Origin: Metallosphaera tengchongensis
Lineage (GTDB): Archaea; Thermoproteota; Thermoprotei_A; Sulfolobales; Sulfolobaceae
DNA: 64,000 nucleotides
Assembly (NCBI RefSeq): GCF_013343295.1
Contig: NZ_CP049074.1
Span: 725,501-789,500 of the forward strand
Direction: 5' to 3'
Position numbers and translations under genes: made by a program. The notes below the pieces were generated by a model. It saw only the letters and a program-made list of their open reading frames with translations, was not told the DNA's origin and made no database searches. Of the stretch, positions 1-64,000 are shown one piece after another. Positions within the stretch are counted from its first letter, which is position 1, and each line of letters opens with the position of its first letter.

Positions 1-50
1 AAGGGATTTGATCGAGTTTAGTTTTTAAGTAGACCGGTTAACAATTAATT

Positions 51-917
<867 letters not shown>

Positions 918-919
918 CC

Positions 920-927
920 TTTTATTT
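920..927 (+). promoter_or_regulatory. TATA box for the AmrS-type radical SAM gene
   Basis: TTTTATTT is centred about 26 bp upstream of position 950. This predicts a leaderless transcript beginning at the ATG at 951 and argues against the upstream in-frame ATG at 933. Confidence 0.5.
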
Positions 928-939
928 CTTAGATGAGAG

Positions 940-949
940 TATATATTTT
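940..949 (-). promoter_or_regulatory. TATA box for the DUF309 gene
   Basis: On the minus strand the sequence reads AAAATATATA. Its centre lies about 26 bp from position 918, so transcription would begin at the ATG at 917. The box lies just in front of the radical SAM start codon on the other strand, so the two divergent core promoters occupy the same DNA. Confidence 0.55.
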
Positions 950-950
950 G

Positions 951-2006
951 ATGCAGAAGGAAGCTACTTTATATAGAGTCGAAGGTAACAGGGTCAGATG
1001 TGTTGCGTGTGCTAGGAGGTGCTTACTAGGAGACAACAACGTGGGGTTCTGCGGAATTAGATCGGCAAATAACGGTAAGCTTTACCTTAACGTTTATGGA
1101 AAGGTCGCTGCAGCGCACGTTGATCCTATAGAGAAGAAACCTTTAGTACATTTTTACCCAGGTTCCAGCGTCTTCTCCTTCTCGACCTTTGGATGTAATT
1201 GGATGTGCGCCTACTGTCAAAATTTCGACATTAGCCAAAGGAGAAGGGCAGAAGGGGTAGACCTATCACCAGAGGAGATTGTAGAAATGGCTAGGGCTTA
1301 CGAAGTTGAGGGAATAACATATACCTATAACGAACCGGCTATCTTCGCCGAGTTCGCCCACGACACCGGTGTGATAGCCAAAAAGTACGGTCTGTTGAAC
1401 ACCATGGTTACTAACGGTTATTGGACACCCGAGCTAGTGGATTACGTAAAAGATTTCCTTGATGCCGTAACCGTGGACTTTAAGGGTAACGGAGAGGAGA
1501 AGTTCATGAAGAGGTACACAGGAGCTTCAGGCCCTGAACCTATCTTTGAGACCATCAGGGAACTGATGAAGAGAGGTATACACGTGGAGATAACTGACCT
1601 AATCGTTCCGGAAATAGGAGATAATTTAGAGTGGGCTAAAAAGTTTCTAGGCAGACTTTTTGACATAGTGGGGCCAGACGTACCAATTCATTTCCTGAGG
1701 TTTCACCCGGACTATAAGCTAGATCGTCTTCCTTTGACTCCAGTGGAAACCTTGGAGAAGCATCAGAAACTGGCTAAGGAGACTGGGTTTAGGTACTCAT
1801 ACGTTGGTAACGTACCAGGACACCCCCTTGAGAGTACTTATTGCCCTGAGTGCAGAAGTGTAGCAATAGGGAGGGAAGGGTTCAGAATAACGACCTGGAA
1901 CCTAACTGAGGACATGAGATGTAAGAGTTGCGGTTACCGACTACCAATAAAGGGGAAGCTTTCAAAGAACTACCTCGACATGAGGTTTCGTGAAGTTTAC
2001 ATTTAA
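951..2006 (+). CDS. AmmeMemoRadiSam system radical SAM enzyme (AmrS-like, COG1180)
   Basis: This is a radical SAM protein of about 351 residues with the cluster motif [11 protein letters not shown] (CxxxCxxC) near residue 84. It has an N-terminal Cys pattern ([21 protein letters not shown]) and C-terminal zinc-ribbon-like cysteines (CPECRS, CKSCGY), the domain order of AmrS. In many archaea AmrS is associated with AMMECR1 and Memo proteins; neither partner gene is in this window. The chemistry of the system is unresolved; relatives include pyruvate formate-lyase activase. I place the start at 951 because a TATA-like box fits a leaderless transcript there and homologues begin close to this Met. 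Confidence 0.88.
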
Positions 2007-2126
2007 AGATGAAACAAAGTGACAACGACTATACCCAAAAATAAAGGTAGAGTTCCGTAAAATTTAGTAGACATTAATGAGTGGAACAAACCTAGCCCTT
2101 CAATAAAATGAGGTCATATAGCTTAA

Positions 2127-2690
2127 CTAGTATGAAATCGAAAGCTTCATATCAGCTACGTCATTGTTGGATATTATTACCTCCACTACGATATCGCCGC
2201 ACCTCCTTTTCATGATTATTTTATTTTCCGTAAGGGAGACCTTAAGGTTGGAACAGTTGTTAAGGGATTTCAGCTTGAAATTGTAGTATGGGTTCCTTAC
2301 CCTTCTCATGGCCTTGTTAACAACCTTTTCAAAAAGAGAGTTCAGGTCTATGACCTGGTCTTGTAGAAGGGGAATCTTTAGCTTCACTTCTATGTAATAC
2401 TCGTTAACGTTTATCTCCATGTTGTCGAACTTCCTGCTGTATGCAAGGGTGAGCAGTATTGGCGAAATTAAGGAGTAAGCGGTAGCTATCAGGAGGAAAT
2501 GTTTCATATACTCAAAGGTGAAAAGGACTGTCGAAGCAAAGGAGAGAGGGGTAACATAGAGTAGATACGGCGCTGAGTTCCAAAAGTCCCTCATTCTCCT
2601 TGTTATCAAGAGAGTAGATATGGGGGAACCAGCCCATGGAATCAATACCGTAAGCGACTGGAGAATTGTACCCCTCTCTAAACTGACCAT
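2127..2690 (-). CDS. Hypothetical membrane protein
   Basis: This 187-residue protein is not recognised. The N-terminal half has three or four hydrophobic stretches (about residues 10-28, 40-58 and 65-84). A hydrophilic domain with alternating charged and hydrophobic residues follows, ending near the cysteines in NNCSN and KRRCGD. It resembles a membrane-anchored cytoplasmic domain. It is divergent from the enoyl-CoA hydratase gene with 70 bp between start codons. The 120 bp downstream (2007-2126) show no gene. No functional assignment is justified. Confidence 0.6.
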   Translation of the reverse strand: MVSLERGTILQSLTVLIPWAGSPISTLLITRRMRDFWNSAPYLLYVTPLSFASTVLFTFEYMKHFLLIATAYSLISPILLTLAYSRKFDNMEINVNEYYIEVKLKIPLLQDQVIDLNSLFEKVVNKAMRRVRNPYYNFKLKSLNNCSNLKVSLTENKIIMKRRCGDIVVEVIISNNDVADMKLSISY

Positions 2691-2718
2691 GATAGTTATT
2701 ACTGCACTGGGGAATTAA

Positions 2719-3540
<822 letters not shown>

Positions 3541-3552
3541 GGTCTTTATATG

Positions 3553-3567
3553 GTCTGTTTTTCTCAC
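3553..3567 (+). terminator. T-rich putative terminator after the dehydratase gene
   Basis: A short T run (TGTTTTTCTC) follows the dehydratase stop codon by about 15 bp. Archaeal transcription commonly ends at such U-rich tracts. No strong hairpin is needed or seen. Confidence 0.3.
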
Positions 3568-3627
3568 CTGAACAGATTAGACTTGATCTGTAGGTTAGTC
3601 CAAACCCTTCTTCGTATTAATGCGGAT

Positions 3628-3668
3628 CTTCTCCCCGCCCTAAAGAGTGAGGCTTTCCTCACTTTTGT
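3628..3668 (-). repeat. IS200/IS605-end-like hairpin, copy A
   Basis: Read on the minus strand, this segment contains CTTTAGGGCGGGGAG followed by AAGATC, preceded by a small inverted repeat (GTGAG, 6 nt, CTCAC). The CTTTAGGGCGGGGAG core is shared exactly with copy C at about 58,690 on the plus strand. It matches the type of right end and RNA hairpin found at the 3' side of archaeal IS200/IS605 and solo tnpB elements. No tnpA or tnpB coding sequence remains beside it. It lies in the space between the convergent dehydratase and ctaB genes. Confidence 0.5.
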
Positions 3669-3760
3669 AAGATGGAATCTATGAAGCACTGAAAAGCCAG
3701 AAAAAGACGAGCAACATGGCACGGGAGTTAATGGCTAGTACAACACTAAATATTCGTAAT

Positions 3761-4621
3761 CTACCTAACGAAAGCTGAAATCATCACGAGAATCAGAAGG
3801 ATTGCTAAATAGGGTGAAGAGAACTTAAATGACCTCCAAGCTTCCTCTCCAGTTGGATTCCTTATTAGTCTCACGCTGAAATACATCTGTAAAGCTGACA
3901 GAATAGAAGCTACCACAGCGTACACTATTCCGGTATAGAGTGAGAGCGCTAAGGCGAAAGGTATCATTAGGGCATTGGAAATAGCGATCATCTTCGCCGA
4001 AAAGTTCTCAGGCATTATGACCGGTAACATGGGAATTCCTGCCTTAGAATAGTCCTCTTTGAACCTCATGGCCAGTGCCCAGAAGTGTCCTGGAGTCCAC
4101 ATGAATATCAGAAGACCTAGTAGAAGGGAAGATATGGTAAAGGAAGATGTCGTGGATGCGAAACCTGCCCATGCCGCCGCACTTCCTGCTAAGCCTCCTA
4201 TTACAATGTTCCACGGGCTTCTGGGTTTAAGCCACACGGTGTAAATAAGAATGTAAACTGCTCCCCCTAAGAAAATGAAGAAAGAAGTTAACAAGTTATC
4301 AAGCAGACCAACCAAGGTGCCCATCACAAGAAGCGCGATTCCCACGTATATAGCTTCCTTCTTAGAAACGTAACCCATAACTGTAGGTCTCTTTGAAGTT
4401 CTCCTCATAACTTTGTCCCTATCTATCTCTATTCCCTCGTTCACTATCATCGATCCTGCTGACGCTAGAGTACCTCCCACTAGGACAGCCAGGATATTGA
4501 GAGGCATTAGCTTACCTGAAAGGAACGCTCCAGAGAGCGCAGCCAGATCGAGCAACCAAATAATCCTGGGCTTACTGAGCTTAGCGTAATATATTAGTCT
4601 AGCCCTGACCGATAGAGCCAA
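3761..4621 (-). CDS. ctaB: Protoheme IX farnesyltransferase (heme O synthase)
   Basis: This 286-residue polytopic UbiA-superfamily protein transfers farnesyl to heme B to give heme O, the precursor of heme A for heme-copper oxidases. The Asp-rich substrate site appears as [19 protein letters not shown] (about residues 61-79), the CtaB/CyoE signature. The second loop has the SPWNIVIGG and [11 protein letters not shown] motifs (about 130-190), specific to heme O synthases rather than other UbiA enzymes. About eight or nine membrane segments are visible. It is monocistronic here; the doxBCE oxidase that would use the product lies 8.5 kb away. Confidence 0.92.
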
Positions 4622-4685
4622 CCTATTTCACACTTTTTAATGTAAAGTTAGTGACTTATAAATATAAGTTTTCGAGATTTTGGCA

Positions 4686-5624
4686 TCAAAATGTTCCTTT
4701 ATACATAAGTACAATATCAGAGAAGACGCCGAAGGCTGCGTTCAGCGGGCCCGCTCCTGGCCCTATAATGACTACTTCCTGTACGTCTGTATGTACATCT
4801 AAGGCATTAGTAACTCCGTCCACGTGATAAAGTGGATCCTCAGGGGAGATTTCAGAAGTCATGACTCTCAATGATCCTTCACCGGCATTTGCTATCAACT
4901 TAATTTTCTTTCCCTTTCGTGCTGCTTCCTTTACCTTGTCCTGGGTCACGTCCTTTATTCCTGAGAACTCGACGTCCTTCAGTGTCACTGGTTTCTTGAG
5001 GGCGAAATTCGCCAAAATTGTAAGTTTGGCAGCTGCATCGAAACCATTAACATCATGTTCTGGGTCAGTCTCGGCGTACCCCCTTCTCTGAGCCTCCTTC
5101 AAGGCTGACAAGTAGTCCAACCCTTCGTTCATCCTAGTTAGGATGTAATTAGTTGTACCGTTTAGTATACCCCTTATCTTTCTCACCTCTGCAGCTCTCA
5201 TGGCCCTCAGTAGGTTTATGGATGGAGTACCGCTCATAACTGTCGCTTGGAAGCCTACCTTGGCTCCATTCTTCTCAGCAACTGCCATTATTCTCGAAAA
5301 ATTCAACGCAAGGGGAGCTTTGTTGGCTGTCACCACGTTAATCCCTCGGGATAAAGACTCCAGGTAGAGGGAGAGAGACGGTTCGCCATCTTCGTAATTA
5401 GCTGAGCTCACGTCGATCACTAAGTCCGGGTTAATTAGATCTAGTGCCTCTAGAACCGTACCCTCCTTATCAGGGTGGAAGTCCTCCCTTTGGTTTAACA
5501 TTATACCTCTCCTAGTGACCACTCCTTCTACCTTAATGTCCAACCCCAATTTAGGTGAGCGCTCCCTGATCAAGGAGTTTAAGGCTTTTCCCACATTTCC
5601 GTATCCCAACATGAGGGCTTTCAA
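4686..5624 (-). CDS. hom: Homoserine dehydrogenase
   Basis: This 312-residue enzyme reduces aspartate semialdehyde to homoserine for threonine and methionine synthesis. The Rossmann motif GYGNVGKAL is at residues 8-16. The family motifs are NGTTNYI (about 155-161) and GYAETDPEHDVNGFDAAAKL (about 182-201), which contains the catalytic Asp and Lys. There is no C-terminal ACT domain, as in other archaeal short forms. The start ATG overlaps the stop of the B3/4-domain gene (ATGA-type overlap), so it is the third gene of a nikR - B3/4 - hom operon. Confidence 0.93.
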   Translation of the reverse strand: MKALMLGYGNVGKALNSLIRERSPKLGLDIKVEGVVTRRGIMLNQREDFHPDKEGTVLEALDLINPDLVIDVSSANYEDGEPSLSLYLESLSRGINVVTANKAPLALNFSRIMAVAEKNGAKVGFQATVMSGTPSINLLRAMRAAEVRKIRGILNGTTNYILTRMNEGLDYLSALKEAQRRGYAETDPEHDVNGFDAAAKLTILANFALKKPVTLKDVEFSGIKDVTQDKVKEAARKGKKIKLIANAGEGSLRVMTSEISPEDPLYHVDGVTNALDVHTDVQEVVIIGPGAGPLNAAFGVFSDIVLMYKGTF

Positions 5625-6280
5625 TTTACTCTAACCTCATGAACAACCTTTCCTCCTAGACTTTTTAATAATTTAGTTGTCCTTTCAACAGCGTCCTTGA
5701 CGAGTTCCTCACCTATCCCCCTGACTCCGGCACCAACTATTAGGACCTCTTCCGTGGATAAGGTGACACTGGTGACTACTGAGTCCCTATGGGGGTAAAT
5801 GTGCATGACCTGACCACTCTCGTCCATCATAATGGGGACGTTAGGTCTCAAAACCTCGTCCTTATTCCCTATACCGCGAAACGCCTCTCCCCCTTTACTC
5901 ATAACTATTCTTGGTTCCCCGACCACTTTGCTCAGGTCGTAGAGCCCTATGGAGATCAGAGTGTCTGCACTCACTACATTACCAGCATCGACGACGTCAT
6001 TTATCCTCGGCAAAGGATTACCTCTGGTTATTCTCCTCCTTAAAGCCTCACCACTAGGTCTGACCTTTGTGGGGTCAATTCCGATCTTCCAGTAGAAGTC
6101 CCTGTAAGCTCTCACGATGGGAAGATCCTTGAGCTTCTCCACATCTTCGCCCTTATACCTCATCTCCAACTCCTTGAGCTCCTCCTCGAACCTGTTTACT
6201 CCATTCTTCAAGTCGACTACCTCGGTATGTGCTACAAAGATGCCCAATCCAGAACAGGCTTCTGAGACCTCTATCCTCAA
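5621..6280 (-). CDS. B3/B4 tRNA-binding domain protein (COG3382)
   Basis: This 219-residue protein corresponds to the free-standing B3/4 domain of the phenylalanyl-tRNA synthetase beta subunit. Recognisable segments are DFYWKIGIDPTKVRPSGEAL (about 64-83) and EVLRPNVPIMMDESGQVMHIYPHRDS (about 141-166). Such solo domains have been proposed to check or hydrolyse mischarged tRNA; the role here is unproven. The start is TTG at 6280, directly abutting the nikR stop codon. The 3' end overlaps hom by 4 bp, indicating translational coupling. Confidence 0.8.
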   Translation of the reverse strand: MRIEVSEACSGLGIFVAHTEVVDLKNGVNRFEEELKELEMRYKGEDVEKLKDLPIVRAYRDFYWKIGIDPTKVRPSGEALRRRITRGNPLPRINDVVDAGNVVSADTLISIGLYDLSKVVGEPRIVMSKGGEAFRGIGNKDEVLRPNVPIMMDESGQVMHIYPHRDSVVTSVTLSTEEVLIVGAGVRGIGEELVKDAVERTTKLLKSLGGKVVHEVRVN

Positions 6281-6670
6281 CTATTGCACCTCCAAAGACA
6301 CGGATAATTTCACTTTTTTAACTCCCTTAGCTCCGCTTAAGGCTTTGGCCAACTGCTCTAGGTCTGCCCTTCGACCTTTAACCGCTACTGCCTCCATACA
6401 TATCTTATCGTTTACGTGTATATGCATGGAGGAAATGACTTCAGACTCGAATCTGTGTTGTATTGAGATTATTTCGTTACCAGCATCTTCGTCGTATACG
6501 AGGTTCAGTATCCCTATAACTTCTGCGTTATGAGGAGCGTTCTCCCCTAGATAGTCAGTTAGGGCCTGTTGAACTATCCTAGACCTGTTAGTTCCAATCC
6601 TGTTTGCTTCATTTTCAAGTCTTCTCAGAAGGTTCTTGTCTATGGCCACGCTAATCTTTTCAACGTTCAT
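6281..6670 (-). CDS. nikR: Nickel-responsive regulator NikR family
   Basis: This 129-residue protein has an N-terminal ribbon-helix-helix DNA-binding domain (EKISVAIDKNLLRRLENEANRIG) and a C-terminal NikR/ACT-like metal domain. All four usual high-affinity nickel ligands can be placed: His in SIQHRFES, His-x-His in MHIHVND, and Cys in ICMEAVAVKG. I take the ATG at 6670 rather than a longer frame running into tldD. A minus-strand TATA-like TTAAAAA at 6694-6700 predicts transcription starting at 6671. It is the first gene of an operon with the B3/4 and hom genes, and is divergent from tldD with 31 bp between start codons. Confidence 0.88.
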   Translation of the reverse strand: MNVEKISVAIDKNLLRRLENEANRIGTNRSRIVQQALTDYLGENAPHNAEVIGILNLVYDEDAGNEIISIQHRFESEVISSMHIHVNDKICMEAVAVKGRRADLEQLAKALSGAKGVKKVKLSVSLEVQ

Positions 6671-6688
6671 TAAACAATAACTGGAACA

Positions 6689-6694
6689 GGAGGT
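6689..6694 (+). promoter_or_regulatory. Shine-Dalgarno for tldD, overlapping the nikR TATA region
   Basis: GGAGGT lies 7 bp before the TTG at 6702 and decides that start over the ATG at 6711. The same DNA on the opposite strand overlaps the end of the nikR TATA-like box, so regulation of one gene could affect the other. Confidence 0.5.
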
Positions 6695-6701
6695 TTTTAA
6701 C

Positions 6702-8045
6702 TTGCACGAAATGGTTAAGAGGGCCGAGTCCTTAGGAGCGACTTTCGCAGATCTCAGGTTGTACGATGTGGAAACCTTAAGCATTCTTGTCACTGAGAGC
6801 CAAAGACAAGTGTCGTCCTTAGGCAGGGAAGTGGGTGGTTCTCTGAGAGTTTTGCTGAACGGAAACTGGGGGTATTCTCACTTTACTGATCCCTCCATGG
6901 ACAATGTAGACCTAGCCGTAAGGTCAGCCTTTGGTGACGAGAAGGTGAACATAGTCATGCTGCCTCCAGTAAAGAAGAGCGTAGAGATAAAGCAGGAGAA
7001 GCCCTTGAATAAATCCCCCTTGGAAGTAGCTCAAGATATGGAGAAGCTAAAGGGAGAAATCCTGTCCTCAGAGCCCCGGGCTAAGAACGTTAACGTCAGG
7101 TTCAATATGTTAAAACTCCATAAGGAGTATTACAGTAACGAGGATCGAGAGATAGTGACGGATTATAGCTTGATGAGCGTCTCAGTTGGGGTCACCGCTA
7201 GGGAGGGCGACATTATAGCGTCAGCCCGGGTTTCAACTTCAACTTTCCTTGGATATCCCTTGGAAGTGTTTAACGTAAACGAGATGATACTGAACACCTT
7301 GAAAAGGCGAATTTCAAACCAGCTCAGAGGGAAACCCCCCAAGGGAGGGGAGCATGAGGTCATTTTAGCTCCAGATGTTGTAGGCGTGTTTTCTCACGAA
7401 GCCTTAGGACATTTGGCTGAAGCTGACCTCGCTGTCAACGGGATATTAGGAAATCTGAGGGGCAAGAAAATAGCGCAGGATTACGTCACAGTTGTTGACT
7501 CTGGGAGAGCTGTTGGGCCCATGGCTCAAGGGATCACCGAGTTTGACGACGAAGGTATAGAGGCTAGAGACGTTAAGATAGTTGACTCTGGGGTAGTCTC
7601 AGAGTTCCTTGTGGACAGATACTATTCAGCCTACCTGGGTCAGAGACCAACTGGGAACGGGCGTGCTGAGGATTTCAGACACCCAGTTCTCATCAGGATG
7701 AGAAACACTTTCATGTTACCTGGAGACTGGGGTAAGGACGAGCTCATTAGAGAAGTTAAGCATGGTTACCTGCTAGTTTCACCCCTAGGGGGACAGACAA
7801 GCCCTGACGGGACGTTCCAGTTCGGGATTCAAGAGGGTTACGTAATAGAGGACGGGGAGGTCACAGAACCGCTGAGGAACACGGGAATATCCGGGTACAC
7901 GCTCGAGACGCTCACAAAAATCACTGGCGTGTCAAAGGACTTTGACATGTGGCCTGGGTACTGTGGAAAAGGAGGTCAAAGCGTTCCTGTAGGAACTGGA
8001 GGCCCTTTCATTAAGGTTAAGGTAAAGGTGGGAGGAGTTGAGTGA
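6702..8045 (+). CDS. tldD: TldD family metalloprotease
   Basis: This 447-residue protein is the catalytic partner of the TldD/TldE zinc peptidase, which digests unfolded peptides. The metal-binding motif [11 protein letters not shown] is near residue 229. The C-terminal family signature [27 protein letters not shown] (about 363-389) is intact. The start is TTG at 6702, supported by a Shine-Dalgarno sequence at 6689-6694. Its stop overlaps the tldE start by 8 bp, so the pair forms an operon and presumably a heterodimer. Confidence 0.92.
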
Positions 8046-9291
8046 TATATACAAGATAATTGAAAGGTGTAAAGCCCTCGGCTACACCTGCGAAGTGTAT
8101 GGCGTAGACAGGTTGGAGTACAATGTCAGGGTGGAGAAGCAGTATTACTCAGGTAGTTTGAGAGATAGGGGATATGGCGTGAGGGTTTTCAAGGAAGGGA
8201 GGGTTGGATTCTCCTTTGGATCCAACGTGAGCGAGGCTCTACTAGAGAAGGCAATTGATGCGTTAGGGGTGTCAGACAGGGACGAATACAACACCCCTCC
8301 CCCTAGAAGCAAGCCGACCCTGATCGGTATAAAGCCAGCTCGAGTGGATGAGAACGCCTTAAAGGAATTAGTGAAGAGCCTAGAGGAACTCAAGGAAAGA
8401 ATTAATGTTCTTGGAATATATTCCGGCGTAGAGAAGGTAAAGGTCAGCATCGCGAGCACGGAAGGAACAGAGGCTGAGGAAGAGAGAGGCGAAGTTTACG
8501 CTGGAATAATGGCTAATTTCAGGAATGAATCGTTAGTTACCCCTGAGATATATGAATCGTCCCAGGCGAGGGATATAAAAGACCTCGATATTGAGGAGTT
8601 GAAAGAAAGGATAGCGAGAAAAGTCCAAATTACAAAGCAAAGGGTTAAACTGGACAAACCCCCAACAAAAGTTGTTCTGAACGTAAAGGCAGTCGCACAA
8701 TTAGTGGCTCCCCTTGTTTCCTATTCCGTGAACGGAGAAAACGTTTTCAGGGGTAAAACATCGCTGAAACTCCATGGAGTTTACGGTTCCATAACCATTG
8801 TGGATGATCCTAGGGATGTCAAATCGCCCTACAGTAGATCCTTTGACGGGGAGGGGCAGGAAACCTCACCTACTGTCCTCTTTGAGAAAGGAAAGTTTAC
8901 TAACGTTCTGACCAACTGGTACTGGTCGAGAAGAGGTAACGTTAAGAACACGGCGTCAGCTGTGAGATCGTTCTCCTCAGTTCCTCACATAGGGGTGACA
9001 ACTATCAAGTTTGATCCGTCAGAAAAAGACGACCTAGAGGAGGGCGATCTAGTCGTGGATCAAGTGCAAGGAGTTCACACGAGCAACTGGGATACAGGAG
9101 AGTTTGGCGTTGTAGCATCAATAGCTTGGATAATAAAGGGAGGAGACGAGATGGGAGTCAGGGAAGCCATATTATCAGGAGACCTTAAGTCAGTATTGAA
9201 GGGAGTTAAAGGTGGAATTGGGAAGAGAAGGAGGGAGGACAACACTGAGTCTCCCGACCTTTCCATTGAGGGATTGAGGGTAACATATTAA
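8038..9291 (+). CDS. tldE: TldE/PmbA family protein, partner of TldD
   Basis: This 417-residue protein has the PmbA/TldE fold but no HExxxH-type motif at the corresponding place, as expected for the non-catalytic partner. Family landmarks are [16 protein letters not shown] near residues 36-51, [17 protein letters not shown] near 303-319, and the C-terminal [18 protein letters not shown]. Translation starts at a TTG that overlaps the end of tldD, which couples the two. The last ~35 residues are charged and are probably not part of the core fold. Confidence 0.88.
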
Positions 9292-9334
9292 TTAACAAAG
9301 TTAACGTTTTCCTATGACAATTTAACCGTGGGAA

Positions 9335-9344
9335 GATTTAAAAG
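9335..9344 (+). promoter_or_regulatory. TATA box of the universal stress protein gene
   Basis: GATTTAAAAG is centred about 26 bp before position 9366. This gives either a leaderless TTG start at 9365 or an 8-nt leader before the ATG at 9374. Confidence 0.5.
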
Positions 9345-9373
9345 AAGCATTAACACATTTCAATTTGAGAAAA

Positions 9374-9799
9374 ATGTTTAAACGTATGCTTTTGGCATAT
9401 GATGGATCGGAAAATTCGAAAAGAGCTTTGGACGTTGCAGTGGATCTAGCCAAGAGGTACGAGGCTAAACTTGACGTCATTGAGGTAGTAGATACCTCAG
9501 TGATTATTGGGGCTGGTGTAGGTCCTGTACCTCCGGACGTAATTGAGTCCCTCTACGCCAAGGCCAGGGCAGACATAGAGTACGCTAAAAAGGTAGCTGA
9601 ACAAGGATCGATAAAAGCTGAGGGGATTATACTGGAGGGAGACCCTGCGTCTGCTGTGCTAGACTACGCGTCTAAGAATGGGGTTGACCTCATAGTGACT
9701 GGTAGTAGAGGCCTATCCACAATAAAAAGGATGCTCCTAGGTAGCGTATCTTCGAGAATTATCCACGAGTCTAAGATCCCTGTCTTAGTAGTCAAGTAG
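9374..9799 (+). CDS. Universal stress protein (UspA family)
   Basis: This single-domain Usp of about 141 residues has the N-terminal LLAYDGSENSKRALDVAVDLA. Its C-terminal nucleotide-binding signature is GSRGLSTIKRMLLGSVSS (the G-x2-G-x9-G-S/T type), followed by SRIIHESKIPVLVVK. The ATP-binding motif suggests an ATP-binding rather than a UspA-like non-binding member. An in-frame TTG at 9365 is an alternative start. It is monocistronic, followed by a T-rich tract and then the flavoprotein gene 37 bp downstream. Confidence 0.9.
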   Translation: MFKRMLLAYDGSENSKRALDVAVDLAKRYEAKLDVIEVVDTSVIIGAGVGPVPPDVIESLYAKARADIEYAKKVAEQGSIKAEGIILEGDPASAVLDYASKNGVDLIVTGSRGLSTIKRMLLGSVSSRIIHESKIPVLVVK

Positions 9800-9800
9800 T

Positions 9801-9814
9801 CCCTTTTTTATTTT
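9801..9814 (+). terminator. T-rich putative terminator after the Usp gene
   Basis: CCCTTTTTTATTTT directly follows the Usp stop codon, a typical U-rich archaeal termination signal. It separates the Usp gene from the disulfide reductase gene. Confidence 0.45.
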
Positions 9815-9835
9815 AGGTTTAGCTTTTATGATCTC

Positions 9836-11050
9836 ATGAAAGTTGTGGTTGTAGGTTCGGGTCCCTCTGGGCTTTACGCTGCTCTGACAGCGTCCCAGAG
9901 AGGGAGTAAGGTAACGCTAGTGGAGAAGTCAGACAAGTTGGGAGGGACGTGCGTTCTCTTCGGTTGCATTCCTTCTAAGGCAATGATGGCACCGTTGGGG
10001 GCTAGTTACTTCCTCTCTAAATATGATAAAAAGGTAGACATATCCTTTCATGAACTCCAGGAAGGAATGAGGACAGTAGTAAACAGAGTAAGCAAAGGGG
10101 TGGAGTATATGTTAGAATCCTCAGGAGTTGAAGTTGTCCATGGGGAAGCTAGACTAAACGGGGGGAAAGTTGAGGTAAACGGTCAAACCTTGGAGCAGGA
10201 TACAGCGGTGATAGCCCCAGGAATGGAGAAGCCTGAGGTACCTGGAACAATTTCCTCAGACGACCTGCATTACATAACCAAAGACTTCACGAGCGTCCTC
10301 CTAGTGGGAGGAGGAGTGGGTGGAGTGGAGTACGGATGGTTGTTACACATGGCTGGTAAAAAGGTGACTATTGTAGAAAGGGAGAACCTGCTCTTACCAG
10401 GTCATGATAAAGACCTGAGGAGTGGAGTGACCTCCATGTTGAAGAGAATGGGATTAGAAGTACTTACCAACTCTAACGTTCAAATTGATAGTAATGACCT
10501 GAAGATTAACGGTGAAAGGGTGGACTACGATCTGGTGGTGTATACATTCGGGAGAAAGGTCAGGGCTAAAGGGTTCGAGACACTAATGAAGGGAAAGTGG
10601 CTTGAAGTGGATCAGTACATGAGAACTGGACTGCCTAACGTATACGCATCTGGCGACGCTACAGGAAGTTTTACTGCACACGAGGCGATACATAAGGGGA
10701 TAGCTGCTGGGGCTAACGCTTCTGGCGACAGGCGTATGTATAATGGAACTGCCGTTCCTAAGGTACTATACACCCATCCGGAGATAGCTTACGTTGGAAA
10801 CACTGAAGGGACATGCGTAAAGTTATCCATGGCTGAAGTAGTAAGGGCTGTCGCGGAAAAAGCTACCGAAGGCTTCGTAAAGATATGCAAAAACGATGAA
10901 GGCTATATCAATGGAGGGGTAGCTCTTAGTGAGAGGGCCGAAGATATGATTACTGTGGTATCTTTACTAATGAGATTGAACGTGAGGTTAAGCCAGGCTA
11001 AAGATCTGATGTTTCCCCACCCATCTTACCTTGAGGGCATCTGGGAAGCG

Positions 11051-11071
<21 letters not shown>
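9836..11071 (+). CDS. Pyridine nucleotide-disulfide oxidoreductase (dihydrolipoyl dehydrogenase-like)
   Basis: This 411-residue FAD/NAD(P) flavoprotein has the FAD motif GSGPSGLYAAL at residues 7-17. The redox-active disulfide is GGTCVLFGCIPSKA (CxxxxC, about 39-52), diagnostic of the lipoamide dehydrogenase/mercuric reductase group. A second nucleotide-binding motif GGGVGGVEYG is near 157-166, and YASGDATG near 272. It is shorter than typical dihydrolipoyl dehydrogenases (about 450-470), with a trimmed C-terminal interface domain, so its substrate is uncertain. Its 3' end overlaps birA on the other strand by 21 bp. Confidence 0.82.
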
Positions 11072-12911
<1,840 letters not shown>

Positions 12912-13114
12912 TTACTTTCAGCTAGAGACATAGCCCTAGAAAACTGTAGTCGATGACCTCAAGTGAACTCTTTGGACATACGGAACTTATCACCACAATA
13001 CCATTACGTCCCTCAATTAGATTAGAAGTGTTTCTTTATTTATTTAATTGATTTTTACGGTATAAACTTTGTTAAAGTCAATATCGCGCATTTATCTAAA
13101 GTTAAGGATATAGA

Positions 13115-14920
13115 ATGAAACGACAAAAACTCCTTGTGAACAATATGGGACTAAAGGAATTTGTAGTCTCGTTATTCCAATTAGACAAAGATTGGACCAC
13201 TAGAATCGTTATGGCTATGCTCGTTATGGGAGTCATCTGGGGTTTGTTAGGTGTGATTGACTCCCTTATGGTAAGAATACAAGAAGCGGCGTGGGGATTA
13301 AGCGGGACGTTGGTGTTCACCCCACAGGAATACTTCGCTAGTATAACACTTCACGCCGAAAGAGACTTATTTGGCTTTGCTCAACAGGTTATTTATGCTA
13401 TTTTCATTTATTTTACAATTAAACTACTTAATATTCAACCTAGAGCCAAGTGGCTCTTAAACATCTCCTTTATCTTGATCAACATCTCCATGATGTTCAT
13501 GGAGGGGCCAATAATCGTGGCACCTACCTTTAATGATAATTACTTCAGCGCCACGGATTGGTACTACATATCTCCCATGGGATTACCCAACTACTCAAAC
13601 TACGTAGTGTCTCCTCTATTCTTCTACGGTTGGATCATGTTAGACGCCTTCACCTATCTGGCGGGTATTTGGATAGTTTATCATTACTACGTTGCTTCAA
13701 AACAGCTTAAGGAAAAGCTTCCAGTACCTCTAGTGTTCTTCCTGATGAATACTTTACTGTTCATGATAGGATACTCAGGAGTCACAGCAGCTGACGTATG
13801 GGACGTCCTGGCTTTCTACAATGTAGTGCAACTGGATCCAATAGCTAACCAAATCGCCTTCTGGATATTCGGACATGCCGTAGTGTACATGGCATGGTTA
13901 CCTGCCATAGGAGCTCTGTATCTACTGATCCCAACCTTAGCTAACAAACCGTTGTTTAGCGATAGAATGGGAAGAATATCGGCACTGCTTTACCTTATCT
14001 TCTCGAACAACGTACCCATCCACCACCTTTACATGGTGAACCTACCAGTTTCAATTAAAATCTTACAAGAAGTTCTAACGTATGCTGTAGTAGTTCCATC
14101 AATGATGACCTTCCTTAACCTTTGGGCAACTGTAAAGGGTGCCCAGGTCAAATTCAATGTCATAACTGCTTTCACAGTAACGTCCTTCACCGGTGCCATA
14201 GCAGCTGGAGTTACCGGGATATCAAACGCCACCATAGCCTTCGATGCCATAATACATAACACAGACTGGGTTGTGTCCCACTTCCATGCTATGATATTGT
14301 TGTCAATAGTTCCTGCAGCCATGGCCGTTCTATATTTCATGATCCCTATGATGACTGGGAGGCAATGGTTCTCTAGGAAGATGGCTTGGTTCCATTGGGT
14401 AGGTTACGTGCTGGGTTCTATTCTCTTTGTTATTGGTTACGAGTTGCAGGGGTTTGAGGGCATAGTAAGGAGAGCTGAAATTTACCCACGAGTCCCTACT
14501 CTGGTCTCGGCTGAACTAATATCCACCGTTGGGGCGGTAATAGCTCAATTGGCTACATTGGCGTGGTTCCTTAATTTGGTTCTAACCTTAGTTAAGGGCA
14601 GAACAGCTAACCTTGAAGGAGTTGGATTAGGCCAATTAATTGGAACTGTTGGGGCTGCGCTGGAGTGGCCTGAAGAAAATATTAATATCCCAACTTTATT
14701 TAGTAAAATCATGACTTTCAGTAAAATCAAGGTCAAAAGAGGGTTAGGAATCCAATGGAGCCTAGGAGTTCTGGGGGCACTTATTATTGTGATTAGTATG
14801 TTCCCCTTAGCACTGTCTGGAAACACTTACAATGAAATGCCGTATCTATGGATAATCCTATTAACGATAGGAATAGTCCTTGTGTCTTATCCAGTATTAA
14901 AGGGTGCTAAAAGTTTATGA
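13115..14920 (+). CDS. doxB: Terminal quinol oxidase subunit I (DoxB-type heme-copper oxidase)
   Basis: This 601-residue protein with about 12-14 membrane helices is the catalytic subunit of an aa3-type quinol oxidase in the plasma membrane, related to DoxB of Acidianus ambivalens. Visible ligands are: heme a His in SITLHAERD; CuB His and the cross-linkable Tyr in GHAVVYMAW; two CuB His in NVPIHHLYM; heme a3 and heme a His in VVSHFHAMI. The usual HPEVY is HAVVY, so the Glu of A-type oxidases is absent. A Met at 13145 is an alternative start. It is followed by doxC (45 bp gap) and doxE. Confidence 0.92.
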
Positions 14921-14926
14921 AACAAG

Positions 14927-14940
14927 TTTTTTTAATTTTT
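14927..14940 (+). terminator. T-rich tract between doxB and doxC (possible partial terminator)
   Basis: GTTTTTTTAATTTT follows the doxB stop codon by a few bases. In archaea this could end part of the transcripts and set a subunit ratio. doxC has its own Shine-Dalgarno sequence, so read-through expression is possible. Confidence 0.4.
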
Positions 14941-14965
14941 ATGCGTTTTAGTTGAGGTGATATAA

Positions 14966-15985
14966 ATGGATAAAAAAGAGAAATATGAGCTCGCGTGGGC
15001 ATTGTTCGTAATAGTCCTATTTGCAGTCGTGATAGTGGGAACTCTACCTCAGGATTTTCTGGTTGGCGGAGTCCCCAGCTCGCTCTCCCCCATTAAAAAC
15101 GATCCGGCAAACGTCATCTACACAAGGGTCGTTTCGAGTCAATATGTATTTCAAGTAAGGGAATCAGGTGCTATAAATGCTTTAGAGGACGGTTCTCCAA
15201 GCCTCTATAACTTAATAATAGCTCATCCAGGTGATTGGCTTAACCTTACAATGACCTCTAGCGACGTCACTGAGAATTTCTATTTCCCAGATTACGCTGG
15301 ACAGGTGATTGATGACCAGATAGTTCCAGGACTGGTCACTTATGATGCACTTAAGGTCCCCAACTTAACTGGTCCTTACGTGTTCCTGAACGGAGAATAT
15401 AACGGTCCGTGGTTCAGCTATCAGACTGGGGAACTGCTTGTAATCCCGCAGTCTGGATACTTCACATCCAGCTCGATACTGACTCTATCTCAACAAGACT
15501 CTAAGGCACAAACTAGCGGTTTAGTTGGCGATCCTTACAATCCACCGATCCTGAACGTTAACGGACCCATTACGTTAGTGACAGATAAATACGGACTGTT
15601 TAACGATAGCGTTCCTGGTCCTACACTAGTGGTTAAAGCAGGCAATCAGGTTACCCTCAACTTAATATTTTCTACCCCTAACAGCGACCACAATTATCTA
15701 TACAACTACTCAGTGTCCGGACAAGCCTCACCTGTGACTGACGTTAACGTTGGGATATATGCAGTTTGGTGGAACGGAACAATTACCCCAGTGATCCAGA
15801 AGCCAATAACTTACGGTACTCCTATTACATTCACTTTCAACGCAACAGCCCCCGCATACGTCTACGGCATAGTGACTCCGGTCTTCAATAACTACAACCC
15901 CAATGGAATGTCCAACAATTTCATCGGCCAAGATAAAGGACTAGTCATGGGTGCTTGGGGGACTATCCTCGTTACTAACGGGTGA
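14966..15985 (+). CDS. doxC: Terminal quinol oxidase subunit DoxC
   Basis: This 339-residue protein has one N-terminal membrane helix (about residues 9-29) and a large exterior domain rich in Asn, Thr and Tyr, with many N-x-S/T sequons. Its length and position directly after doxB match DoxC of Acidianus (about 344 residues), the accessory subunit of the quinol oxidase. No CuA-binding motif (CxxxC with downstream H and M) is seen, as expected for a quinol rather than cytochrome c oxidase. A Shine-Dalgarno GAGGTGAT at 14954-14961 precedes the ATG at 14966. Confidence 0.85.
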
Positions 15986-15991
15986 TTAGAT

Positions 15992-16177
15992 ATGGTGAGC
16001 TTCTTCAAACTATTGGGAATAGGTTACGTCTTAGCTATCCTTCTGTTAGTTTGGGAGCTGGTGGACATATCCCTTCATGCTGCCGCCGCCCCATATACAG
16101 GGCTCTTTACCATAATGGCCTTCATAGGATTCATCGCGTTTTACCTGTTCGTCAGGTTTGCCCCAGAGAAGGAGTAA
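15992..16177 (+). CDS. doxE: Terminal quinol oxidase small subunit DoxE
   Basis: This 61-residue protein has two predicted membrane helices (about 4-26 and 34-55) separated by DISLHAAAAPYT. Size, topology and position 6 bp after doxC match DoxE of the Acidianus oxidase. The preceding GGTGAT serves as a ribosome binding site. Another reading frame of similar length overlaps it but has no membrane pattern and is discarded. Its final 37 bp overlap the convergent tatD gene. Confidence 0.8.
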   Translation: MVSFFKLLGIGYVLAILLLVWELVDISLHAAAAPYTGLFTIMAFIGFIAFYLFVRFAPEKE

Positions 16178-16899
16178 GGCCCTAGGAGCCTCCTAAAGTT
16201 ATTCTCTATTTTTTCCTCTAATTCAATTAGATTGATTCCCTTTATTTCCGAAATTCGTTGAAGTGTAATCTTAACGTTACAAGGTTCATTCCTAGTTCTA
16301 TCCGGACCCATAAAAGGTGAGTCGGTCTCCGTAAGGAGGGAATCCTCACTAACGTTCCTGACCACTTCCATCCTTCCCTTATCTCTAACGAGAATTGGTG
16401 GGACAGAGATAAAGCCACCCATCTCCTCAATTCTTTTGGCGTCCTTTACGCTACCTTCAAAGGCGTGAATTGCAAACCTGACTTTATAACTAGAAACCAT
16501 TTCCATGATCTTTTTCAGTCCACCCCTCGAATGTATTATGAGGGCTTTTCCCTGCTTTTCTCCAACTTCCATAAATCTGTTGAGGACTTGAATCTGTTTA
16601 GCCCTAAGGGGCTCTTCCTTAATCCAAAAGAAGTCTAGGCCTACTTCACTTATTAAGGGTACTAAGTCAATTAACCTCAGAGTTTCCTCGAGTTCCTGGT
16701 CTGCCCTCTCTACATATTCTGGGTGAAGGCCAACAGCGGGTATGACGTTTCTGTAAACCTTGCTCATCTCTATAGAGAGGAGATTTGATTTCAGATCGAC
16801 ACCAGCGTTCACTACAGTAATCTGACATTTCGAGAGTACCAGGTCTCTATCTGGATCAAAATCTTTTACATCCACATGGGCATGTGAATCTATAAGCAT
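16141..16899 (-). CDS. TatD family metal-dependent hydrolase
   Basis: This TIM-barrel metallohydrolase of about 252 residues has the N-terminal metal motif DSHAHVD at residues 4-10, AVGLHPEY near 60-67, SEVGLDFFW near 87-95 (metal Glu), IHSRGG near 120-125, IHAFEGS near 143-149 and TETDSPFM near 190-197 (metal Asp). TatD proteins are DNases or other phosphoesterases; the substrate here is unknown. I place the start at 16899, since the family begins directly with the MxIDSHAH strand, not at an upstream Met at 16920. The gene lies downstream of the Sso7c4-like gene on the same strand. Confidence 0.88.
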   Translation of the reverse strand: MLIDSHAHVDVKDFDPDRDLVLSKCQITVVNAGVDLKSNLLSIEMSKVYRNVIPAVGLHPEYVERADQELEETLRLIDLVPLISEVGLDFFWIKEEPLRAKQIQVLNRFMEVGEKQGKALIIHSRGGLKKIMEMVSSYKVRFAIHAFEGSVKDAKRIEEMGGFISVPPILVRDKGRMEVVRNVSEDSLLTETDSPFMGPDRTRNEPCNVKITLQRISEIKGINLIELEEKIENNFRRLLGPYSFSGANLTNR

Positions 16900-16904
16900 G
16901 AAAC

Positions 16905-16932
16905 AAAGGAAAAAAGACACACTAAATAAAAA
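16905..16932 (-). terminator. T-rich putative terminator after the Sso7c4-like gene
   Basis: Read on the minus strand, the segment after the Sso7c4-like stop contains AATTTTTATTTAG and then TCTTTTTTCC, two U-rich tracts immediately before tatD. They would separate an abundant chromatin-protein transcript from tatD. Confidence 0.4.
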
Positions 16933-17097
16933 TTACTTCCAGGGCTCGCTCATTACGGATATCTTTACAGCGTTCTCTTTTTCGTCGTAAATCACTTTAA
17001 CTAAGTCTCCTTCCTTTATCTGGAACTTCTGCCTTATCTTAGCCGGGATAGTCACTTGATAGTTTCTACTTACTTTAACTATCTCCTCTACTTCCAT
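16933..17097 (-). CDS. Sso7c4-like AbrB-fold chromatin protein
   Basis: This 54-residue basic protein begins MEVEEIVKVSRNYQVTIPA, continues KIRQKFQIKEGD and ends MSEPWK. It matches the swapped-hairpin AbrB/SpoVT fold, and from memory closely resembles Sso7c4, an abundant DNA-binding protein of Sulfolobus. It likely acts as a dimer that bends or protects DNA; an AbrB-type antitoxin is the alternative, but no toxin gene lies beside it. A strong TATA box at 17131-17140 on the minus strand gives a leader of about 12 nt. At this length it is easily missed by gene finders. Confidence 0.8.
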   Translation of the reverse strand: MEVEEIVKVSRNYQVTIPAKIRQKFQIKEGDLVKVIYDEKENAVKISVMSEPWK

Positions 17098-17130
17098 TTA
17101 GGTCACTAAGTTACCTAATTAGAGGCGGAG

Positions 17131-17140
17131 TATATAAATC
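17131..17140 (-). promoter_or_regulatory. TATA box of the Sso7c4-like gene
   Basis: GATTTATATA on the minus strand is centred about 26 bp from position 17109, predicting a leader of about 12 nt before the ATG at 17097. Confidence 0.6.
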
Positions 17141-17282
17141 TTTTCTAAGTGTGTAATTAAATGATATGAAGGGTTTAAGTGAGAAATTGGTGTCTAATGG
17201 AAGAATTCACATTAATATATTATCTTCTAAGAGAAGGGATTTTGTATAAACCTTTTCCGTTTTCGTGTTGTTGAAATGATAT

Positions 17283-17297
17283 CCTTATGCTATAAGG
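17283..17297 (+). promoter_or_regulatory. Palindromic operator candidate upstream of the Lrs14-like gene
   Basis: CCTTAT-GCT-ATAAGG is a perfect 6+6 inverted repeat. It lies directly upstream of the A-rich BRE/TATA of the regulator gene (TATA at 17303-17312). The position is ideal for autoregulation by a dimeric winged-helix protein blocking TFB/TBP binding. Confidence 0.5.
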
Positions 17298-17302
17298 AAA
17301 AA

Positions 17303-17312
17303 ATATATATAG
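17303..17312 (+). promoter_or_regulatory. BRE/TATA of the Lrs14-like gene
   Basis: ATATATATAG preceded by GGAAAAA, a good BRE. The predicted transcription start is near 17333, giving a leader of about 10 nt before the ATG at 17344 or a leaderless GTG at 17335. Confidence 0.6.
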
Positions 17313-17343
17313 CTCGTTATTACATTCTTTATTTGTGGTTATA

Positions 17344-17742
17344 ATGTCTCAAAGTCAGATAAGTGGAACTAGAATAAAACTACCATCAGGAAAAGATGCA
17401 GGGCTAGTAGATATACTTTCCTTTTGTTACGGGCTCTCGGAGACCGACGTCCAGGTTCTAATGGGACTGATGAGAGGAGATGCCAGAGGTACGGAAGAGC
17501 TTGAAACCGAGCTAAAGCTGTCCAAAGCGTCTATAAACCGAAGCTTGAACAAGCTTTTGGAAATGAATCTAGTCATGAGAATTAAGGAGCCAGGTAATAA
17601 GGCAGGAAGACCCAGATACCTATATAAGGCTAAGGATTACAATGAGCTAAAGGGCAAGATGCTGACCGATATTAAGGACTGCACTGATAAGATGGCTGAC
17701 CTAGTGAATAAGGAGTTTAAGCCCTTAGAGATAAAGGCTTAA
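17344..17742 (+). CDS. Lrs14-like winged-helix transcriptional regulator (AbfR1-like)
   Basis: This regulator of about 132 residues belongs to the Sulfolobales Lrs14 group. The winged helix-turn-helix covers about residues 30-95, with recognition helix TELKLSKASINRSLNKLLEMN and wing PGNKAGRPRYLYKA, followed by a C-terminal helix likely used for dimerisation. The sequence resembles AbfR1 of Sulfolobus acidocaldarius, a biofilm and motility regulator, but orthology is not established. A palindrome next to its own TATA box suggests autoregulation. Its last 18 bp overlap the convergent amidohydrolase gene. Confidence 0.85.
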   Translation: MSQSQISGTRIKLPSGKDAGLVDILSFCYGLSETDVQVLMGLMRGDARGTEELETELKLSKASINRSLNKLLEMNLVMRIKEPGNKAGRPRYLYKAKDYNELKGKMLTDIKDCTDKMADLVNKEFKPLEIKA

Positions 17743-18951
17743 CCTTTCAGCTAGCTTTCTGGCAGTTTCTGTGAAGAGCCCTTTTTCGAAAACGATTTTT
17801 CCATCTATAATGACTTTTTCCACATCAACCCTGTCAGAATTATAAATGAGATGTGATAGTACCCTATCAGCCTTTAGGGGATACAAGCTATTCTTGTTTA
17901 CTAGGATAAAATCTGCCACATATCCGGGTTCTATCATTCCCCCCTTTTTACCCAAGAGCTTGTAACCGTTAACCGTTGCGGCTTTGAACACGTCCTTTGC
18001 TGATATTCTTGTTGTCCAGTAGTTATGCCTCTGCAATAGAACCGCGTTCTTCATTTCAATGAACATGTTGAGGGAATTGTTGCTCGCCGCACCATCAGTC
18101 CCGAGAGTAACGTTTACCCCAAGATCTAGTGCCTCTCGCATGGGAAATGCCCCACCAGTTGCTAGTTTCATGTTAGAAGTAGGGCAATGCGTAACTCCTC
18201 TAGAATTGACTAAATAATTCAATTCCCATGAGGTAACCCAACCTAGATGCACGCCGTGTACATAGGGTATAAGTCCCTCTTTCCAGATCACTTCTACAGG
18301 AAATAAACCGTGTTCTCTCTTTATCTGAAAGACCTCATCTCTAGTCTCCGATAGGTGAATATGCAGATGCTCGTCTCCTCGCAAGGCATCCCTCAGCTCT
18401 CTGATAGTCTTTAGATCTGTTGCGTATAGGCTATGGACATTTAATAAGGGCGAGAAGAGGGGAGTTGAACCTAGACTCCTCATCTGCTTCACGACCTCAT
18501 CTGCAGATTTATGGTTCATGAGAATGGGACCGGCCATGCTCCTTATTCCGTATTTGGTGGACAGCTCCCTGATATCTTCTGGGTTAAAGTACATATCGAT
18601 GAACGCTGTTGTACCTGAGGAAAGCATTTCCAGGACAGCTAGCTCTGAGCTTATCCTCATTACCTCTCCAGATACCTTTTCCTCCTCCCTCCACATTTCC
18701 CCTAACCATTGCATCAACTCCCCGTCATCGAAGAAGCCCCTAAGGAAAATCATTGAAGCGTGAGTGTGCGAGTTTACTAAACCAGGTAATAGGACGTAAT
18801 TTCTGCAGTCCACTTCATCGCCGTCTTCGTTATTTCCCACTTCCCTTATCAGACCCCTTTCCACGACAACATTTACGTTCTCCTTTATACCACTTGAGTC
18901 CAGAACGAACGCACAACGCTTTAAAGTATACGGGTTATTCTGTACTCCCAC
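17725..18951 (-). CDS. Amidohydrolase / cytosine-adenosine deaminase-like (COG0402)
   Basis: This 408-residue metal-dependent hydrolase has the metal motif [12 protein letters not shown] (about 54-65), [11 protein letters not shown] (about 196-206), a His in [10 protein letters not shown] (about 228-237) and [16 protein letters not shown] (about 281-296), the pattern of the MtaD/SsnA/TrzN group. Likely substrates are 5'-deoxyadenosine, methylthioadenosine or S-adenosylhomocysteine (deaminated to inosine forms), but guanine or other aminohydrolase activity cannot be excluded. The start overlaps the end of the upstream dph6 gene by about 31 bp, consistent with an operon. Confidence 0.85.
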
Positions 18952-19595
18952 TCAAATTCACCTAACCTATGAATTTCACCCTCTACATTTAATCTTCTTT
19001 GGAATAGAGGTGCAGATACCACGAAAGTCTCTGCCTCACCACCTTCAAACGCCGGGTTGAAACCAAAAGCCTTAGCCCTTGAGATGATCTTCTCGACATC
19101 AGTTTGAGTGACCACTTTACCGACAAGTTCAAACGGAAAACCGTAGGCAGAAGCAGACGTGATGATGAACTCAAAGCCGTAACGGATTAACTCTCGCATG
19201 TACCTCTCCTGATCCTTTCTCCAAAGGGGGGAATAGGTCTTGAGGCCCAGATCGTGGGCTATGAGATTAATGTTCATCCTTTGGTAGTCAGAGAGTAGGG
19301 CACCGGTGAGTATTCCCTCAGCTCCCAGGTCTCTTCCTTCTCGTAGCGCCATCCTTAAATCTTGGAGCTCCTTATCCCTTTCACCCGAGGACTCCACGAA
19401 AATTTGAGGTATGTTAAGGACCTGAGCCTGATACTTTGTAAACCTCACGTTCTGGTACTGGAACATCCATGAGTCCCTACGTCCCGGTAAAATGGTTATA
19501 AGGCACTCCATTTTGAAACCGTGCAACAAGGCCCAATGTATGGCATACGTACTATCCTTCCCTCCTGAGAAGAGAGAACATAGCTTACGACTCAT
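18921..19595 (-). CDS. dph6: Diphthine--ammonia ligase Dph6-type PP-loop ATPase
   Basis: This 224-residue protein has the PP-loop ATP pyrophosphatase motif [10 protein letters not shown] at about residues 9-18. The COG2102 family segments are [16 protein letters not shown] (about 104-119), the SPLW motif (about 138) and the C-terminal [11 protein letters not shown] (about 188-198). It catalyses the final amidation of diphthamide on translation elongation factor 2. It lies in a two-gene operon upstream of the amidohydrolase. Confidence 0.9.
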
Positions 19596-19690
19596 CTGAC
19601 CTCCTCGCGGCTCTAAGGGCAGGTTTTGTTTTGATAAAAGTCATTTATAAAAAAAGATTAACTTTGAGGTTTATTAAGATGTTCAGTGTA

Positions 19691-19762
19691 TCATTTCTTT
19701 TTCTGTTCGGCTCCAGCCTGTCCCTGTTGACCTTGCTCCTTCTTTCCCTTTCCCTTTGCCAT
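19691..19762 (-). CDS. Putative basic microprotein, 23 residues
   Basis: A 24-codon frame encodes MAKGKGKKEQGQQ followed by GQAGAEQKKK, made only of Lys, Gly, Gln, Ala and Glu after the Met. A TATA box (CTTTAAAATA, minus strand, 19794-19803) lies at the right distance for a 10-nt leader. The composition resembles disordered, nucleic-acid-binding tails rather than chance translation of A/T-rich spacer. I know no family for it. The alternative is that the transcript is non-coding. Confidence 0.4.
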   Translation of the reverse strand: MAKGKGKKEQGQQGQAGAEQKKK

Positions 19763-19793
19763 TAGGGATCTAATTTAATAGTCTCTAGTAAAG

Positions 19794-19803
19794 TATTTTA
19801 AAG
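19794..19803 (-). promoter_or_regulatory. TATA box of the 23-residue microprotein gene
   Basis: CTTTAAAATA on the minus strand is centred about 26 bp from position 19772, ten bases before the ATG at 19762. The rest of the 19763-19998 spacer shows nothing recognisable. Confidence 0.45.
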
Positions 19804-19998
19804 ATTATTCATATACTCAAGGCTAAATAGTATCGTAAATTTGGTTGGAAAATTTTAGATCCTGATTAAAATCGATACCTTCTTTTCTGAAATAATCTAG
19901 TATTCTTCACCATTACAACCTGATTATATTTTAATTTTCTCTAGGTATAGATTGACAAAATTTAAGGTATCAATTCATCAAGCAATCTTGTTCTTTAG

Positions 19999-20601
19999 CT
20001 AGAGAACAAAAAAACTTTTAGTATTACTTAATATACTAGAGTGCCAGAAGAGCTTTGAACGTTGAGAATAAAGGTCAGTTATCCTGTTCACGTTAATAAG
20101 AGACTTGAGACTAGGATCAACCATACCGATTTCCCTAGTTCCCACAACGTAAACGCTCGGGGAAGAGTAAACCACGTCCGTAAGGCTAGGGGAGCTCCTT
20201 AAACGCGAGACTAGAAATTGCGTGGAGTAGCATGATAAGAGGGGTTGGATTTTCCCACATGTTATAGTAGTGGAAACTAGCTCTGGTTTGGAACAGATTA
20301 GCTCAACTAGCGAGCGCTTAAGAAACGGAAAATCGCATCCTGTAATGAAAACTTTAGGTTTTTCCAAGAACTGGATCGCCTTTGCCACACCTGCCAGTGG
20401 GCCTCTCCTATCCGGGTCTAAGATCTGCACACCCTTACTGACGCGCCTCTCCTTACTAGTCACTATGATAGGATTGAGGAAATTGGAGGTCACTCTGTCT
20501 AGCATTGTTTGACCGTCAATCTCGAAGTCACACTTATCAGCACCGAACCTTGAGGAGCTGCCGCCTGCCAACACTATTACATCAAATAAATCTCTGGACA
20601 A
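19999..20601 (-). CDS. mobA: Molybdenum cofactor guanylyltransferase MobA-like
   Basis: This 200-residue nucleotidyltransferase begins with VIVLAGGSSSRFGADKCDFEIDG (residues 9-31), the MobA NTP-binding loop with its catalytic Lys region, followed by DPDRRGPLAGV and FITGCDFPFL (metal-binding Asp). It transfers GMP (or CMP in MocA) to molybdopterin. It follows moeA with a 20-bp overlap, so both final steps of molybdenum cofactor synthesis are one operon. The C-terminal ~25 residues diverge from the family. Confidence 0.88.
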   Translation of the reverse strand: MSRDLFDVIVLAGGSSSRFGADKCDFEIDGQTMLDRVTSNFLNPIIVTSKERRVSKGVQILDPDRRGPLAGVAKAIQFLEKPKVFITGCDFPFLKRSLVELICSKPELVSTTITCGKIQPLLSCYSTQFLVSRLRSSPSLTDVVYSSPSVYVVGTREIGMVDPSLKSLINVNRITDLYSQRSKLFWHSSILSNTKSFFVL

Positions 20602-21739
20602 TCACTTCATCACCCTGTTTGTAAGTTAATCCCCTCTTAAGTATGGTAAACCCAGATGCTTTTCCGAGCTCACTGTATAAGCCCACACCCCATCGCAGAG
20701 GATAAGCGTCACCACCGTCTAGTTTTACCAGATAAACGCTGTCCATTTTATGGTCCACGTCTATTCGAAAGCCCAATTTGGCACGGACGTACTCCCTGAG
20801 CTCTACCCCAGTCATCCTAGAGAGGACGTGAAGACCATGCTCGTGAAAAACTGTTATGGCTGATATGATCTGCCCCGGTAGGATCAACACAGGTTTCCCG
20901 AAGATCTCTCCCAATCCCCCCCTTTTTATCACGTTAGTAGATACGCCTTCGAAGATCAGATGTCCCATTTCTGACGTGGCCCTCTTTACGAAATCCTTCT
21001 CCCCTACCGATGATCCACCTATTGATATAACATAATCGTAAACCAGGCACTTTGAGAGAAGTTTTTTCACGTCGTCCAAGCTGTCCCTTGCTACACCTTG
21101 ATATTTGACCTTACCAAACCTTTCTAAAAGTTTGAGGAAGAAGGGAGATATTGAGTCTGGGATGCCCTCCCCGGTCTCACCCCAAGGGAGTATTTCATCT
21201 CCGTTCCCAAATACACAGAAGTTAACGTCAAACACCTTTAAACTCTTAATTTTCTGCTGCTCCAGAATGGGGATATGGTACGGGGTTAGGAAAGTCCCCC
21301 TCGCTATCAGTAGGTCTCCGCTTTTCACATCTTCTCCCCTTTTCCGTACATCCTTCCCTCTTGAGATAGGGCCGTTAACCCTGAGGAGTCCGTTCTCGAC
21401 CTTAGTGTACTCCACTCTGGCCACGGTATCTGCGCCAAGCGGGATGGGAGAACCGGTGGTTACATAGTATGCCTCCCCCTCATTGAGGCTAGGCGGACTG
21501 ACAGACTTTGGGAACAGCTCACCTACTATCCTCAATGCCCCGTACTTGAGCAAATCGTCATACCTAAACGCATACCCATCCATTGCTGACACATCACGGC
21601 TAGGAGTATCAACAATGGCACGCACATCCTCAGCAACGACTTTACCTATTGCTTGATATGGAGTTAACTCGGTCACCCTAGCTGCCTGAAAGGGCATCTT
21701 CTCTATGAGAGATCTGGCTTCCTCGATTGGAACAAGCAT
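20582..21739 (-). CDS. moeA: Molybdopterin molybdenumtransferase
   Basis: This 385-residue MoeA inserts molybdate or tungstate into molybdopterin. Motifs are SRDVSAMDGYAFRYDD (about 47-62), TTGSPIPLGADTVARVE (about 93-109), ISIGGSSVGEKDFV (about 235-248) and a degenerate GKPVLILPGQIISA (about 281-294), where the usual GlyXPxNPVS is LPGQIIS. The domain order is normal, ending in the MoeA C-terminal beta domain. A minus-strand TATA-like ATATAAAC at 21760-21767 fits a leaderless start at 21739. It is divergent from mobB by 28 bp. Confidence 0.9.
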   Translation of the reverse strand: MLVPIEEARSLIEKMPFQAARVTELTPYQAIGKVVAEDVRAIVDTPSRDVSAMDGYAFRYDDLLKYGALRIVGELFPKSVSPPSLNEGEAYYVTTGSPIPLGADTVARVEYTKVENGLLRVNGPISRGKDVRKRGEDVKSGDLLIARGTFLTPYHIPILEQQKIKSLKVFDVNFCVFGNGDEILPWGETGEGIPDSISPFFLKLLERFGKVKYQGVARDSLDDVKKLLSKCLVYDYVISIGGSSVGEKDFVKRATSEMGHLIFEGVSTNVIKRGGLGEIFGKPVLILPGQIISAITVFHEHGLHVLSRMTGVELREYVRAKLGFRIDVDHKMDSVYLVKLDGGDAYPLRWGVGLYSELGKASGFTILKRGLTYKQGDEVIVQRFI

Positions 21740-21767
21740 TCATAACTTTTCTTTCCCTGTAGTTTAT

Positions 21768-22256
21768 ATGAATTGCACTTTTCAGATACTTGGAAAGAAG
21801 GACAGTGGCAAAACCCTTGTCCTGGAGAAAGTTATTTCCGCCCTAAAGGAAAGGGGACTCGTAGTGGCTACTGTAAAACATACTCACCACATAATAAATC
21901 CAGAAAATAAGGACACAGCTAGATATATGAGTTCAGGTTCAGATGTAACGGTTCTTCACAGCAATGATTGCGCCCTTTTCTGGGGATGCGACGACTTAAG
22001 TTACGTGAATTATTTGCCAGCGGATGTCATTTTAATTGAGGGTTTTGAGGACATAAATTTAGGCAAGAGGTACCTAATCACAAACCCATCGGAAGCTGTC
22101 AAGATAGCCAACGATATAATTAAGGAGGCCTCCTTGTGTAGTAATGAGCCTAAGTTGAAGACCTTCCCTGAACACAATAATAAAATTGCCAAGATGCTAT
22201 TATATAACCTTATGAAGAAGTGGGGATTAAAAGAGGTTAGAGTTATCGATGATTAA
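21768..22256 (+). CDS. mobB: Molybdopterin-guanine dinucleotide biosynthesis adaptor MobB
   Basis: This P-loop GTPase of about 162 residues begins MNCTFQILGKKDSGKT. The loop is atypical: the family has GxxxxGKT with GxSgSGKT, here GKKDSGKT. VVATVKHTHH (about 37-46) is the MobB metal-site motif. I use the ATG at 21768; a longer frame from 21705 reads into moeA promoter sequence and adds no family residues. It overlaps the next CBS gene by 8 bp, so mobB, the CBS gene and the methyltransferase gene form an operon. Confidence 0.85.
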   Translation: MNCTFQILGKKDSGKTLVLEKVISALKERGLVVATVKHTHHIINPENKDTARYMSSGSDVTVLHSNDCALFWGCDDLSYVNYLPADVILIEGFEDINLGKRYLITNPSEAVKIANDIIKEASLCSNEPKLKTFPEHNNKIAKMLLYNLMKKWGLKEVRVIDD

Positions 22257-22959
22257 CGGTTCCGATATCATTTCCCTTGATTGTTCCTCTACAGTTCTAG
22301 ATACCATTTTCTTTATGAAGAGAAATAACGTAAGGAGAATTGTAGTAACCTGTGAAAGTAAGCTCTACGGCATCTTTACCGTCGACGAAGCCCTAAGGGA
22401 GATCCTAGAGAGATCCGTTGAGGAGAGGCTTAGGGACGTTAAACTGAAGAAGATAATAACAGTTCGGAGCAACGACCCCTTTGAGATATCCAGGAGTATG
22501 ATAACTGGATCTGTAGACTCTGTAATTCACTACGGGAAGATAATTACCGAAAAGGACGTTGTGAGGGATTATCAGTGGAACAATGAAGAGAAGATCTACT
22601 CTTTAGGGGTAAAAGCTTTGACCATAGAAGGCTTCACAAGAGTTTCAACCGCAGCTGAAATTATGGTAAGGAACTCAATAAGGCATTTACCAGTGGTAGA
22701 TGATGAACCAGTGGGAATGCTTTCATCTAGAGACATAGTTTACAGGTTTTCAGATAAACTAAACCTCCAGGAAGAGGCTAAACAGGTCATGATCCCCTTC
22801 ATTGTTAAGGGAGACAAGGAAATGACGTTGAGGGAAGGTGTGGATTTAATGCTCAAAAGAGGGGTCGGAAGCCTAGTTGTACCCGATAAGGAGGGCTTAT
22901 ATATTATCACTTTCAAAGATCTTATTAAACATATTTATATGTATAGTATGAAAATCTGA
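22249..22959 (+). CDS. CBS domain protein (four CBS motifs)
   Basis: This 236-residue protein is made of tandem CBS motifs. Typical stretches are TVLDTIFFMKRNNVRRIVVT (about 14-33), STAAEIMVRNSIRHLPVVDDEPVGMLSSRDIVYRF (about 137-171) and TLREGVDLMLKRGVGSLVV (about 197-215). CBS pairs bind adenosyl ligands and usually act as sensors. Its coupling to mobB and a methyltransferase gene suggests a regulatory role, but no partner is known. Confidence 0.85.
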   Translation: MINGSDIISLDCSSTVLDTIFFMKRNNVRRIVVTCESKLYGIFTVDEALREILERSVEERLRDVKLKKIITVRSNDPFEISRSMITGSVDSVIHYGKIITEKDVVRDYQWNNEEKIYSLGVKALTIEGFTRVSTAAEIMVRNSIRHLPVVDDEPVGMLSSRDIVYRFSDKLNLQEEAKQVMIPFIVKGDKEMTLREGVDLMLKRGVGSLVVPDKEGLYIITFKDLIKHIYMYSMKI

Positions 22960-22960
22960 T

Positions 22961-23653
22961 ATGGTAAATTTCGTTTGCCCTTTAGACAGATTACCCCTTG
23001 ATAAGGATCTGAAATGTCCGAGGAACCATCAATTCAAGTTCGATGACGGAGTGTACGATTTTCTGGGATATGAACCTAAGAACAATGATGTGCTGGAAAA
23101 GGTCGCCCCCCTTTACGAAGGTGTTTGGGCCCCGTTGGGATTTCTAATAACTGGGAGGTCATCCTACTCAAAAATGTTGAAAGACGCGGCACACTACGCT
23201 AACGCCAGGGAATTCCTAGATGTAGGGACGGGACCAGGGAAGATATTTGACTATGTAGATTGCCGGGAATGCTATGGCCTCGACATATCTAGAAAATTCC
23301 TCAAAATACTTAAGGCCAAAAGACCTAACGTGATTTCTGTTAGAGGTGACGCTAAGGCCCTACCCTTTCCTGACGAGAGCTTCTCAGGTGTCTCATCAAT
23401 TTTCGTTATCCATATGCTAGATGAGCCTTCAAAGGCCCTCTCTGAGATCTCTAGAGTTCTTAGGAGAGGAGGAAAATGTAGCATAGGTGTCTTAACAAGT
23501 AGGGGATCGGTGGCGAATTTACTATCGAAATGGTGGAAGTTAGAGTTAAAGGCTGAATCATTTTATATCGGAAGCCTGGAGAATTTGAACCTAAGGATTT
23601 ACGGTTCAAGCCATATGGGTCCTTGGACTATTTTTAAGTGTCAGAAACAGTAG
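22961..23653 (+). CDS. Class I SAM-dependent methyltransferase with N-terminal zinc-like motif
   Basis: This 230-residue protein starts with CPLDRLPLDKDLKCPRNHQF, a Cys2-Cys/His pattern like the zinc knuckle of RlmA-type rRNA methyltransferases. A Rossmann methyltransferase follows: motif I EFLDVGTGPGKIF (about 85-97), acidic loop CYGLDISRKFL, and motif IV region SGVSSIFVIHMLDEPSKAL. The substrate is unknown; the zinc-like N-terminus slightly favours an RNA or small-molecule role. It begins 1 bp after the CBS gene. Confidence 0.78.
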   Translation: MVNFVCPLDRLPLDKDLKCPRNHQFKFDDGVYDFLGYEPKNNDVLEKVAPLYEGVWAPLGFLITGRSSYSKMLKDAAHYANAREFLDVGTGPGKIFDYVDCRECYGLDISRKFLKILKAKRPNVISVRGDAKALPFPDESFSGVSSIFVIHMLDEPSKALSEISRVLRRGGKCSIGVLTSRGSVANLLSKWWKLELKAESFYIGSLENLNLRIYGSSHMGPWTIFKCQKQ

Positions 23654-23749
23654 AACTATCTGGCCTTATCCAACCTCTTAAGGCGGGCTTTGTCATTCCT
23701 TTTTCAATAAGTGAAATCATTACTCTTAGACTTTTACTGCTCTTAATGG

Positions 23750-23785
23750 AGATCTTCCTTCCCTAAAACTCCGCTGGCCTTGGAA
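23750..23785. repeat. Possible decayed IS200/IS605-end-like segment, copy B
   Basis: The stretch around TTAATGGAGATCTTCCTTCC aligns loosely with TTAATGCGGATCTTCTCCCC of copy A, followed in both by CCTAAA, but has lost the G+C-rich core. It lies between convergent genes, as copy A does. This is a weak match. The rest of the 23,654-23,876 spacer shows nothing recognisable. Confidence 0.2.
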
Positions 23786-23876
23786 ACGAAATATAAGGCA
23801 TAGAAGACACTTCAGGAGGCCGAAAATTTGAGGGTCCTTACCGCAACTTAGCTTCGCTTTACCACGTGAGACTTTT

Positions 23877-24278
23877 TCAAGGCAACGCCCAAAGAGCTAC
23901 AGCAAACAGCACGTAAGAAACTCCGTTTGCCACCTCAGCTAGCTTTACCAACAATCCCTGAAGAAATAGGGCGTATATCCCTATGTAAAGCCCCATAAAT
24001 ATTCCGAAAAAGAACATACTAAATACTACGTAAGCAGCTAGATCTCCTTCTCCCATTAATAAGTAGTAGAGCCTCTTGTTGTTCGTTACCCCAAATATTA
24101 TTCTCTCAGCTCCTAGAATTACTCCCACGTAATAGAGTATATATGGATTAAAGGTGGCTATCATCTGAAATAAATTAAAAGGAACCTTATCTATGAGATA
24201 TACAGAGGAAAAGAACATTAAGGAACCTATAAGAATGCTGACTAACCTTTTTTTCACTGTTGTATCGACATTGGCCAT
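23877..24278 (-). CDS. Hypothetical membrane protein (four TM segments)
   Basis: This 133-residue integral membrane protein has four hydrophobic segments (about 10-27, 36-56, 79-103 and 108-131) and the N-terminus MANVDTTVKKR. It is not recognised. Its start lies inside the end of the upstream glycine-zipper gene (25 bp overlap), so the two are probably co-transcribed and may act together at the membrane. Confidence 0.65.
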   Translation of the reverse strand: MANVDTTVKKRLVSILIGSLMFFSSVYLIDKVPFNLFQMIATFNPYILYYVGVILGAERIIFGVTNNKRLYYLLMGEGDLAAYVVFSMFFFGIFMGLYIGIYALFLQGLLVKLAEVANGVSYVLFAVALWALP

Positions 24279-24679
24279 GAGTATACACCTACGTAACTCT
24301 CATTTAACTCTATGTCAAATAGCTCTCCTAGGAGGAGACCTCCCAGGGCACCTAGGAATAAACCCGGAATACCGGCCAATTTTAAACCCAAGGAAGCTCC
24401 TAACACACCGCCTACACCCTTACCAACATATCCGTTATTTACCTTAAACACAGTGGCGAAGTTGGTGCTACCACTTCTACCGTTCTTCTTCAGGAAATAG
24501 GCAGCTTCAGTTATGGACTCTTTCAACTCTTCAATATCGTCGGATCTGTACAGGGTGGCATAAATCTCCTCGTTATTGATCCTTTTACTCATGTAGGGGA
24601 TAAATCCTGCCCTTCGTAGATCCCCTAGGCCAGACGCGTCCTTCCTTTCGCTAGCCACCCTAAAAATAACCTTAAACAT
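24254..24679 (-). CDS. Hypothetical protein with glycine-zipper hairpin
   Basis: This protein of about 141 residues has an N-terminal alpha/beta-like soluble part (about 1-75). A glycine-rich hydrophobic hairpin follows: GYVGKGVGGVLGASLG and LAGIPGLFLGALGGLLLGELFD (about 78-118), a zipper pattern typical of membrane-inserting or pore-forming segments. The family is not recognised. I use the ATG at 24679, because the TATA box at 24701-24710 predicts transcription starting exactly there; a Met at 24700 would lie upstream. The 3' end overlaps the four-TM protein gene. Confidence 0.6.
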   Translation of the reverse strand: MFKVIFRVASERKDASGLGDLRRAGFIPYMSKRINNEEIYATLYRSDDIEELKESITEAAYFLKKNGRSGSTNFATVFKVNNGYVGKGVGGVLGASLGLKLAGIPGLFLGALGGLLLGELFDIELNESYVGVYSWPMSIQQ

Positions 24680-24700
24680 AGAGTAATTTTTTATTATCAT

Positions 24701-24710
24701 CCTTAAATAC
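24701..24710 (-). promoter_or_regulatory. TATA box of the glycine-zipper gene
   Basis: GTATTTAAGG on the minus strand is centred 26 bp from 24679, so the transcript would be leaderless at that ATG. Confidence 0.5.
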
Positions 24711-24780
24711 TTTTGTCATTTCGATTTTCGTACCTCAATCTTTTTACCGTCGAGCTTAAACAATAATTTTGGCGATATCT

Positions 24781-25029
24781 ATGGCGGGAGAGAGTAGGAA
24801 GTTCTACGCTGTTGTAAAGGTTGATAGTTTAGAAGTGCCTGACTCGTTGTCCAAAACAGGGCTTCACGATCACATTTCAGCCGCGGTTGATGAGGTTATA
24901 TCTAACGTGAAGGCCTTTCTAAAGGAGCAGGGAATGATGGGGAAGTTCAACGCTTACATTGAGGTCTTCGCCAAGGAGGAGTCCGTGACTAGGCTTATAG
25001 AAAGTATAAAGACTAAGATTAGAACTTAA
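24781..25029 (+). CDS. Conserved-looking hypothetical protein, 82 residues
   Basis: This small soluble alpha/beta protein begins [20 protein letters not shown] and ends [16 protein letters not shown]. No family is recognised. The A/T box GCTTAAACAA at 24754-24763 predicts transcription starting near 24783, so the ATG at 24781 is used rather than a TTG at 24769. It is the first gene of a run of five same-strand genes that continues 11 bp later with a DtxR-type regulator. Confidence 0.6.
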
Positions 25030-25040
25030 GTATTGTTACT

Positions 25041-25670
25041 ATGGCAGAGTTATCTGAACCTCTAGAAAATTACCTTAAGGAAATTTATGAACTGGAGGAG
25101 AGTAAGGGAGTCGCTAAGGTTGTTGATCTTATAGAAATATTCTCGATCTCTCCTGGTACCATAAGTAAGGCACTTGACAGACTCGAATCTTTAGGTTTCA
25201 TAGATAGGAGCTCCAGGAGAATTAAGCTTACCGAGGACGGGAAAAAGCTCGCCGTGAGGCTGATTAGGGCACACAGGTTATCTGAAAGACTCCTAACAGA
25301 CGTCCTCGGTTTGGACTGGATCCGAGCCCACGAGCTTGCACATAGATTGGAGCATATATGGCCTGAGGACGTTCTAGACAAGATAGATCAAATTACTGGT
25401 CGCCCAAAGACGTGTCCCCATGGACATCCCATCCCTGGAAGAGAGGGAGTAAAGGGGACGCCGCTCTCTAACGCCAAGGAAGGGGATTACGTAGTTCTCA
25501 TGATAATTAGAGAGGTTGAGTGGATTCTAAGGTCCGCGGAGACCATAGGGCTGATGCCTGGGGTTAAGATCTCAGTTTTAGAGAATCAAGGAGATTTAGT
25601 AAAAATAAAGATATCCAACAAAGAATTCACCATCCCTAGGGCGCTGGCCGAGCAGGTTATGGTGAGTTAA
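25041..25670 (+). CDS. DtxR/MntR family metal-dependent regulator with FeoA domain
   Basis: This 209-residue regulator has an N-terminal winged helix ([25 protein letters not shown], about 8-32; [18 protein letters not shown]). The dimerisation/metal domain has [18 protein letters not shown] (about 74-91), [15 protein letters not shown] and CPHGHPIP (about 126-133). The C-terminal SH3-like FeoA domain covers about 150-209. The ligand set fits Fe(II) or Mn(II). It probably controls metal uptake, perhaps including the downstream MFS transporter; no binding palindrome was identified here. Confidence 0.88.
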
Positions 25671-25671
25671 G

Positions 25672-26031
25672 ATGGATGAGCTCATGAAGCTCATCCTTGC
25701 CCATATCTACAAGTACGGACCTGACAATCCTTGGTATATGGCTAGGAGGCTAATGGGTGTGAGCGGTTGGGCTCCCAAGTACGACGTAGATGAGATAGAG
25801 GCGGCGTGCAAAAGGTTAGAAGAGATAGGTTATCTAGTCAGATTTCAAGGTTCACTGAAAAGGTCGGTAACGTCTTCCGTTAAGCCCTGGCTGAAGGTGA
25901 AAGCCAAGGAAATGGGTACTAAGCCTAAGGGAATATACTACGATTTAACAAAGGAAGGGAGGAAAGTGGCGTCCCAGCTTTACAAAGAGTTGAAGAAAAA
26001 TGAGAATCATAAAGATCCTCACGGAGAATAG
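25672..26031 (+). CDS. Predicted winged-helix protein
   Basis: This 119-residue protein is predicted to be a winged helix: helices DELMKLILAHIYKYG, NPWYMARRLMG and EIEAACKRLEEIGYLVRF, then a basic loop and YDLTKEGRKVASQLYKELKK. The pattern suggests a PadR/ArsR-like or DUF2250-type archaeal regulator, but I cannot name a family. It starts 1 bp after the DtxR gene and its end overlaps the MFS gene by 32 bp, so it is part of the same operon. Confidence 0.65.
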   Translation: MDELMKLILAHIYKYGPDNPWYMARRLMGVSGWAPKYDVDEIEAACKRLEEIGYLVRFQGSLKRSVTSSVKPWLKVKAKEMGTKPKGIYYDLTKEGRKVASQLYKELKKNENHKDPHGE

Positions 26032-27175
26032 AAACCTAAGGTTGTATTGGGTCTCGACGTCACTCTCTCACATTTCAGGTGTTATGTTCAGTGTAGTTTC
26101 TGCTTATATCTTTCTACAGAACTCCGCTTCCTTTTACTCTGCAGTGGTTGGCATAACTTTGCTGGTTTCTGCGCTAATTAGGTTCCCATCAGGATACGTT
26201 AGCGACAGACTTGATAGACGAAAAACAATTGTCTTGATAAGACTTTTACAGTCCATAGTAATCTTGTTCCCTATCCTTGGAACGCAATGGATGGTGATAT
26301 CGTTTCTAGTGTTTAACGCCCTATCGTCTCTAAACGTACCGCTTTCAGCCGGATTGGTGCAGTCCATCCTGGAAAAACGGCAAATGGTTGGAGGCACGTC
26401 ACTTAACTCATTGGCTATCTCGGTCTCATCCTTAATAGGAGCGTCACTAAGCGCCCTCTTTCCTGTCCTAGGGATTGTACCTTACCTTATCATAGTAGCT
26501 TTAATGCGGGGAACCACGTCGCTATTTATTGGAAATATTACCGTCAGGAAAAGATCACCCAGTAAGTTAACCAAGACCCCGATATCATTCGTACTCCTTC
26601 CGTCTCTAGTACTTTCCATTCTCGGAGTTACCCCTATCATGTTAAATACCGTAGTGTTCGTTCAGTCCCCACAGGAGATCTCCTTGTCCACGATTAGCTT
26701 TCTAACCACTTTGGGTAATATTTTCGGAGCAATAGCTGCGGGGGAACTGGTTAAAGAGGACAAAATCAGACTGTTTGTTTACGGATCCCTATTGGGCCTT
26801 TCCGTCACTCTGATAGGAATAAGCGTTCTACAATTATTAATGATATATCCACTACTCTTCGTTAGGGGTTTCCTGAGCACCATGGAAACAGTGTCAATAA
26901 GGTCAGACTTAAGGATAAGGGTTCCCAATGAGATAATGGGCAGGGTCTGGGGTAGCGTAACTACAGTATCTTCTCTGTCCTCAGCGCTCATAACCCTCAT
27001 CTACTCGGGCATAGTGGAAATCTTCGGTACCAGGCTACCCTTAGAGATTTTCGGCTTGCTTCTTTTATCCTTGAGTTTTCTTATGATCGGTAATGGAGGA
27101 GTTGGTAGAAAAAATCCTAGAACTGGCGGACCCAGAGAGAGCTCTAGAGAGGAAGGTAAGATTAAAGGAGGATAA
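26000..27175 (+). CDS. MFS transporter
   Basis: This 391-residue transporter has about 11-12 membrane helices. The MFS loop motif between helices 2 and 3 is GYVSDRLDRRKTIVLIRLLQ (about 53-72). The substrate is unknown; the DtxR neighbour suggests a metal or siderophore link (inference). The hydrophobic core ends near residue 365. The last ~26 residues are a charged, Gly/Arg/Lys-rich tail read through the first 83 bp of the glycerate kinase gene in another frame. Confidence 0.82.
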   Translation: MRIIKILTENRNLRLYWVSTSLSHISGVMFSVVSAYIFLQNSASFYSAVVGITLLVSALIRFPSGYVSDRLDRRKTIVLIRLLQSIVILFPILGTQWMVISFLVFNALSSLNVPLSAGLVQSILEKRQMVGGTSLNSLAISVSSLIGASLSALFPVLGIVPYLIIVALMRGTTSLFIGNITVRKRSPSKLTKTPISFVLLPSLVLSILGVTPIMLNTVVFVQSPQEISLSTISFLTTLGNIFGAIAAGELVKEDKIRLFVYGSLLGLSVTLIGISVLQLLMIYPLLFVRGFLSTMETVSIRSDLRIRVPNEIMGRVWGSVTTVSSLSSALITLIYSGIVEIFGTRLPLEIFGLLLLSLSFLMIGNGGVGRKNPRTGGPRESSREEGKIKGG

Positions 27176-28280
27176 GGTAGAGGTCCAGGGATTTCAGCAC
27201 TCCTTTAAAAAACCGTTGGTCGTATCTGTGGGAAAAGCATCGGTGAAAATGGCTAATTTTTTCCTAAAGAGGCTAAACGACTATCAGGCTATAGTTGTTA
27301 GACCGAAGGGAAATCAAGAGCCTGTGCATGGGAACTGCGAAATAATAGAAGCTGGTCATCCAAACCCTGATAGGGACAGCATTAGGGCAGGGAAGAGGGT
27401 GGTAGAACTGCTTACGGAGGAAAGTTATGATGTGGTGTTTTTCCTTCTTAGTGGTGGGGCGTCTGCATTGATGGAGGATCCCATTCCGCCGTTAGAGGAG
27501 TATATGGAGATAAACGACAGACTAGTAAAATCCGGCCTTAGCATCCAAGAGATAAATATAGTGAGAAAGCATCTCTCTAGGGTTAAAGGAGGTAGACTAG
27601 CCCAATTGTCAAAGGCACCGATAGTTACTTTTGTAGTTAGTGACGTGCCAGGAGACGATCTCTCCACCATAGGTAGCGGACCTACTGTACCAGATAACTC
27701 GTCAATGGAAGAGGCTAATCAAATACTTCAAGAAATAGGGATAAAAACAAGGTATCTCAGCGAGACGCCCAAGTCATTAAACAACTCTTATGCTTTGGTA
27801 GTTCTTGACGTTGCTGAAGTACTAAATGGTATAAGCAGTTTTGTACCCAACCCTGTCATACTCTCGTCTGAAGTGAGGGGAGACGCAAGGTCCTTAGGTG
27901 CCTTTATGGCTTCAATCCTGAACACGAGGGACATTCCGTTCTCGAGGCCATTTACGATATTAATGGGTGGGGAACCAGAAGTGAGAATTGAGGGAAAGCC
28001 TAGAAAAGGGGGGAGAAACGGAGAAGTTTGCTTATCTTTTCTAGAATGGGTGAAAAAACAAAGGTTCAAGTTGATTGCGTTGGCTACGGACGGGATTGAT
28101 GGAAACAGCGAGTACGCAGGTTGCGTATTGGACGAATCAATAACGATCCCAAGGAAGGAGATTAGGACAGCCCTCAGGGAACACTCCTCCTACGAGTTAT
28201 TGGAGAGATTCGAGGCAATAATCAAAACTGGACCTACAGGGACTAACGTGAACAACGTTTATGTCCTTATGGCACCCTGA
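27093..28280 (+). CDS. Glycerate 2-kinase (MOFRL family)
   Basis: This 395-residue glycerate kinase makes 2-phosphoglycerate in the branched Entner-Doudoroff pathway of Sulfolobales. Motifs are VVSVGKASVKMANFF (about 43-57), FFLLSGGASALMEDP (about 115-129), VSDVPGDDLSTIGSGPTVPD (about 185-204), the MOFRL segment RKGGRNGEVCLSF and ALATDGIDGNSEYAG, and TGPTGTNVNNVYVLM at the end. The start lies inside the MFS gene (83 bp overlap); length and homologous N-termini support it. Its 3' end overlaps nuoB by 22 bp. Confidence 0.9.
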   Translation: MEELVEKILELADPERALERKVRLKEDKVEVQGFQHSFKKPLVVSVGKASVKMANFFLKRLNDYQAIVVRPKGNQEPVHGNCEIIEAGHPNPDRDSIRAGKRVVELLTEESYDVVFFLLSGGASALMEDPIPPLEEYMEINDRLVKSGLSIQEINIVRKHLSRVKGGRLAQLSKAPIVTFVVSDVPGDDLSTIGSGPTVPDNSSMEEANQILQEIGIKTRYLSETPKSLNNSYALVVLDVAEVLNGISSFVPNPVILSSEVRGDARSLGAFMASILNTRDIPFSRPFTILMGGEPEVRIEGKPRKGGRNGEVCLSFLEWVKKQRFKLIALATDGIDGNSEYAGCVLDESITIPRKEIRTALREHSSYELLERFEAIIKTGPTGTNVNNVYVLMAP

Positions 28281-28771
28281 CTCCTTATCTTCTTTTGTAA
28301 CATCAACAGGCCCCTAGCTATGGCCTCTGGCCTGATGGGACATCCTGGAATGTAGAGATCTACTGGAATCCCCACATCTGAAGGGAGAACAGTATTGTAG
28401 GAGTTCCAGAAAATTCCTCCCTCCAGTATACAAGCTCCCATAGCTATGACGTACTTAGGTTCAGGCATTTGGTCGTATACTATCCTAGCTGCCCTGGCCA
28501 TCTTCCTAGTTAGCGTGCCCTCGATTGTTAATATGTTAGACTGCCTGGAGGAGGCGAAAGGTAACATGCCGAACCTTTCGGCGTCAAACCTAGATGCGGC
28601 GAAGGCCCCAAACTCGGTGCCGCAACAGCTGGTGGTAAAGTGGGGTGGCCACAGGGAGAAGGATACTCCCCAGTCCCTCAGAGATCTTATTGGCTTCCTG
28701 TTCAGCAACCACTGAGCTGCCTTTCTTGCCGCTTCGTCTAAATTTCCGGTTAGAAGCAATTGTTCAGTCAT
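28259..28771 (-). CDS. nuoB: NADH-quinone oxidoreductase subunit B (NuoB-like), solitary
   Basis: This 170-residue protein has the complete N2 cluster ligand set of the complex I / group 4 hydrogenase small subunit: TTSCCGTEF (adjacent cysteines, about 47-55), MGACILEGGIFWNSYNTV (about 112-129) and PGCPIRPEAI (about 143-152). It would sit at the junction of the peripheral arm and the membrane. No other nuo gene is in this window, so its partners must be encoded elsewhere. It is transcribed from the A/T-rich 28,772-29,040 spacer. Confidence 0.9.
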   Translation of the reverse strand: MTEQLLLTGNLDEAARKAAQWLLNRKPIRSLRDWGVSFSLWPPHFTTSCCGTEFGAFAASRFDAERFGMLPFASSRQSNILTIEGTLTRKMARAARIVYDQMPEPKYVIAMGACILEGGIFWNSYNTVLPSDVGIPVDLYIPGCPIRPEAIARGLLMLQKKIRSQGAIRT

Positions 28772-29010
28772 CTTTGATCAACCTATACTCGATTTAACAT
28801 ATTAATAAGCATTATACAAGGATTCTTTAAATGCATTAATAACTTTCTTATTTACTAATTTTATTTGATAATAATTGTTCGTTATCAATGTCAATCAAGG
28901 ACGGTAAGTTGATTATAGGGTACTGAATATAAACATTGGATTTTCAACTCTTTGAGTAGATCCAGAACGGCTTACCCTGATACATGAGGCGGGGAGATTT
29001 CCATGAAAAT

Positions 29011-29020
29011 TTTATATATA
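29011..29020 (+). promoter_or_regulatory. TATA box of the tRNA-Ser gene
   Basis: TTTATATATA is centred about 26 bp before 29041, placing the transcription start at or next to the first base of the tRNA. Confidence 0.65.
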
Positions 29021-29040
29021 ATAGCGTCCATTAATCTATT

Positions 29041-29137
29041 GCCGAGGTCGCCTAGCCAGGTTAGGGCGGCGGCCTGCTAATATTTGCAGGCAGCCGTTGG
29101 GGGAAACCCCGCGCGGGTTCAAATCCCGCCCTCGGCG
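29041..29137 (+). tRNA. tRNA-Ser (anticodon GCU) with a 12-nt intron
   Basis: The acceptor stem is GCCGAGG paired with CCTCGGC plus discriminator G (29137). The D stem is 3 bp (GCC/GGC), the anticodon stem GCGGC/GCCGT, and the anticodon GCT at 29076-29078. A long variable arm (GGGG-GAAA-CCCC) and T arm GCGGG-TTCAAAT-CCCGC complete a class II serine tRNA. The fold closes only if 12 nt at 29080-29091 are removed between positions 37 and 38, giving an 85-nt mature tRNA. The intron pairs CTGC of the anticodon loop with GCAG, a bulge-helix-loop substrate for the splicing endonuclease. No CCA is encoded. Confidence 0.95.
29080..29091 (+). other. tRNA intron (12 nt, position 37/38)
   Basis: ATATTTGCAGGC interrupts the anticodon loop at the canonical archaeal position. 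Its GCAG segment pairs with CTGC at 29074-29077, leaving three-base bulge-like ends at the splice sites. Confidence 0.85.
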
Positions 29138-29226
29138 TACCTTTCATTGTCAACATGGTAATTGCTAGCTGTTTGACTCTAAACCAAGACATATTTAGAC
29201 AGCCTGGGTTCTGCCAAGCTCAAAGG

Positions 29227-30750
29227 CTAAAGGTTACTCAGTATCCTCAGCAGCTCCCTCTCATATAGGGTCTGCAGCAGCTTGCCATCTCTATCAACCA
29301 CGGCTATTACTGGAGTCTCTGTGGCCCTGAATCGCCTTAAGGCGTCAACAACTCTCTTATCGCTTTCCATTATTACGGTCTCATTTAGATCCACATCTGA
29401 GGCTCTAAGCTTATCATAAAGTGAAGGATCTATCTCCAATAACTGCTGAACTGTAATGTTTCCTACTGGCCGTTTGAACTCGTCCACTATAACTATGGCC
29501 CTAGCACCCCTCTCCGTCATCATTTTAATGATGTCTCTGAGAGTATTACGGGTCTCTGCAAAAAGAGGATTGGGTAGTTGGGACAATTTGTCTAATCTCT
29601 CGTTAAACTTAGGTTTACTATAAATAGTTGTAATGCCTCTCGTCTTCAATTTAAATAAAATAGGCACTATTATTGCTACTAGAGTGATGGATAAAGCTGA
29701 GTAAGAGTACTGCAAACTGGAGATCCCTCCGCCTACCAACGCTGAAATTAGGAGAGACGAATCCACTCCTCCCTTTGAGGACATACCAATAGCGTTGGCG
29801 AGGCTGTCAGTTTTAATGATAAAAGAAGAGATTAATCCAGATAAAAATTTTGACATAAAAATGAGTCCAGCCAGTATCAAGCCAATAGAACCGATATATA
29901 GATTGATAGGAGCGAAATACAGACCTATACTCACAAAAAATAGAGGCTCAAAGAATCCATAAGTCAATCCGCGGACCTTTTCTTTTAGGTCCGGTCTGTC
30001 CTTTAGGTAGTCCTTAAGCAGGAAGCCAAGGAAAAGGGCGGCAATTGCTGAGTTGAAACCGAATAAGTCCGCTACGTAACCTATAATCAATATCAGTGAT
30101 ACGAGAAACGCGAGCTCTACCTCCCTGACCTTTACGAAGCCCTCAATTGTCTCCAGCATCCTGGATAATTTAGGTCCTATAAATATAATGGCAATAAATA
30201 AAACTAAAATTTCAAGGCTTTGCTTAATAATTTCTACCGGCGAACTAACCTTTAACATCATAGCAAACAGTATGACTGACATTATTTCAACGAGAGTCCC
30301 TTGATAGAACATCAACCGCCCCAACCTACTCGTTAACGTCCCCGTATCCATAAGAAGCCTGGTCATTGGGCCTACGCTGGTGGTTATTAAAGGGAAAACT
30401 ATTGCAAACGGTTCAGATAGACCAATTCGAACCAGATAGAAATAAATTGCTATAAATGGTATTACAAGTTGAATAATGGATGATATTAATATTCTTCTAT
30501 CTAAATTAAATTCGTCGGAGAACTCCTCCGTCCCTGCTAGAAATAGGAGGAAAATTATACCCAGGGAAGTTACGAACGAGATAACGTTGTTAATCCCAAT
30601 AAAGTCCAGAACCCCTCTTCCTAACACTATTCCCACCACTATGGCGCCGACAAAAGGTATCAAACCTATTCTAGAGAACCCCTCTTCCATGAGCTTCGCT
30701 AGAGCCAACATAATGCCAATGTAGAAGAGGGACTGAATAACTGGATTCAT
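29227..30750 (-). CDS. CPA2-type cation/proton antiporter with C-terminal CBS domains
   Basis: This protein of about 507 residues has about 12 membrane helices of the KefB/NapA-type Na+(K+)/H+ exchanger family (LMEEGFSRIGLIPFVGAIVVGIVLGRGVL; FLLFLAGTEEF; LADLFGFNSAIAALFLGFLL). The C-terminal CBS pair covers about 385-507 (TERGARAIVIVDEFKRPVGNITVQQLL; ATETPVIAVVDRDGKLL). It likely exports Na+ or other cations under nucleotide control. The start is ATG at 30750. The palindrome at 30778-30790 coincides with its TATA box, suggesting control by the divergent DtxR-like regulator. Confidence 0.85.
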   Translation of the reverse strand: MNPVIQSLFYIGIMLALAKLMEEGFSRIGLIPFVGAIVVGIVLGRGVLDFIGINNVISFVTSLGIIFLLFLAGTEEFSDEFNLDRRILISSIIQLVIPFIAIYFYLVRIGLSEPFAIVFPLITTSVGPMTRLLMDTGTLTSRLGRLMFYQGTLVEIMSVILFAMMLKVSSPVEIIKQSLEILVLFIAIIFIGPKLSRMLETIEGFVKVREVELAFLVSLILIIGYVADLFGFNSAIAALFLGFLLKDYLKDRPDLKEKVRGLTYGFFEPLFFVSIGLYFAPINLYIGSIGLILAGLIFMSKFLSGLISSFIIKTDSLANAIGMSSKGGVDSSLLISALVGGGISSLQYSYSALSITLVAIIVPILFKLKTRGITTIYSKPKFNERLDKLSQLPNPLFAETRNTLRDIIKMMTERGARAIVIVDEFKRPVGNITVQQLLEIDPSLYDKLRASDVDLNETVIMESDKRVVDALRRFRATETPVIAVVDRDGKLLQTLYERELLRILSNL

Positions 30751-30777
30751 ATACAAAGACTTTTTACTTTAACATCT

Positions 30778-30790
30778 CACTTTAAAAGTG
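30778..30790. promoter_or_regulatory. Palindromic operator candidate at the antiporter / DtxR-like divergent promoter
   Basis: CACTTT-A-AAAGTG is a perfect 6+6 inverted repeat. On the minus strand its core TTTTAAAG is a TATA box placed 26 bp before about 30758, just ahead of the antiporter ATG (30750). On the plus strand it abuts the DtxR-like ATG at 30791. A dimer bound here would block both genes. Confidence 0.5.
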
Positions 30791-31183
30791 ATGGAGATAA
30801 GCAGGAGGGAAGTTGAGTACCTTAATGCCATCAAGAAGCTAAACGATAAGGGAGAGCCAGGAAAACTGACACAGATTGCGAAAGAGATAGAAGTATCCCC
30901 TGCAAGTGCTTTTGAAGAACTCAAGCACCTTGAGAAGAAGGGCCTTATCCTGAAGCAGAACAATAACGTGTTTATCACAGATGAGGGAAAAAGAAGCCTC
31001 TCCAAGGCGGTTAGAGCCCACAGGGTTATAGAGTCCCTTCTAGTTAAAGTGGGGATTGACCCTATTACAGCGTGCGACTACTCCAGCCAATTCGACCTTA
31101 ACGTGCCTGACGAAATAATAGAGAGGTTGTACGATTATTTGGGAAAACCTAATAAGTGTCCACATGGTTTCGATATCCCATGA
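30791..31183 (+). CDS. DtxR-like metal-dependent regulator lacking the FeoA domain
   Basis: This 130-residue regulator has a winged helix (REVEYLNAIKKLNDKGEPGKLTQIAKEIEVSPASAFEELKHLEKKGLI, about 6-53). The dimerisation/metal domain has RAHRVIESLLVKVG (about 77-90), the C-D-Y-S-S-Q-F segment and CPHGFDIP at the very end. Compared with the DtxR protein at 25,041 it stops before the SH3-like domain. It overlaps the DedA gene by an ATGA junction, so both are one operon. Probable target: the palindrome at its own start. Confidence 0.85.
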   Translation: MEISRREVEYLNAIKKLNDKGEPGKLTQIAKEIEVSPASAFEELKHLEKKGLILKQNNNVFITDEGKRSLSKAVRAHRVIESLLVKVGIDPITACDYSSQFDLNVPDEIIERLYDYLGKPNKCPHGFDIP

Positions 31184-31755
31184 TCTCAGTACCTCCTTCA
31201 TACCTTTACATTTTCGCTCTCATGATCCTGGAGGGGATGTCGCTACCTATCCCCAGCGAAATAATAATGCCTTTAGTGGGTTACTATTCCACTAAAGGGG
31301 TTCTAGATCCTTACCTAGGTCTCATGGTCGGTACTGTTGGAAGCTTGATCGGATCTCTAATAGACTATTACATTGCCCTTAAATTGGGGAGGGCATTTAT
31401 CTTAAAGTATGGTTACGTCTTTAAATTGACCCATGAGAAGCTGGACGCCTTAACCAACTGGTTCTCCAAATATGGAGCCCAGTCTGTTTTCCTTTTCAGA
31501 TTCGTGCCACTGTTTAGGGCCCTGATATCCTTCCCAGCCGGTCTTGCAAAGATGAGACTACCACTCTTTATAGTCTTTACTTTTCTAGGCCATCTCATGT
31601 GGGATTCCGTTCTGGTCTACATTGGAATAGCTTTCGCCCCCACGTGGCAGTCCATTATTAATCTCATAGACAAATACATGTACGGTTTAGCCATTGTTAT
31701 AGCGGTAATTGTAATAGCCTATATTTTGATTAAAGGAAACTTTTTAAAGTTTTAA
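31180..31755 (+). CDS. DedA family membrane protein
   Basis: This protein of about 191 residues has the DedA/SNARE-associated domain: EGMSLPIPSEIIMPLVGYYS (about 16-35) with the re-entrant acidic residue, GSLIGSLIDYYIALKLGR (about 51-68), and the arginine motif FRFVPLFRALISFPAGLAKMRL (about 106-127). DedA proteins act as membrane flippases, e.g. for polyprenyl-phosphate carriers, and affect proton-motive force. The ATG at 31180 overlaps the regulator stop codon; an upstream frame start at 31156 lies within the regulator. Confidence 0.88.
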   Translation: MISVPPSYLYIFALMILEGMSLPIPSEIIMPLVGYYSTKGVLDPYLGLMVGTVGSLIGSLIDYYIALKLGRAFILKYGYVFKLTHEKLDALTNWFSKYGAQSVFLFRFVPLFRALISFPAGLAKMRLPLFIVFTFLGHLMWDSVLVYIGIAFAPTWQSIINLIDKYMYGLAIVIAVIVIAYILIKGNFLKF

Positions 31756-31769
31756 CTAGAAGAACTAAT

Positions 31770-32642
31770 ATGATTGAAATAATACTTTCTCCATTACAGT
31801 ACCTTCTGGCTGTCGTTGCAGGAGTTCTTGTTGGTTTTAGCCTGGGTCTAATAGGAGGAGGCGGTTCAATCCTAGCTGTACCTTTACTTCTGTATTTTGT
31901 AGGCTTAGCCACTATTCCTGCGCAATACGCGTCATCGCCTGTCTTAGCCAAGGAGTACGTGAATTTCGTAGACCACGTAGCTCTAGGAACTACTGCCTTA
32001 GCAGTCGGTCTGAACGCTTACATAAACAGCTATATACACTTTAGAAAGGGAAACGTAAAGGTGAAGGAAGGAATTACGTTCGCAATACCTGGCGTTGCTG
32101 GAGCTACCTTCGGGAGTTACCTAAGTCACATAACCCCAGGACAATCCTTGCTTTTCTTTTTCGCAATCTTGATGATAGCAATAGCGCTCATGATGATGAG
32201 GAATAGGTCAGCTGACGGAGCGAAAGTTGTAACACAAGAGAGACCGGGATTAATGAGAATTTCCATTGGTAAAATTGTCCCGACTGGTTTCATTGTAGGC
32301 TTCGCGTCTGGATATTTCGGAATTGGTGGGGGATTCCTAATAGTCCCAGGATTACTGTTCAGCACTAGCATTTGCATGATAAAGGCTGTAGGGACTTCGT
32401 TGATAGCAGTGGGGACTTTCGGAATAACGAGTGCCCTCATTTATTCAGTGTACGGTTACGTTTTACCTGTCATAAGCATACTGTACCTCCTTGGTGGGAT
32501 AGCAGGAGGGTACGGTGGGGCTTCGATTGCAAGTAAAATGCCGAGAGGAACTCTTAGAAAGGCTTTCGCCATAATCATAATCATCGTTGCTATATACATT
32601 ATGGTTCAGAATTACAAGGGAATATTCCTTTTCATACATTGA
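31770..32642 (+). CDS. TauE/SafE family sulfite/organosulfonate exporter
   Basis: This 290-residue transporter of COG0730 has about 8 membrane helices in two repeats. It has the first-repeat motif GFSLGLIGGGGSILAVPLLLYFVG (about 22-45) and the second-repeat GFASGYFGIGGGFLIVPGLL (about 175-194). In a sulfur-oxidising archaeon, export or import of sulfite or related sulfur anions is plausible (inference). It follows dedA by 14 bp, so the DtxR-like, dedA and tauE genes may be one unit. Confidence 0.88.
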   Translation: MIEIILSPLQYLLAVVAGVLVGFSLGLIGGGGSILAVPLLLYFVGLATIPAQYASSPVLAKEYVNFVDHVALGTTALAVGLNAYINSYIHFRKGNVKVKEGITFAIPGVAGATFGSYLSHITPGQSLLFFFAILMIAIALMMMRNRSADGAKVVTQERPGLMRISIGKIVPTGFIVGFASGYFGIGGGFLIVPGLLFSTSICMIKAVGTSLIAVGTFGITSALIYSVYGYVLPVISILYLLGGIAGGYGGASIASKMPRGTLRKAFAIIIIIVAIYIMVQNYKGIFLFIH

Positions 32643-32943
32643 CGTTGGAATTCGACATGTCACTGTAAACTTTTTCTATTTCCTTCTTTAATGAATTCAA
32701 ACATTTTTCTATATTTTTCTGTAATTCTCCCCAATCCTCATTTTTAATGGCATTAACTATTTCCCTTTCTTCTTCTGCGCAACCGAATTTCGCACCTTTT
32801 CTGTGAAACTCCGTTAGTTCTCTGTCCACCCACTTGAACAGGGTAGCTTCCTTTCGTTCTTCTACGTGCCTTTTCACTTTTTCCAGTGAAGTCCTCAGTA
32901 AAATCATATCCTGTAGCTCATAAAATTTCTTTGGAATAGACAT
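32632..32943 (-). CDS. Hypothetical helical protein, 103 residues
   Basis: This charged, probably all-helical protein starts MSIPKKFYELQDMILL and contains KVKRHVEERKEATLFKWVDREL and a C-terminal coiled-coil-like NIEKCLNSLKKEIEKVY. It is not recognised. The start at 32943 is supported by a TATA-like TTTTATTTAA at 32964-32973 (minus strand), 26 bp away; a longer frame to 33069 would overlap the divergent gene. Its 3' end overlaps tauE by 11 bp. Confidence 0.6.
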   Translation of the reverse strand: MSIPKKFYELQDMILLRTSLEKVKRHVEERKEATLFKWVDRELTEFHRKGAKFGCAEEEREIVNAIKNEDWGELQKNIEKCLNSLKKEIEKVYSDMSNSNVNV

Positions 32944-33014
32944 GATGTAACTTTGGATAGAGGTTAAATAAAAGCCATAGTTCAATATAAAGTCACTCAA
33001 TGGTGAAGTAGCAT

Positions 33015-33548
33015 ATGGATCAGAACAGTGGAAAAGACCCGAGTTTTCTGACTTACATTTTGTATTCAATTGTGGGAGCTGTCATATTGATATTAGTCTC
33101 ATTTCCACTTTCAGCGGTTGCACCATTGGACGAGCCTAAAGTCTATGCCTACGGAAACGCATATTACGATTTGGGCGTCCCAGTGGGTGTGTCATTTGTA
33201 GCTTTCATTAATTTATTGATATTTATCATATCTGCTATTCTTTTTTGGGGAGGGAAGAACATTTTTAAAAACCTGATCATAGACTCCTCTGCCCTATCTT
33301 TCGTTTTCTTAAATTATCTTAATTATTATATTATTTCCATTGTTTGGCACCCGGTTATAACTGTGCTTCCGTTTATGCTATTAATCCATTATAATGGTTC
33401 CAACTCACTCCAGGTGGACCTAGGTCAGATAGTATTAATAATTTATATCTACAGAATGATTAAGAGAGCTAGAAGACCCCGCCCCTTACCAGGGCTGGAA
33501 TCGGTAAAACCGGCGGATGAAAGTCCTCAGCCGGGCGGGGTACAGTGA
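33015..33548 (+). CDS. Hypothetical membrane protein with G+C-rich Pro-rich tail
   Basis: This 177-residue protein has four hydrophobic segments (about 12-38, 58-79, 88-125 and 133-145), then KRARRPRPLPGLESVKPADE, PQPGGVQ. It is not recognised. The membrane part is A/T-rich like its neighbours, but the last ~24 codons (from 33,477) abruptly become very G+C-rich. That stretch forms an RNA-like fold and leads into a C/D box RNA candidate. The tail may be a by-product of an RNA gene lying over the 3' end. Confidence 0.6.
   Translation: MDQNSGKDPSFLTYILYSIVGAVILILVSFPLSAVAPLDEPKVYAYGNAYYDLGVPVGVSFVAFINLLIFIISAILFWGGKNIFKNLIIDSSALSFVFLNYLNYYIISIVWHPVITVLPFMLLIHYNGSNSLQVDLGQIVLIIYIYRMIKRARRPRPLPGLESVKPADESPQPGGVQ
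33477..33546 (+). ncRNA. Candidate H/ACA-type guide RNA overlapping a gene end
   Basis: An 8-bp all-G/C stem pairs CCCCGCCC (33478-33485) with GGGCGGGG (33534-33541) and is followed after one base by ACA (33543-33545). Above it lies an internal loop of 7 and 6 nt, then a stem GGGCT (33493-33497) with AGTCC (33523-33527). Next come tandem G-A contacts (GA at 33499 and GA at 33520), as in a kink-turn, and a small hairpin CGGT-AAA-ACCG. This is the layout of an archaeal H/ACA unit. It was folded by eye only. A chance fold of a coding tail is the alternative. Confidence 0.4.
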
Positions 33549-33595
33549 TGACGCCGACATAAACAGATAAGTGAAGTAAGGGTCGATAAACTGAC
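33546..33595 (+). ncRNA. Candidate C/D box guide sRNA
   Basis: Box C is GTGATGA (33546-33552, perfect). A guide of 12 nt (CGCCGACATAAA) follows, then box D' CAGA (33565-33568), a 4-nt spacer, and box C' TGAAGT (33573-33578). The second guide is 13 nt (AAGGGTCGATAAA), then box D CTGA (33592-33595, perfect). Total length 50 nt with textbook spacing. The first guide can pair 8 nt with ATGTCGGC, a sequence I recall from the 23S rRNA peptidyl-transferase loop, unchecked for this organism. It begins right at the ACA of the H/ACA-like element. Confidence 0.5.
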
Positions 33596-33606
33596 TGTTC
33601 ACATAG

Positions 33607-33614
33607 TTTTAAAA
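33607..33614 (+). promoter_or_regulatory. TATA box of the MFS exporter gene
   Basis: TTTTAAAA is centred 26 bp before about 33637, giving a 3-nt leader before the ATG at 33640. This separates the MFS transcript from the RNA candidates upstream. Confidence 0.55.
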
Positions 33615-33639
33615 CCTAAATTTTATCTTGAAGAAACTT

Positions 33640-35145
33640 ATGGAAGTTCCAAAGGCCAAGCCTGATGATTCAAAGGACTTTGATTTGAAGTACGCCTACA
33701 GGGCTTTAATGGTGCTAGCTCCGCTGGCAATTGTAGTGATGTACACTGAGGGCATGTTAATTCCTTCCCTAGTAAAGATAGAGGACGACTTTGGGGTCAA
33801 CGCTGCCCAGGTAAGCTGGGTTTTAACAGTGTACCTTCTGACTGGCTCAGTGATGAACCCTATAGCAGGGAAACTTGGGGATCTGTATGGCAAAAAGAGA
33901 GTTTTGACAATCATCATATGGATATATGCCCTAGGAGTGACCTTAACCGGGTTTGCACCTACCTTCAGCCTGCTGATACTAGCAAGGGCAGTTCAGGGGC
34001 TAGGATTAGCTATGTTTCCACTTGCTTTTAGTCTTATAAGGGAAGAGTTCCCTCCCAGGCTGGTCCCTACAGCCCAGGGTATAGTAAGCGCCATGTTCGG
34101 AGCGGGTTCAGCTATAGCCTTACCCATTGGAGCCTACATTTCCCAAAACTTTGGCTGGCAGTACACTTACCACTCTGTGATACCATTTGTTGTCCTCATG
34201 GCTGTCCTGACCTCTACACAGATAAGGGAATCCAGATACAAAAATCCCAACAGTAGAATTGACTTCATTGGGGCTGGGATACTGTCCTTATCTCTAGCCA
34301 CTCTCATACTAGGGTTTAGCGAAGCACCCACGTGGGGATGGAACTCTCCATTGACTATAGGTGATCTTTTGTTCTCCCTATTTGCTTTTTCATTTTTCAT
34401 CTTTTATCAGAGCAAGAATCCATTTCCTTTAATATCGGTAAAGCTTCTAAAAAGGAGGAACGTGCTCATAGCCAACATGGCTGCAGTTGTTGCCGGGTTC
34501 GCAGTGTTCATGGGGTCCCAGACCCTAACTTACCTATTTGAGGAACCTAATCCAATTGGCTTCAACTTGGACATCCAAGCAACGGGGATAGCTCTTCTGC
34601 CCACTGCCCTAATACAACTTGTCAGTGGACCAATAGCGGGGAGGCTAATATCTTCAAAGGGACCTAGATCCATAATGATAGTCGGTTCCACGATCTTAAT
34701 ACCGGTTTACCTAGCGTTATCTCTTCTGGTAACTAATGGTGGGCAGAACATCGATCCTGTAATCCTCCTGGGAACCCTAGCAATGCTAGGAGCTACCTTG
34801 CTCAACGTAAGTCTGGTAAATATGCTTACCTTCTCTGTGGAAAGACAAGTTATGGGAACTGCAACCTCAATCAACACAGTTTTCAGATTGATAGGGGGGA
34901 CAATAGGTCCCTCAGTCGCTGGTGCCATCATGGGGACTTATCAAGCAAGTTTAGTGGAAATGATACCGTTTAATAGCAACACCATATTCTATCCCATAGA
35001 ACTACCCTCTGACTATGCGTTCTCCTTAATTTTCGTAGTAGCTACAATATTGTCGGTGGTTATGACTTTTCTCTCGCTGATGGCCAAGAATATTAAACTC
35101 GGTAACCTAATGGACAATAGCCATGGAGCAGTTGCAGGACATTAG
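33640..35145 (+). CDS. MFS transporter, DHA2 (14-TM drug:H+ antiporter-like)
   Basis: This protein of about 501 residues has about 14 membrane helices of the EmrB/QacA type. Visible are motif A GKLGDLYGKKRVLTIIIW (about 78-95), the second-helix AQVSWVLTVYLLTGSVMNPIAGK, and motif C-like GAGSAIALPIGAYIS (about 150-164). It probably exports hydrophobic compounds. The start at 33640 follows a TATA box by the right distance. The 3' end overlaps the uracil-DNA glycosylase gene by 23 bp in the same direction. Confidence 0.88.
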   Translation: MEVPKAKPDDSKDFDLKYAYRALMVLAPLAIVVMYTEGMLIPSLVKIEDDFGVNAAQVSWVLTVYLLTGSVMNPIAGKLGDLYGKKRVLTIIIWIYALGVTLTGFAPTFSLLILARAVQGLGLAMFPLAFSLIREEFPPRLVPTAQGIVSAMFGAGSAIALPIGAYISQNFGWQYTYHSVIPFVVLMAVLTSTQIRESRYKNPNSRIDFIGAGILSLSLATLILGFSEAPTWGWNSPLTIGDLLFSLFAFSFFIFYQSKNPFPLISVKLLKRRNVLIANMAAVVAGFAVFMGSQTLTYLFEEPNPIGFNLDIQATGIALLPTALIQLVSGPIAGRLISSKGPRSIMIVGSTILIPVYLALSLLVTNGGQNIDPVILLGTLAMLGATLLNVSLVNMLTFSVERQVMGTATSINTVFRLIGGTIGPSVAGAIMGTYQASLVEMIPFNSNTIFYPIELPSDYAFSLIFVVATILSVVMTFLSLMAKNIKLGNLMDNSHGAVAGH

Positions 35146-35755
35146 GAACTCAGTAATAAGCTGCGAAAGGTGCAAGCTAGCCAATACCAGAAGACGCGCT
35201 GTTCCTGGAGAAGGGATAGTAAGCGAGTTGATGTTAGTTGGAGAAGCCCCAGGATCGAGAGAGGACGCTCTGGGTAGACCGTTTGTAGGGTCTGCGGGAA
35301 AATTTTTGAACCAATTACTGACTAAAGCAGGTTTATCTAGAGAATCGGTATATATCACCAATTTGGTCAAATGTAGACCCCCTAATAATAGAGATCCAGA
35401 GAAGGAAGAGATAGATGCATGCTCACCTTATCTTATTGCTGAAATAAATGTAATAAAACCTAGGATAATAGTAACTCTTGGAAGCCACTCCACAGCGTTT
35501 TTTCAGAAAATTGCGGGGTTAAGTCAAGAACCCATATCCCGTGCCAGAGGTAAAACTTTCGAAATTGCCTTTGAACACGGTAAAGTTATAATTTTTCCTT
35601 CATACCATCCTGCTGCGGCACTATACAATCCGAATTTAAGCAAGGTTATGGAGGAGGATTTTATTAGGTTGTCTCAGCTCGTGAATAGATCAAGTTCAAA
35701 AACTATCACCATAGAAAGTTTTCTAGATCAAAATGGATCTGGGAATAAAGGGTAA
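35123..35755 (+). CDS. Type 4 uracil-DNA glycosylase
   Basis: This 210-residue thermostable uracil-DNA glycosylase removes uracil from DNA, important at high temperature. The active-site motif is GEAPGSREDALGRPFVGSAG (about 40-59). Iron-sulfur cysteines are CERC near 14-17, C in KCRPP near 86 and C near 102. The C-terminal motif is HPAAAL (about 166-171). Its start lies within the end of the MFS gene and its end overlaps the SDR gene by 23 bp, a tightly packed three-gene run. Confidence 0.93.
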   Translation: MEQLQDIRNSVISCERCKLANTRRRAVPGEGIVSELMLVGEAPGSREDALGRPFVGSAGKFLNQLLTKAGLSRESVYITNLVKCRPPNNRDPEKEEIDACSPYLIAEINVIKPRIIVTLGSHSTAFFQKIAGLSQEPISRARGKTFEIAFEHGKVIIFPSYHPAAALYNPNLSKVMEEDFIRLSQLVNRSSSKTITIESFLDQNGSGNKG

Positions 35756-36512
35756 AAAGGTTCTCGTGACGGCTTCGAGTAAGGGCATAGGCTTCGCCAC
35801 AGCAAAGAGGTTTCTAGAGGAAGGAGCTGAGGTAGTAATCTCGTCCCATGATAGGGAAAATTTACACCGAGCTTACGAGAAACTAAAAGGGATAGGAAAG
35901 GTCCATGAAGTTGTAGCTGATTTAAGCAAAATAGATGAAGCTAAGATGCTTGTCCAAGAGTCCTACTCCCTCATGAAGGGATTGGATATCGTAGTCTACG
36001 TTACCGGTAGCCCTAAGCCGGGTAACCTAATGGAGCTAACCGATGAAGACTGGGGGGTCGCGTTTAACCTTCTCCTCATGAGTGCAGTTGTTATAATCAG
36101 GGAGAGCGCTCGACTAATGAAAGATGGGGGTAGAATAGTCCTTTCCACCTCAATGTCGCTGAAGCAACCCATAGATAACCTTGACCTATCCAACGTGGTG
36201 AGACTCTCCTTAGCGGGACTCATCAAAGTTGCTTCTAGGGAACTGGGTTCTAAGGGTATACTTGTGAACGGGGTTATGCCAGGTTGGACCATGACAGAGA
36301 GAGTCGGTCAGTTAGCTAGAGACAGGGCTAGGAGGGAAGGAAAGACAGAGGATCAAGTAATCTCCGAGATAGTTAAGGACGTCCCTCTTGGAAGAATAGG
36401 ATCTCCAGAGGAAGTTGCCAACGTAATATTGTTCTTGTGTTCCACCCTCTCCACCTACGTCACTGGATCCCTTATACCAGTAGACGGAGGTTTAATAAGG
36501 TCAACCCTTTAA
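35733..36512 (+). CDS. SDR family protein lacking the standard catalytic Tyr/Lys
   Basis: This 259-residue Rossmann protein of the short-chain dehydrogenase superfamily has the cofactor motif TASSKGIG instead of TGxxxGIG. Where YxxxK is expected, near 155-160, the sequence is LSNVVRLSLAGLIK, so Tyr and Lys are replaced. This fits the atypical subgroup (cd05344, which includes Aeropyrum APE0912) known to miss the normal tetrad. A C-terminal PLGRIGSPEEVANVILFLCS segment and VDGGLI are normal. The activity is unknown and may be non-dehydrogenase. Confidence 0.82.
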   Translation: MDLGIKGKKVLVTASSKGIGFATAKRFLEEGAEVVISSHDRENLHRAYEKLKGIGKVHEVVADLSKIDEAKMLVQESYSLMKGLDIVVYVTGSPKPGNLMELTDEDWGVAFNLLLMSAVVIIRESARLMKDGGRIVLSTSMSLKQPIDNLDLSNVVRLSLAGLIKVASRELGSKGILVNGVMPGWTMTERVGQLARDRARREGKTEDQVISEIVKDVPLGRIGSPEEVANVILFLCSTLSTYVTGSLIPVDGGLIRSTL

Positions 36513-36611
36513 AGCGATTTGGCTAATAATATCCCCTTTTTTCTCTACGAAGAGTAATAACGTTCTCTAAGAGCCATAGCGTTATATGAACTTAGATAGT
36601 AATACACTTAA

Positions 36612-38105
36612 GTGATAGTATTGAGGCTCGGCGAGTTCTATACCAATAACTTCAGGAGTCTTGAGACAGTTGAACTTAGGAACTTGGGCGGATTTAACGT
36701 AATAGTAGGACCAAACGGTTACGGGAAGACGAACCTACTAACCTCGATTTTTCTTTTTATCAAGAACCTCTCAGCCGGGATTGAGAAAAGGTCGATTGAA
36801 GATAAGAGCCAAGAGTATCTGTTAATGTGGAATGGCTACGATACGTCTAGACCCATTCTATTAGGAGGCAGGCTTGAGTTTAACGAGAAGGAAGTAGAGA
36901 AGGTTACGGGTAAGAGTCAGAACGTGGTTATTGACCTGGTCAACAAGTTGAGATACATTAACGGATATTTAGAGTGGGACCTTGACTTGATAAGGATAAA
37001 CGGTTCAGTGCCCTCCAAGGACGAGATAGAGAGCGCCAGAAAACTGTTGGACTACTCCGCATCTCAGATTGAGTACGTTCCCATTTTTGATCAGAACTAC
37101 TTCGATGATGTTTTGAATAGAATTGTGGGGCTTAACAGGTCCCCCATTAACCTAAGGAAATATTGGTATGATTTCGCCAATTTAGTGAGCAACACGATCC
37201 CGGAGGTTAAGGGTATAGAAATCTGGGACTCAAAGAAGCTCGTACTGAACGTGTATAACTTGCCCATATATATAGATCTAGCTGCAAGCGGTTTCCAGAG
37301 AATAATCCTAATGTTATTTGTAATTTGGCTTAGTGGTAACAAAGTGCTTTTAGTGGAAGAGCCAGAAGTGAACATGCACCCCATAATGCAATATAAAATT
37401 GCTAAACTCCTGAAATCATGGACGGACAGCAACGTTCTGCAGGTTTTTATGACTACCCATTCACCCTTCATTGTATCCTCAGAGGTAGATAACTTCATTG
37501 TGTTGAAAAGAGGACAAGTGGCGTCCAATGCAATCGGTTTCCAACTCGATGAAGAGATCAAGTCCGCATTCTCTGTGTTAAAAATAAACGTGGGCGACAT
37601 ACTTTTTAGCAAGACGATAGTCATCTCCAGTGAGCTCGCGGAGCCTAGCGTGATCCTAAACTGGTTGAAGAAACTTAACGTGTACCCAGAGTACAACGGC
37701 TTAGTAATATATACGGTGAGGAACGAGCTGGAGCTACAGACTTGGCTCAAGTTAAGAAAGATGCTCAAGCTCGACATGCTCTTCCTTGGTCTATGCGACA
37801 AGATCGATAACGAACTTAAGGATTATTGCCTTCCCCTTAACAGGGAGGTTGAATCGTTTTATAGCAAAAGCGGCATGCTAGAGGCCCTAAAGAGAATTGG
37901 GATCTATCCTGATGATAAGGAAATGAAGGACCTATCAAGGGAGGACAACGTGAGGTGGTTAGCAAACGTGCTTAAGAGGAGGGGCTTAGATTACGGTAAT
38001 ATGAGGTCTGCCATTGGGGACATCATTTCAAGGATAGATTCCGTAGAGATACCCAAAGAGTTGGAAATACTTGTGAATAAAATTAAAACCGCACAGCCCA
38101 TTTAA
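36612..38105 (+). CDS. OLD-like / RecF-type AAA ATPase with degenerate C-terminal TOPRIM-like region
   Basis: This 497-residue protein has an ABC-type ATPase: Walker A VGPNGYGKTN (about 31-40), SGFQRIILMLFVIWL (signature-like, about 228-242), Walker B VLLVEEPEVNMHP (about 247-259) and TTHSPFIV (H-loop, about 288-295). The C-terminal part (about 335-497) has an alpha/beta region beginning TIVISSELAEPSVILNWL and FLGLCDKIDN, placed like the TOPRIM nuclease of OLD proteins but without a clean ExxxE or DxD. OLD-family proteins act in phage defence or DNA repair; the role here is unknown. It starts at GTG. Confidence 0.75.
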   Translation: MIVLRLGEFYTNNFRSLETVELRNLGGFNVIVGPNGYGKTNLLTSIFLFIKNLSAGIEKRSIEDKSQEYLLMWNGYDTSRPILLGGRLEFNEKEVEKVTGKSQNVVIDLVNKLRYINGYLEWDLDLIRINGSVPSKDEIESARKLLDYSASQIEYVPIFDQNYFDDVLNRIVGLNRSPINLRKYWYDFANLVSNTIPEVKGIEIWDSKKLVLNVYNLPIYIDLAASGFQRIILMLFVIWLSGNKVLLVEEPEVNMHPIMQYKIAKLLKSWTDSNVLQVFMTTHSPFIVSSEVDNFIVLKRGQVASNAIGFQLDEEIKSAFSVLKINVGDILFSKTIVISSELAEPSVILNWLKKLNVYPEYNGLVIYTVRNELELQTWLKLRKMLKLDMLFLGLCDKIDNELKDYCLPLNREVESFYSKSGMLEALKRIGIYPDDKEMKDLSREDNVRWLANVLKRRGLDYGNMRSAIGDIISRIDSVEIPKELEILVNKIKTAQPI

Positions 38106-38111
38106 TAAATT

Positions 38112-38384
38112 ATGAGTCTAATTGGCATCGGCATCCTTTTAATCTTTGTAGGTTTCATTCTAATTTTCCTCGACATAATTGTGACAATGGCCAGATCCGT
38201 TAGATCAAGAGAGGAAACTGAAGAGGAGAAGCAAACGGAAAAAAGAGAGGCTGGGGGAATAATCTTCATTGGGCCTATACCTATAATTTTCGGGACGTCA
38301 AAAAATATAGAAAAGTGGATGATAATTGTGGCCTTAGCCATAACTGTTATATTAGTTGCCCTCTTCTTAATACAATTTATATGA
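38112..38384 (+). CDS. DUF131 family small membrane protein
   Basis: This 90-residue protein has two membrane helices (about 3-26 and 68-89) separated by a charged stretch of Glu/Lys/Arg and the motif [20 protein letters not shown] (about 48-67), the archaeal DUF131/TIGR00304 signature. The function is unknown. It begins 6 bp after the OLD-like gene, so the two could be co-expressed. It overlaps gdhA convergently by 8 bp. Confidence 0.82.
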
Positions 38385-39642
38385 GACCTCTAACCCTCAT
38401 AGCCCTTATTACTCTCTCTACAGCTACTACCATTGCGGCGGTCCTAAGATCTTGATCTCCTAGGCTGTTGTACTTCTTGTAAATCTCCTCGAAGGCCTTC
38501 TCCATTCTAGTTAGGATAAGCTTCTTAGCGTCATCCTCATTAATTATTTCTCCCATCCTATTGTTTGCCCACTCGACATAACTTCCCACAACGCCACCGG
38601 AGTTAGCTAGTATGTCAGGAACGACCGGTATGCCTCTTTCCTTCAGTATTGAGTCTGCGTCTGCTGTGAGAGGACCGTTTGCTCCTTCTACTATCAATTT
38701 AGACTTTATCTTGGGCGCATTGTACTTATGTATAACATTCTCTAACGCTGCTGGAACTAGTATGTCTGTCTCAGTAACCAGTAGCTCGTCGTTTGTTACC
38801 TTCTTTCCCTCAGGGTAGTTAACCACAGATCCTGTGGTCTTCTTTACTTCTTCTAACTTGTTGTAATCCAGTCCGTTTGGATTTATGACTCCACCCTTAG
38901 AATCGCTTACACCAATAACTGTCGCCCCGTTTTCCTGGAAGAATTTTGCTGCAAAACTACCTAGATTACCGAAACCTTGTATGATAACCCTTCTACCCTC
39001 TAGTCCACCTAGGAATTTGTCTGCAGCTAACTTTGCAGTGTGTACAACACCTAAACCGGTACTGAACTCCCTAACTGAGAGACCTCCCAAGTCAACAGGC
39101 TTTCCGGTAAAAGTCGCTGGATCTATCTTTCCTGAGATCTTAGTGTATTCGTCTAAAAACCATGACATTATCTGTGAATCCGTGTTGACGTCTGGAGCGG
39201 GCACATCTATATCACTTCCAATGTACTTATAGATAGCATCGATGAAGTTCCTGGACAACTGTTCTAGCTCCTCCCTCGATAGAGATTTGGGATCTACCCT
39301 TACACCAGCCTTCCCTCCTCCGTAGGGTAACTGAAGAAGGGAGTTCTTCCAAGTCATTATCATGGAAAGGGCTATCACTTCATCCTGAGTAACGTTGGGA
39401 TGGAACCTGACCCCACCCTTGTATGGACCTAGGGCGCTATTGTGTTGAGAACGCCATCCAGTAAACGTCTTTATTAGCCCGTCTTTCCCCTTTATCTGAA
39501 TCTTTACTTGTATAACCCTCTCAGGAGTAGACAGAGCGGTTAATTGATCTTCATGTAGCCCTAGGATTTCCCCTATCTTATATAATTTTTTAGTCTGTTG
39601 TACATACAAATTGGAAGTTAAAACTTCTTCGACCGATGTCAT
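38377..39642 (-). CDS. gdhA: Glutamate dehydrogenase
   Basis: This 421-residue hexameric-type Glu dehydrogenase interconverts glutamate and 2-oxoglutarate plus ammonia. Motifs are [24 protein letters not shown] (about 76-99), [14 protein letters not shown] (about 104-117, catalytic Lys), [10 protein letters not shown] (about 145-154) and the Rossmann [13 protein letters not shown] (about 222-234). The length is normal for Sulfolobales enzymes. It is monocistronic, ending 8 bp inside the DUF131 gene on the other strand. Confidence 0.95.
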
Positions 39643-39712
39643 TAATAATTAGTGATGAACGATTATTAAAAAATTTTTCTAGTCTTTTGCTTTAATTCTT
39701 TATACGAGACGC

Positions 39713-40972
39713 TTATCTCCTGTGTAGAATCACAAGTATTCCCACAACGACTAAGGTTACGACAATGGCTATGGTCAGAGATTCGGAAGGGTTCACAGGT
39801 TTATAAGGCAGGGTCTGATTGTAGTAACTGGTTACAATAGGGTAGTGCACATTAGGGTTTATGTACGTGTTACTGAGGAAAACTAACTTATAACTTGACT
39901 GCGATGGGAAGGTTTGGTTGTAATCCTCCTCAACTATCATCCCCTTACTAACGTAAAGGACGATCTTAGCGAAAGTTACGTTTGCCCTTACTATTTTGCC
40001 TTGATATTCCGACACGTTATACTGGTTACCGTTTATTGTTTTAATTACACTTCCTACCTGGTTGAAGTTTATGGAGTTCCAGACTAACGTTTGACCTGCC
40101 TCCTGAACGAAGTTGGTTGGCAAAGATGACAAGTTACCCACGTTTATAATGAAGTTCACTGGGGTTCCCTCAAGATAGGTGAAACCGCCTAGGGGGAAGC
40201 CCTCCAGTCCTTGGACGTTATATTTTACCATTAATAGAACATTGCCCGGTAGTTGGGCAGGATACACGTACTCTATATATCCGGATGGGACGTAAGACGC
40301 TGAGTAGTTGGAATACGTAAGGTTCTCGTAAACGAAACCTGGGTTTGTAGAGAAGTTGACAGCTTGTAGTTGAGTGGAATTTGAGTAACTTATTAGGGTC
40401 ATATTGAATCTTAAGTTCGAATTGGTCGTGGATATGCCCTGGATCACTCCTGAAGGGAGTACGTTGAAAGTGTAACTCGAAGGGGAGACTTCCCTATATA
40501 TAAATATGGTACCTCCACTTGAGTTCGTTGAGTTCACATAGGAGAGTATCAACGAAGTTTGGTTGGTCTGTATACCGTAGCTGGTCGAATTTGACATGAA
40601 AAGTGGGTACATGTAAGGGAAATCCAGACTCAGTGGGTCTAAGGCATAGTTCACATTATAAATTCCAGGTTTTACCACAGTTACGTTATTGACCGCTGTG
40701 TAATTGCTAATAACGTCCACCCTGACCCACGTACCATTGATGGACTCTACGTTATACTTAACTACACTCGTTTCAACCAGTTTGTTGACAGTTGAGTTAC
40801 CTACCTTAGTAACGTTATACACGTTCAGGTAGTAATTCATGTTGACTGGAACGTGGTATCCTGTGGCCTCATTCCCGGTTGGATAAAATACTAAACCTGA
40901 AAGCGTATTGCTAAAGGCTAGTACTAACGTGAACGCCAATATGAGCGCTATGACGAACCTCAATTGTGACAT
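39713..40972 (-). CDS. Secreted, membrane-anchored Asn/Tyr/Ser-rich surface protein
   Basis: This protein of about 419 residues has an N-terminal signal-like helix (MSQLRFVIALILAFTLVLAF) and a single C-terminal helix SLTIAIVVTLVVVGILVILHRR, with a large exterior domain rich in Asn, Thr, Ser, Tyr and Val and many N-x-S/T sequons. This is typical of glycosylated Sulfolobales surface proteins. No enzyme motif is seen. I place the start at 40972, at the signal peptide, because a longer frame to 41230 would cover the divergent Nudix gene. Confidence 0.7.
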   Translation of the reverse strand: MSQLRFVIALILAFTLVLAFSNTLSGLVFYPTGNEATGYHVPVNMNYYLNVYNVTKVGNSTVNKLVETSVVKYNVESINGTWVRVDVISNYTAVNNVTVVKPGIYNVNYALDPLSLDFPYMYPLFMSNSTSYGIQTNQTSLILSYVNSTNSSGGTIFIYREVSPSSYTFNVLPSGVIQGISTTNSNLRFNMTLISYSNSTQLQAVNFSTNPGFVYENLTYSNYSASYVPSGYIEYVYPAQLPGNVLLMVKYNVQGLEGFPLGGFTYLEGTPVNFIINVGNLSSLPTNFVQEAGQTLVWNSINFNQVGSVIKTINGNQYNVSEYQGKIVRANVTFAKIVLYVSKGMIVEEDYNQTFPSQSSYKLVFLSNTYINPNVHYPIVTSYYNQTLPYKPVNPSESLTIAIVVTLVVVGILVILHRR

Positions 40973-41030
40973 CAGTATAGAACAATAGGATGATTTAATA
41001 ACTTTTATCATCACTAGATCATCATCCGAG

Positions 41031-41456
41031 ATGAGTAGACCGTTAGTTGCAGTCGGGTCTGTGATTTTCAGGAAAGATAGAGTCTTACTGGTCAGGAGGG
41101 CCCATCCTCCCAACGCAGATAAATGGGCTATACCCGGTGGAAAGGTGGAATTTGGGGAGACGTTGCGAGAAGCAGTCAAGAGGGAAACTTTGGAGGAGAC
41201 GGGACTAGAGGTTGAACCTAGGGTCCTCATGGCTATTATAGAAGTCTTTAGGGAGGGTTACCATTACGTCATCTTAGACTTCATCAGCGAAGAAATAGGA
41301 GGAAACTTGAGACCCTCCTCTGACGCTAAGGAGGTCAAGTTCTACAGTAGGGAGGAGTTAGATCAGCTGGACTTGACTTCCACGACAAGGGAGATGTTAG
41401 AGAGATTCTGGCAGGGGGAGAGGATGCCTTTCATGATCACTGAAATCTCCAAGTAG
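41031..41456 (+). CDS. Nudix hydrolase (ADP-ribose pyrophosphatase-like)
   Basis: This 141-residue protein has a perfect Nudix box [24 protein letters not shown] (about residues 38-61, GX5EX7REUXEEXGU). [22 protein letters not shown] precedes it and WAIPGGK sits at the box. The substrate may be ADP-ribose, a sugar nucleotide or a damaged nucleotide. It is divergent from the surface protein gene by 58 bp and its end overlaps cysS by 20 bp. Confidence 0.9.
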
Positions 41457-42837
41457 ACCCCTCCTTGGAATCTAAGAGCTTGACACCGTTTTTCAATAGG
41501 ATATCTCTAATCTGGTCAGACAAATCGTACATTTGCCTTTTTCTCAGAATATTTCTTATTTCCACTACACTGTCCAATATTTTCTCTATCCTTTCCGTCT
41601 CTGCAGAGAACTCCTCATCCATGACTCCAAATACTTCGTTAAATTGCCTAAATCCGTCCAATGCTATTAGGGCACCTAAAGGATCCTCGCTGTATTGAAG
41701 TTTGGAGAATGTTACAGATGCTAACTCATGGATTGCAGATAAGGCATTGGCAGTGTCAAAGTCGTTATCCATGGACTCATTGAACTTTGACACCAAGGAA
41801 ACAACCTGTTTCTGAGTCCTTATATCTTCGTCCTTTGCATAATATTTCGGCCCTTCCTGTATTATCTTCCTCAATATGGAAATGGAATCCTTGAGTCTTT
41901 GGAGGGCTCTGGAGCTTTGCTCTAGATTCTCCTCGCTGTACTCAACTGAGGTTCTATATTGGGAGGAGAGGAACCAGTAACGGAGCACGGAAGGGCCATA
42001 CTTACCGAGAGCCTCTTTTAGTGGAACTATGTTTCCCTTGGACTTAGACATCTTCTCCTTCCTGATGGTTAGGAAAGCTACGTGCAACCAATACTTTACC
42101 CAGGTACCTCCAGTTAAGGACTCCGTCTGGGCCCTTTCATTCTCGTGATGAGGAAATACTAGATCCATCCCTCCACCGTGGATATCGATCTTGCTCCCCA
42201 AGTATCTCGTTGACATTGTGGAGCACTCAATGTGCCAACCTGGTCTCCCTTTACCCCAGGGGGACTCCCAGAAAGGTTCCCCCGGCTTATTAGCCTTCCA
42301 AAGGGCGAAGTCATATGGGTTTCTCTTCTCCTTTACCGCCTCTTCTTCCTGTCCCCAAGCCTCCATCCTTGTGTTGGATAGTTCGCCGTATTTAGGATAG
42401 GAATTCACGTCAAAGTAAACGCTTCCGTTGGAAAGGTAGGCGTGACCTTTTTCAATTAGTTTTTCTATAAATTCTATTATCTCCTTGATATGAGTTGATA
42501 CCTTAGGGTGGAGGTCTATCCTCACCTTTAGGTCAGTCATCATCTCTAGGTAACTCTTGGAGTAGAGTTCAGAGACTTCCTCCCAAGTGACTCCGGTCTC
42601 CTTAGCCTTGTTTATTATTTTATCGTCAATATCTGTTATATTCTGGATCCGTATGACGTTATACCCCTTCCTTCTCAAGTATCTGGTCATAGCGTCAAAG
42701 GCTACGAACGTCCTACCGTGGCCTATGTGAACTTCATCATATACCGTTGGACCGCAAACGTACATCCTCACCGTGTCTTCGTAATAAGGAACGAACTCCT
42801 CTAGCCTTCTCCCAAGAGTATTGAACAGCCTTAACAT
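41437..42837 (-). CDS. cysS: Cysteinyl-tRNA synthetase
   Basis: This class I synthetase of about 466 residues has the first zinc Cys in YVCGPTVYD (about 27-35), the HIGH motif HIGHGRTF (about 38-45), zinc ligands in GWHIECS and FPHHENE (about 205-240) and KMSKSKGN (about 264-271), followed by the DALR-type helical domain. The ATG at 42837 gives the usual N-terminus MLRLFNTL; a GTG nine bases upstream is less likely. Confidence 0.95.
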
Positions 42838-42937
42838 AAAATCCACTTGAAATTAAGTTAGTATAGTCTCTATTAGGTTTTAGGTTAGCGAGGAATTATA
42901 ACTATCTCTATGTAAAAATATGTCCTTTAAAATGTAT

Positions 42938-43375
42938 TTATTGACTTTTAATAGACAGGGAAATATTAAACGTTGGTGGTGATGAATTCATGGACACGGA
43001 CAAGGTCTCAAGTCCCATTTCCTTCAAGTTCCTCTTCATAGTGGTAATGGCTTCCCCCATGAGGTCAGTCAGCACGTCCAGACTACTCTCAGCAATCTCT
43101 CCGACCTTGCTTGACATCAGTGAACTTAAAACGGAAGGTTGCATCAGGTAAGCGTAAAGTATGTTGACCTTCTCCACTGTCCCAATGAGCGAGACTATGG
43201 ACTGGTCCCAGTTTTTATCCTTAATGCTATTTTCAAATTTCTCAACTGATTCCAGAATTTTCTTCAACTGCATCTTAGAAAATGCTATTATTCCCTGTTC
43301 GGCAACGCTAAGACCGATTCCTCCTATTTTATCCAAATTATTCAAAAGTTCTTTAACTTTTTCTTTGGACTCCAT
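42938..43375 (-). CDS. Hypothetical helical protein, about 145 residues
   Basis: This predicted all-helical soluble protein starts MESKEKVKELLNNLDKIGGIG and has repeated amphipathic helices. The pattern loosely resembles DUF1641 proteins, which often neighbour oxidoreductase genes, but I am not sure. The start at 43375 is chosen because a TATA box at 43401-43408 (minus strand) predicts transcription starting near 43379. It is divergent from a CoA-disulfide reductase-type flavoprotein, with which it appears to share one TATA element. Confidence 0.55.
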   Translation of the reverse strand: MESKEKVKELLNNLDKIGGIGLSVAEQGIIAFSKMQLKKILESVEKFENSIKDKNWDQSIVSLIGTVEKVNILYAYLMQPSVLSSLMSSKVGEIAESSLDVLTDLMGEAITTMKRNLKEMGLETLSVSMNSSPPTFNISLSIKSQ

Positions 43376-43398
43376 AGTATAGATTATGTTCATCTTCG

Positions 43399-43408
43399 CA
43401 TAAAAGCA
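43399..43408. promoter_or_regulatory. Single TATA element serving both directions
   Basis: GCATAAAAGC (plus) reads GCTTTTATGC (minus). Its centre is about 26 bp from 43429 (plus-strand flavoprotein ATG at 43428) and about 26 bp from 43379 (minus-strand ATG at 43375). Both divergent transcripts could start from this one near-symmetric box. Confidence 0.5.
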
Positions 43409-43427
43409 TTGGGGAGAAGGAAACATT

Positions 43428-44729
43428 ATGACAGAAACTTTAGTGGTTTTAGGGGGAGGAGCTGCAGGGATGAGCGCGGCTTCTAGGGCAAGAAGACTAA
43501 GACCTGATATTGACATAAAGGTGATTGAGGCGACAAGTATGGTTAGCCACGCCCCCTGTGGAATACCTTATTTTGTGGAAGGTCTTTTCGACGACGAAAA
43601 CCTATTCATGACCTACACCCCCTTATTCTTTGAGAAGGAAAGGAAGATAGAGATGTTTACTAATACTACAGTGAGAGAGGTAGATATTGGATCTAGAACT
43701 GTTGATGTTGGAAATAAGAGGCTTGAATATGATTGGCTCGTAATCTCTTTAGGGGCAGTTCCCAAAAGGATCCCTGAGGCTGAAGGCAAGAGGGTTTTCT
43801 ACGTGCATCATCCGGCTCACGCTGTGGAACTGAGAAGGGATCTTTGGTCCTTAAATAAGGTAGCAGTAATTGGTGGAGGAATACTGGGAGTCGAGATGGC
43901 TGAAGCACTGGTAGCTTTAGGTAAGAAGGTAGTGCTGATACATAGGGGACGTTACGTGTTAAATAGAATGCTGGATGAGGACTTGGGGAAGGTAGTTACG
44001 GACGCTGTGAGTAAGGATGTAGATCTTAGGCTAGGAGAAGACGTGGAAGACATTGGAGAAAAAAGTGTAAAAACCGACAAGGGAAAATACGAAGTGGATG
44101 GAGTAGTTTTAGCCCTTGGCGTTACGCCCAACGTATCCCTCTTCAAAGGAAAATTGAACCTGGGAAAGTCAGGTGCAATCGAGACAAACGAATACATGGA
44201 GACCAGTATGAAAGGAGTTTACGCTGCAGGAGATGTGGCAGAAACGGTCAACCTAGTCTCTGCTGAGAGAGTGTGGATGCCCTTCGCTCCAGTGGCTAAT
44301 AAGATGGGTTTCGTAGCTGGCAGCAACGTTGGTGGCAAGAGGACAACATTTCCAGGTACAGTGGGGAACATGATTACAAAGTACAGGGATATTTACATAG
44401 GTAAAGTGGGGCTTAACGAGGCTGAAGCAAAAAAGGCTGGTTTTAAACCGATCTCCGCTACCATTAAGAGCAAAACCAGAGCCAGGTATTATCCAGGAGC
44501 AAAGGACATATATGTCAGGTTAATAGCAGACGAGGAAAGCAAAAGACTCCTCGGAGGACAGATAGTGGGTGGTGAGGAGGTCTTAGGCAGACTAGACGCC
44601 ATATCAGTCGCGTTGATGAAGAGGGTTACAGTCGAGGAGATGTTCTTCGCGGAGATGGGTTACCTCCCTGCTATATCTGTCGTGTGGGATCCAATTACCG
44701 TCGCAGCCCGACAGCTGCTGAAAGCGTGA
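43428..44729 (+). CDS. FAD-dependent NADH oxidase / CoA-disulfide reductase family
   Basis: This 433-residue flavoprotein has the FAD motif GGGAAGMSAASRARRLRP (about 7-24) and the single active-site cysteine in VSHAPCGIPYFVEGLF (about 38-53), the hallmark of CoA-disulfide reductase and related NADH:(poly)sulfide or NADH oxidases. The NAD motif is GGGILGVEMAEALV (about 147-160), and YAAGDVAE is near 265-272. It may keep CoA reduced or reduce polysulfide. No rhodanese domain is fused. Confidence 0.88.
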   Translation: MTETLVVLGGGAAGMSAASRARRLRPDIDIKVIEATSMVSHAPCGIPYFVEGLFDDENLFMTYTPLFFEKERKIEMFTNTTVREVDIGSRTVDVGNKRLEYDWLVISLGAVPKRIPEAEGKRVFYVHHPAHAVELRRDLWSLNKVAVIGGGILGVEMAEALVALGKKVVLIHRGRYVLNRMLDEDLGKVVTDAVSKDVDLRLGEDVEDIGEKSVKTDKGKYEVDGVVLALGVTPNVSLFKGKLNLGKSGAIETNEYMETSMKGVYAAGDVAETVNLVSAERVWMPFAPVANKMGFVAGSNVGGKRTTFPGTVGNMITKYRDIYIGKVGLNEAEAKKAGFKPISATIKSKTRARYYPGAKDIYVRLIADEESKRLLGGQIVGGEEVLGRLDAISVALMKRVTVEEMFFAEMGYLPAISVVWDPITVAARQLLKA

Positions 44730-44740
44730 GTAATACACTA

Positions 44741-44750
44741 TATTTAAATA
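44741..44750 (+). promoter_or_regulatory. TATA box of the nurA-herA-type operon
   Basis: TATTTAAATA, a perfect palindrome, is centred about 26 bp before 44771. This gives a leader of about 5 nt before the ATG at 44776 and makes the operon independent of the upstream flavoprotein gene. Confidence 0.55.
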
Positions 44751-44775
44751 TTTCTATCATTGTTATTATTTTAAT

Positions 44776-45870
44776 ATGAGCATGAGGGGTGGGCTATCGA
44801 AAGTATTTACTGAGACAGTTGCCAAGTACATAGTCTTCCAGTTCAATAACCCACCTCTCGTTACGCAGGCAGGGGACTATGATGTACATGACGAAGTATT
44901 TGTGCAAGATCCTAAGGGACTTATCAAGGTTGTTGATGAGCTTTCCCAGCTAAACGAGGAAGTAGTGGCAATAGACGGTAGCAGTAGGAGTTTCTTCTTT
45001 TCCCAAGGAGTAGTTTCGGTAAGCTCAGTCGTTGCTTTCTCTAACACTAGGGGTGCGTTGCTTACTTTCCCGTCATTTGGCGGAATGAAGGGACTGGATC
45101 AAGATATTCCTTTCATATCAATAGCTACACCTTTCACCAATGTCGATAGGATAGAAGATTTTGTCCTTCCTCCATCAGTTTCGAAATTTTCCACACAACA
45201 ACTGAATATTAACGACCAAAACGCACTCGAAACAGAGCTAAGGTTTTCCCTTGAGACTGCATGTATTGAGAGATTGAAGGACAAACAGTTCGTATTAATT
45301 GATGGCCCTCTTATTCCTAGATTTATCTATTTGAATAAAAAAATATCACAAAAACTGATAGAGAGAAGAAAAAGTACACTGAACCGTAATCTAGTCGGGA
45401 TTGTGAAGAGGGTCAACAGATCCTCAATATTGGTCAACGCCATGAGGAAAGATGACAACTATTTTTACTCAACGTATGGGATCAATCCTCACTCTTTCTC
45501 TTCCGACGAGGCTCTGTTAACCCATCTAGCTAGGAAAATACAAAGGACTCCTAACAGACCTTTCATTGTCGGTCCAGTAATTAGAAAACAGGAGGAGCTG
45601 GAAATTACTTCCCATTATGTTGTCGTACCTTTTCATCCTTTTGTTGAGAAATTTTCAATACTACGTATAGAATCAATCTCGAACTCCTTCTTACCAGAGA
45701 CTTTACTTTCCATTCCTATGTCCTTTGATGGGATTCCTTTACCATTGGCATTGGCTGATAAGCTGGCTAAGGAGATATCGTCAGCTGTATTTTCCCTGTT
45801 AATACAGGATTTACAACAGATGGGAATGCAAGCCAGTTTCTACAGCAGGCTGGAGGGTCTTGGACTTTGA
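44776..45870 (+). CDS. NurA-domain nuclease (paralogue outside mre11-rad50)
   Basis: This 364-residue protein of the NurA 5'-3' nuclease family has catalytic-type Asp in VVAIDGSSRSFFF (about 64-76) and in QFVLIDGPLIPRF (about 170-182), with an acidic residue in NALETELRF between them. The C-terminal SYVVVPFHPFV-like strand and final helix match the family. The standard Sulfolobales nurA lies in a herA-mre11-rad50-nurA cluster; here the gene is followed directly by a HerA-type ATPase, with no mre11 or rad50 nearby. It likely supplies nuclease to the ATPase ring. Confidence 0.8.
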   Translation: MSMRGGLSKVFTETVAKYIVFQFNNPPLVTQAGDYDVHDEVFVQDPKGLIKVVDELSQLNEEVVAIDGSSRSFFFSQGVVSVSSVVAFSNTRGALLTFPSFGGMKGLDQDIPFISIATPFTNVDRIEDFVLPPSVSKFSTQQLNINDQNALETELRFSLETACIERLKDKQFVLIDGPLIPRFIYLNKKISQKLIERRKSTLNRNLVGIVKRVNRSSILVNAMRKDDNYFYSTYGINPHSFSSDEALLTHLARKIQRTPNRPFIVGPVIRKQEELEITSHYVVVPFHPFVEKFSILRIESISNSFLPETLLSIPMSFDGIPLPLALADKLAKEISSAVFSLLIQDLQQMGMQASFYSRLEGLGL

Positions 45871-47669
45871 TCGATGAGCTTTATAACGGCGTAAAGGACA
45901 GGGCAGGAAGAGCCAGAGCGTTGGCCGTCACCCTGGGAAGTGCAATAGGTAGGATATCTAAGTATATTCCCAATAAAATAGACCAAGAGAACCTCTACGT
46001 AAACGTAGTCGTTGATCCCAATACCTACTACTCTTTCGACTATCTGGGAAGAATTGGTATACTTTTGGGGACGGTGGACATAAGAACTCTTCAGTTCATT
46101 CTCCTTCAGGTAGTAGGATATGAGAGGAGTGACATCACCTCCTCCCTTTTCAACTCCAACGATTTAACTCCTAAGATGATGGAGGATGAGGATCCTGGGA
46201 CTCTAATTGGGAACGTCATACTGAAGTGCGAAATGCTAACTAGGTTAGATCCCCTAACAAAGGGAGAGGCACTGCCTGCTGATATTATCCCTGAACCACA
46301 ATCCCCAGTAATAATCCCATACCCTGAAATGATTGAACGGGCAATGAGCATAAATAGGGGGAGACTTAAGTTCGGATTCCTTGAGGTATCCAACTCCGAG
46401 GCAAAAGTGGGAATTCCCCCTGAAGAACTGAACTTCCATGCCCTAGTTATAGGAACAACGGGTGCAGGCAAGACATCCTTCATTAAGGACGTTATAGCCT
46501 CTCTCTTAAAGACAGTTGATGACGAGCAAATTGTTGTCTTTGATGCGACAGGGGACTATTATCATTCCTTTCTTCCCCCAGACTTCTCCTCTGAGACTGT
46601 AAGAAGAGGACTAGAGGACTTTCAAAAGCTCAACGGCCCTCTGGAGGGAGTAGAGGAGAATGTAATTTTCCCAGTGACTGTTCAATGGGTAAGGCGAAAC
46701 CTAACTGAGAGAAACGAAGAGGAGATTACCAAAACCTACTTCGACCTGTACGTGAGGCCTTTACTGGAACATATTAAAAAAAGAGGTATTGAGACAGAGA
46801 TCCAGATCTCAGGGAGAACTATTTCACTGGAGACTAAAGGATGGAAATCAAAGATTAACGTGAACCCGTTCTATCTTTCCTTTAAGGAAAACGTAAAAAT
46901 TATACACAAACTTAATCCATATTTCAGTGAACAGGCATCACACTTTCTGAAGATAATGACCTCAGAGATTAAGGACGTAATTAACCTGGAGGAGTTTATT
47001 GAGACAATTAACGAGGAGAGATTTGAAAAATTACAAGTACACAAGAGCACCAGGGAGAACATTCTTAGAGGGCTCTATCTCCTCAGGGAGACGGGGCTCT
47101 TTGACATCAGAGTTCCTAGAACCTCATTAAATGATATCCTTTCAAGTTCTAAATTTATAGTTATAGATTTATACAACCAAGAGCTGGACGACTTCTCCCA
47201 GAAAATATTAACGTACTATTTTCTGGATAGGATATTCTCGCTAAGAGAGAGGAAGATGAGGTCAGGAGAGACCAACAACAGACTTCTGATGGTTATAGAT
47301 GAGGCACATAGGTTCTTCCCTTCCGCAAGAGGGGGAGAAGAGGACAACAACTATGTAAGGCGTGTGGCTGGAAAAATCTCTACGCTAATGAGATTGGGGA
47401 GGAGGAGAAGAATAGGCTTTCTATTCTCCACCCACAACCCGAACGACCTCAGTGACATAATAGTGCAACTAGCCAATACAAAGTTCGTATTTAGGGTCTC
47501 CCTGGAAATCTCAGAGAACCTTGGGCTGACTAAGACTGATGCTAAAATATTAAGCTGGGAAAGGAATGGTGTAGCATATATGATTTCTCCATGGTTAAGA
47601 CAAGGAAAATTAAAGATAAGGATTCCAGTCCCTCCTCCACTAGGACATTACGACCTCTCCAGGACATAG
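45867..47669 (+). CDS. HerA-type hexameric ATPase (DUF87/FtsK-like)
   Basis: This 600-residue protein has an N-terminal HAS-barrel-like region (about 30-110), Walker A VIGTTGAGKTSFIKDV (about 191-206), a long insert, Walker B RLLMVIDEAHRFFPSARG (about 470-487) and an arginine-rich region TLMRLGRRRRIGFLFSTHNP (about 505-524), the arrangement of HerA bidirectional DNA translocases. It starts at TTG overlapping the nurA stop by 4 bp. It is about 100 residues longer than the classic archaeal HerA, mainly in the middle (about 215-400). Confidence 0.85.
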   Translation: MIDELYNGVKDRAGRARALAVTLGSAIGRISKYIPNKIDQENLYVNVVVDPNTYYSFDYLGRIGILLGTVDIRTLQFILLQVVGYERSDITSSLFNSNDLTPKMMEDEDPGTLIGNVILKCEMLTRLDPLTKGEALPADIIPEPQSPVIIPYPEMIERAMSINRGRLKFGFLEVSNSEAKVGIPPEELNFHALVIGTTGAGKTSFIKDVIASLLKTVDDEQIVVFDATGDYYHSFLPPDFSSETVRRGLEDFQKLNGPLEGVEENVIFPVTVQWVRRNLTERNEEEITKTYFDLYVRPLLEHIKKRGIETEIQISGRTISLETKGWKSKINVNPFYLSFKENVKIIHKLNPYFSEQASHFLKIMTSEIKDVINLEEFIETINEERFEKLQVHKSTRENILRGLYLLRETGLFDIRVPRTSLNDILSSSKFIVIDLYNQELDDFSQKILTYYFLDRIFSLRERKMRSGETNNRLLMVIDEAHRFFPSARGGEEDNNYVRRVAGKISTLMRLGRRRRIGFLFSTHNPNDLSDIIVQLANTKFVFRVSLEISENLGLTKTDAKILSWERNGVAYMISPWLRQGKLKIRIPVPPPLGHYDLSRT

Positions 47670-48077
47670 GTGATGCGTTTGGATCCAACTGACAATTTAA
47701 AATTAATAATAAATAATCTAAGAAATAGCAGGAGTAAGCCGGACGTTATAGAAATGTTAAAGGAGGTCGTTAAGCTGTTACCCCCTTCTGACGACATTGC
47801 AATATCAATAGGGAAGAAAGGTACCCACGAATACGTGATTGATAGGAACGGTCTCTCAGTAATAACTACCTCGCAGGATGAGTACCTTCCTTTTCTTTCA
47901 GCAAGCGAGAAAAGGTTGTCCTTTGATCAGTTACCAGATGATGTAGCCAAGAAGGTAGCTCAAAACTTCCAGGACGTACTAGTTCAATTGAGGGAAGTCC
48001 TCAAGACCTACTCAAGGCGCAACCCAAAGTATGAAGCCGTCGCCTTAGAGGTAGAAAACATTGTTAAGAGTCAGTGA
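47670..48077 (+). CDS. Unknown third gene of the nurA-herA-type operon
   Basis: This 135-residue soluble protein starts at GTG (or the adjacent ATG) immediately after the herA-type stop codon. Segments: a helical N-terminus (DNLKLIINNLRNSRSKPDVIEMLKEVVKLLP), a short beta region (AISIGKKGTHEYVIDRNGLSVITTS) and a helical C-terminus (KKVAQNFQDVLVQLREVLKTYSRRN). No family is recognised. The zero spacing to the ATPase gene suggests a subunit or regulator of the nuclease-helicase. It overlaps the thioesterase gene by 17 bp. Confidence 0.65.
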   Translation: MMRLDPTDNLKLIINNLRNSRSKPDVIEMLKEVVKLLPPSDDIAISIGKKGTHEYVIDRNGLSVITTSQDEYLPFLSASEKRLSFDQLPDDVAKKVAQNFQDVLVQLREVLKTYSRRNPKYEAVALEVENIVKSQ

Positions 48078-49008
48078 CACCTTGGTTAGGACAATTAATT
48101 TGGTTCACTATCAGCAAACCAATTTCATGGGAAGACTACATGGAGGTGACATGCTCAAGTTCTTGGCGGACGCCGGAATGCTAGCCTCCATGAAGGTTGG
48201 AAAAGGTCTGGCAGTTCTAGCCTCTCTTGACGAAGTGTTGTTCAAGAGAGGGGCCAACCTGGGAGACATAGTCACTGTGGATGCGAGAGTGTTGTATATA
48301 GGTAAAACCTCAATGGAAGTTGAGATGATTGCCAGAAGGGGATCCGAAACGATAGTTACCGCTACCGGAACTTACGTTAAAGTAGACAACAAATTCAGAC
48401 CTGCTCCTGTTGGTGATATAGTTGTTCCAGAGACGGAGGAAGAGAGAGAAGCTGTGGCAAAAGCCATGAAAAGAAGAGAAGTCAAGGTCAACAAGTTGAA
48501 AAATAAGAACACAATGAGGATATGTTCAAATGATCCAACAAACTTCTTGAGACATAGGCTGAGCAACACAACCTTCGTTGGACCTACCATGACTTACGAT
48601 GGTAGCGTGGTATCAGCGGGAGCTCTTTTGAAGGCAATGGATGACTTAGGTGGAACTTTGGCATTGAGATATAATGGGATAGATCACTACTCCCCTAAAC
48701 AAGATGGAGTTGTGACTGTAGCTGTATCTGATATTTTCTTTTACTCGCCAATCAGGCTAGGGGACATCATTGAAATGAACGCTGGGTTAACTTTCGTGGG
48801 TAAGACCTCAATGGATATCTTAATTAACGTTAATAGGTTAAACATGGAAAACCAAGAATGTTCTCACGTTACAACAGCATACTTTTCGTACGTTAGAGTT
48901 GATCCTGAAGGTAGGAAAAAGGAAGTTCCAATCTACATCCCAGAAAACGAATACGAGGTTGAGCTGTGGAAAGAGTCAGCTAGAAGAAGAGGTGCTGTAT
49001 CTTCTTGA
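48061..49008 (+). CDS. Acyl-CoA thioesterase with tandem hotdog domains
   Basis: This 315-residue protein has two hotdog folds. The first (about 1-125) has MGRLHGGDMLKFLADAGMLAS and GDIVTVDARVLYIGKTSMEVEM. The second (about 165-300) has DGSVVSAGALLKAMDDLGGTLALR and GDIIEMNAGLTFVGKTSMDILI. Both helices carry the HGG/active Asp-type sites of the ACOT7/YciA group. It hydrolyses acyl-CoA thioesters. It overlaps the preceding gene in the same direction and the convergent MFS gene by 33 bp. The start is an in-frame TTG. Confidence 0.85.
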   Translation: MLRVSDTLVRTINLVHYQQTNFMGRLHGGDMLKFLADAGMLASMKVGKGLAVLASLDEVLFKRGANLGDIVTVDARVLYIGKTSMEVEMIARRGSETIVTATGTYVKVDNKFRPAPVGDIVVPETEEEREAVAKAMKRREVKVNKLKNKNTMRICSNDPTNFLRHRLSNTTFVGPTMTYDGSVVSAGALLKAMDDLGGTLALRYNGIDHYSPKQDGVVTVAVSDIFFYSPIRLGDIIEMNAGLTFVGKTSMDILINVNRLNMENQECSHVTTAYFSYVRVDPEGRKKEVPIYIPENEYEVELWKESARRRGAVSS

Positions 49009-50088
49009 AATGAAAGCGTACAAGGTTATGGTTGATAGTGAGAAGGAGTAGAAAGAAACTAGATAATCTAAGTTGAGATCGTTGCCAAAGAAGCTAACCG
49101 CGCTACTACCTGCTATATTTGCCATGTCTTCTACCGCATTGAATATCCCTATAATCGAACCCCTATTCTTCTTCAGCCCTCTGAAAATATAGGAAAAGAA
49201 CGAGATACTGAACACAGGATATATAGACCCAAAAGTTACGAAAAGAGGGATTTGCGACGTATTGGGCTCTATCCTTAGTTTAAGTAAAGCTGAAGTTAAG
49301 AGTACTATTAGCGCCCTCCCTGTTAATGATACATACATTAGGAAACTCTCCTTGCCATTAACTATTCTAGCTGAAATATAGTAAACTCCTTCATCAATAA
49401 GATATAATATAAAATAACTTAAATAGATAAAATATTTAGGATTTTTCAGATCATAGTTTAGAGGGACGTAAGCTGTAAAGAATATCTCTGCAGCGAAGTT
49501 AAATGACGCAAAAGAGATCAGCGCCTCTGACAACTCTTTGACGTTTTTGGTCCTTAGCCTCCTATCGAAATTAGGTTTTCCCGTTACTCCGCTAATGGAG
49601 AATAGAGTTAAAGGTAATGAAAAAATGGACAAAACAAGCGGGTACGTGTAACTGCTTTCGAAAATTGCTGAAATGCTTCCCGCAGCGTTTCCAATTAAGG
49701 TGAGTTGGGAGAGCCTTGAGTTCATTTTGGGAATCTCTTCAAAGCTATAATTTTCCAGAAGTATAAGCGAATAGAGCGGAGAGTTCAACGACGATGAGAA
49801 TCCTGCTAGAGAGTATCCCAAAAGGCTTTCCGTCAGATTTCCATTAAGGAGAATAGAGGAAATAAGTAGAAGGGAAGGTAATGTTACCCCGAATTCTACT
49901 CGCCTATAAGTTCTGTCCAACAGGTCCCCCCAGAAATAAGATCCTGCTCCGTTGGCCAAGTTATACAGTGTAGTAGCCAAACCCAAGAGAAATACCGACT
50001 TCGTTTGAGCGTAGAGAGTCACGGGATACCATATACCTATATATGTAGTGGTTGCCACTAACAGCGGTTGTGAGAGAAATTTCCTCAT
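48976..50088 (-). CDS. MFS-like transporter
   Basis: This 370-residue protein has about 10-11 membrane helices, beginning FLSQPLLVATTTYIGIWYP, with a motif-A-like turn GSYFWGDLLDRTYRRVEFGVTL (about 49-70). It is diverged and short for an MFS protein and could be a Sulfolobales-specific branch. The substrate is unknown. It is divergent from the ArsB/NhaD-type permease gene by 58 bp. Confidence 0.65.
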   Translation of the reverse strand: MRKFLSQPLLVATTTYIGIWYPVTLYAQTKSVFLLGLATTLYNLANGAGSYFWGDLLDRTYRRVEFGVTLPSLLLISSILLNGNLTESLLGYSLAGFSSSLNSPLYSLILLENYSFEEIPKMNSRLSQLTLIGNAAGSISAIFESSYTYPLVLSIFSLPLTLFSISGVTGKPNFDRRLRTKNVKELSEALISFASFNFAAEIFFTAYVPLNYDLKNPKYFIYLSYFILYLIDEGVYYISARIVNGKESFLMYVSLTGRALIVLLTSALLKLRIEPNTSQIPLFVTFGSIYPVFSISFFSYIFRGLKKNRGSIIGIFNAVEDMANIAGSSAVSFFGNDLNLDYLVSFYSFSLSTITLYAFISRRYSTSSSS

Positions 50089-50146
50089 CAGAGGTTAACG
50101 ATTATAATAAAAAGTCCTATAAATCAATCACCACATTGGGTATTTC

Positions 50147-51364
50147 ATGAACCTGGCAGCTATTGTCATAGCGTTGGTAACCTATGGGTTGATTGCAACT
50201 AGAGGAATATCAAAAATTCCCCCCTGGGCATCAATGTTTTTCGGAGGAGTAGCGATGATTGTAGCTGGGGTTATTACGCCCTCACAGGGCCTCTCGTCCA
50301 TAAACCTTGATGTGATACTCTTCCTGATAACATTATTCACTTTCGCCTCAGCCCTAGAGGTATCTGGTTTCTTAAGATATCTAGGTTTCTATATCGTGAA
50401 CAAATTCAAAACTCCTGCAAGAACGTTATTTGGTGTCCTACTATTTTCGGGTTTGCTGTCAAATTTGGTCACGAATGATGGGATTTCAGCGAGCTGGACT
50501 CCTGTAATACTCGAAAGCAGCAAAAAGCTCGGATTGGATGAAAGACCTTTCCTATACGCCTTAGCTTTTGGGGTTACCATAGGAAGCGTGATGTTGCCTA
50601 CCGGGAATCCCCAAAATTTGCTAATAGCCTTAGACGCCAATCTACGAAATCCTTTCCTTCTCTTCATTCGAGTCCTCGCAATACCCACTCTTATCAATCT
50701 CCTGGTGTCATTTCCGATCATACTTTTCATGTTTAGTGGGAAACTAAAGGGAGGTGACCCTGCACCCAAGGAAAGGGAGTCGCTAGAGGATCCAAGACTT
50801 GCCTATCTGGCTCTGGGGCTACTTACGGTGACGGTAGTGTTATTCTTCCTCTTGAGTTTTCTAGGAGAGGATATCCTGTTAGGCTCGCTGGCAACGTCTG
50901 CCCTGCTTCTTCTTATTACTAGTAAGAGGAGGGAAGTGTTGAGGAGAGTAGATTGGAGTACAATTCTTTTCTTTATAGGCCTCTTCATATTCACCGAGGG
51001 TTTAATTAAGGGAGGTATACTCAACCTGATTACGCAGTTCTTACCTTCACCCTCTTCCATATTGGCGATTATGTTAGTTAGCCTTATTCTTAGCCAGTTT
51101 CTTAGTAATGTTCCTCTCGTAGCTATTTACATACCCATAATGACAACAATGGGATCTGTAACGCCCACAGATTGGCTAGCTCTTGCGGCAGGAAGCACAA
51201 TAGCAGGAAACTTTACTTTAATAGGTGCAGCGAGCAACGTGATCATCTCGGAGTCATCGGAAAGTAGAGGGGGAAAAGGATTTGGATTTATAGAGTTTAT
51301 AAAATATTCTCTTCCAGTACTAATTGTAAATTTCTTGGTCTTATATCTATTTCTTAGGCTGTAA
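50147..51364 (+). CDS. ArsB/NhaD-type (SLC13-like) permease
   Basis: This 405-residue transporter has about 11 membrane helices. The ion-transporter family pattern is visible: INLDVILFLITLFTFASALEVSGF (about 49-72), the SNLVTNDGISASWTPVIL hairpin (about 104-121), GSVMLPTGNPQNLLIALDA (about 146-164), the second hairpin SQFLSNVPLVAIYIPI (about 324-339) and AAGSTIAGNFTLIGAASNVII (about 350-370). The substrate may be Na+/H+, arsenite or an organic anion. A TATA-like CTATAAAT at 50118-50125 fits a leaderless start. Confidence 0.85.
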   Translation: MNLAAIVIALVTYGLIATRGISKIPPWASMFFGGVAMIVAGVITPSQGLSSINLDVILFLITLFTFASALEVSGFLRYLGFYIVNKFKTPARTLFGVLLFSGLLSNLVTNDGISASWTPVILESSKKLGLDERPFLYALAFGVTIGSVMLPTGNPQNLLIALDANLRNPFLLFIRVLAIPTLINLLVSFPIILFMFSGKLKGGDPAPKERESLEDPRLAYLALGLLTVTVVLFFLLSFLGEDILLGSLATSALLLLITSKRREVLRRVDWSTILFFIGLFIFTEGLIKGGILNLITQFLPSPSSILAIMLVSLILSQFLSNVPLVAIYIPIMTTMGSVTPTDWLALAAGSTIAGNFTLIGAASNVIISESSESRGGKGFGFIEFIKYSLPVLIVNFLVLYLFLRL

Positions 51365-52483
51365 AGCTCTAGATACTGCTAGAAGCTGCATTTCGTTGGT
51401 GCCCTCTGCAATCTCCATTATTTTAGAGTCCCTGTATAGCCTCTCTACCTTAGACCCTCTATTAAGCCCGTGACCGCCAAATATATGTAGTGCTGTTCTA
51501 CTTACCTCTGCAGCAGTTACTGCTGCCATGTATTTAGCCATACTGGCCTCAGTTAAGGCCTCTTGACCCTTGTCCAACATGTAAGCTGCCCTCAAAGTCA
51601 TTAATCTTGAAGCCTCGACCTTGACTAGTGCGTCAGCTAGATTGAAGGATATCCATTCCTGTTCTAGGAGAGATTTACCAAACTGCTTTCTGCTAGCAGC
51701 CCTATTCACTGCGTCTTCAAGTGCTCCCCTTGCAATACCTACTGCTATACCTGCGTAACCATTCCTGCTAACCATGAGAGCCCTAATGGCACCTCTGAAA
51801 GCGTCCCCCTCTTTTCCTATTATGGAGTCCTTTGGGATTCTGGCGTTATTGAACTTCACATACGAAACCCCTGCTCCTCTTATCCCCATAAGATCCAACT
51901 TGTGGATCTCAACTCCAGGCGTCTTGCTATCAATTAGTAGCATCGATATTCCTTGCCTATCCCCTGGATTACCACTGGTTCTAGCTAGCACAACCATCTT
52001 GGTTGAGAACGACCCGGCGCTTGTGAAAATCTTTTCTCCGTTGAGGACCATTTCGTTACCCTCCAACTTAGCGTTGGTTTGAAGGGCTCCTAGATCCGAT
52101 CCCGCTCCAGGCTCCGTTAAGGCGACGGCGTAGATTTCCTTACCCTTTACACCGGCCTCAATCCAGCTCTGGGCTGAATCTCCTCCTACTGAGACAAGTA
52201 ATTGTAACGCGTTGAGTTGAGTGTGAAGGCTGTGAGAGGCCCCACCACTTTCAGTTCCCAACTCCTCCGTAGCTATGGCGAAGGCTACTTCCCCTAATTC
52301 TAGGCCTCCATACTTTGATGGGATCTTCATCCCTAGAAGTCCCATCTCTCCAAAGTCCTTTACTATCTTTTCCCCGCCCTCGTTTTTGTCATCCATGAAC
52401 TTGGCGTAATCCTTTACCACTTTCTGAACGTAATCCCTGACCTTCTCCTTATATTCGACTTGCTCCTTTGATAGTTCAAACAT
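51347..52483 (-). CDS. Acyl-CoA dehydrogenase
   Basis: This 378-residue FAD enzyme oxidises acyl-CoA to enoyl-CoA. Motifs are VALTEPGAGSDLGALQT (about 117-133), LNGEKIFTSAGSFSTKMVVLART (about 145-167), RKQFGKSLLEQEWISFNLAD (about 271-290) and the C-terminal YRDSKIMEIAEGTNEMQLL (about 350-368), where the catalytic Glu of the AEGT motif is present. Length and motifs are normal. No electron-transfer flavoprotein genes are adjacent. Confidence 0.92.
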   Translation of the reverse strand: MFELSKEQVEYKEKVRDYVQKVVKDYAKFMDDKNEGGEKIVKDFGEMGLLGMKIPSKYGGLELGEVAFAIATEELGTESGGASHSLHTQLNALQLLVSVGGDSAQSWIEAGVKGKEIYAVALTEPGAGSDLGALQTNAKLEGNEMVLNGEKIFTSAGSFSTKMVVLARTSGNPGDRQGISMLLIDSKTPGVEIHKLDLMGIRGAGVSYVKFNNARIPKDSIIGKEGDAFRGAIRALMVSRNGYAGIAVGIARGALEDAVNRAASRKQFGKSLLEQEWISFNLADALVKVEASRLMTLRAAYMLDKGQEALTEASMAKYMAAVTAAEVSRTALHIFGGHGLNRGSKVERLYRDSKIMEIAEGTNEMQLLAVSRALQPKK

Positions 52484-52527
52484 AGCTTATCGGCAAGTGT
52501 AAGATATAAATGATATTAAACTTTACC

Positions 52528-54366
52528 TTATTTCAGGTCCAGGTTCGTGTTAAAATTATTGACATGGATGAAAATTCCCTTGGACACTGAACTGATCAGT
52601 TGGTTAAAAGAAGGCTGATAAGGGTGCCCTGTATCAATTACAATCAAACTGGATATTTTACCTATTTTAAGGGCCAGCTCTGATAACTCTGCCCTTAAAT
52701 TCCCCCTAAGTGGGACATTAGCCTTTCCGTCCGAGATCAGGAAAACGATTGGAATCAAGAAATTCCTTGAACCCCTTTCTCTGTTTATAATAGACGTTGC
52801 TAAGGCTAAGGCACTTGACAGGGGGGTCTTCCCCTTAGGGGCTATATTATCAATTTGGCTATTTATCTTAGCAAAATTACGAGTGAACGGAACGACATAT
52901 TTTGCATGTCTATCTGAAAAAACAATTAAGCCGACCTTGCTCCTAACCTGATATGCTCTCTTCAGTAACCCTTTCACGATGCCTTTGGCTACTCCGATTC
53001 TTTTTGAGAAATCCATAGATTTACTTGCATCCAATAGGATCAAGATTGGTAACGACCCCTTTGTCCAAGCGCTCTTCAGTGCTAGGTCTTCCACATCCAA
53101 CCGTCTATTTCCATGAATGCACATATTTACAAGTGAACTATAGAGGTCAAGCTGCTTGCCCTTTCCTTCCAATCTGCCAAAGATTGTTTCAAATAGCCCT
53201 ATTCTTCCATACCCCATTCCTGGCTTGTTGTATTTGGGCAAGTCCACTTCCATAGGTTCAACATTATAACTCTTGGAATTTCTTCCCTGAAGGGTGTTAT
53301 CCTGAGGTCCTGGTTGACTTTTTCCTGATTCTTGGTCATTATTATTCTCTTGACGATTACTATCTCCAGTCTGTGGGGTAGTGGCATTGAATATCTGGCT
53401 TGGGTCGCTTACCCTGTGTCGAAGAGCTAGATCTAAAGCCTCTTTAATGTCGTCTTGATTTACTTTAGTTCTTCCATCCAGGGCTGCGAGGGTCTTGGCG
53501 ACCTTTACAGCAGAGATCATAGCTCTCGTACTAACAGATAGGGACAGAATAGTAGACGCAAGGAAATTCATTAAGCCATCGTCAATCTCCACGTGTGGTA
53601 GAAGCTTGGCTGCCCTTTCTATGGTTTCCCTGAGCCTGATCTCTGGGCCATCATATTCTCTGATAAACTTGTCTGGATCCATTTCAAACTGCTCAACCTT
53701 CTTAACTATCTCCACAAGCTCGTGAGAATCCTTAGGATACTCTGCGTCCACAGAAATGGCAAATCTATCCAAAAGTTGCGGGCGGAGTTCTCCCTCCTCT
53801 GGATTCATTGTACCTATTAAAATGAAATCTGAAGGGTGAGTTACAGATATTCCCTCTCTTTCCACCACATTGACCTTAGAGGACGCCGAGTCCAGAATAG
53901 CGTTTACTATCTCATCGGGAAGTAGGTTAACTTCATCTATGTAAAGAATGCCCCGATTGGCCTCAGCTAGTATTCCAGGTTCAAGAGCTCTATCTCCCTC
54001 TTTTAGAACTTTCTTTATATCTAGAGAACCGACAACTCGATCTAGGGTTGCACTTACTGGTAATTCTACAATTCTCTTTTTTCTTTTTAAAGTAGGTAAA
54101 ACTTCCCCTGAGTCCACACGTGCCTTGCATGAGGAGCACATCTTAGACCTATCGTGTGGGTCACATGAGAACGGACAATCAGCAACGACTTCGATTTCGG
54201 ACAACAGGTTAGCCAAAGCTCTCACTGCTGTCGATTTAGCCACTCCCTTAGGTCCTCTTATTAAGACTCCGTTCACTGTGGGGTTCGCCGCAACTATGAG
54301 GAGTGCTTTCTTAAACTTCTCTTGCCCTACAATTGCGCTAAACGGCATCACTTTTCTCTGGGTCAT
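52528..54366 (-). CDS. Magnesium/cobalt chelatase ATPase with VWA domain (ChlI-ChlD type fusion)
   Basis: This 612-residue AAA+ protein has Walker A IRGPKGVAKSTAVRAL (about 36-51), a Cys cluster CPFSCDPHDRSKMCSSC (about 66-82), Walker B GILYIDEVNLLPD (about 146-158), a flexible Gln/Asn/Ser-rich linker (about 330-365) and a VWA domain with MIDAS-type LDASKSMDFS (about 443-452) and a downstream LISDGKANVP. It fuses the I and D chelatase subunits. It overlaps cobN by 4 bp, forming a chelatase operon that inserts cobalt (or magnesium) into a corrin or porphyrin; the cobalamin context favours cobalt. Confidence 0.9.
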   Translation of the reverse strand: MTQRKVMPFSAIVGQEKFKKALLIVAANPTVNGVLIRGPKGVAKSTAVRALANLLSEIEVVADCPFSCDPHDRSKMCSSCKARVDSGEVLPTLKRKKRIVELPVSATLDRVVGSLDIKKVLKEGDRALEPGILAEANRGILYIDEVNLLPDEIVNAILDSASSKVNVVEREGISVTHPSDFILIGTMNPEEGELRPQLLDRFAISVDAEYPKDSHELVEIVKKVEQFEMDPDKFIREYDGPEIRLRETIERAAKLLPHVEIDDGLMNFLASTILSLSVSTRAMISAVKVAKTLAALDGRTKVNQDDIKEALDLALRHRVSDPSQIFNATTPQTGDSNRQENNNDQESGKSQPGPQDNTLQGRNSKSYNVEPMEVDLPKYNKPGMGYGRIGLFETIFGRLEGKGKQLDLYSSLVNMCIHGNRRLDVEDLALKSAWTKGSLPILILLDASKSMDFSKRIGVAKGIVKGLLKRAYQVRSKVGLIVFSDRHAKYVVPFTRNFAKINSQIDNIAPKGKTPLSSALALATSIINRERGSRNFLIPIVFLISDGKANVPLRGNLRAELSELALKIGKISSLIVIDTGHPYQPSFNQLISSVSKGIFIHVNNFNTNLDLK

Positions 54367-57300
54367 TCTAGCTCCCCCTCTATCTCTGAATAGCTCTCCA
54401 TCAATTTCTCCTCTATCTCCTTTGGAGGATTCCAGATCCCTCGCTTCCGTGCCTCTATTAACCTCCTTATTATCTCCTCTAAGGCATAAGGATTGGTCTC
54501 AGAGAACCATCTCTTCATATCGTTGTTGAGGACTATCTTAGTAGCTACATTATTGAAAATGCTATCGTTTACGAGCCTGGTAGTGGCAGCCCAACCATAG
54601 AGGTGTTCTACCTTTTTGAGTATCTCAGTAGCCCCTCTGTACCCGAATTTCATCTGTGAATGTAACCACGTATCGTTAAGTAACTTCCCTATGCTGACCC
54701 TTTCTATTTCCTCCCTAAACAGTCTCAGCTGTGGTTTTGATGGATTAGAAGTGTCCTCATACATTAGAGCAGGGTCTCTACCAATTTTTTTACACGCCAG
54801 ATATAAACCGCCCACGTAGCTGTAGTTGCAACTATCGTCTAAAACATCTATTTCATCTATCTCTCTTTTATGGATGATGATGTCCAGTTTCTCAGCAGCT
54901 TTCCTAAGAGACTCAGGAGACCTTAGGCCAAACTTACCCTTCCCGTAAGCGTATCCTACCCAATCAATATATATTTCTCCCAGGTCAGCTTCTCTCTCCC
55001 AAGTACTGGCTTCAATTGCGTGACTCACTCCCGATCCGTAAGCCCCAGGCTTAGCGGAGAACACGTGATGTTCCAAGGAGTTGGAACGAACGTAGTTTAA
55101 GCTTTCGCTTTCGTTTAGTTTAGCAACTTGGTTAATTCCGTCATCCAGAAGTTCTACGATATTCATTAAATTGTCCCTGACTATACCGCTGACGTTAACT
55201 ATGACATCTATTCTCGGTCTATGAAGTTCTTCAAGAGGGATAGGCTTAACCCCCAAGACCTTTTTAGTGACCGGATGCCAAACTGGAGTCACTCCAACAG
55301 TTCTCATGATCTGGGCCACAAGCTCCCCGTCCGATCTAAAGACGTCAGTGGACCAGAGAATGAATCCGATTGCCCTAGGGTATCTCCTGTTCTTCTTGTA
55401 ATAGTTGTCTATCAGTTTCTCCGCCATGATGGAGCCTATCTGCCACGCTGATTGAGTAGGGATTTTCCAGAGATCAACGGAGTAAAAGTTTCTACCTGTA
55501 GGTAATACGTCATATCTCCCTCTCGTGATCGATCCAGAGGGACCAGGTTCCACGAAGTTGCCCTTCAATGACCCAAGAAGACTCTCTTTTTCCATGTGGA
55601 CAGATTCTAGCACTTTGGTAAGAACGTAGCTTTCTCTCTCAGGTAACTTGGACTGCCCATTCAGAGCGTTAATTACTATTTCCTTCGCTTTCTCCCTTCC
55701 AAACTTCTTTACGAGGGAATCCTCCTCAAAGCGCGTCGCAGTTAGAACGTATTCTGCTAGATCCTCCTCTGAAGGGACGTCGCCGAATACGTGAAGTCCC
55801 TTTGAAATTGTGGAGTCTTTGAATAAGTTCAACCTATGCTCTATTTCATGGGTCGCCTTATCTGGTTCGGTAAAGTCGATGGTTAGGCCAATCTTCTCTG
55901 ACGTTTCCTTTATCTTCGCTAGCACGAGTTTCTGACGCTGATCATTCCCAGCTTTTTCGGCTTCCTCGTACTCCTCAATCATGTCCTCTAGTTTCCTAGC
56001 TTCCTCCGGTATCTCATCGAAAAGAGTAGGGGGAGATAAATGGTCAAGGAGAACCGCGTAGCTACGTCTCTTGGCAGTGACCCCTTCACCAGGCACATTC
56101 ATAGCGTAAATGTAGAAGTGAGGCGTCTCTGCAACGGAAATCTGAGGGAAGCAGGAAGCGGAGAGCCCCACGCCCTTTCCTGGAGTAAACTCCAGTGTAC
56201 CATGGGTTCCCACATGAATTATTGCATCAGCTTTAAACTCGCTTGAAATCCACCTATAGAAAGCTAGCCAATAGTGGGGTACAGGTAGATCCGAGTTATG
56301 AATTAACCTAATAGCGTTCTCGTCATCTTGCCATGTAACTCTCTTGGGTTGAACCCCGACGAAAACGTTCCCAAAAAATAGTCCTGGTATTACGAATTTT
56401 GTCCCGTCGAACATGTACTCCCTCTGACCAGGAGTGGGTAGTCCCCAAGTTTCCTGGACCTTATCCCTCGCGTCGTCCGGTAGGGACTTGAAGAACTCCA
56501 TATATTTCTCGTAACTTAGGTAACCTGTTACACCTCCAGCTCTAGATATGTCCTCCAATGAGTTCCATCTAGTCTCAGGGAAGGCTCTCCTTGATATTAT
56601 CTTCTTTATCAGATGCTCCCCGCTCAACGGTTCATTAGAAACGTTATAGCCGTCCATCTTCAATAGGTGTAGTATTTCTGTTGTTGTCTGTAACGTATCA
56701 AGCCCTGTTGCAGTGCCTATGTTGGCTTCTAGGTCCTTATAGGCTGAAGCACTATGCAATATTATGGCGATCTTTTTCTCAGAATTGGGTTTATACCTCA
56801 GGTTGACCCATGAATTTACTCTACTTACCAAGTAGTCCACTTGGCTTCGAATGGGAACCAGGACTCTATAGGTGTAGTCACCTTCTTTGACTTTCTTAAT
56901 GGTTCCTACAATAATTGGCTCTATAGTCCCATTGAGCTCAGGCATCATAACACTCATCATGACACCTATTGGGTCAAGTCCCTTCGACCCTTTCCACTCC
57001 TCCTCAGTCCTATAATAATCAATCAGCCCTTGGAAAATTGGAACGTTGAGCTTGACGAGAGTCTGATTGTCCCAGTTCTTGATAAGGGAGAACGAGAGCA
57101 GGCTTATTACTGCATCTACCAAGCTCTTACCGTTCTTCATGAAATATCTCTGAATGGCATCCTCGTTGCTCTCCATTCCCCTTTCCTTACTTCCGAATCC
57201 TTGAACAAAGACTGGGATAGGCGTCAGACCCTTTTCCTCAAGCCTCTTTACGACGTAGTCCACAAGTTCTAGATCTCTATCAGCCCACGCTGTCCTATAG

Positions 57301-57821
57301 AAAAGTATACCTACCCTCCTTCCCGTGTCACCGACTAAACTTAGATACTTCTCTACATCGGTCTCCACTGAATCCAGGGATGGATGATATATCCCTGAAA
57401 AGGGCATTGGAAGAGGGTCTCTGTAAGATATGTCGTTGAACTTTAGCGAAAGAAGATAAAGCATCAGTTGCCTTATATTGTAATTTCCTCCATAGGAATA
57501 GTAGAGTGAAATTTTTTCTAAGGCCCTAGCTGGAGCTTTATTGTAGTTACTCAACGCCGGATCGATCACAACCACTATTTCCTTTCTTTGAAGGATAGGG
57601 GATATCTTGTCCATTATTTCCTGATATAGCTGTTCGCTGGAGAAATGATGGATGAAAACTACGTCTGCCTTCTCTAGATCGGAGATAAATTTTTGATCGA
57701 TTGGATCCAATCTGGGGTACTTAATTGATAGCTCTATACCCAGCTCCTTTGCCTCTCTAACGAAAGTCCTTATTACTGAACCGTTCCATCCTATAAGAAT
57801 GGCTAACTTCCCGACAACCAT
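54363..57821 (-). CDS. cobN: Cobaltochelatase large subunit
   Basis: This very large protein (about 1152 residues) is the metal- and ring-binding subunit of an aerobic-type (CobN/ChlH) chelatase. Landmarks are GILFYRTAWADRDLELVDYV near 170, VHVGTHGTLEFTPGKGVGLS (HGTxEwxPGK motif, about 540-560), the VDLWKIPTQSAWQIG segment near 790, SSDGELVAQ-like FRSDGELVAQIMRTVGVTPVW near 830 and the C-terminal AGHGMFDYFYG-equivalent region in diverged form. The ATG at 57821 is preferred to a TTG at 57827. It shares the 57,828-57,944 promoter region with pibD. Confidence 0.9.
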   Translation of the reverse strand: MVVGKLAILIGWNGSVIRTFVREAKELGIELSIKYPRLDPIDQKFISDLEKADVVFIHHFSSEQLYQEIMDKISPILQRKEIVVVIDPALSNYNKAPARALEKISLYYSYGGNYNIRQLMLYLLSLKFNDISYRDPLPMPFSGIYHPSLDSVETDVEKYLSLVGDTGRRVGILFYRTAWADRDLELVDYVVKRLEEKGLTPIPVFVQGFGSKERGMESNEDAIQRYFMKNGKSLVDAVISLLSFSLIKNWDNQTLVKLNVPIFQGLIDYYRTEEEWKGSKGLDPIGVMMSVMMPELNGTIEPIIVGTIKKVKEGDYTYRVLVPIRSQVDYLVSRVNSWVNLRYKPNSEKKIAIILHSASAYKDLEANIGTATGLDTLQTTTEILHLLKMDGYNVSNEPLSGEHLIKKIISRRAFPETRWNSLEDISRAGGVTGYLSYEKYMEFFKSLPDDARDKVQETWGLPTPGQREYMFDGTKFVIPGLFFGNVFVGVQPKRVTWQDDENAIRLIHNSDLPVPHYWLAFYRWISSEFKADAIIHVGTHGTLEFTPGKGVGLSASCFPQISVAETPHFYIYAMNVPGEGVTAKRRSYAVLLDHLSPPTLFDEIPEEARKLEDMIEEYEEAEKAGNDQRQKLVLAKIKETSEKIGLTIDFTEPDKATHEIEHRLNLFKDSTISKGLHVFGDVPSEEDLAEYVLTATRFEEDSLVKKFGREKAKEIVINALNGQSKLPERESYVLTKVLESVHMEKESLLGSLKGNFVEPGPSGSITRGRYDVLPTGRNFYSVDLWKIPTQSAWQIGSIMAEKLIDNYYKKNRRYPRAIGFILWSTDVFRSDGELVAQIMRTVGVTPVWHPVTKKVLGVKPIPLEELHRPRIDVIVNVSGIVRDNLMNIVELLDDGINQVAKLNESESLNYVRSNSLEHHVFSAKPGAYGSGVSHAIEASTWEREADLGEIYIDWVGYAYGKGKFGLRSPESLRKAAEKLDIIIHKREIDEIDVLDDSCNYSYVGGLYLACKKIGRDPALMYEDTSNPSKPQLRLFREEIERVSIGKLLNDTWLHSQMKFGYRGATEILKKVEHLYGWAATTRLVNDSIFNNVATKIVLNNDMKRWFSETNPYALEEIIRRLIEARKRGIWNPPKEIEEKLMESYSEIEGELE

Positions 57822-57859
57822 TTCCAATCCTGGTTAGCCTATCCATGTGTCTTGGAAAA

Positions 57860-57867
57860 CTTTAAAT
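57860..57867. promoter_or_regulatory. Bidirectional TATA element between cobN and pibD
   Basis: CTTTAAAT (ATTTAAAG on the minus strand) is centred about 26 bp from both 57890 (plus) and 57838 (minus). This predicts a 55-nt leader for pibD and a 17-nt leader for cobN. GGAAAA before it on the plus strand is a good BRE. Confidence 0.45.
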
Positions 57868-57889
57868 CTTGTCTCATAACCATATCTTG

Positions 57890-57944
57890 GGTATCTAGCC
57901 CCAGACGCCCCCGAAGAGGGAGGGAATGAAGAGGGTTTCCTGCC
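57890..57944 (+). promoter_or_regulatory. G+C-rich structured leader of pibD
   Basis: The predicted 55-nt leader is much richer in G+C than its surroundings. It can form AGGGAA/TTTCCT (6 bp, with one G-T) and, alternatively, CCCC/AGGG pairings that share bases. It resembles no riboswitch I know; no cobalamin box is seen. Long leaders are unusual beside so many leaderless genes. Confidence 0.3.
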
Positions 57945-58664
57945 GTGTCATTAAACTTCATATATTTGTTGCAAGTGGCCCTAAGTTCGATTATGTTATT
58001 TCATACTTCTGTGTTGGACTTAAAGTACAGGGAAGTGGATCCGAAGATCTGGTTATATTATTCCCCATTGTCCCTTTTTATCATTTTTAATCTCCAGAGT
58101 CTGAATCTATTTATTTACCTCTATTCGCTCTTCGCCGTTCTGGCTGTGTTCTTTGCATTTTATCTAGTAGGGTTCATGGGAGGTGCTGATCTTTTCGCGA
58201 TTATGATCCTCAGCTTAGCTAACGCTAAAACTAGTCCGCTATTTTTTGGGCATTTCTCCAAGCTAGGTATGGAGCCGTTGATCGTGGTTTTGTTTTCATC
58301 AGCCCTTATTGTGGCTTCAGGTATCGTGAACTTTCTAACCACCTTTAAGTACACTGCAGGGATGGGACTTTACAGTCGATTAATTCTTTCGCTCACTGCC
58401 AAAAGGGTGAGAATGGATAAGTTCCTAAAATCAAAGTTTCTGTTCCCTCTGTCCGTGATAGACGAAAATGGTAACGAGAGTGTGAGAATTGGATTTTCGG
58501 TAGAGGAGAACGATAGTGATTGGAGAGAAAGGTACAGAGAACTGGTCTCCAAGGGCATTGTTTCACCGGACCGATATATATGGGTGGCTTGGGGAGTACC
58601 CGTTATACCGTTCATATTCCTTGGGTACGTTCTAAGTCTATTTGTCGGTATACCTTATAGATAA
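57945..58664 (+). CDS. pibD: Type IV prepilin / preflagellin peptidase
   Basis: This 239-residue aspartic membrane peptidase processes class III signal peptides of archaellins, pilins and sugar-binding proteins. The two catalytic Asp sites are HTSVLDLKYREVDPKIWLYYSP (about 20-41, Asp in LDLKYR) and GFMGGADLFAIMIL (about 75-88, GxxD as GGAD). About six membrane helices and length equal those of Sulfolobales PibD. It starts at GTG. It sits between cobN and cbiG on the opposite strand to cobN, with no archaellum or pilus genes nearby. Confidence 0.87.
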   Translation: MSLNFIYLLQVALSSIMLFHTSVLDLKYREVDPKIWLYYSPLSLFIIFNLQSLNLFIYLYSLFAVLAVFFAFYLVGFMGGADLFAIMILSLANAKTSPLFFGHFSKLGMEPLIVVLFSSALIVASGIVNFLTTFKYTAGMGLYSRLILSLTAKRVRMDKFLKSKFLFPLSVIDENGNESVRIGFSVEENDSDWRERYRELVSKGIVSPDRYIWVAWGVPVIPFIFLGYVLSLFVGIPYR

Positions 58665-58679
58665 AGGTAGATAAAGGAA

Positions 58680-58718
58680 AGGCAAGCCATGCCCTTTAGG
58701 GCGGGGAGGAGGTCAGAA
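58680..58718 (+). repeat. IS200/IS605-end-like hairpin, copy C
   Basis: GCCATGCCCTTTAGGGC followed by GGGGAGGAGGTCA. The GCCCTTTAGGGC hairpin and GGGGAGGAGGTCA tail are the typical right-end signature of archaeal IS200/IS605 or tnpB-only elements. The 15-bp core CTTTAGGGCGGGGAG equals copy A near 3,640. It begins 15 bp after the pibD stop codon; no transposase gene is present. Confidence 0.55.
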
Positions 58719-58821
58719 GCTGATTTCAAACCCTGAGGAGATTTGTTTTCAAATTATAGATCATAAAATTAAAAAATGCAAGATCAGGTTAATAAAGGTC
58801 GTTTGTCTCAAGATAATTGAG

Positions 58822-59745
58822 TTGTATGTTTCAAGAATACGGATAATAGCAGATCCACAGAACGAAGTGGCGAGAAGTCTCAGTAAGAGTCTAGAGGAGT
58901 TGGGATACTTCATTGTGCAAGAGGATCCGGAGGTTTTAGTGTACTTCTACCCTTTGGGGATTACTGTAAGGAAAATTATTCCATTCTTGAAGGAAAAGGA
59001 GACCGATCCTGTGGTAATCAGTATTACTGATGACGCTAGTTACGTGATCCCTGTGATAAAAGAGCATAGGGGAGGGTCATTCATTGGCGGGCTGATATCG
59101 GATTTGCTCGGTTCCCAACTTATTTTGACTTCGAGGACATCTCAAATGGGGCTTTACAGTGTCGAGGAGTTTGCGTGGATTAACGGACTGGAGGTTAAAT
59201 CTCAGGACGCTGACAGACTTAATGTAAAACTAGTAAAAACAGGAAAAATAAAAATTTATCAGATAGATAAAATTCCCATCAGGTGGATGGAGGGATTTGA
59301 GAGTTCCGACAGTCTTGAAGATGCCGACGCTTTAATTGGAGAGAATCCGGATTCGCATGACAAACCCGTTCTTTTGCCCCGGCAAGTGGTCGTGGGGCTG
59401 GGCTACACTTCCAATACACCCCCAGAGGTGCTGATATTTTCAATTCTAAACACGATGAAATCAATTAATATCTATGAAAGACGATTAAATTTTATTGCAG
59501 TCCCGGAAATTAAACAAAATGACTTGAATTTACAAAAGGTAGGTAGGAAAGTTGGAGCGAGCATAATATACGTACCCATGAAGGAGTTGAAGGGAAAAGG
59601 ACAATCCACTACCTCCAGGGTGGCAATGGATCACTTTGGGGTCAACGGTGTCTGCGAACCCTCGCTAGAGGTTTTAGGGACTAAAGTCGTTCTTAAAAGA
59701 ACAAAAAGGGCTTATGGTGTAGTATCTTGTCTGGGAGTAAAATGA
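58822..59745 (+). CDS. cbiG: Cobalamin biosynthesis protein CbiG
   Basis: This 307-residue protein is the cobalt-precorrin-5A hydrolase of anaerobic B12 synthesis, opening the delta-lactone and releasing acetaldehyde. The central domain has DPVVISITDDASYVIPVIKEHRGG (about 66-89) and ISDLLGSQLILTSRTSQMG (about 94-112), matching the canonical GG.N.l.a.ia..lga..ViTTATD pattern in a diverged form. The C-terminal CbiG domain has VVVGLGYTSNTPPEVL (about 189-204) and VCEPSLEVLGTKVVLKRTKRAYGVVSCLGVK at the end. It starts at TTG, with a TATA-like TTAATAAAG at 58789-58797. It overlaps cbiH by 4 bp. Confidence 0.9.
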   Translation: MYVSRIRIIADPQNEVARSLSKSLEELGYFIVQEDPEVLVYFYPLGITVRKIIPFLKEKETDPVVISITDDASYVIPVIKEHRGGSFIGGLISDLLGSQLILTSRTSQMGLYSVEEFAWINGLEVKSQDADRLNVKLVKTGKIKIYQIDKIPIRWMEGFESSDSLEDADALIGENPDSHDKPVLLPRQVVVGLGYTSNTPPEVLIFSILNTMKSINIYERRLNFIAVPEIKQNDLNLQKVGRKVGASIIYVPMKELKGKGQSTTSRVAMDHFGVNGVCEPSLEVLGTKVVLKRTKRAYGVVSCLGVK

Positions 59746-60377
59746 TCAAGGTGGTTGGAATAGGTTCTGGCGGAGATACTATTACCCTTAGGGCTCTTAA
59801 GGAACTTCAAGAGGCTGATATAGTGATTGGTTATCGCGGTTATATTGACATGATAAGGGAATTCATAAGAAAAGATGCGGTTGTATTGGAGACCGAAGTA
59901 GATGAAATAGACGTAAGGATTGAGCAGGCAAGGTCCCACAAGGACAGAAGGACTATCGTAGTAAGCTCCGGTGACCCAATGATATTCGGAATGGGTTCGA
60001 AACTCTACAAGGAGGCAGACGAGATTATCCCAGGAATTACGGCTCTCAGTCTAGCTGGGAGTGTGGCCAAAATTCCATTAGATGACTCAGCCATAATTAG
60101 CGCGAGCACATACTCTATACCACTTGATTCGGTACTTAAAAGGATAGAATTGGCAATAGAAGCTAACTTCACCATAGGAATTTACAATATAAATCCCTCC
60201 ACTCGCAAAAATGATGCTATCACCATAGAAAGAAAAATAAGGGAGAAGGCTATAGGTTGGACCTACTATATTATACACAACGCCATGAAGGAGGGTCAAC
60301 ACGTGGAGACTGGTACGGTTGAACGTCTTGATATCACAAGGATGACTATGAACTCCATATTGATCCTCAAAAGGTGA
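59742..60377 (+). CDS. cbiH: Cobalt-factor III / precorrin-3B C17-methyltransferase
   Basis: This tetrapyrrole methyltransferase of about 211 residues has IKVVGIGSGGDTITLRALKELQEADIVIGY (about 2-31), the SAM-binding VSSGDPMIFGMGSKLY (about 72-87), IIPGITALSLAGS (about 92-104) and IGIYNINPSTRKND (about 143-156), the CbiH pattern. It performs ring contraction and C17 methylation. The ATG overlaps the cbiG stop codon, and its own stop overlaps the GTG start of the BtuF-like gene, so all three are translationally coupled. Confidence 0.88.
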   Translation: MIKVVGIGSGGDTITLRALKELQEADIVIGYRGYIDMIREFIRKDAVVLETEVDEIDVRIEQARSHKDRRTIVVSSGDPMIFGMGSKLYKEADEIIPGITALSLAGSVAKIPLDDSAIISASTYSIPLDSVLKRIELAIEANFTIGIYNINPSTRKNDAITIERKIREKAIGWTYYIIHNAMKEGQHVETGTVERLDITRMTMNSILILKR

Positions 60378-61225
60378 TTACGACGAGAAAGAAAATTTTT
60401 AATGACACGTTGGATGATTTCGTAGTTTTAGAATACCCTCCAAAGAGGATAGTAAGCTTAGATCCTGCTTCGACAGAAACCATATTTACCCTAGGTGCTG
60501 GTGAAAGAGTAGTGGGAACCGACGCCTTTAGTTATAGGCCTGCGGAGGCCAAGAAGTTACCTAAACTTGGAAGTTACACCCATGTTAACCTTGAGCTCCT
60601 CGAAAAACTTGAACCTGACGTTATCTTCACAACTCTGGGGGCTCAGAAGGAACTTACGCGAAAGCTCCTGAACTCTAAGTTCCCCGTTTATCCCATGAGG
60701 GTCTCCACTACAGTTGGGGAGATCTTGAATAATGTTCTTTTGGTCGGAAACGTAATTGGTCTGCAAAATGAAGCGAGAGAGCTCCAAGTTAAATTGCTCT
60801 CGAGCCTAGCCGGTTTGCGTAAATTTGAAAGGAGACCATTACTCTACGTTGAGCTAGATCTTGGTGGCCCCATTACTCCAGGTTTCCCTTCACACATCAG
60901 CGACGGGATTTGGATATCAGGCGGGAGGAACGCATTCGACAAAGACCCTGAGGCTTACTTTGAACCGCCAGTAGAGGTCTTGAAGGAATTGAAGCCAGAT
61001 TTGATTATTTATGAGCCTAAAAGATACATGCCTTGGGAGCTAACTAGGTTTAGGGACTCCCTTGAAAGGAGGGGTCTGAGGCATCTGCTGAGTTCTCCTA
61101 TATACGTTTCTAGGGGAGATTTCTTAGCCCATCAAGGTCCCAGTTTCGTCACAGAGGCTATTCCATGGCTCAATTCCTTGGTTTTCTCCTGGATACAATC
61201 AGGGACAGGACATACCACAGGATAA
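60374..61225 (+). CDS. BtuF-like cobalamin/metal-chelate binding protein without a signal peptide
   Basis: This 283-residue protein has the type III substrate-binding fold: PKRIVSLDPASTETIFTLGAGERVVGTD (about 24-51), YTHVNLELLEKLEPDVIFTT (about 68-87), a long connecting helix and the C-terminal lobe with ELKPDLIIYEPKRY. BtuF-type proteins normally carry a signal peptide and lipobox; here the N-terminus MITTRKKIFNDTLDD is hydrophilic, so it appears cytoplasmic. Its place after cbiH suggests a role in handling corrinoids. Its last 56 bp overlap the convergent membrane protein gene. Confidence 0.8.
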   Translation: MITTRKKIFNDTLDDFVVLEYPPKRIVSLDPASTETIFTLGAGERVVGTDAFSYRPAEAKKLPKLGSYTHVNLELLEKLEPDVIFTTLGAQKELTRKLLNSKFPVYPMRVSTTVGEILNNVLLVGNVIGLQNEARELQVKLLSSLAGLRKFERRPLLYVELDLGGPITPGFPSHISDGIWISGGRNAFDKDPEAYFEPPVEVLKELKPDLIIYEPKRYMPWELTRFRDSLERRGLRHLLSSPIYVSRGDFLAHQGPSFVTEAIPWLNSLVFSWIQSGTGHTTG

Positions 61226-61697
61226 GACCTAGACCAATTACGATTAATAAATCTAAGAATGTTTCTAGAACACCTAGAGAATAGTAGAAGTTGCTTATGC
61301 TTTCGGCGTTAAAGAGACCGTAAGTATATGTTATGTTTTGAGTCGCGTTGTTGAGATTTATTATCTCTATAGAGTAACTAGACTGATTTAAGGCAATTGA
61401 TACTTGTTTTTCTTGATTAAGAATAGGTTGACCTCTATCGTTCAAGAGAGTGACGTTGGCGTTCCCCTTGGTAACAAGGAAAATGATTGCTTGACCGCTT
61501 GCATGCACGGTGAAATTCTTGACTATCTGACTTCCCAATGGAGGTAAATTAACGTATCCCTGATTGGCTCTGAATACGTTATTAATTGTCTGATAGCCTG
61601 AAAAATAGGTAGGAATGAGAACGTATAAGCTCAAACCAACAACTAATAAAATTACACCAGCTAAAAGTAAGTAAGAAACCACGGAGATGGTACTCAT
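61170..61697 (-). CDS. Hypothetical two-TM membrane protein with exterior domain
   Basis: This protein of about 175 residues has an N-terminal helix (VVSYLLLAGVILLVVGLSLYVLI), an exterior beta-rich domain with several Asn-glycosylation sequons (NFT, NVT, NQS, NAT, NIT) and a C-terminal helix FLDLLIVIGLGLILWYVLSLIVS followed by RRKPRN. It is not recognised. The start is uncertain: ATG at 61697, or GTG at 61682 if the shared TATA box at 61707-61714 drives it. Its 3' end is antisense to the end of the BtuF-like gene. Confidence 0.65.
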   Translation of the reverse strand: MSTISVVSYLLLAGVILLVVGLSLYVLIPTYFSGYQTINNVFRANQGYVNLPPLGSQIVKNFTVHASGQAIIFLVTKGNANVTLLNDRGQPILNQEKQVSIALNQSSYSIEIINLNNATQNITYTYGLFNAESISNFYYSLGVLETFLDLLIVIGLGLILWYVLSLIVSRRKPRN

Positions 61698-61706
61698 AGA
61701 CAAGCT

Positions 61707-61714
61707 TATATAAT
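61707..61714. promoter_or_regulatory. Palindromic TATA box upstream of cimA
   Basis: TTATATAA is a perfect palindrome. It is centred 26 bp before about 61737, just ahead of the cimA GTG at 61742, and equally 26 bp from 61684 on the minus strand, next to an in-frame GTG (61682) of the divergent membrane protein. Confidence 0.5.
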
Positions 61715-61741
61715 TTGTCAAATCATTTGTTATCATGGCCG

Positions 61742-63310
61742 GTGGTCAAGAAATCCATAGAAATACTTGATACTACCCTCAGGGATGGTTCTCAGGCGGC
61801 ATCTATCTCATTCACCTTGAGGGATAAGATAAAAACTGCTATTCTCCTAGATGAACTAGGGGTTGACTATATTGAAGGAGGATGGCCTGGTTCAAATCCT
61901 AAAGATTATGAGTTCTTTAAGGAGATTAAGAACTACTCACTGAAGAACGCGAAGATTGCAGCTTTTGGAAGCACAAGGAGGAAAGGCATTAAACCAGAGG
62001 AAGATGTTAGTCTTAAGTCAATTCTTGACGCTGACACCAGCGTAGCGGTTCTCTTCGGGAAGACCTGGACGCTACACGTTAAGGAAGTTCTTAGGACTAC
62101 GTTAGAAGACAATCTTCAAATAATATCTGATAGTGTTCAGTTCTTGAGGGATCACGGCATAGAAGTGATATTCGATGCTGAACATTTTTACCAGGGGTTT
62201 AAGGAAGATAAGGAATATGCGCTGAAAGTTGTAAATACAGCTTACGAGGCTGGAGCAAAGGTAGTGGCTCTTGCAGATACTAACGGCGGAACATTACCGC
62301 ATGAAGTGTTAGAAATAACTAGATACATCGCTGAAAGGACAAAGGCTAAACTGGGTGTTCATATGCATAACGATACAGGTAACGCAGTGGCCAATTCGCT
62401 TATGGGAGTGGTAGCGGGAGCAAGGCATGTTCAAGGCACCATAAATGGTATAGGAGAAAGAACAGGAAATGCTGATCTGATTCAAATAATTCCAAGCCTG
62501 TTGCTGAAAATGGGGTTCAAAGTTCTTAGGAACCCAGATGGGCTAAAGCGGTTGAAAGAAGTGTCCTCCGCTCTCTATGAACTCGCTGGTATCCATCCTA
62601 ATCCATACCAGCCATACGTTGGTGACAATGCCTTCACACATAAGGCAGGGGTACATGCGGACGCAGTAATGAAAAATACAAGGGCTTACGAACACATAGA
62701 TCCTTCAATTATTGGAAATCAAAGAAAGATCGTAATCTCCGAACTATCAGGTACAGCGAATCTGGTAAATTACCTTGACAGATTGGGGTTAAAGTTAGAG
62801 AAGAAAGAAGAGAAACTAAAAAGGGCTCTACAAACCATCAAGGAACTTGAGGCTAAGGGGTATAGCTTTGATTTGGCTCCCGAATCTGCGCTGTTAGTTG
62901 TTTTGAAAGAGCTTGGATACTACGAGAAGTTAATAGACATGAAGTATTGGAAAGTCATAAACGAAAACGGACTAGCTTTAGCTGTTGTGAAGGTTAACTC
63001 CAGGATAGAGGCTGCGGAGGGTGATGGACCGGTAAATGCAGTGGATAACGCTCTCAGAAGGTGTTTAGTTAAGGACTTTCCAGAGTTGGAGAGCGTTAAA
63101 TTAACGGACTATAGAGTTGTCCTTCCAGGGGAGATAAAGAATACTGAGAGCGTGGTCAGAGTAACCATAGAGTTCACTGATGGTAAAAACACTTGGAGAA
63201 CCGAAGGAGTTTCGCAGAGCGTCATAGAAGCCTCAATTATGGCTCTTGTGGATGGTCTGGACTACTATCTCCAGATTAATAAGAAATTAAAACCTCTGCT
63301 TACTATCTGA
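61742..63310 (+). CDS. cimA: Citramalate synthase (CimA / LeuA family)
   Basis: This enzyme of about 522 residues condenses pyruvate and acetyl-CoA to (R)-citramalate, the first step of isoleucine synthesis by the pyruvate route. Its N-terminal TIM barrel has ILDTTLRDGSQAAS (about 6-19), YIEGGWPGSNPKD (about 41-53), ADTNGGTLPHEVLE (about 174-187), HMHNDTGNAVANSL (about 203-216) and the C-terminal LeuA regulatory domain (about 400-520). The EGGWPG motif is characteristic of the CimA branch. I use the GTG at 61742; the nearby ATG at 61736 is out of frame. Confidence 0.88.
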   Translation: MVKKSIEILDTTLRDGSQAASISFTLRDKIKTAILLDELGVDYIEGGWPGSNPKDYEFFKEIKNYSLKNAKIAAFGSTRRKGIKPEEDVSLKSILDADTSVAVLFGKTWTLHVKEVLRTTLEDNLQIISDSVQFLRDHGIEVIFDAEHFYQGFKEDKEYALKVVNTAYEAGAKVVALADTNGGTLPHEVLEITRYIAERTKAKLGVHMHNDTGNAVANSLMGVVAGARHVQGTINGIGERTGNADLIQIIPSLLLKMGFKVLRNPDGLKRLKEVSSALYELAGIHPNPYQPYVGDNAFTHKAGVHADAVMKNTRAYEHIDPSIIGNQRKIVISELSGTANLVNYLDRLGLKLEKKEEKLKRALQTIKELEAKGYSFDLAPESALLVVLKELGYYEKLIDMKYWKVINENGLALAVVKVNSRIEAAEGDGPVNAVDNALRRCLVKDFPELESVKLTDYRVVLPGEIKNTESVVRVTIEFTDGKNTWRTEGVSQSVIEASIMALVDGLDYYLQINKKLKPLLTI

Positions 63311-63315
63311 TACTC

Positions 63316-64000
63316 GTGTCTTGGGATCCTGGAGGAGCAACTTCAAGCCAGAGTAAACTTTACATTTACCTAAAATTCCTTAGGATGGAGCAGACGTTCT
63401 TCAGCCTTCCTATGGCCTATTTAGGTGCTTTCATAGCAATAAGGGGAATTCCGAGCCCTTACGTCCTTATCCTTATATTCTTCGCCCTGTTTTTCTTGCG
63501 AATTGCTGGGATGACTAACGATAACTTAGCCGATAGGGAAATAGATGCTGTTAATCCTAGAACCAGAACCAGACCTCTTGTGACTGGCGCAATTTCCAGT
63601 AGAGAGGCTAAAATCCTTATAATCGTTGGGCTTACAGGATTCTTCGTTTCGGCATTCCTTGTTAATAGATGGGCCTTCTTGTTCTCCCCTATTGTTGCCC
63701 TTGTAACCATGACTTACCCTTATATGAAGAGGTTTACCGCATTTGCTAACTATCAGATTGCAACAGTTCAAGGGCTGGCTGTGTTTAGTGGGGCAGTTGC
63801 AAGCGCGGGGGTAGGTGACGTATCGCTAATCAAAGTTATAACTTCAGTACCTTGGCTATTTGTGATTGCCACAATCCTCTGGGCCGTTGGATTTGATTTG
63901 TACAATCATATACCAGATGCAGAATTCGACAGAAAAAGCGGCCTTCATAGCTTTGCCGTGCTATTAGGTAGTAAAGCCCTATTGTTTGCAGGTCTTAACC
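63316..64000 (+). CDS. UbiA family prenyltransferase (partial, runs off the window end)
   Basis: The frame opens with a GTG 6 bp after the cimA stop and stays open to the window edge (228 codons). The N-terminal LKFLRMEQTFFSLPMAYLGAF, the first Asp motif NDNLADREIDAVNPRTRTRPL (about 63-83) and the second motif DLYNHIPDAEFDRKSGLHSFAVLLG (about 190-214) identify a 4-hydroxybenzoate/menaquinone-type prenyltransferase. It could make the caldariellaquinone-type quinone used by the dox oxidase, or another prenylated compound (inference). Confidence 0.85.
   Translation, partial: MSWDPGGATSSQSKLYIYLKFLRMEQTFFSLPMAYLGAFIAIRGIPSPYVLILIFFALFFLRIAGMTNDNLADREIDAVNPRTRTRPLVTGAISSREAKILIIVGLTGFFVSAFLVNRWAFLFSPIVALVTMTYPYMKRFTAFANYQIATVQGLAVFSGAVASAGVGDVSLIKVITSVPWLFVIATILWAVGFDLYNHIPDAEFDRKSGLHSFAVLLGSKALLFAGLN

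Follow-up and report, generated by a model that had tools for sequence, protein, structure and literature searches.

A short segment of the 2,176,897-base chromosome of Metallosphaera tengchongensis, an archaeon that thrives in heat and acid, most probably forms one transcription unit that carries two modification guides in tandem, the first for U35 of tRNA-Tyr and the second for U2504 and U2479 of 23S rRNA (we place the probability of this reading at roughly 80%). The segment lies within the window, i.e., the whole stretch of 64,000 nucleotides that was analysed. Computation yielded both structures and their conservation, the complementarity to the targets and the way in which it coevolves with the tRNA intron, as well as the adjacency of the two halves, which is fixed across the family (Sulfolobaceae). 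By analogy with the established biochemistry of the two guide classes, which stands behind what we say of expression, protein binding and modification, the H/ACA unit would assemble with Cbf5, Nop10, Gar1 and L7Ae and guide the conversion of U35 to pseudouridine in the intron-containing pre-tRNA-Tyr(GUA), before splicing since the intron makes up half of what the guide recognises. The C/D unit would in turn assemble with L7Ae, Nop5 and fibrillarin and guide 2'-O-methylation of U2504 through its D' guide and of U2479 through its D guide.

The sequence-only reading of this DNA had described a hairpin with an 8-bp basal and a 5-bp upper stem, a kink-turn and an ACA, immediately followed by a C/D sRNA with perfect C and D boxes that starts directly at that ACA, and this is the anatomy that we found (Table 1). 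The two sides of the pocket read CTTACC(A) and (T)CAGCC, and the GA (33498-33499) and UGA (33518-33520) of the kink-turn are invariant in the family alignment A1, their G-A pairs forming the predicted L7Ae site of a putative archaeal H/ACA guide. A pocketed hairpin with an ACA right behind the basal stem, as in archaeal H/ACA guides, is present throughout, except that G020 has GCA in its place. Single-sequence folding was only moderately better than that of shuffled sequences (a z-score of -2.66, with 3 of the 200 shuffles equally good) and favoured a different apical fold; an Rfam scan of the locus returned no family above the gathering threshold, and relaxed thresholds yielded only C/D matches at chance level. 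Since folding of one sequence is thus insufficient by itself, it is the comparative evidence that decides whether the locus is real.

Table 1 Features of the tandem guide RNA locus and its surroundings (window coordinates).
Feature	Sequence	Position	Strand	Remarks
Whole tandem H/ACA-C/D guide RNA locus		33477..33594	+	Covariance model R1, 122.5 bits, E 9.5e-35
H/ACA unit		33477..33544	+	Both helices covary
H/ACA basal stem, 8 bp	CCCCGCCC / GGGCGGGG	33477-33484 / 33533-33540	+	
5' pocket	CTTACC	33485..33490	+	Predicted to pair with G37 and intron of pre-tRNA-Tyr
Possible sixth upper-stem pair	A-U	33491/33527	+	
H/ACA upper stem	GGGCU / AGUCC	33492-33496 / 33522-33526	+	
Kink-turn and apical part		33497..33521	+	GA and UGA columns invariant in alignment A1
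3' pocket	CAGCC	33528..33532	+	Predicted to pair with GGCUG, tRNA-Tyr positions 30-34; U35 at pseudouridylation site
ACA	ACA	33542-33544	+	One base past basal stem; H/ACA 3' end reads TACA
C/D box sRNA		33545..33594	+	Family-conserved boxes; relatives in other parts of the order stand alone
C box	GUGAUGA	33545-33551	+	
D' guide	GCCGACAT	33553..33560	+	8 bp with own 23S (L038); fifth base from D' box opposite U2504
D' box	CAGA	33564-33567	+	Degenerate in window
C' box	AGUGAAG	about 33570-33576	+	Degenerate in window
D guide	GGGTCGAT	33580..33587	+	8 bp with own 23S (L038); fifth base from D box opposite U2479
D box	CUGA	33591-33594	+	
TATA-like element	TTTATATC	33442..33449	+	Candidate promoter, inside ORF, 35 nt upstream of H/ACA stem
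Membrane-protein ORF		33015..33548	+	Last 24 codons (stop included) overlap H/ACA unit; no Pfam match

Homologues were detected by blastn in 19 of the 31 family genomes, and a covariance model built from 15 of these matched all 118 positions in 29 of the 31 (90–125 bits), spanning 10 of the 11 genera of the family; outside the family it gave no full-length match at a comparable score. The model found nothing in G021, an assembly that is 87% complete, while G004 carries the C/D half only (L175, G004:C1:1120303-1120372). In G022 the orthologue occupies positions 129,971-130,091. A plain pattern search (GGGGNACA-N0-8-TGATGA-N26-50-CTGA) recovered the locus in 28 of the 31 genomes, against three matches in the same genomes for the reversed control pattern. 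The sequence-only reading had named covariation among relatives as a check, with a tail conserved as protein but not as stem as the outcome that would speak against the RNA. Instead, the stems covary: in the model-fitted family alignment, which includes G004 as its one C/D-only row, 13 of the 14 stem pairs have changed in a compensatory way on both sides, 97.6% of the cells are paired, and neither any of 500 shuffles nor any slid register came near the observed covariation score. A MAFFT alignment of the first 15 sequences agrees with this result (9 of 14 pairs double-changed, 96.7% paired, 0 of 500 shuffles).

The pocket of the H/ACA unit points to pre-tRNA-Tyr. Its 3' side, CAGCC, is nearly fixed in the family, and its 5' side varies by genus, its partners being base 37 and the first bases of the tRNA-Tyr intron. 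Intron-containing tRNA-Tyr genes were recovered for nearly all genomes, and each 5' pocket fits the intron of its own genome better than the introns of other genomes (permutation p < 1e-5, a value that is optimistic because related species are not independent, although using one genome per distinct combination gave the same result). In G007, for example, an A in the pocket faces a U in the intron, whereas in G008 and G009 a U faces an A. When two rDNA stretches with 3,009 uridines in total were scored as well, U35 came out above every one of these for 13 of 15 guides, though not for G022 and G027; in these two genomes and in G023 the fit between 5' pocket and intron requires the target to bulge by 1-2 nt. 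Ribosomal RNA was considered as a target and rejected, the sites there being weaker and differing between species. In the window, the 5' pocket extended into the stem forms eight of nine pairs with the tRNA-Tyr of the same genome (L084:1501-1590), with one A-C mismatch that arises at position 33489, where the window has C and its congeners have T; the same C also changes Ser to Pro in the overlapping protein. A strict target pattern found no match in this genome, as it demanded a G where the own tRNA has an A. The tRNA-Tyr gene of G004 carries an intron in spite of the C/D-only locus. The window itself holds a different intron-containing tRNA gene (29041-29137, plus strand; Rfam 47.7 bits), missed by ARAGORN at default settings and, by eye, a tRNA-Ser with anticodon GCT.

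This bipartite complementarity, which would set U35 of pre-tRNA-Tyr(GUA) at the catalytic site, is what is expected of an Sso1-type guide, and there is little doubt that the H/ACA half is orthologous to Sso1, which is known in Sulfolobales to guide Psi35 of tRNA-Tyr. Such a guide has been tested in S. solfataricus (PMC4652768, citing Muller 2009; PMC7991803) and reported for S. tokodaii, S. acidocaldarius, A. pernix and Metallosphaera sedula in the same sources. Because our unit agrees with it in class, target and host genus, the H/ACA half is with high probability already known in kind; the descriptions in these two sources make no mention of a C/D RNA joined to its 3' end, in contrast to the locus described here. 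Matches to an H/ACA-only model in other families have different pockets and were on that account rejected as Psi35 guides.

By its sequence features, the second half qualifies as an archaeal C/D sRNA, with C (RUGAUGA), D (CUGA), D' and C' boxes and guides between them, and it is a predicted double guide for two positions of 23S rRNA beside the peptidyl-transferase centre. Rfam rRNA searches of the own genome gave no match, part of the rDNA stretch being masked with N, and the 23S gene was located with domain V of the E. coli 23S rRNA as a probe. The D guide GGGUCGAU pairs with AUCGACCC of the 23S rRNA, its fifth base lying opposite U2479, and the D' guide GCCGACAU pairs with AUGUCGGC, its fifth base lying opposite U2504 (both in E. 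coli numbering). The two sites obey the N+5 rule and lie 25 nt apart on one short stretch; pairing at U2479 amounts to 7-9 bp in all species checked and at U2504 to about 8 bp in most, while genus g6 and G001 retain the pairing of the D guide but show mismatches to 23S inside the D' guide. The unit resembles the archaeal double guides of the Sac-sR type in its boxes, guide lengths, N+5 register and 23S domain V targets, as well as in holding the stop codon of an upstream ORF in its C box (PMC7994747). It differs from them in that the neighbour 0-7 nt to its 5' side is an H/ACA RNA and not only an mRNA or tRNA.

The two guide classes thus abut in one locus, as had been claimed from the window alone, and the adjacency is kept family-wide together with the compensatory changes in the stems. 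The H/ACA unit precedes the C/D unit in all 29 genomes, and the spacer between ACA and UGAUGA is 0-7 nt in every family member with both halves. The junction has outlasted turnover of the genes upstream (the membrane protein) and downstream (a glycosylase or a transporter). Outside the family the same C/D RNA occurs alone, beside other sequence, and the junction is therefore a fusion at the level of the family; in the simplest account, the halves fused either at or near the family base, G004 later losing or separating them, or only once G004 had branched off. A second, unrelated abutment was found in another family of the order (G036; L168 / L179, G036:C3:168734-168859), where only 3 nt separate an H/ACA RNA with pockets CCTCACA and CGGTC from the complete C/D RNA that follows it. 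Its H/ACA half is widespread alone in many other genomes, its C/D half also occurs alone, and in the sister genome G035 (L209) the two RNAs are a couple of dozen nucleotides apart.

Other candidates for such a junction were set aside. One in G027 (L206, G027:C1:38442-38496) turned out to be a C/D RNA on its own, closed by a terminal stem of six GC pairs (GGGGGC/GCCCCC), with an ACA between this stem and the C box. Pattern matches outside the family in G142, G166, G174 and G212 and one extra match in G009 were taken as chance, and folding of four of them (those in G142, G166, G174 and G009) gave in no case a convincing H/ACA hairpin with a complete C/D RNA behind it. Viral contigs contained pattern matches, none of which matched the covariance model.

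In five of the six Metallosphaera genomes a TATA-like element occurs at the same position upstream of the hairpin (by a crude matrix, and in a sequence that also encodes conserved codons), and the same kind of scan found none within the H/ACA unit in this genus. Since a spacer of 0-7 nt is too short to hold a promoter, we infer that both halves are co-transcribed, a single precursor being likely in Metallosphaera. This precursor is probably cut or trimmed into two separate sRNPs, a reading to which we lean because the C/D RNA occurs alone elsewhere, the substrates of the halves are unrelated and no conserved element links them: a terminal stem that would pair the ACA with bases 3' of the D box (ACAG/CTGT in the window) is not conserved. 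Archaeal dicistronic precursors in which a tRNA is joined to a C/D sRNA are known to be cut apart (PMC3491384). Those of Nanoarchaeum equitans and others (PMC3491384, PMC7994747) likewise place a structured RNA before a C/D sRNA, probably on one precursor, but in our locus it is a guide for pseudouridylation that occupies the 5' place, and a whole family keeps the pair together.

The same observations leave an uncut RNA, i.e., a true composite RNP in which one stable molecule of about 120-130 nt would carry both enzyme sets in the whole family and couple Psi35 of tRNA-Tyr to methylation near the peptidyl-transferase centre, as a tentative and rather unlikely alternative. The persistence of the adjacency in 29 genomes and 10 genera, the independent case in G036 and a spacer that is sometimes 0 nt, leaving no obvious processing site, speak for it, against the points that incline us to cutting. 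The sequence-only reading had likened the locus to the composite guides of eukaryotic Cajal bodies. In U85, which acts in Cajal bodies, the H/ACA domain sits inside the C/D domain, between the C and D boxes. The likeness holds only insofar as composite C/D-H/ACA scaRNAs (U85; PMC4041459) also unite both guide classes in one locus; it fails in the arrangement, which here is a tandem, with the H/ACA unit outside the C-D interval in all 29 genomes.

Two independent neighbouring sRNA genes, with their own promoters or processed from the flanking mRNAs, would be a still more doubtful explanation. Most members of genus g6, as well as G024 and G027, have a TATA-like sequence in the apical part of the H/ACA unit, so that separate transcription of the C/D half is possible there, and guides that overlap ORFs often have no promoter of their own (PMC7994747). 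Yet the adjacency survives changes of both neighbouring genes, and Metallosphaera offers a C/D promoter neither space nor a TATA-like sequence.

In Metallosphaera the membrane-protein ORF terminates at the C box, whose first TGA serves as its stop codon (in G010 the stop comes a few nucleotides later); it is a known and common arrangement in archaea that a C/D sRNA gene overlaps the 3' end of an ORF in this way and that its C box holds the stop (PMC7994747). The ORF also enters the RNA in genera g3, g5, g6 and g8, stopping within the hairpin in g3, g6 and g8, whereas in g2, g7, g9, g10 and g11 the RNA persists although no homologue of the ORF extends into it; the RNA is therefore independent of the ORF. 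Among five Metallosphaera species the variable sites of the ORF tail fall 1, 3 and 13 times on codon positions 1, 2 and 3, so the tail is constrained as protein as well. The proposal that the RNA shapes the proline-rich tail of this protein consequently needs amending, in that the tail is not merely a by-product of the RNA and the protein is selected too. On the other side of the locus, G001, G005 and G027-G030 (L152, L151, L137, L142, L139 and L140) have a downstream ORF whose ATG shares bases with the D box (CTGATG), with a possible effect of this 5' overlap on the expression of that ORF; at its start the ORF is similar to the uracil-DNA glycosylase encoded in the window (35123-35755).

These overlaps, the D-box/ATG one in particular, could suggest a cis element, in which L7Ae bound to the kink-turns regulates the mRNA of the membrane protein or the glycosylase. 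A small-RNA study of S. acidocaldarius, which reports 62 C/D and 2 H/ACA sRNAs, describes mRNAs with kink-turns that are repressed by L7Ae (PMC5539422). As the sole function this is very improbable: from genus to genus both ORF overlaps appear and disappear, yet the guides and stems are retained, and the coevolution of guide and target requires a role in trans. Cis regulation may nevertheless be an additional effect of the kink-turns. A chance resemblance produced by a G+C-rich protein tail, to which the protein constraint in Metallosphaera might seem to lend itself, is refuted by the covarying stems and the conservation of the RNA in five genera without the ORF.

The tandem guide RNA locus that we favour combines halves of known kinds, and what seems new is their fixed tandem, apparently undescribed in archaea. 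Searches of open libraries found no archaeal H/ACA-C/D composite or tandem (Muller 2009 lay outside their scope), a weak sign of absence, so that the earlier statement that no archaeal composite had been described stands provisionally for the openly searchable literature. The two guide classes are normally treated as separate systems, and a tandem fixed in a whole family provides a prokaryotic counterpart to the composite and clustered guides of eukaryotes. Should it prove to be a true composite, the joining of guide classes would have arisen at least twice in archaea, given the case in G036, and independently of eukaryotes. The ACA and the C box can touch, with a spacer of 0, which poses a concrete question of RNP assembly, and the genetics available in S. 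acidocaldarius make direct testing feasible. Finally, the locus is a clear case of a guide RNA that coevolves with a tRNA intron, and it may help to explain why this intron is retained.
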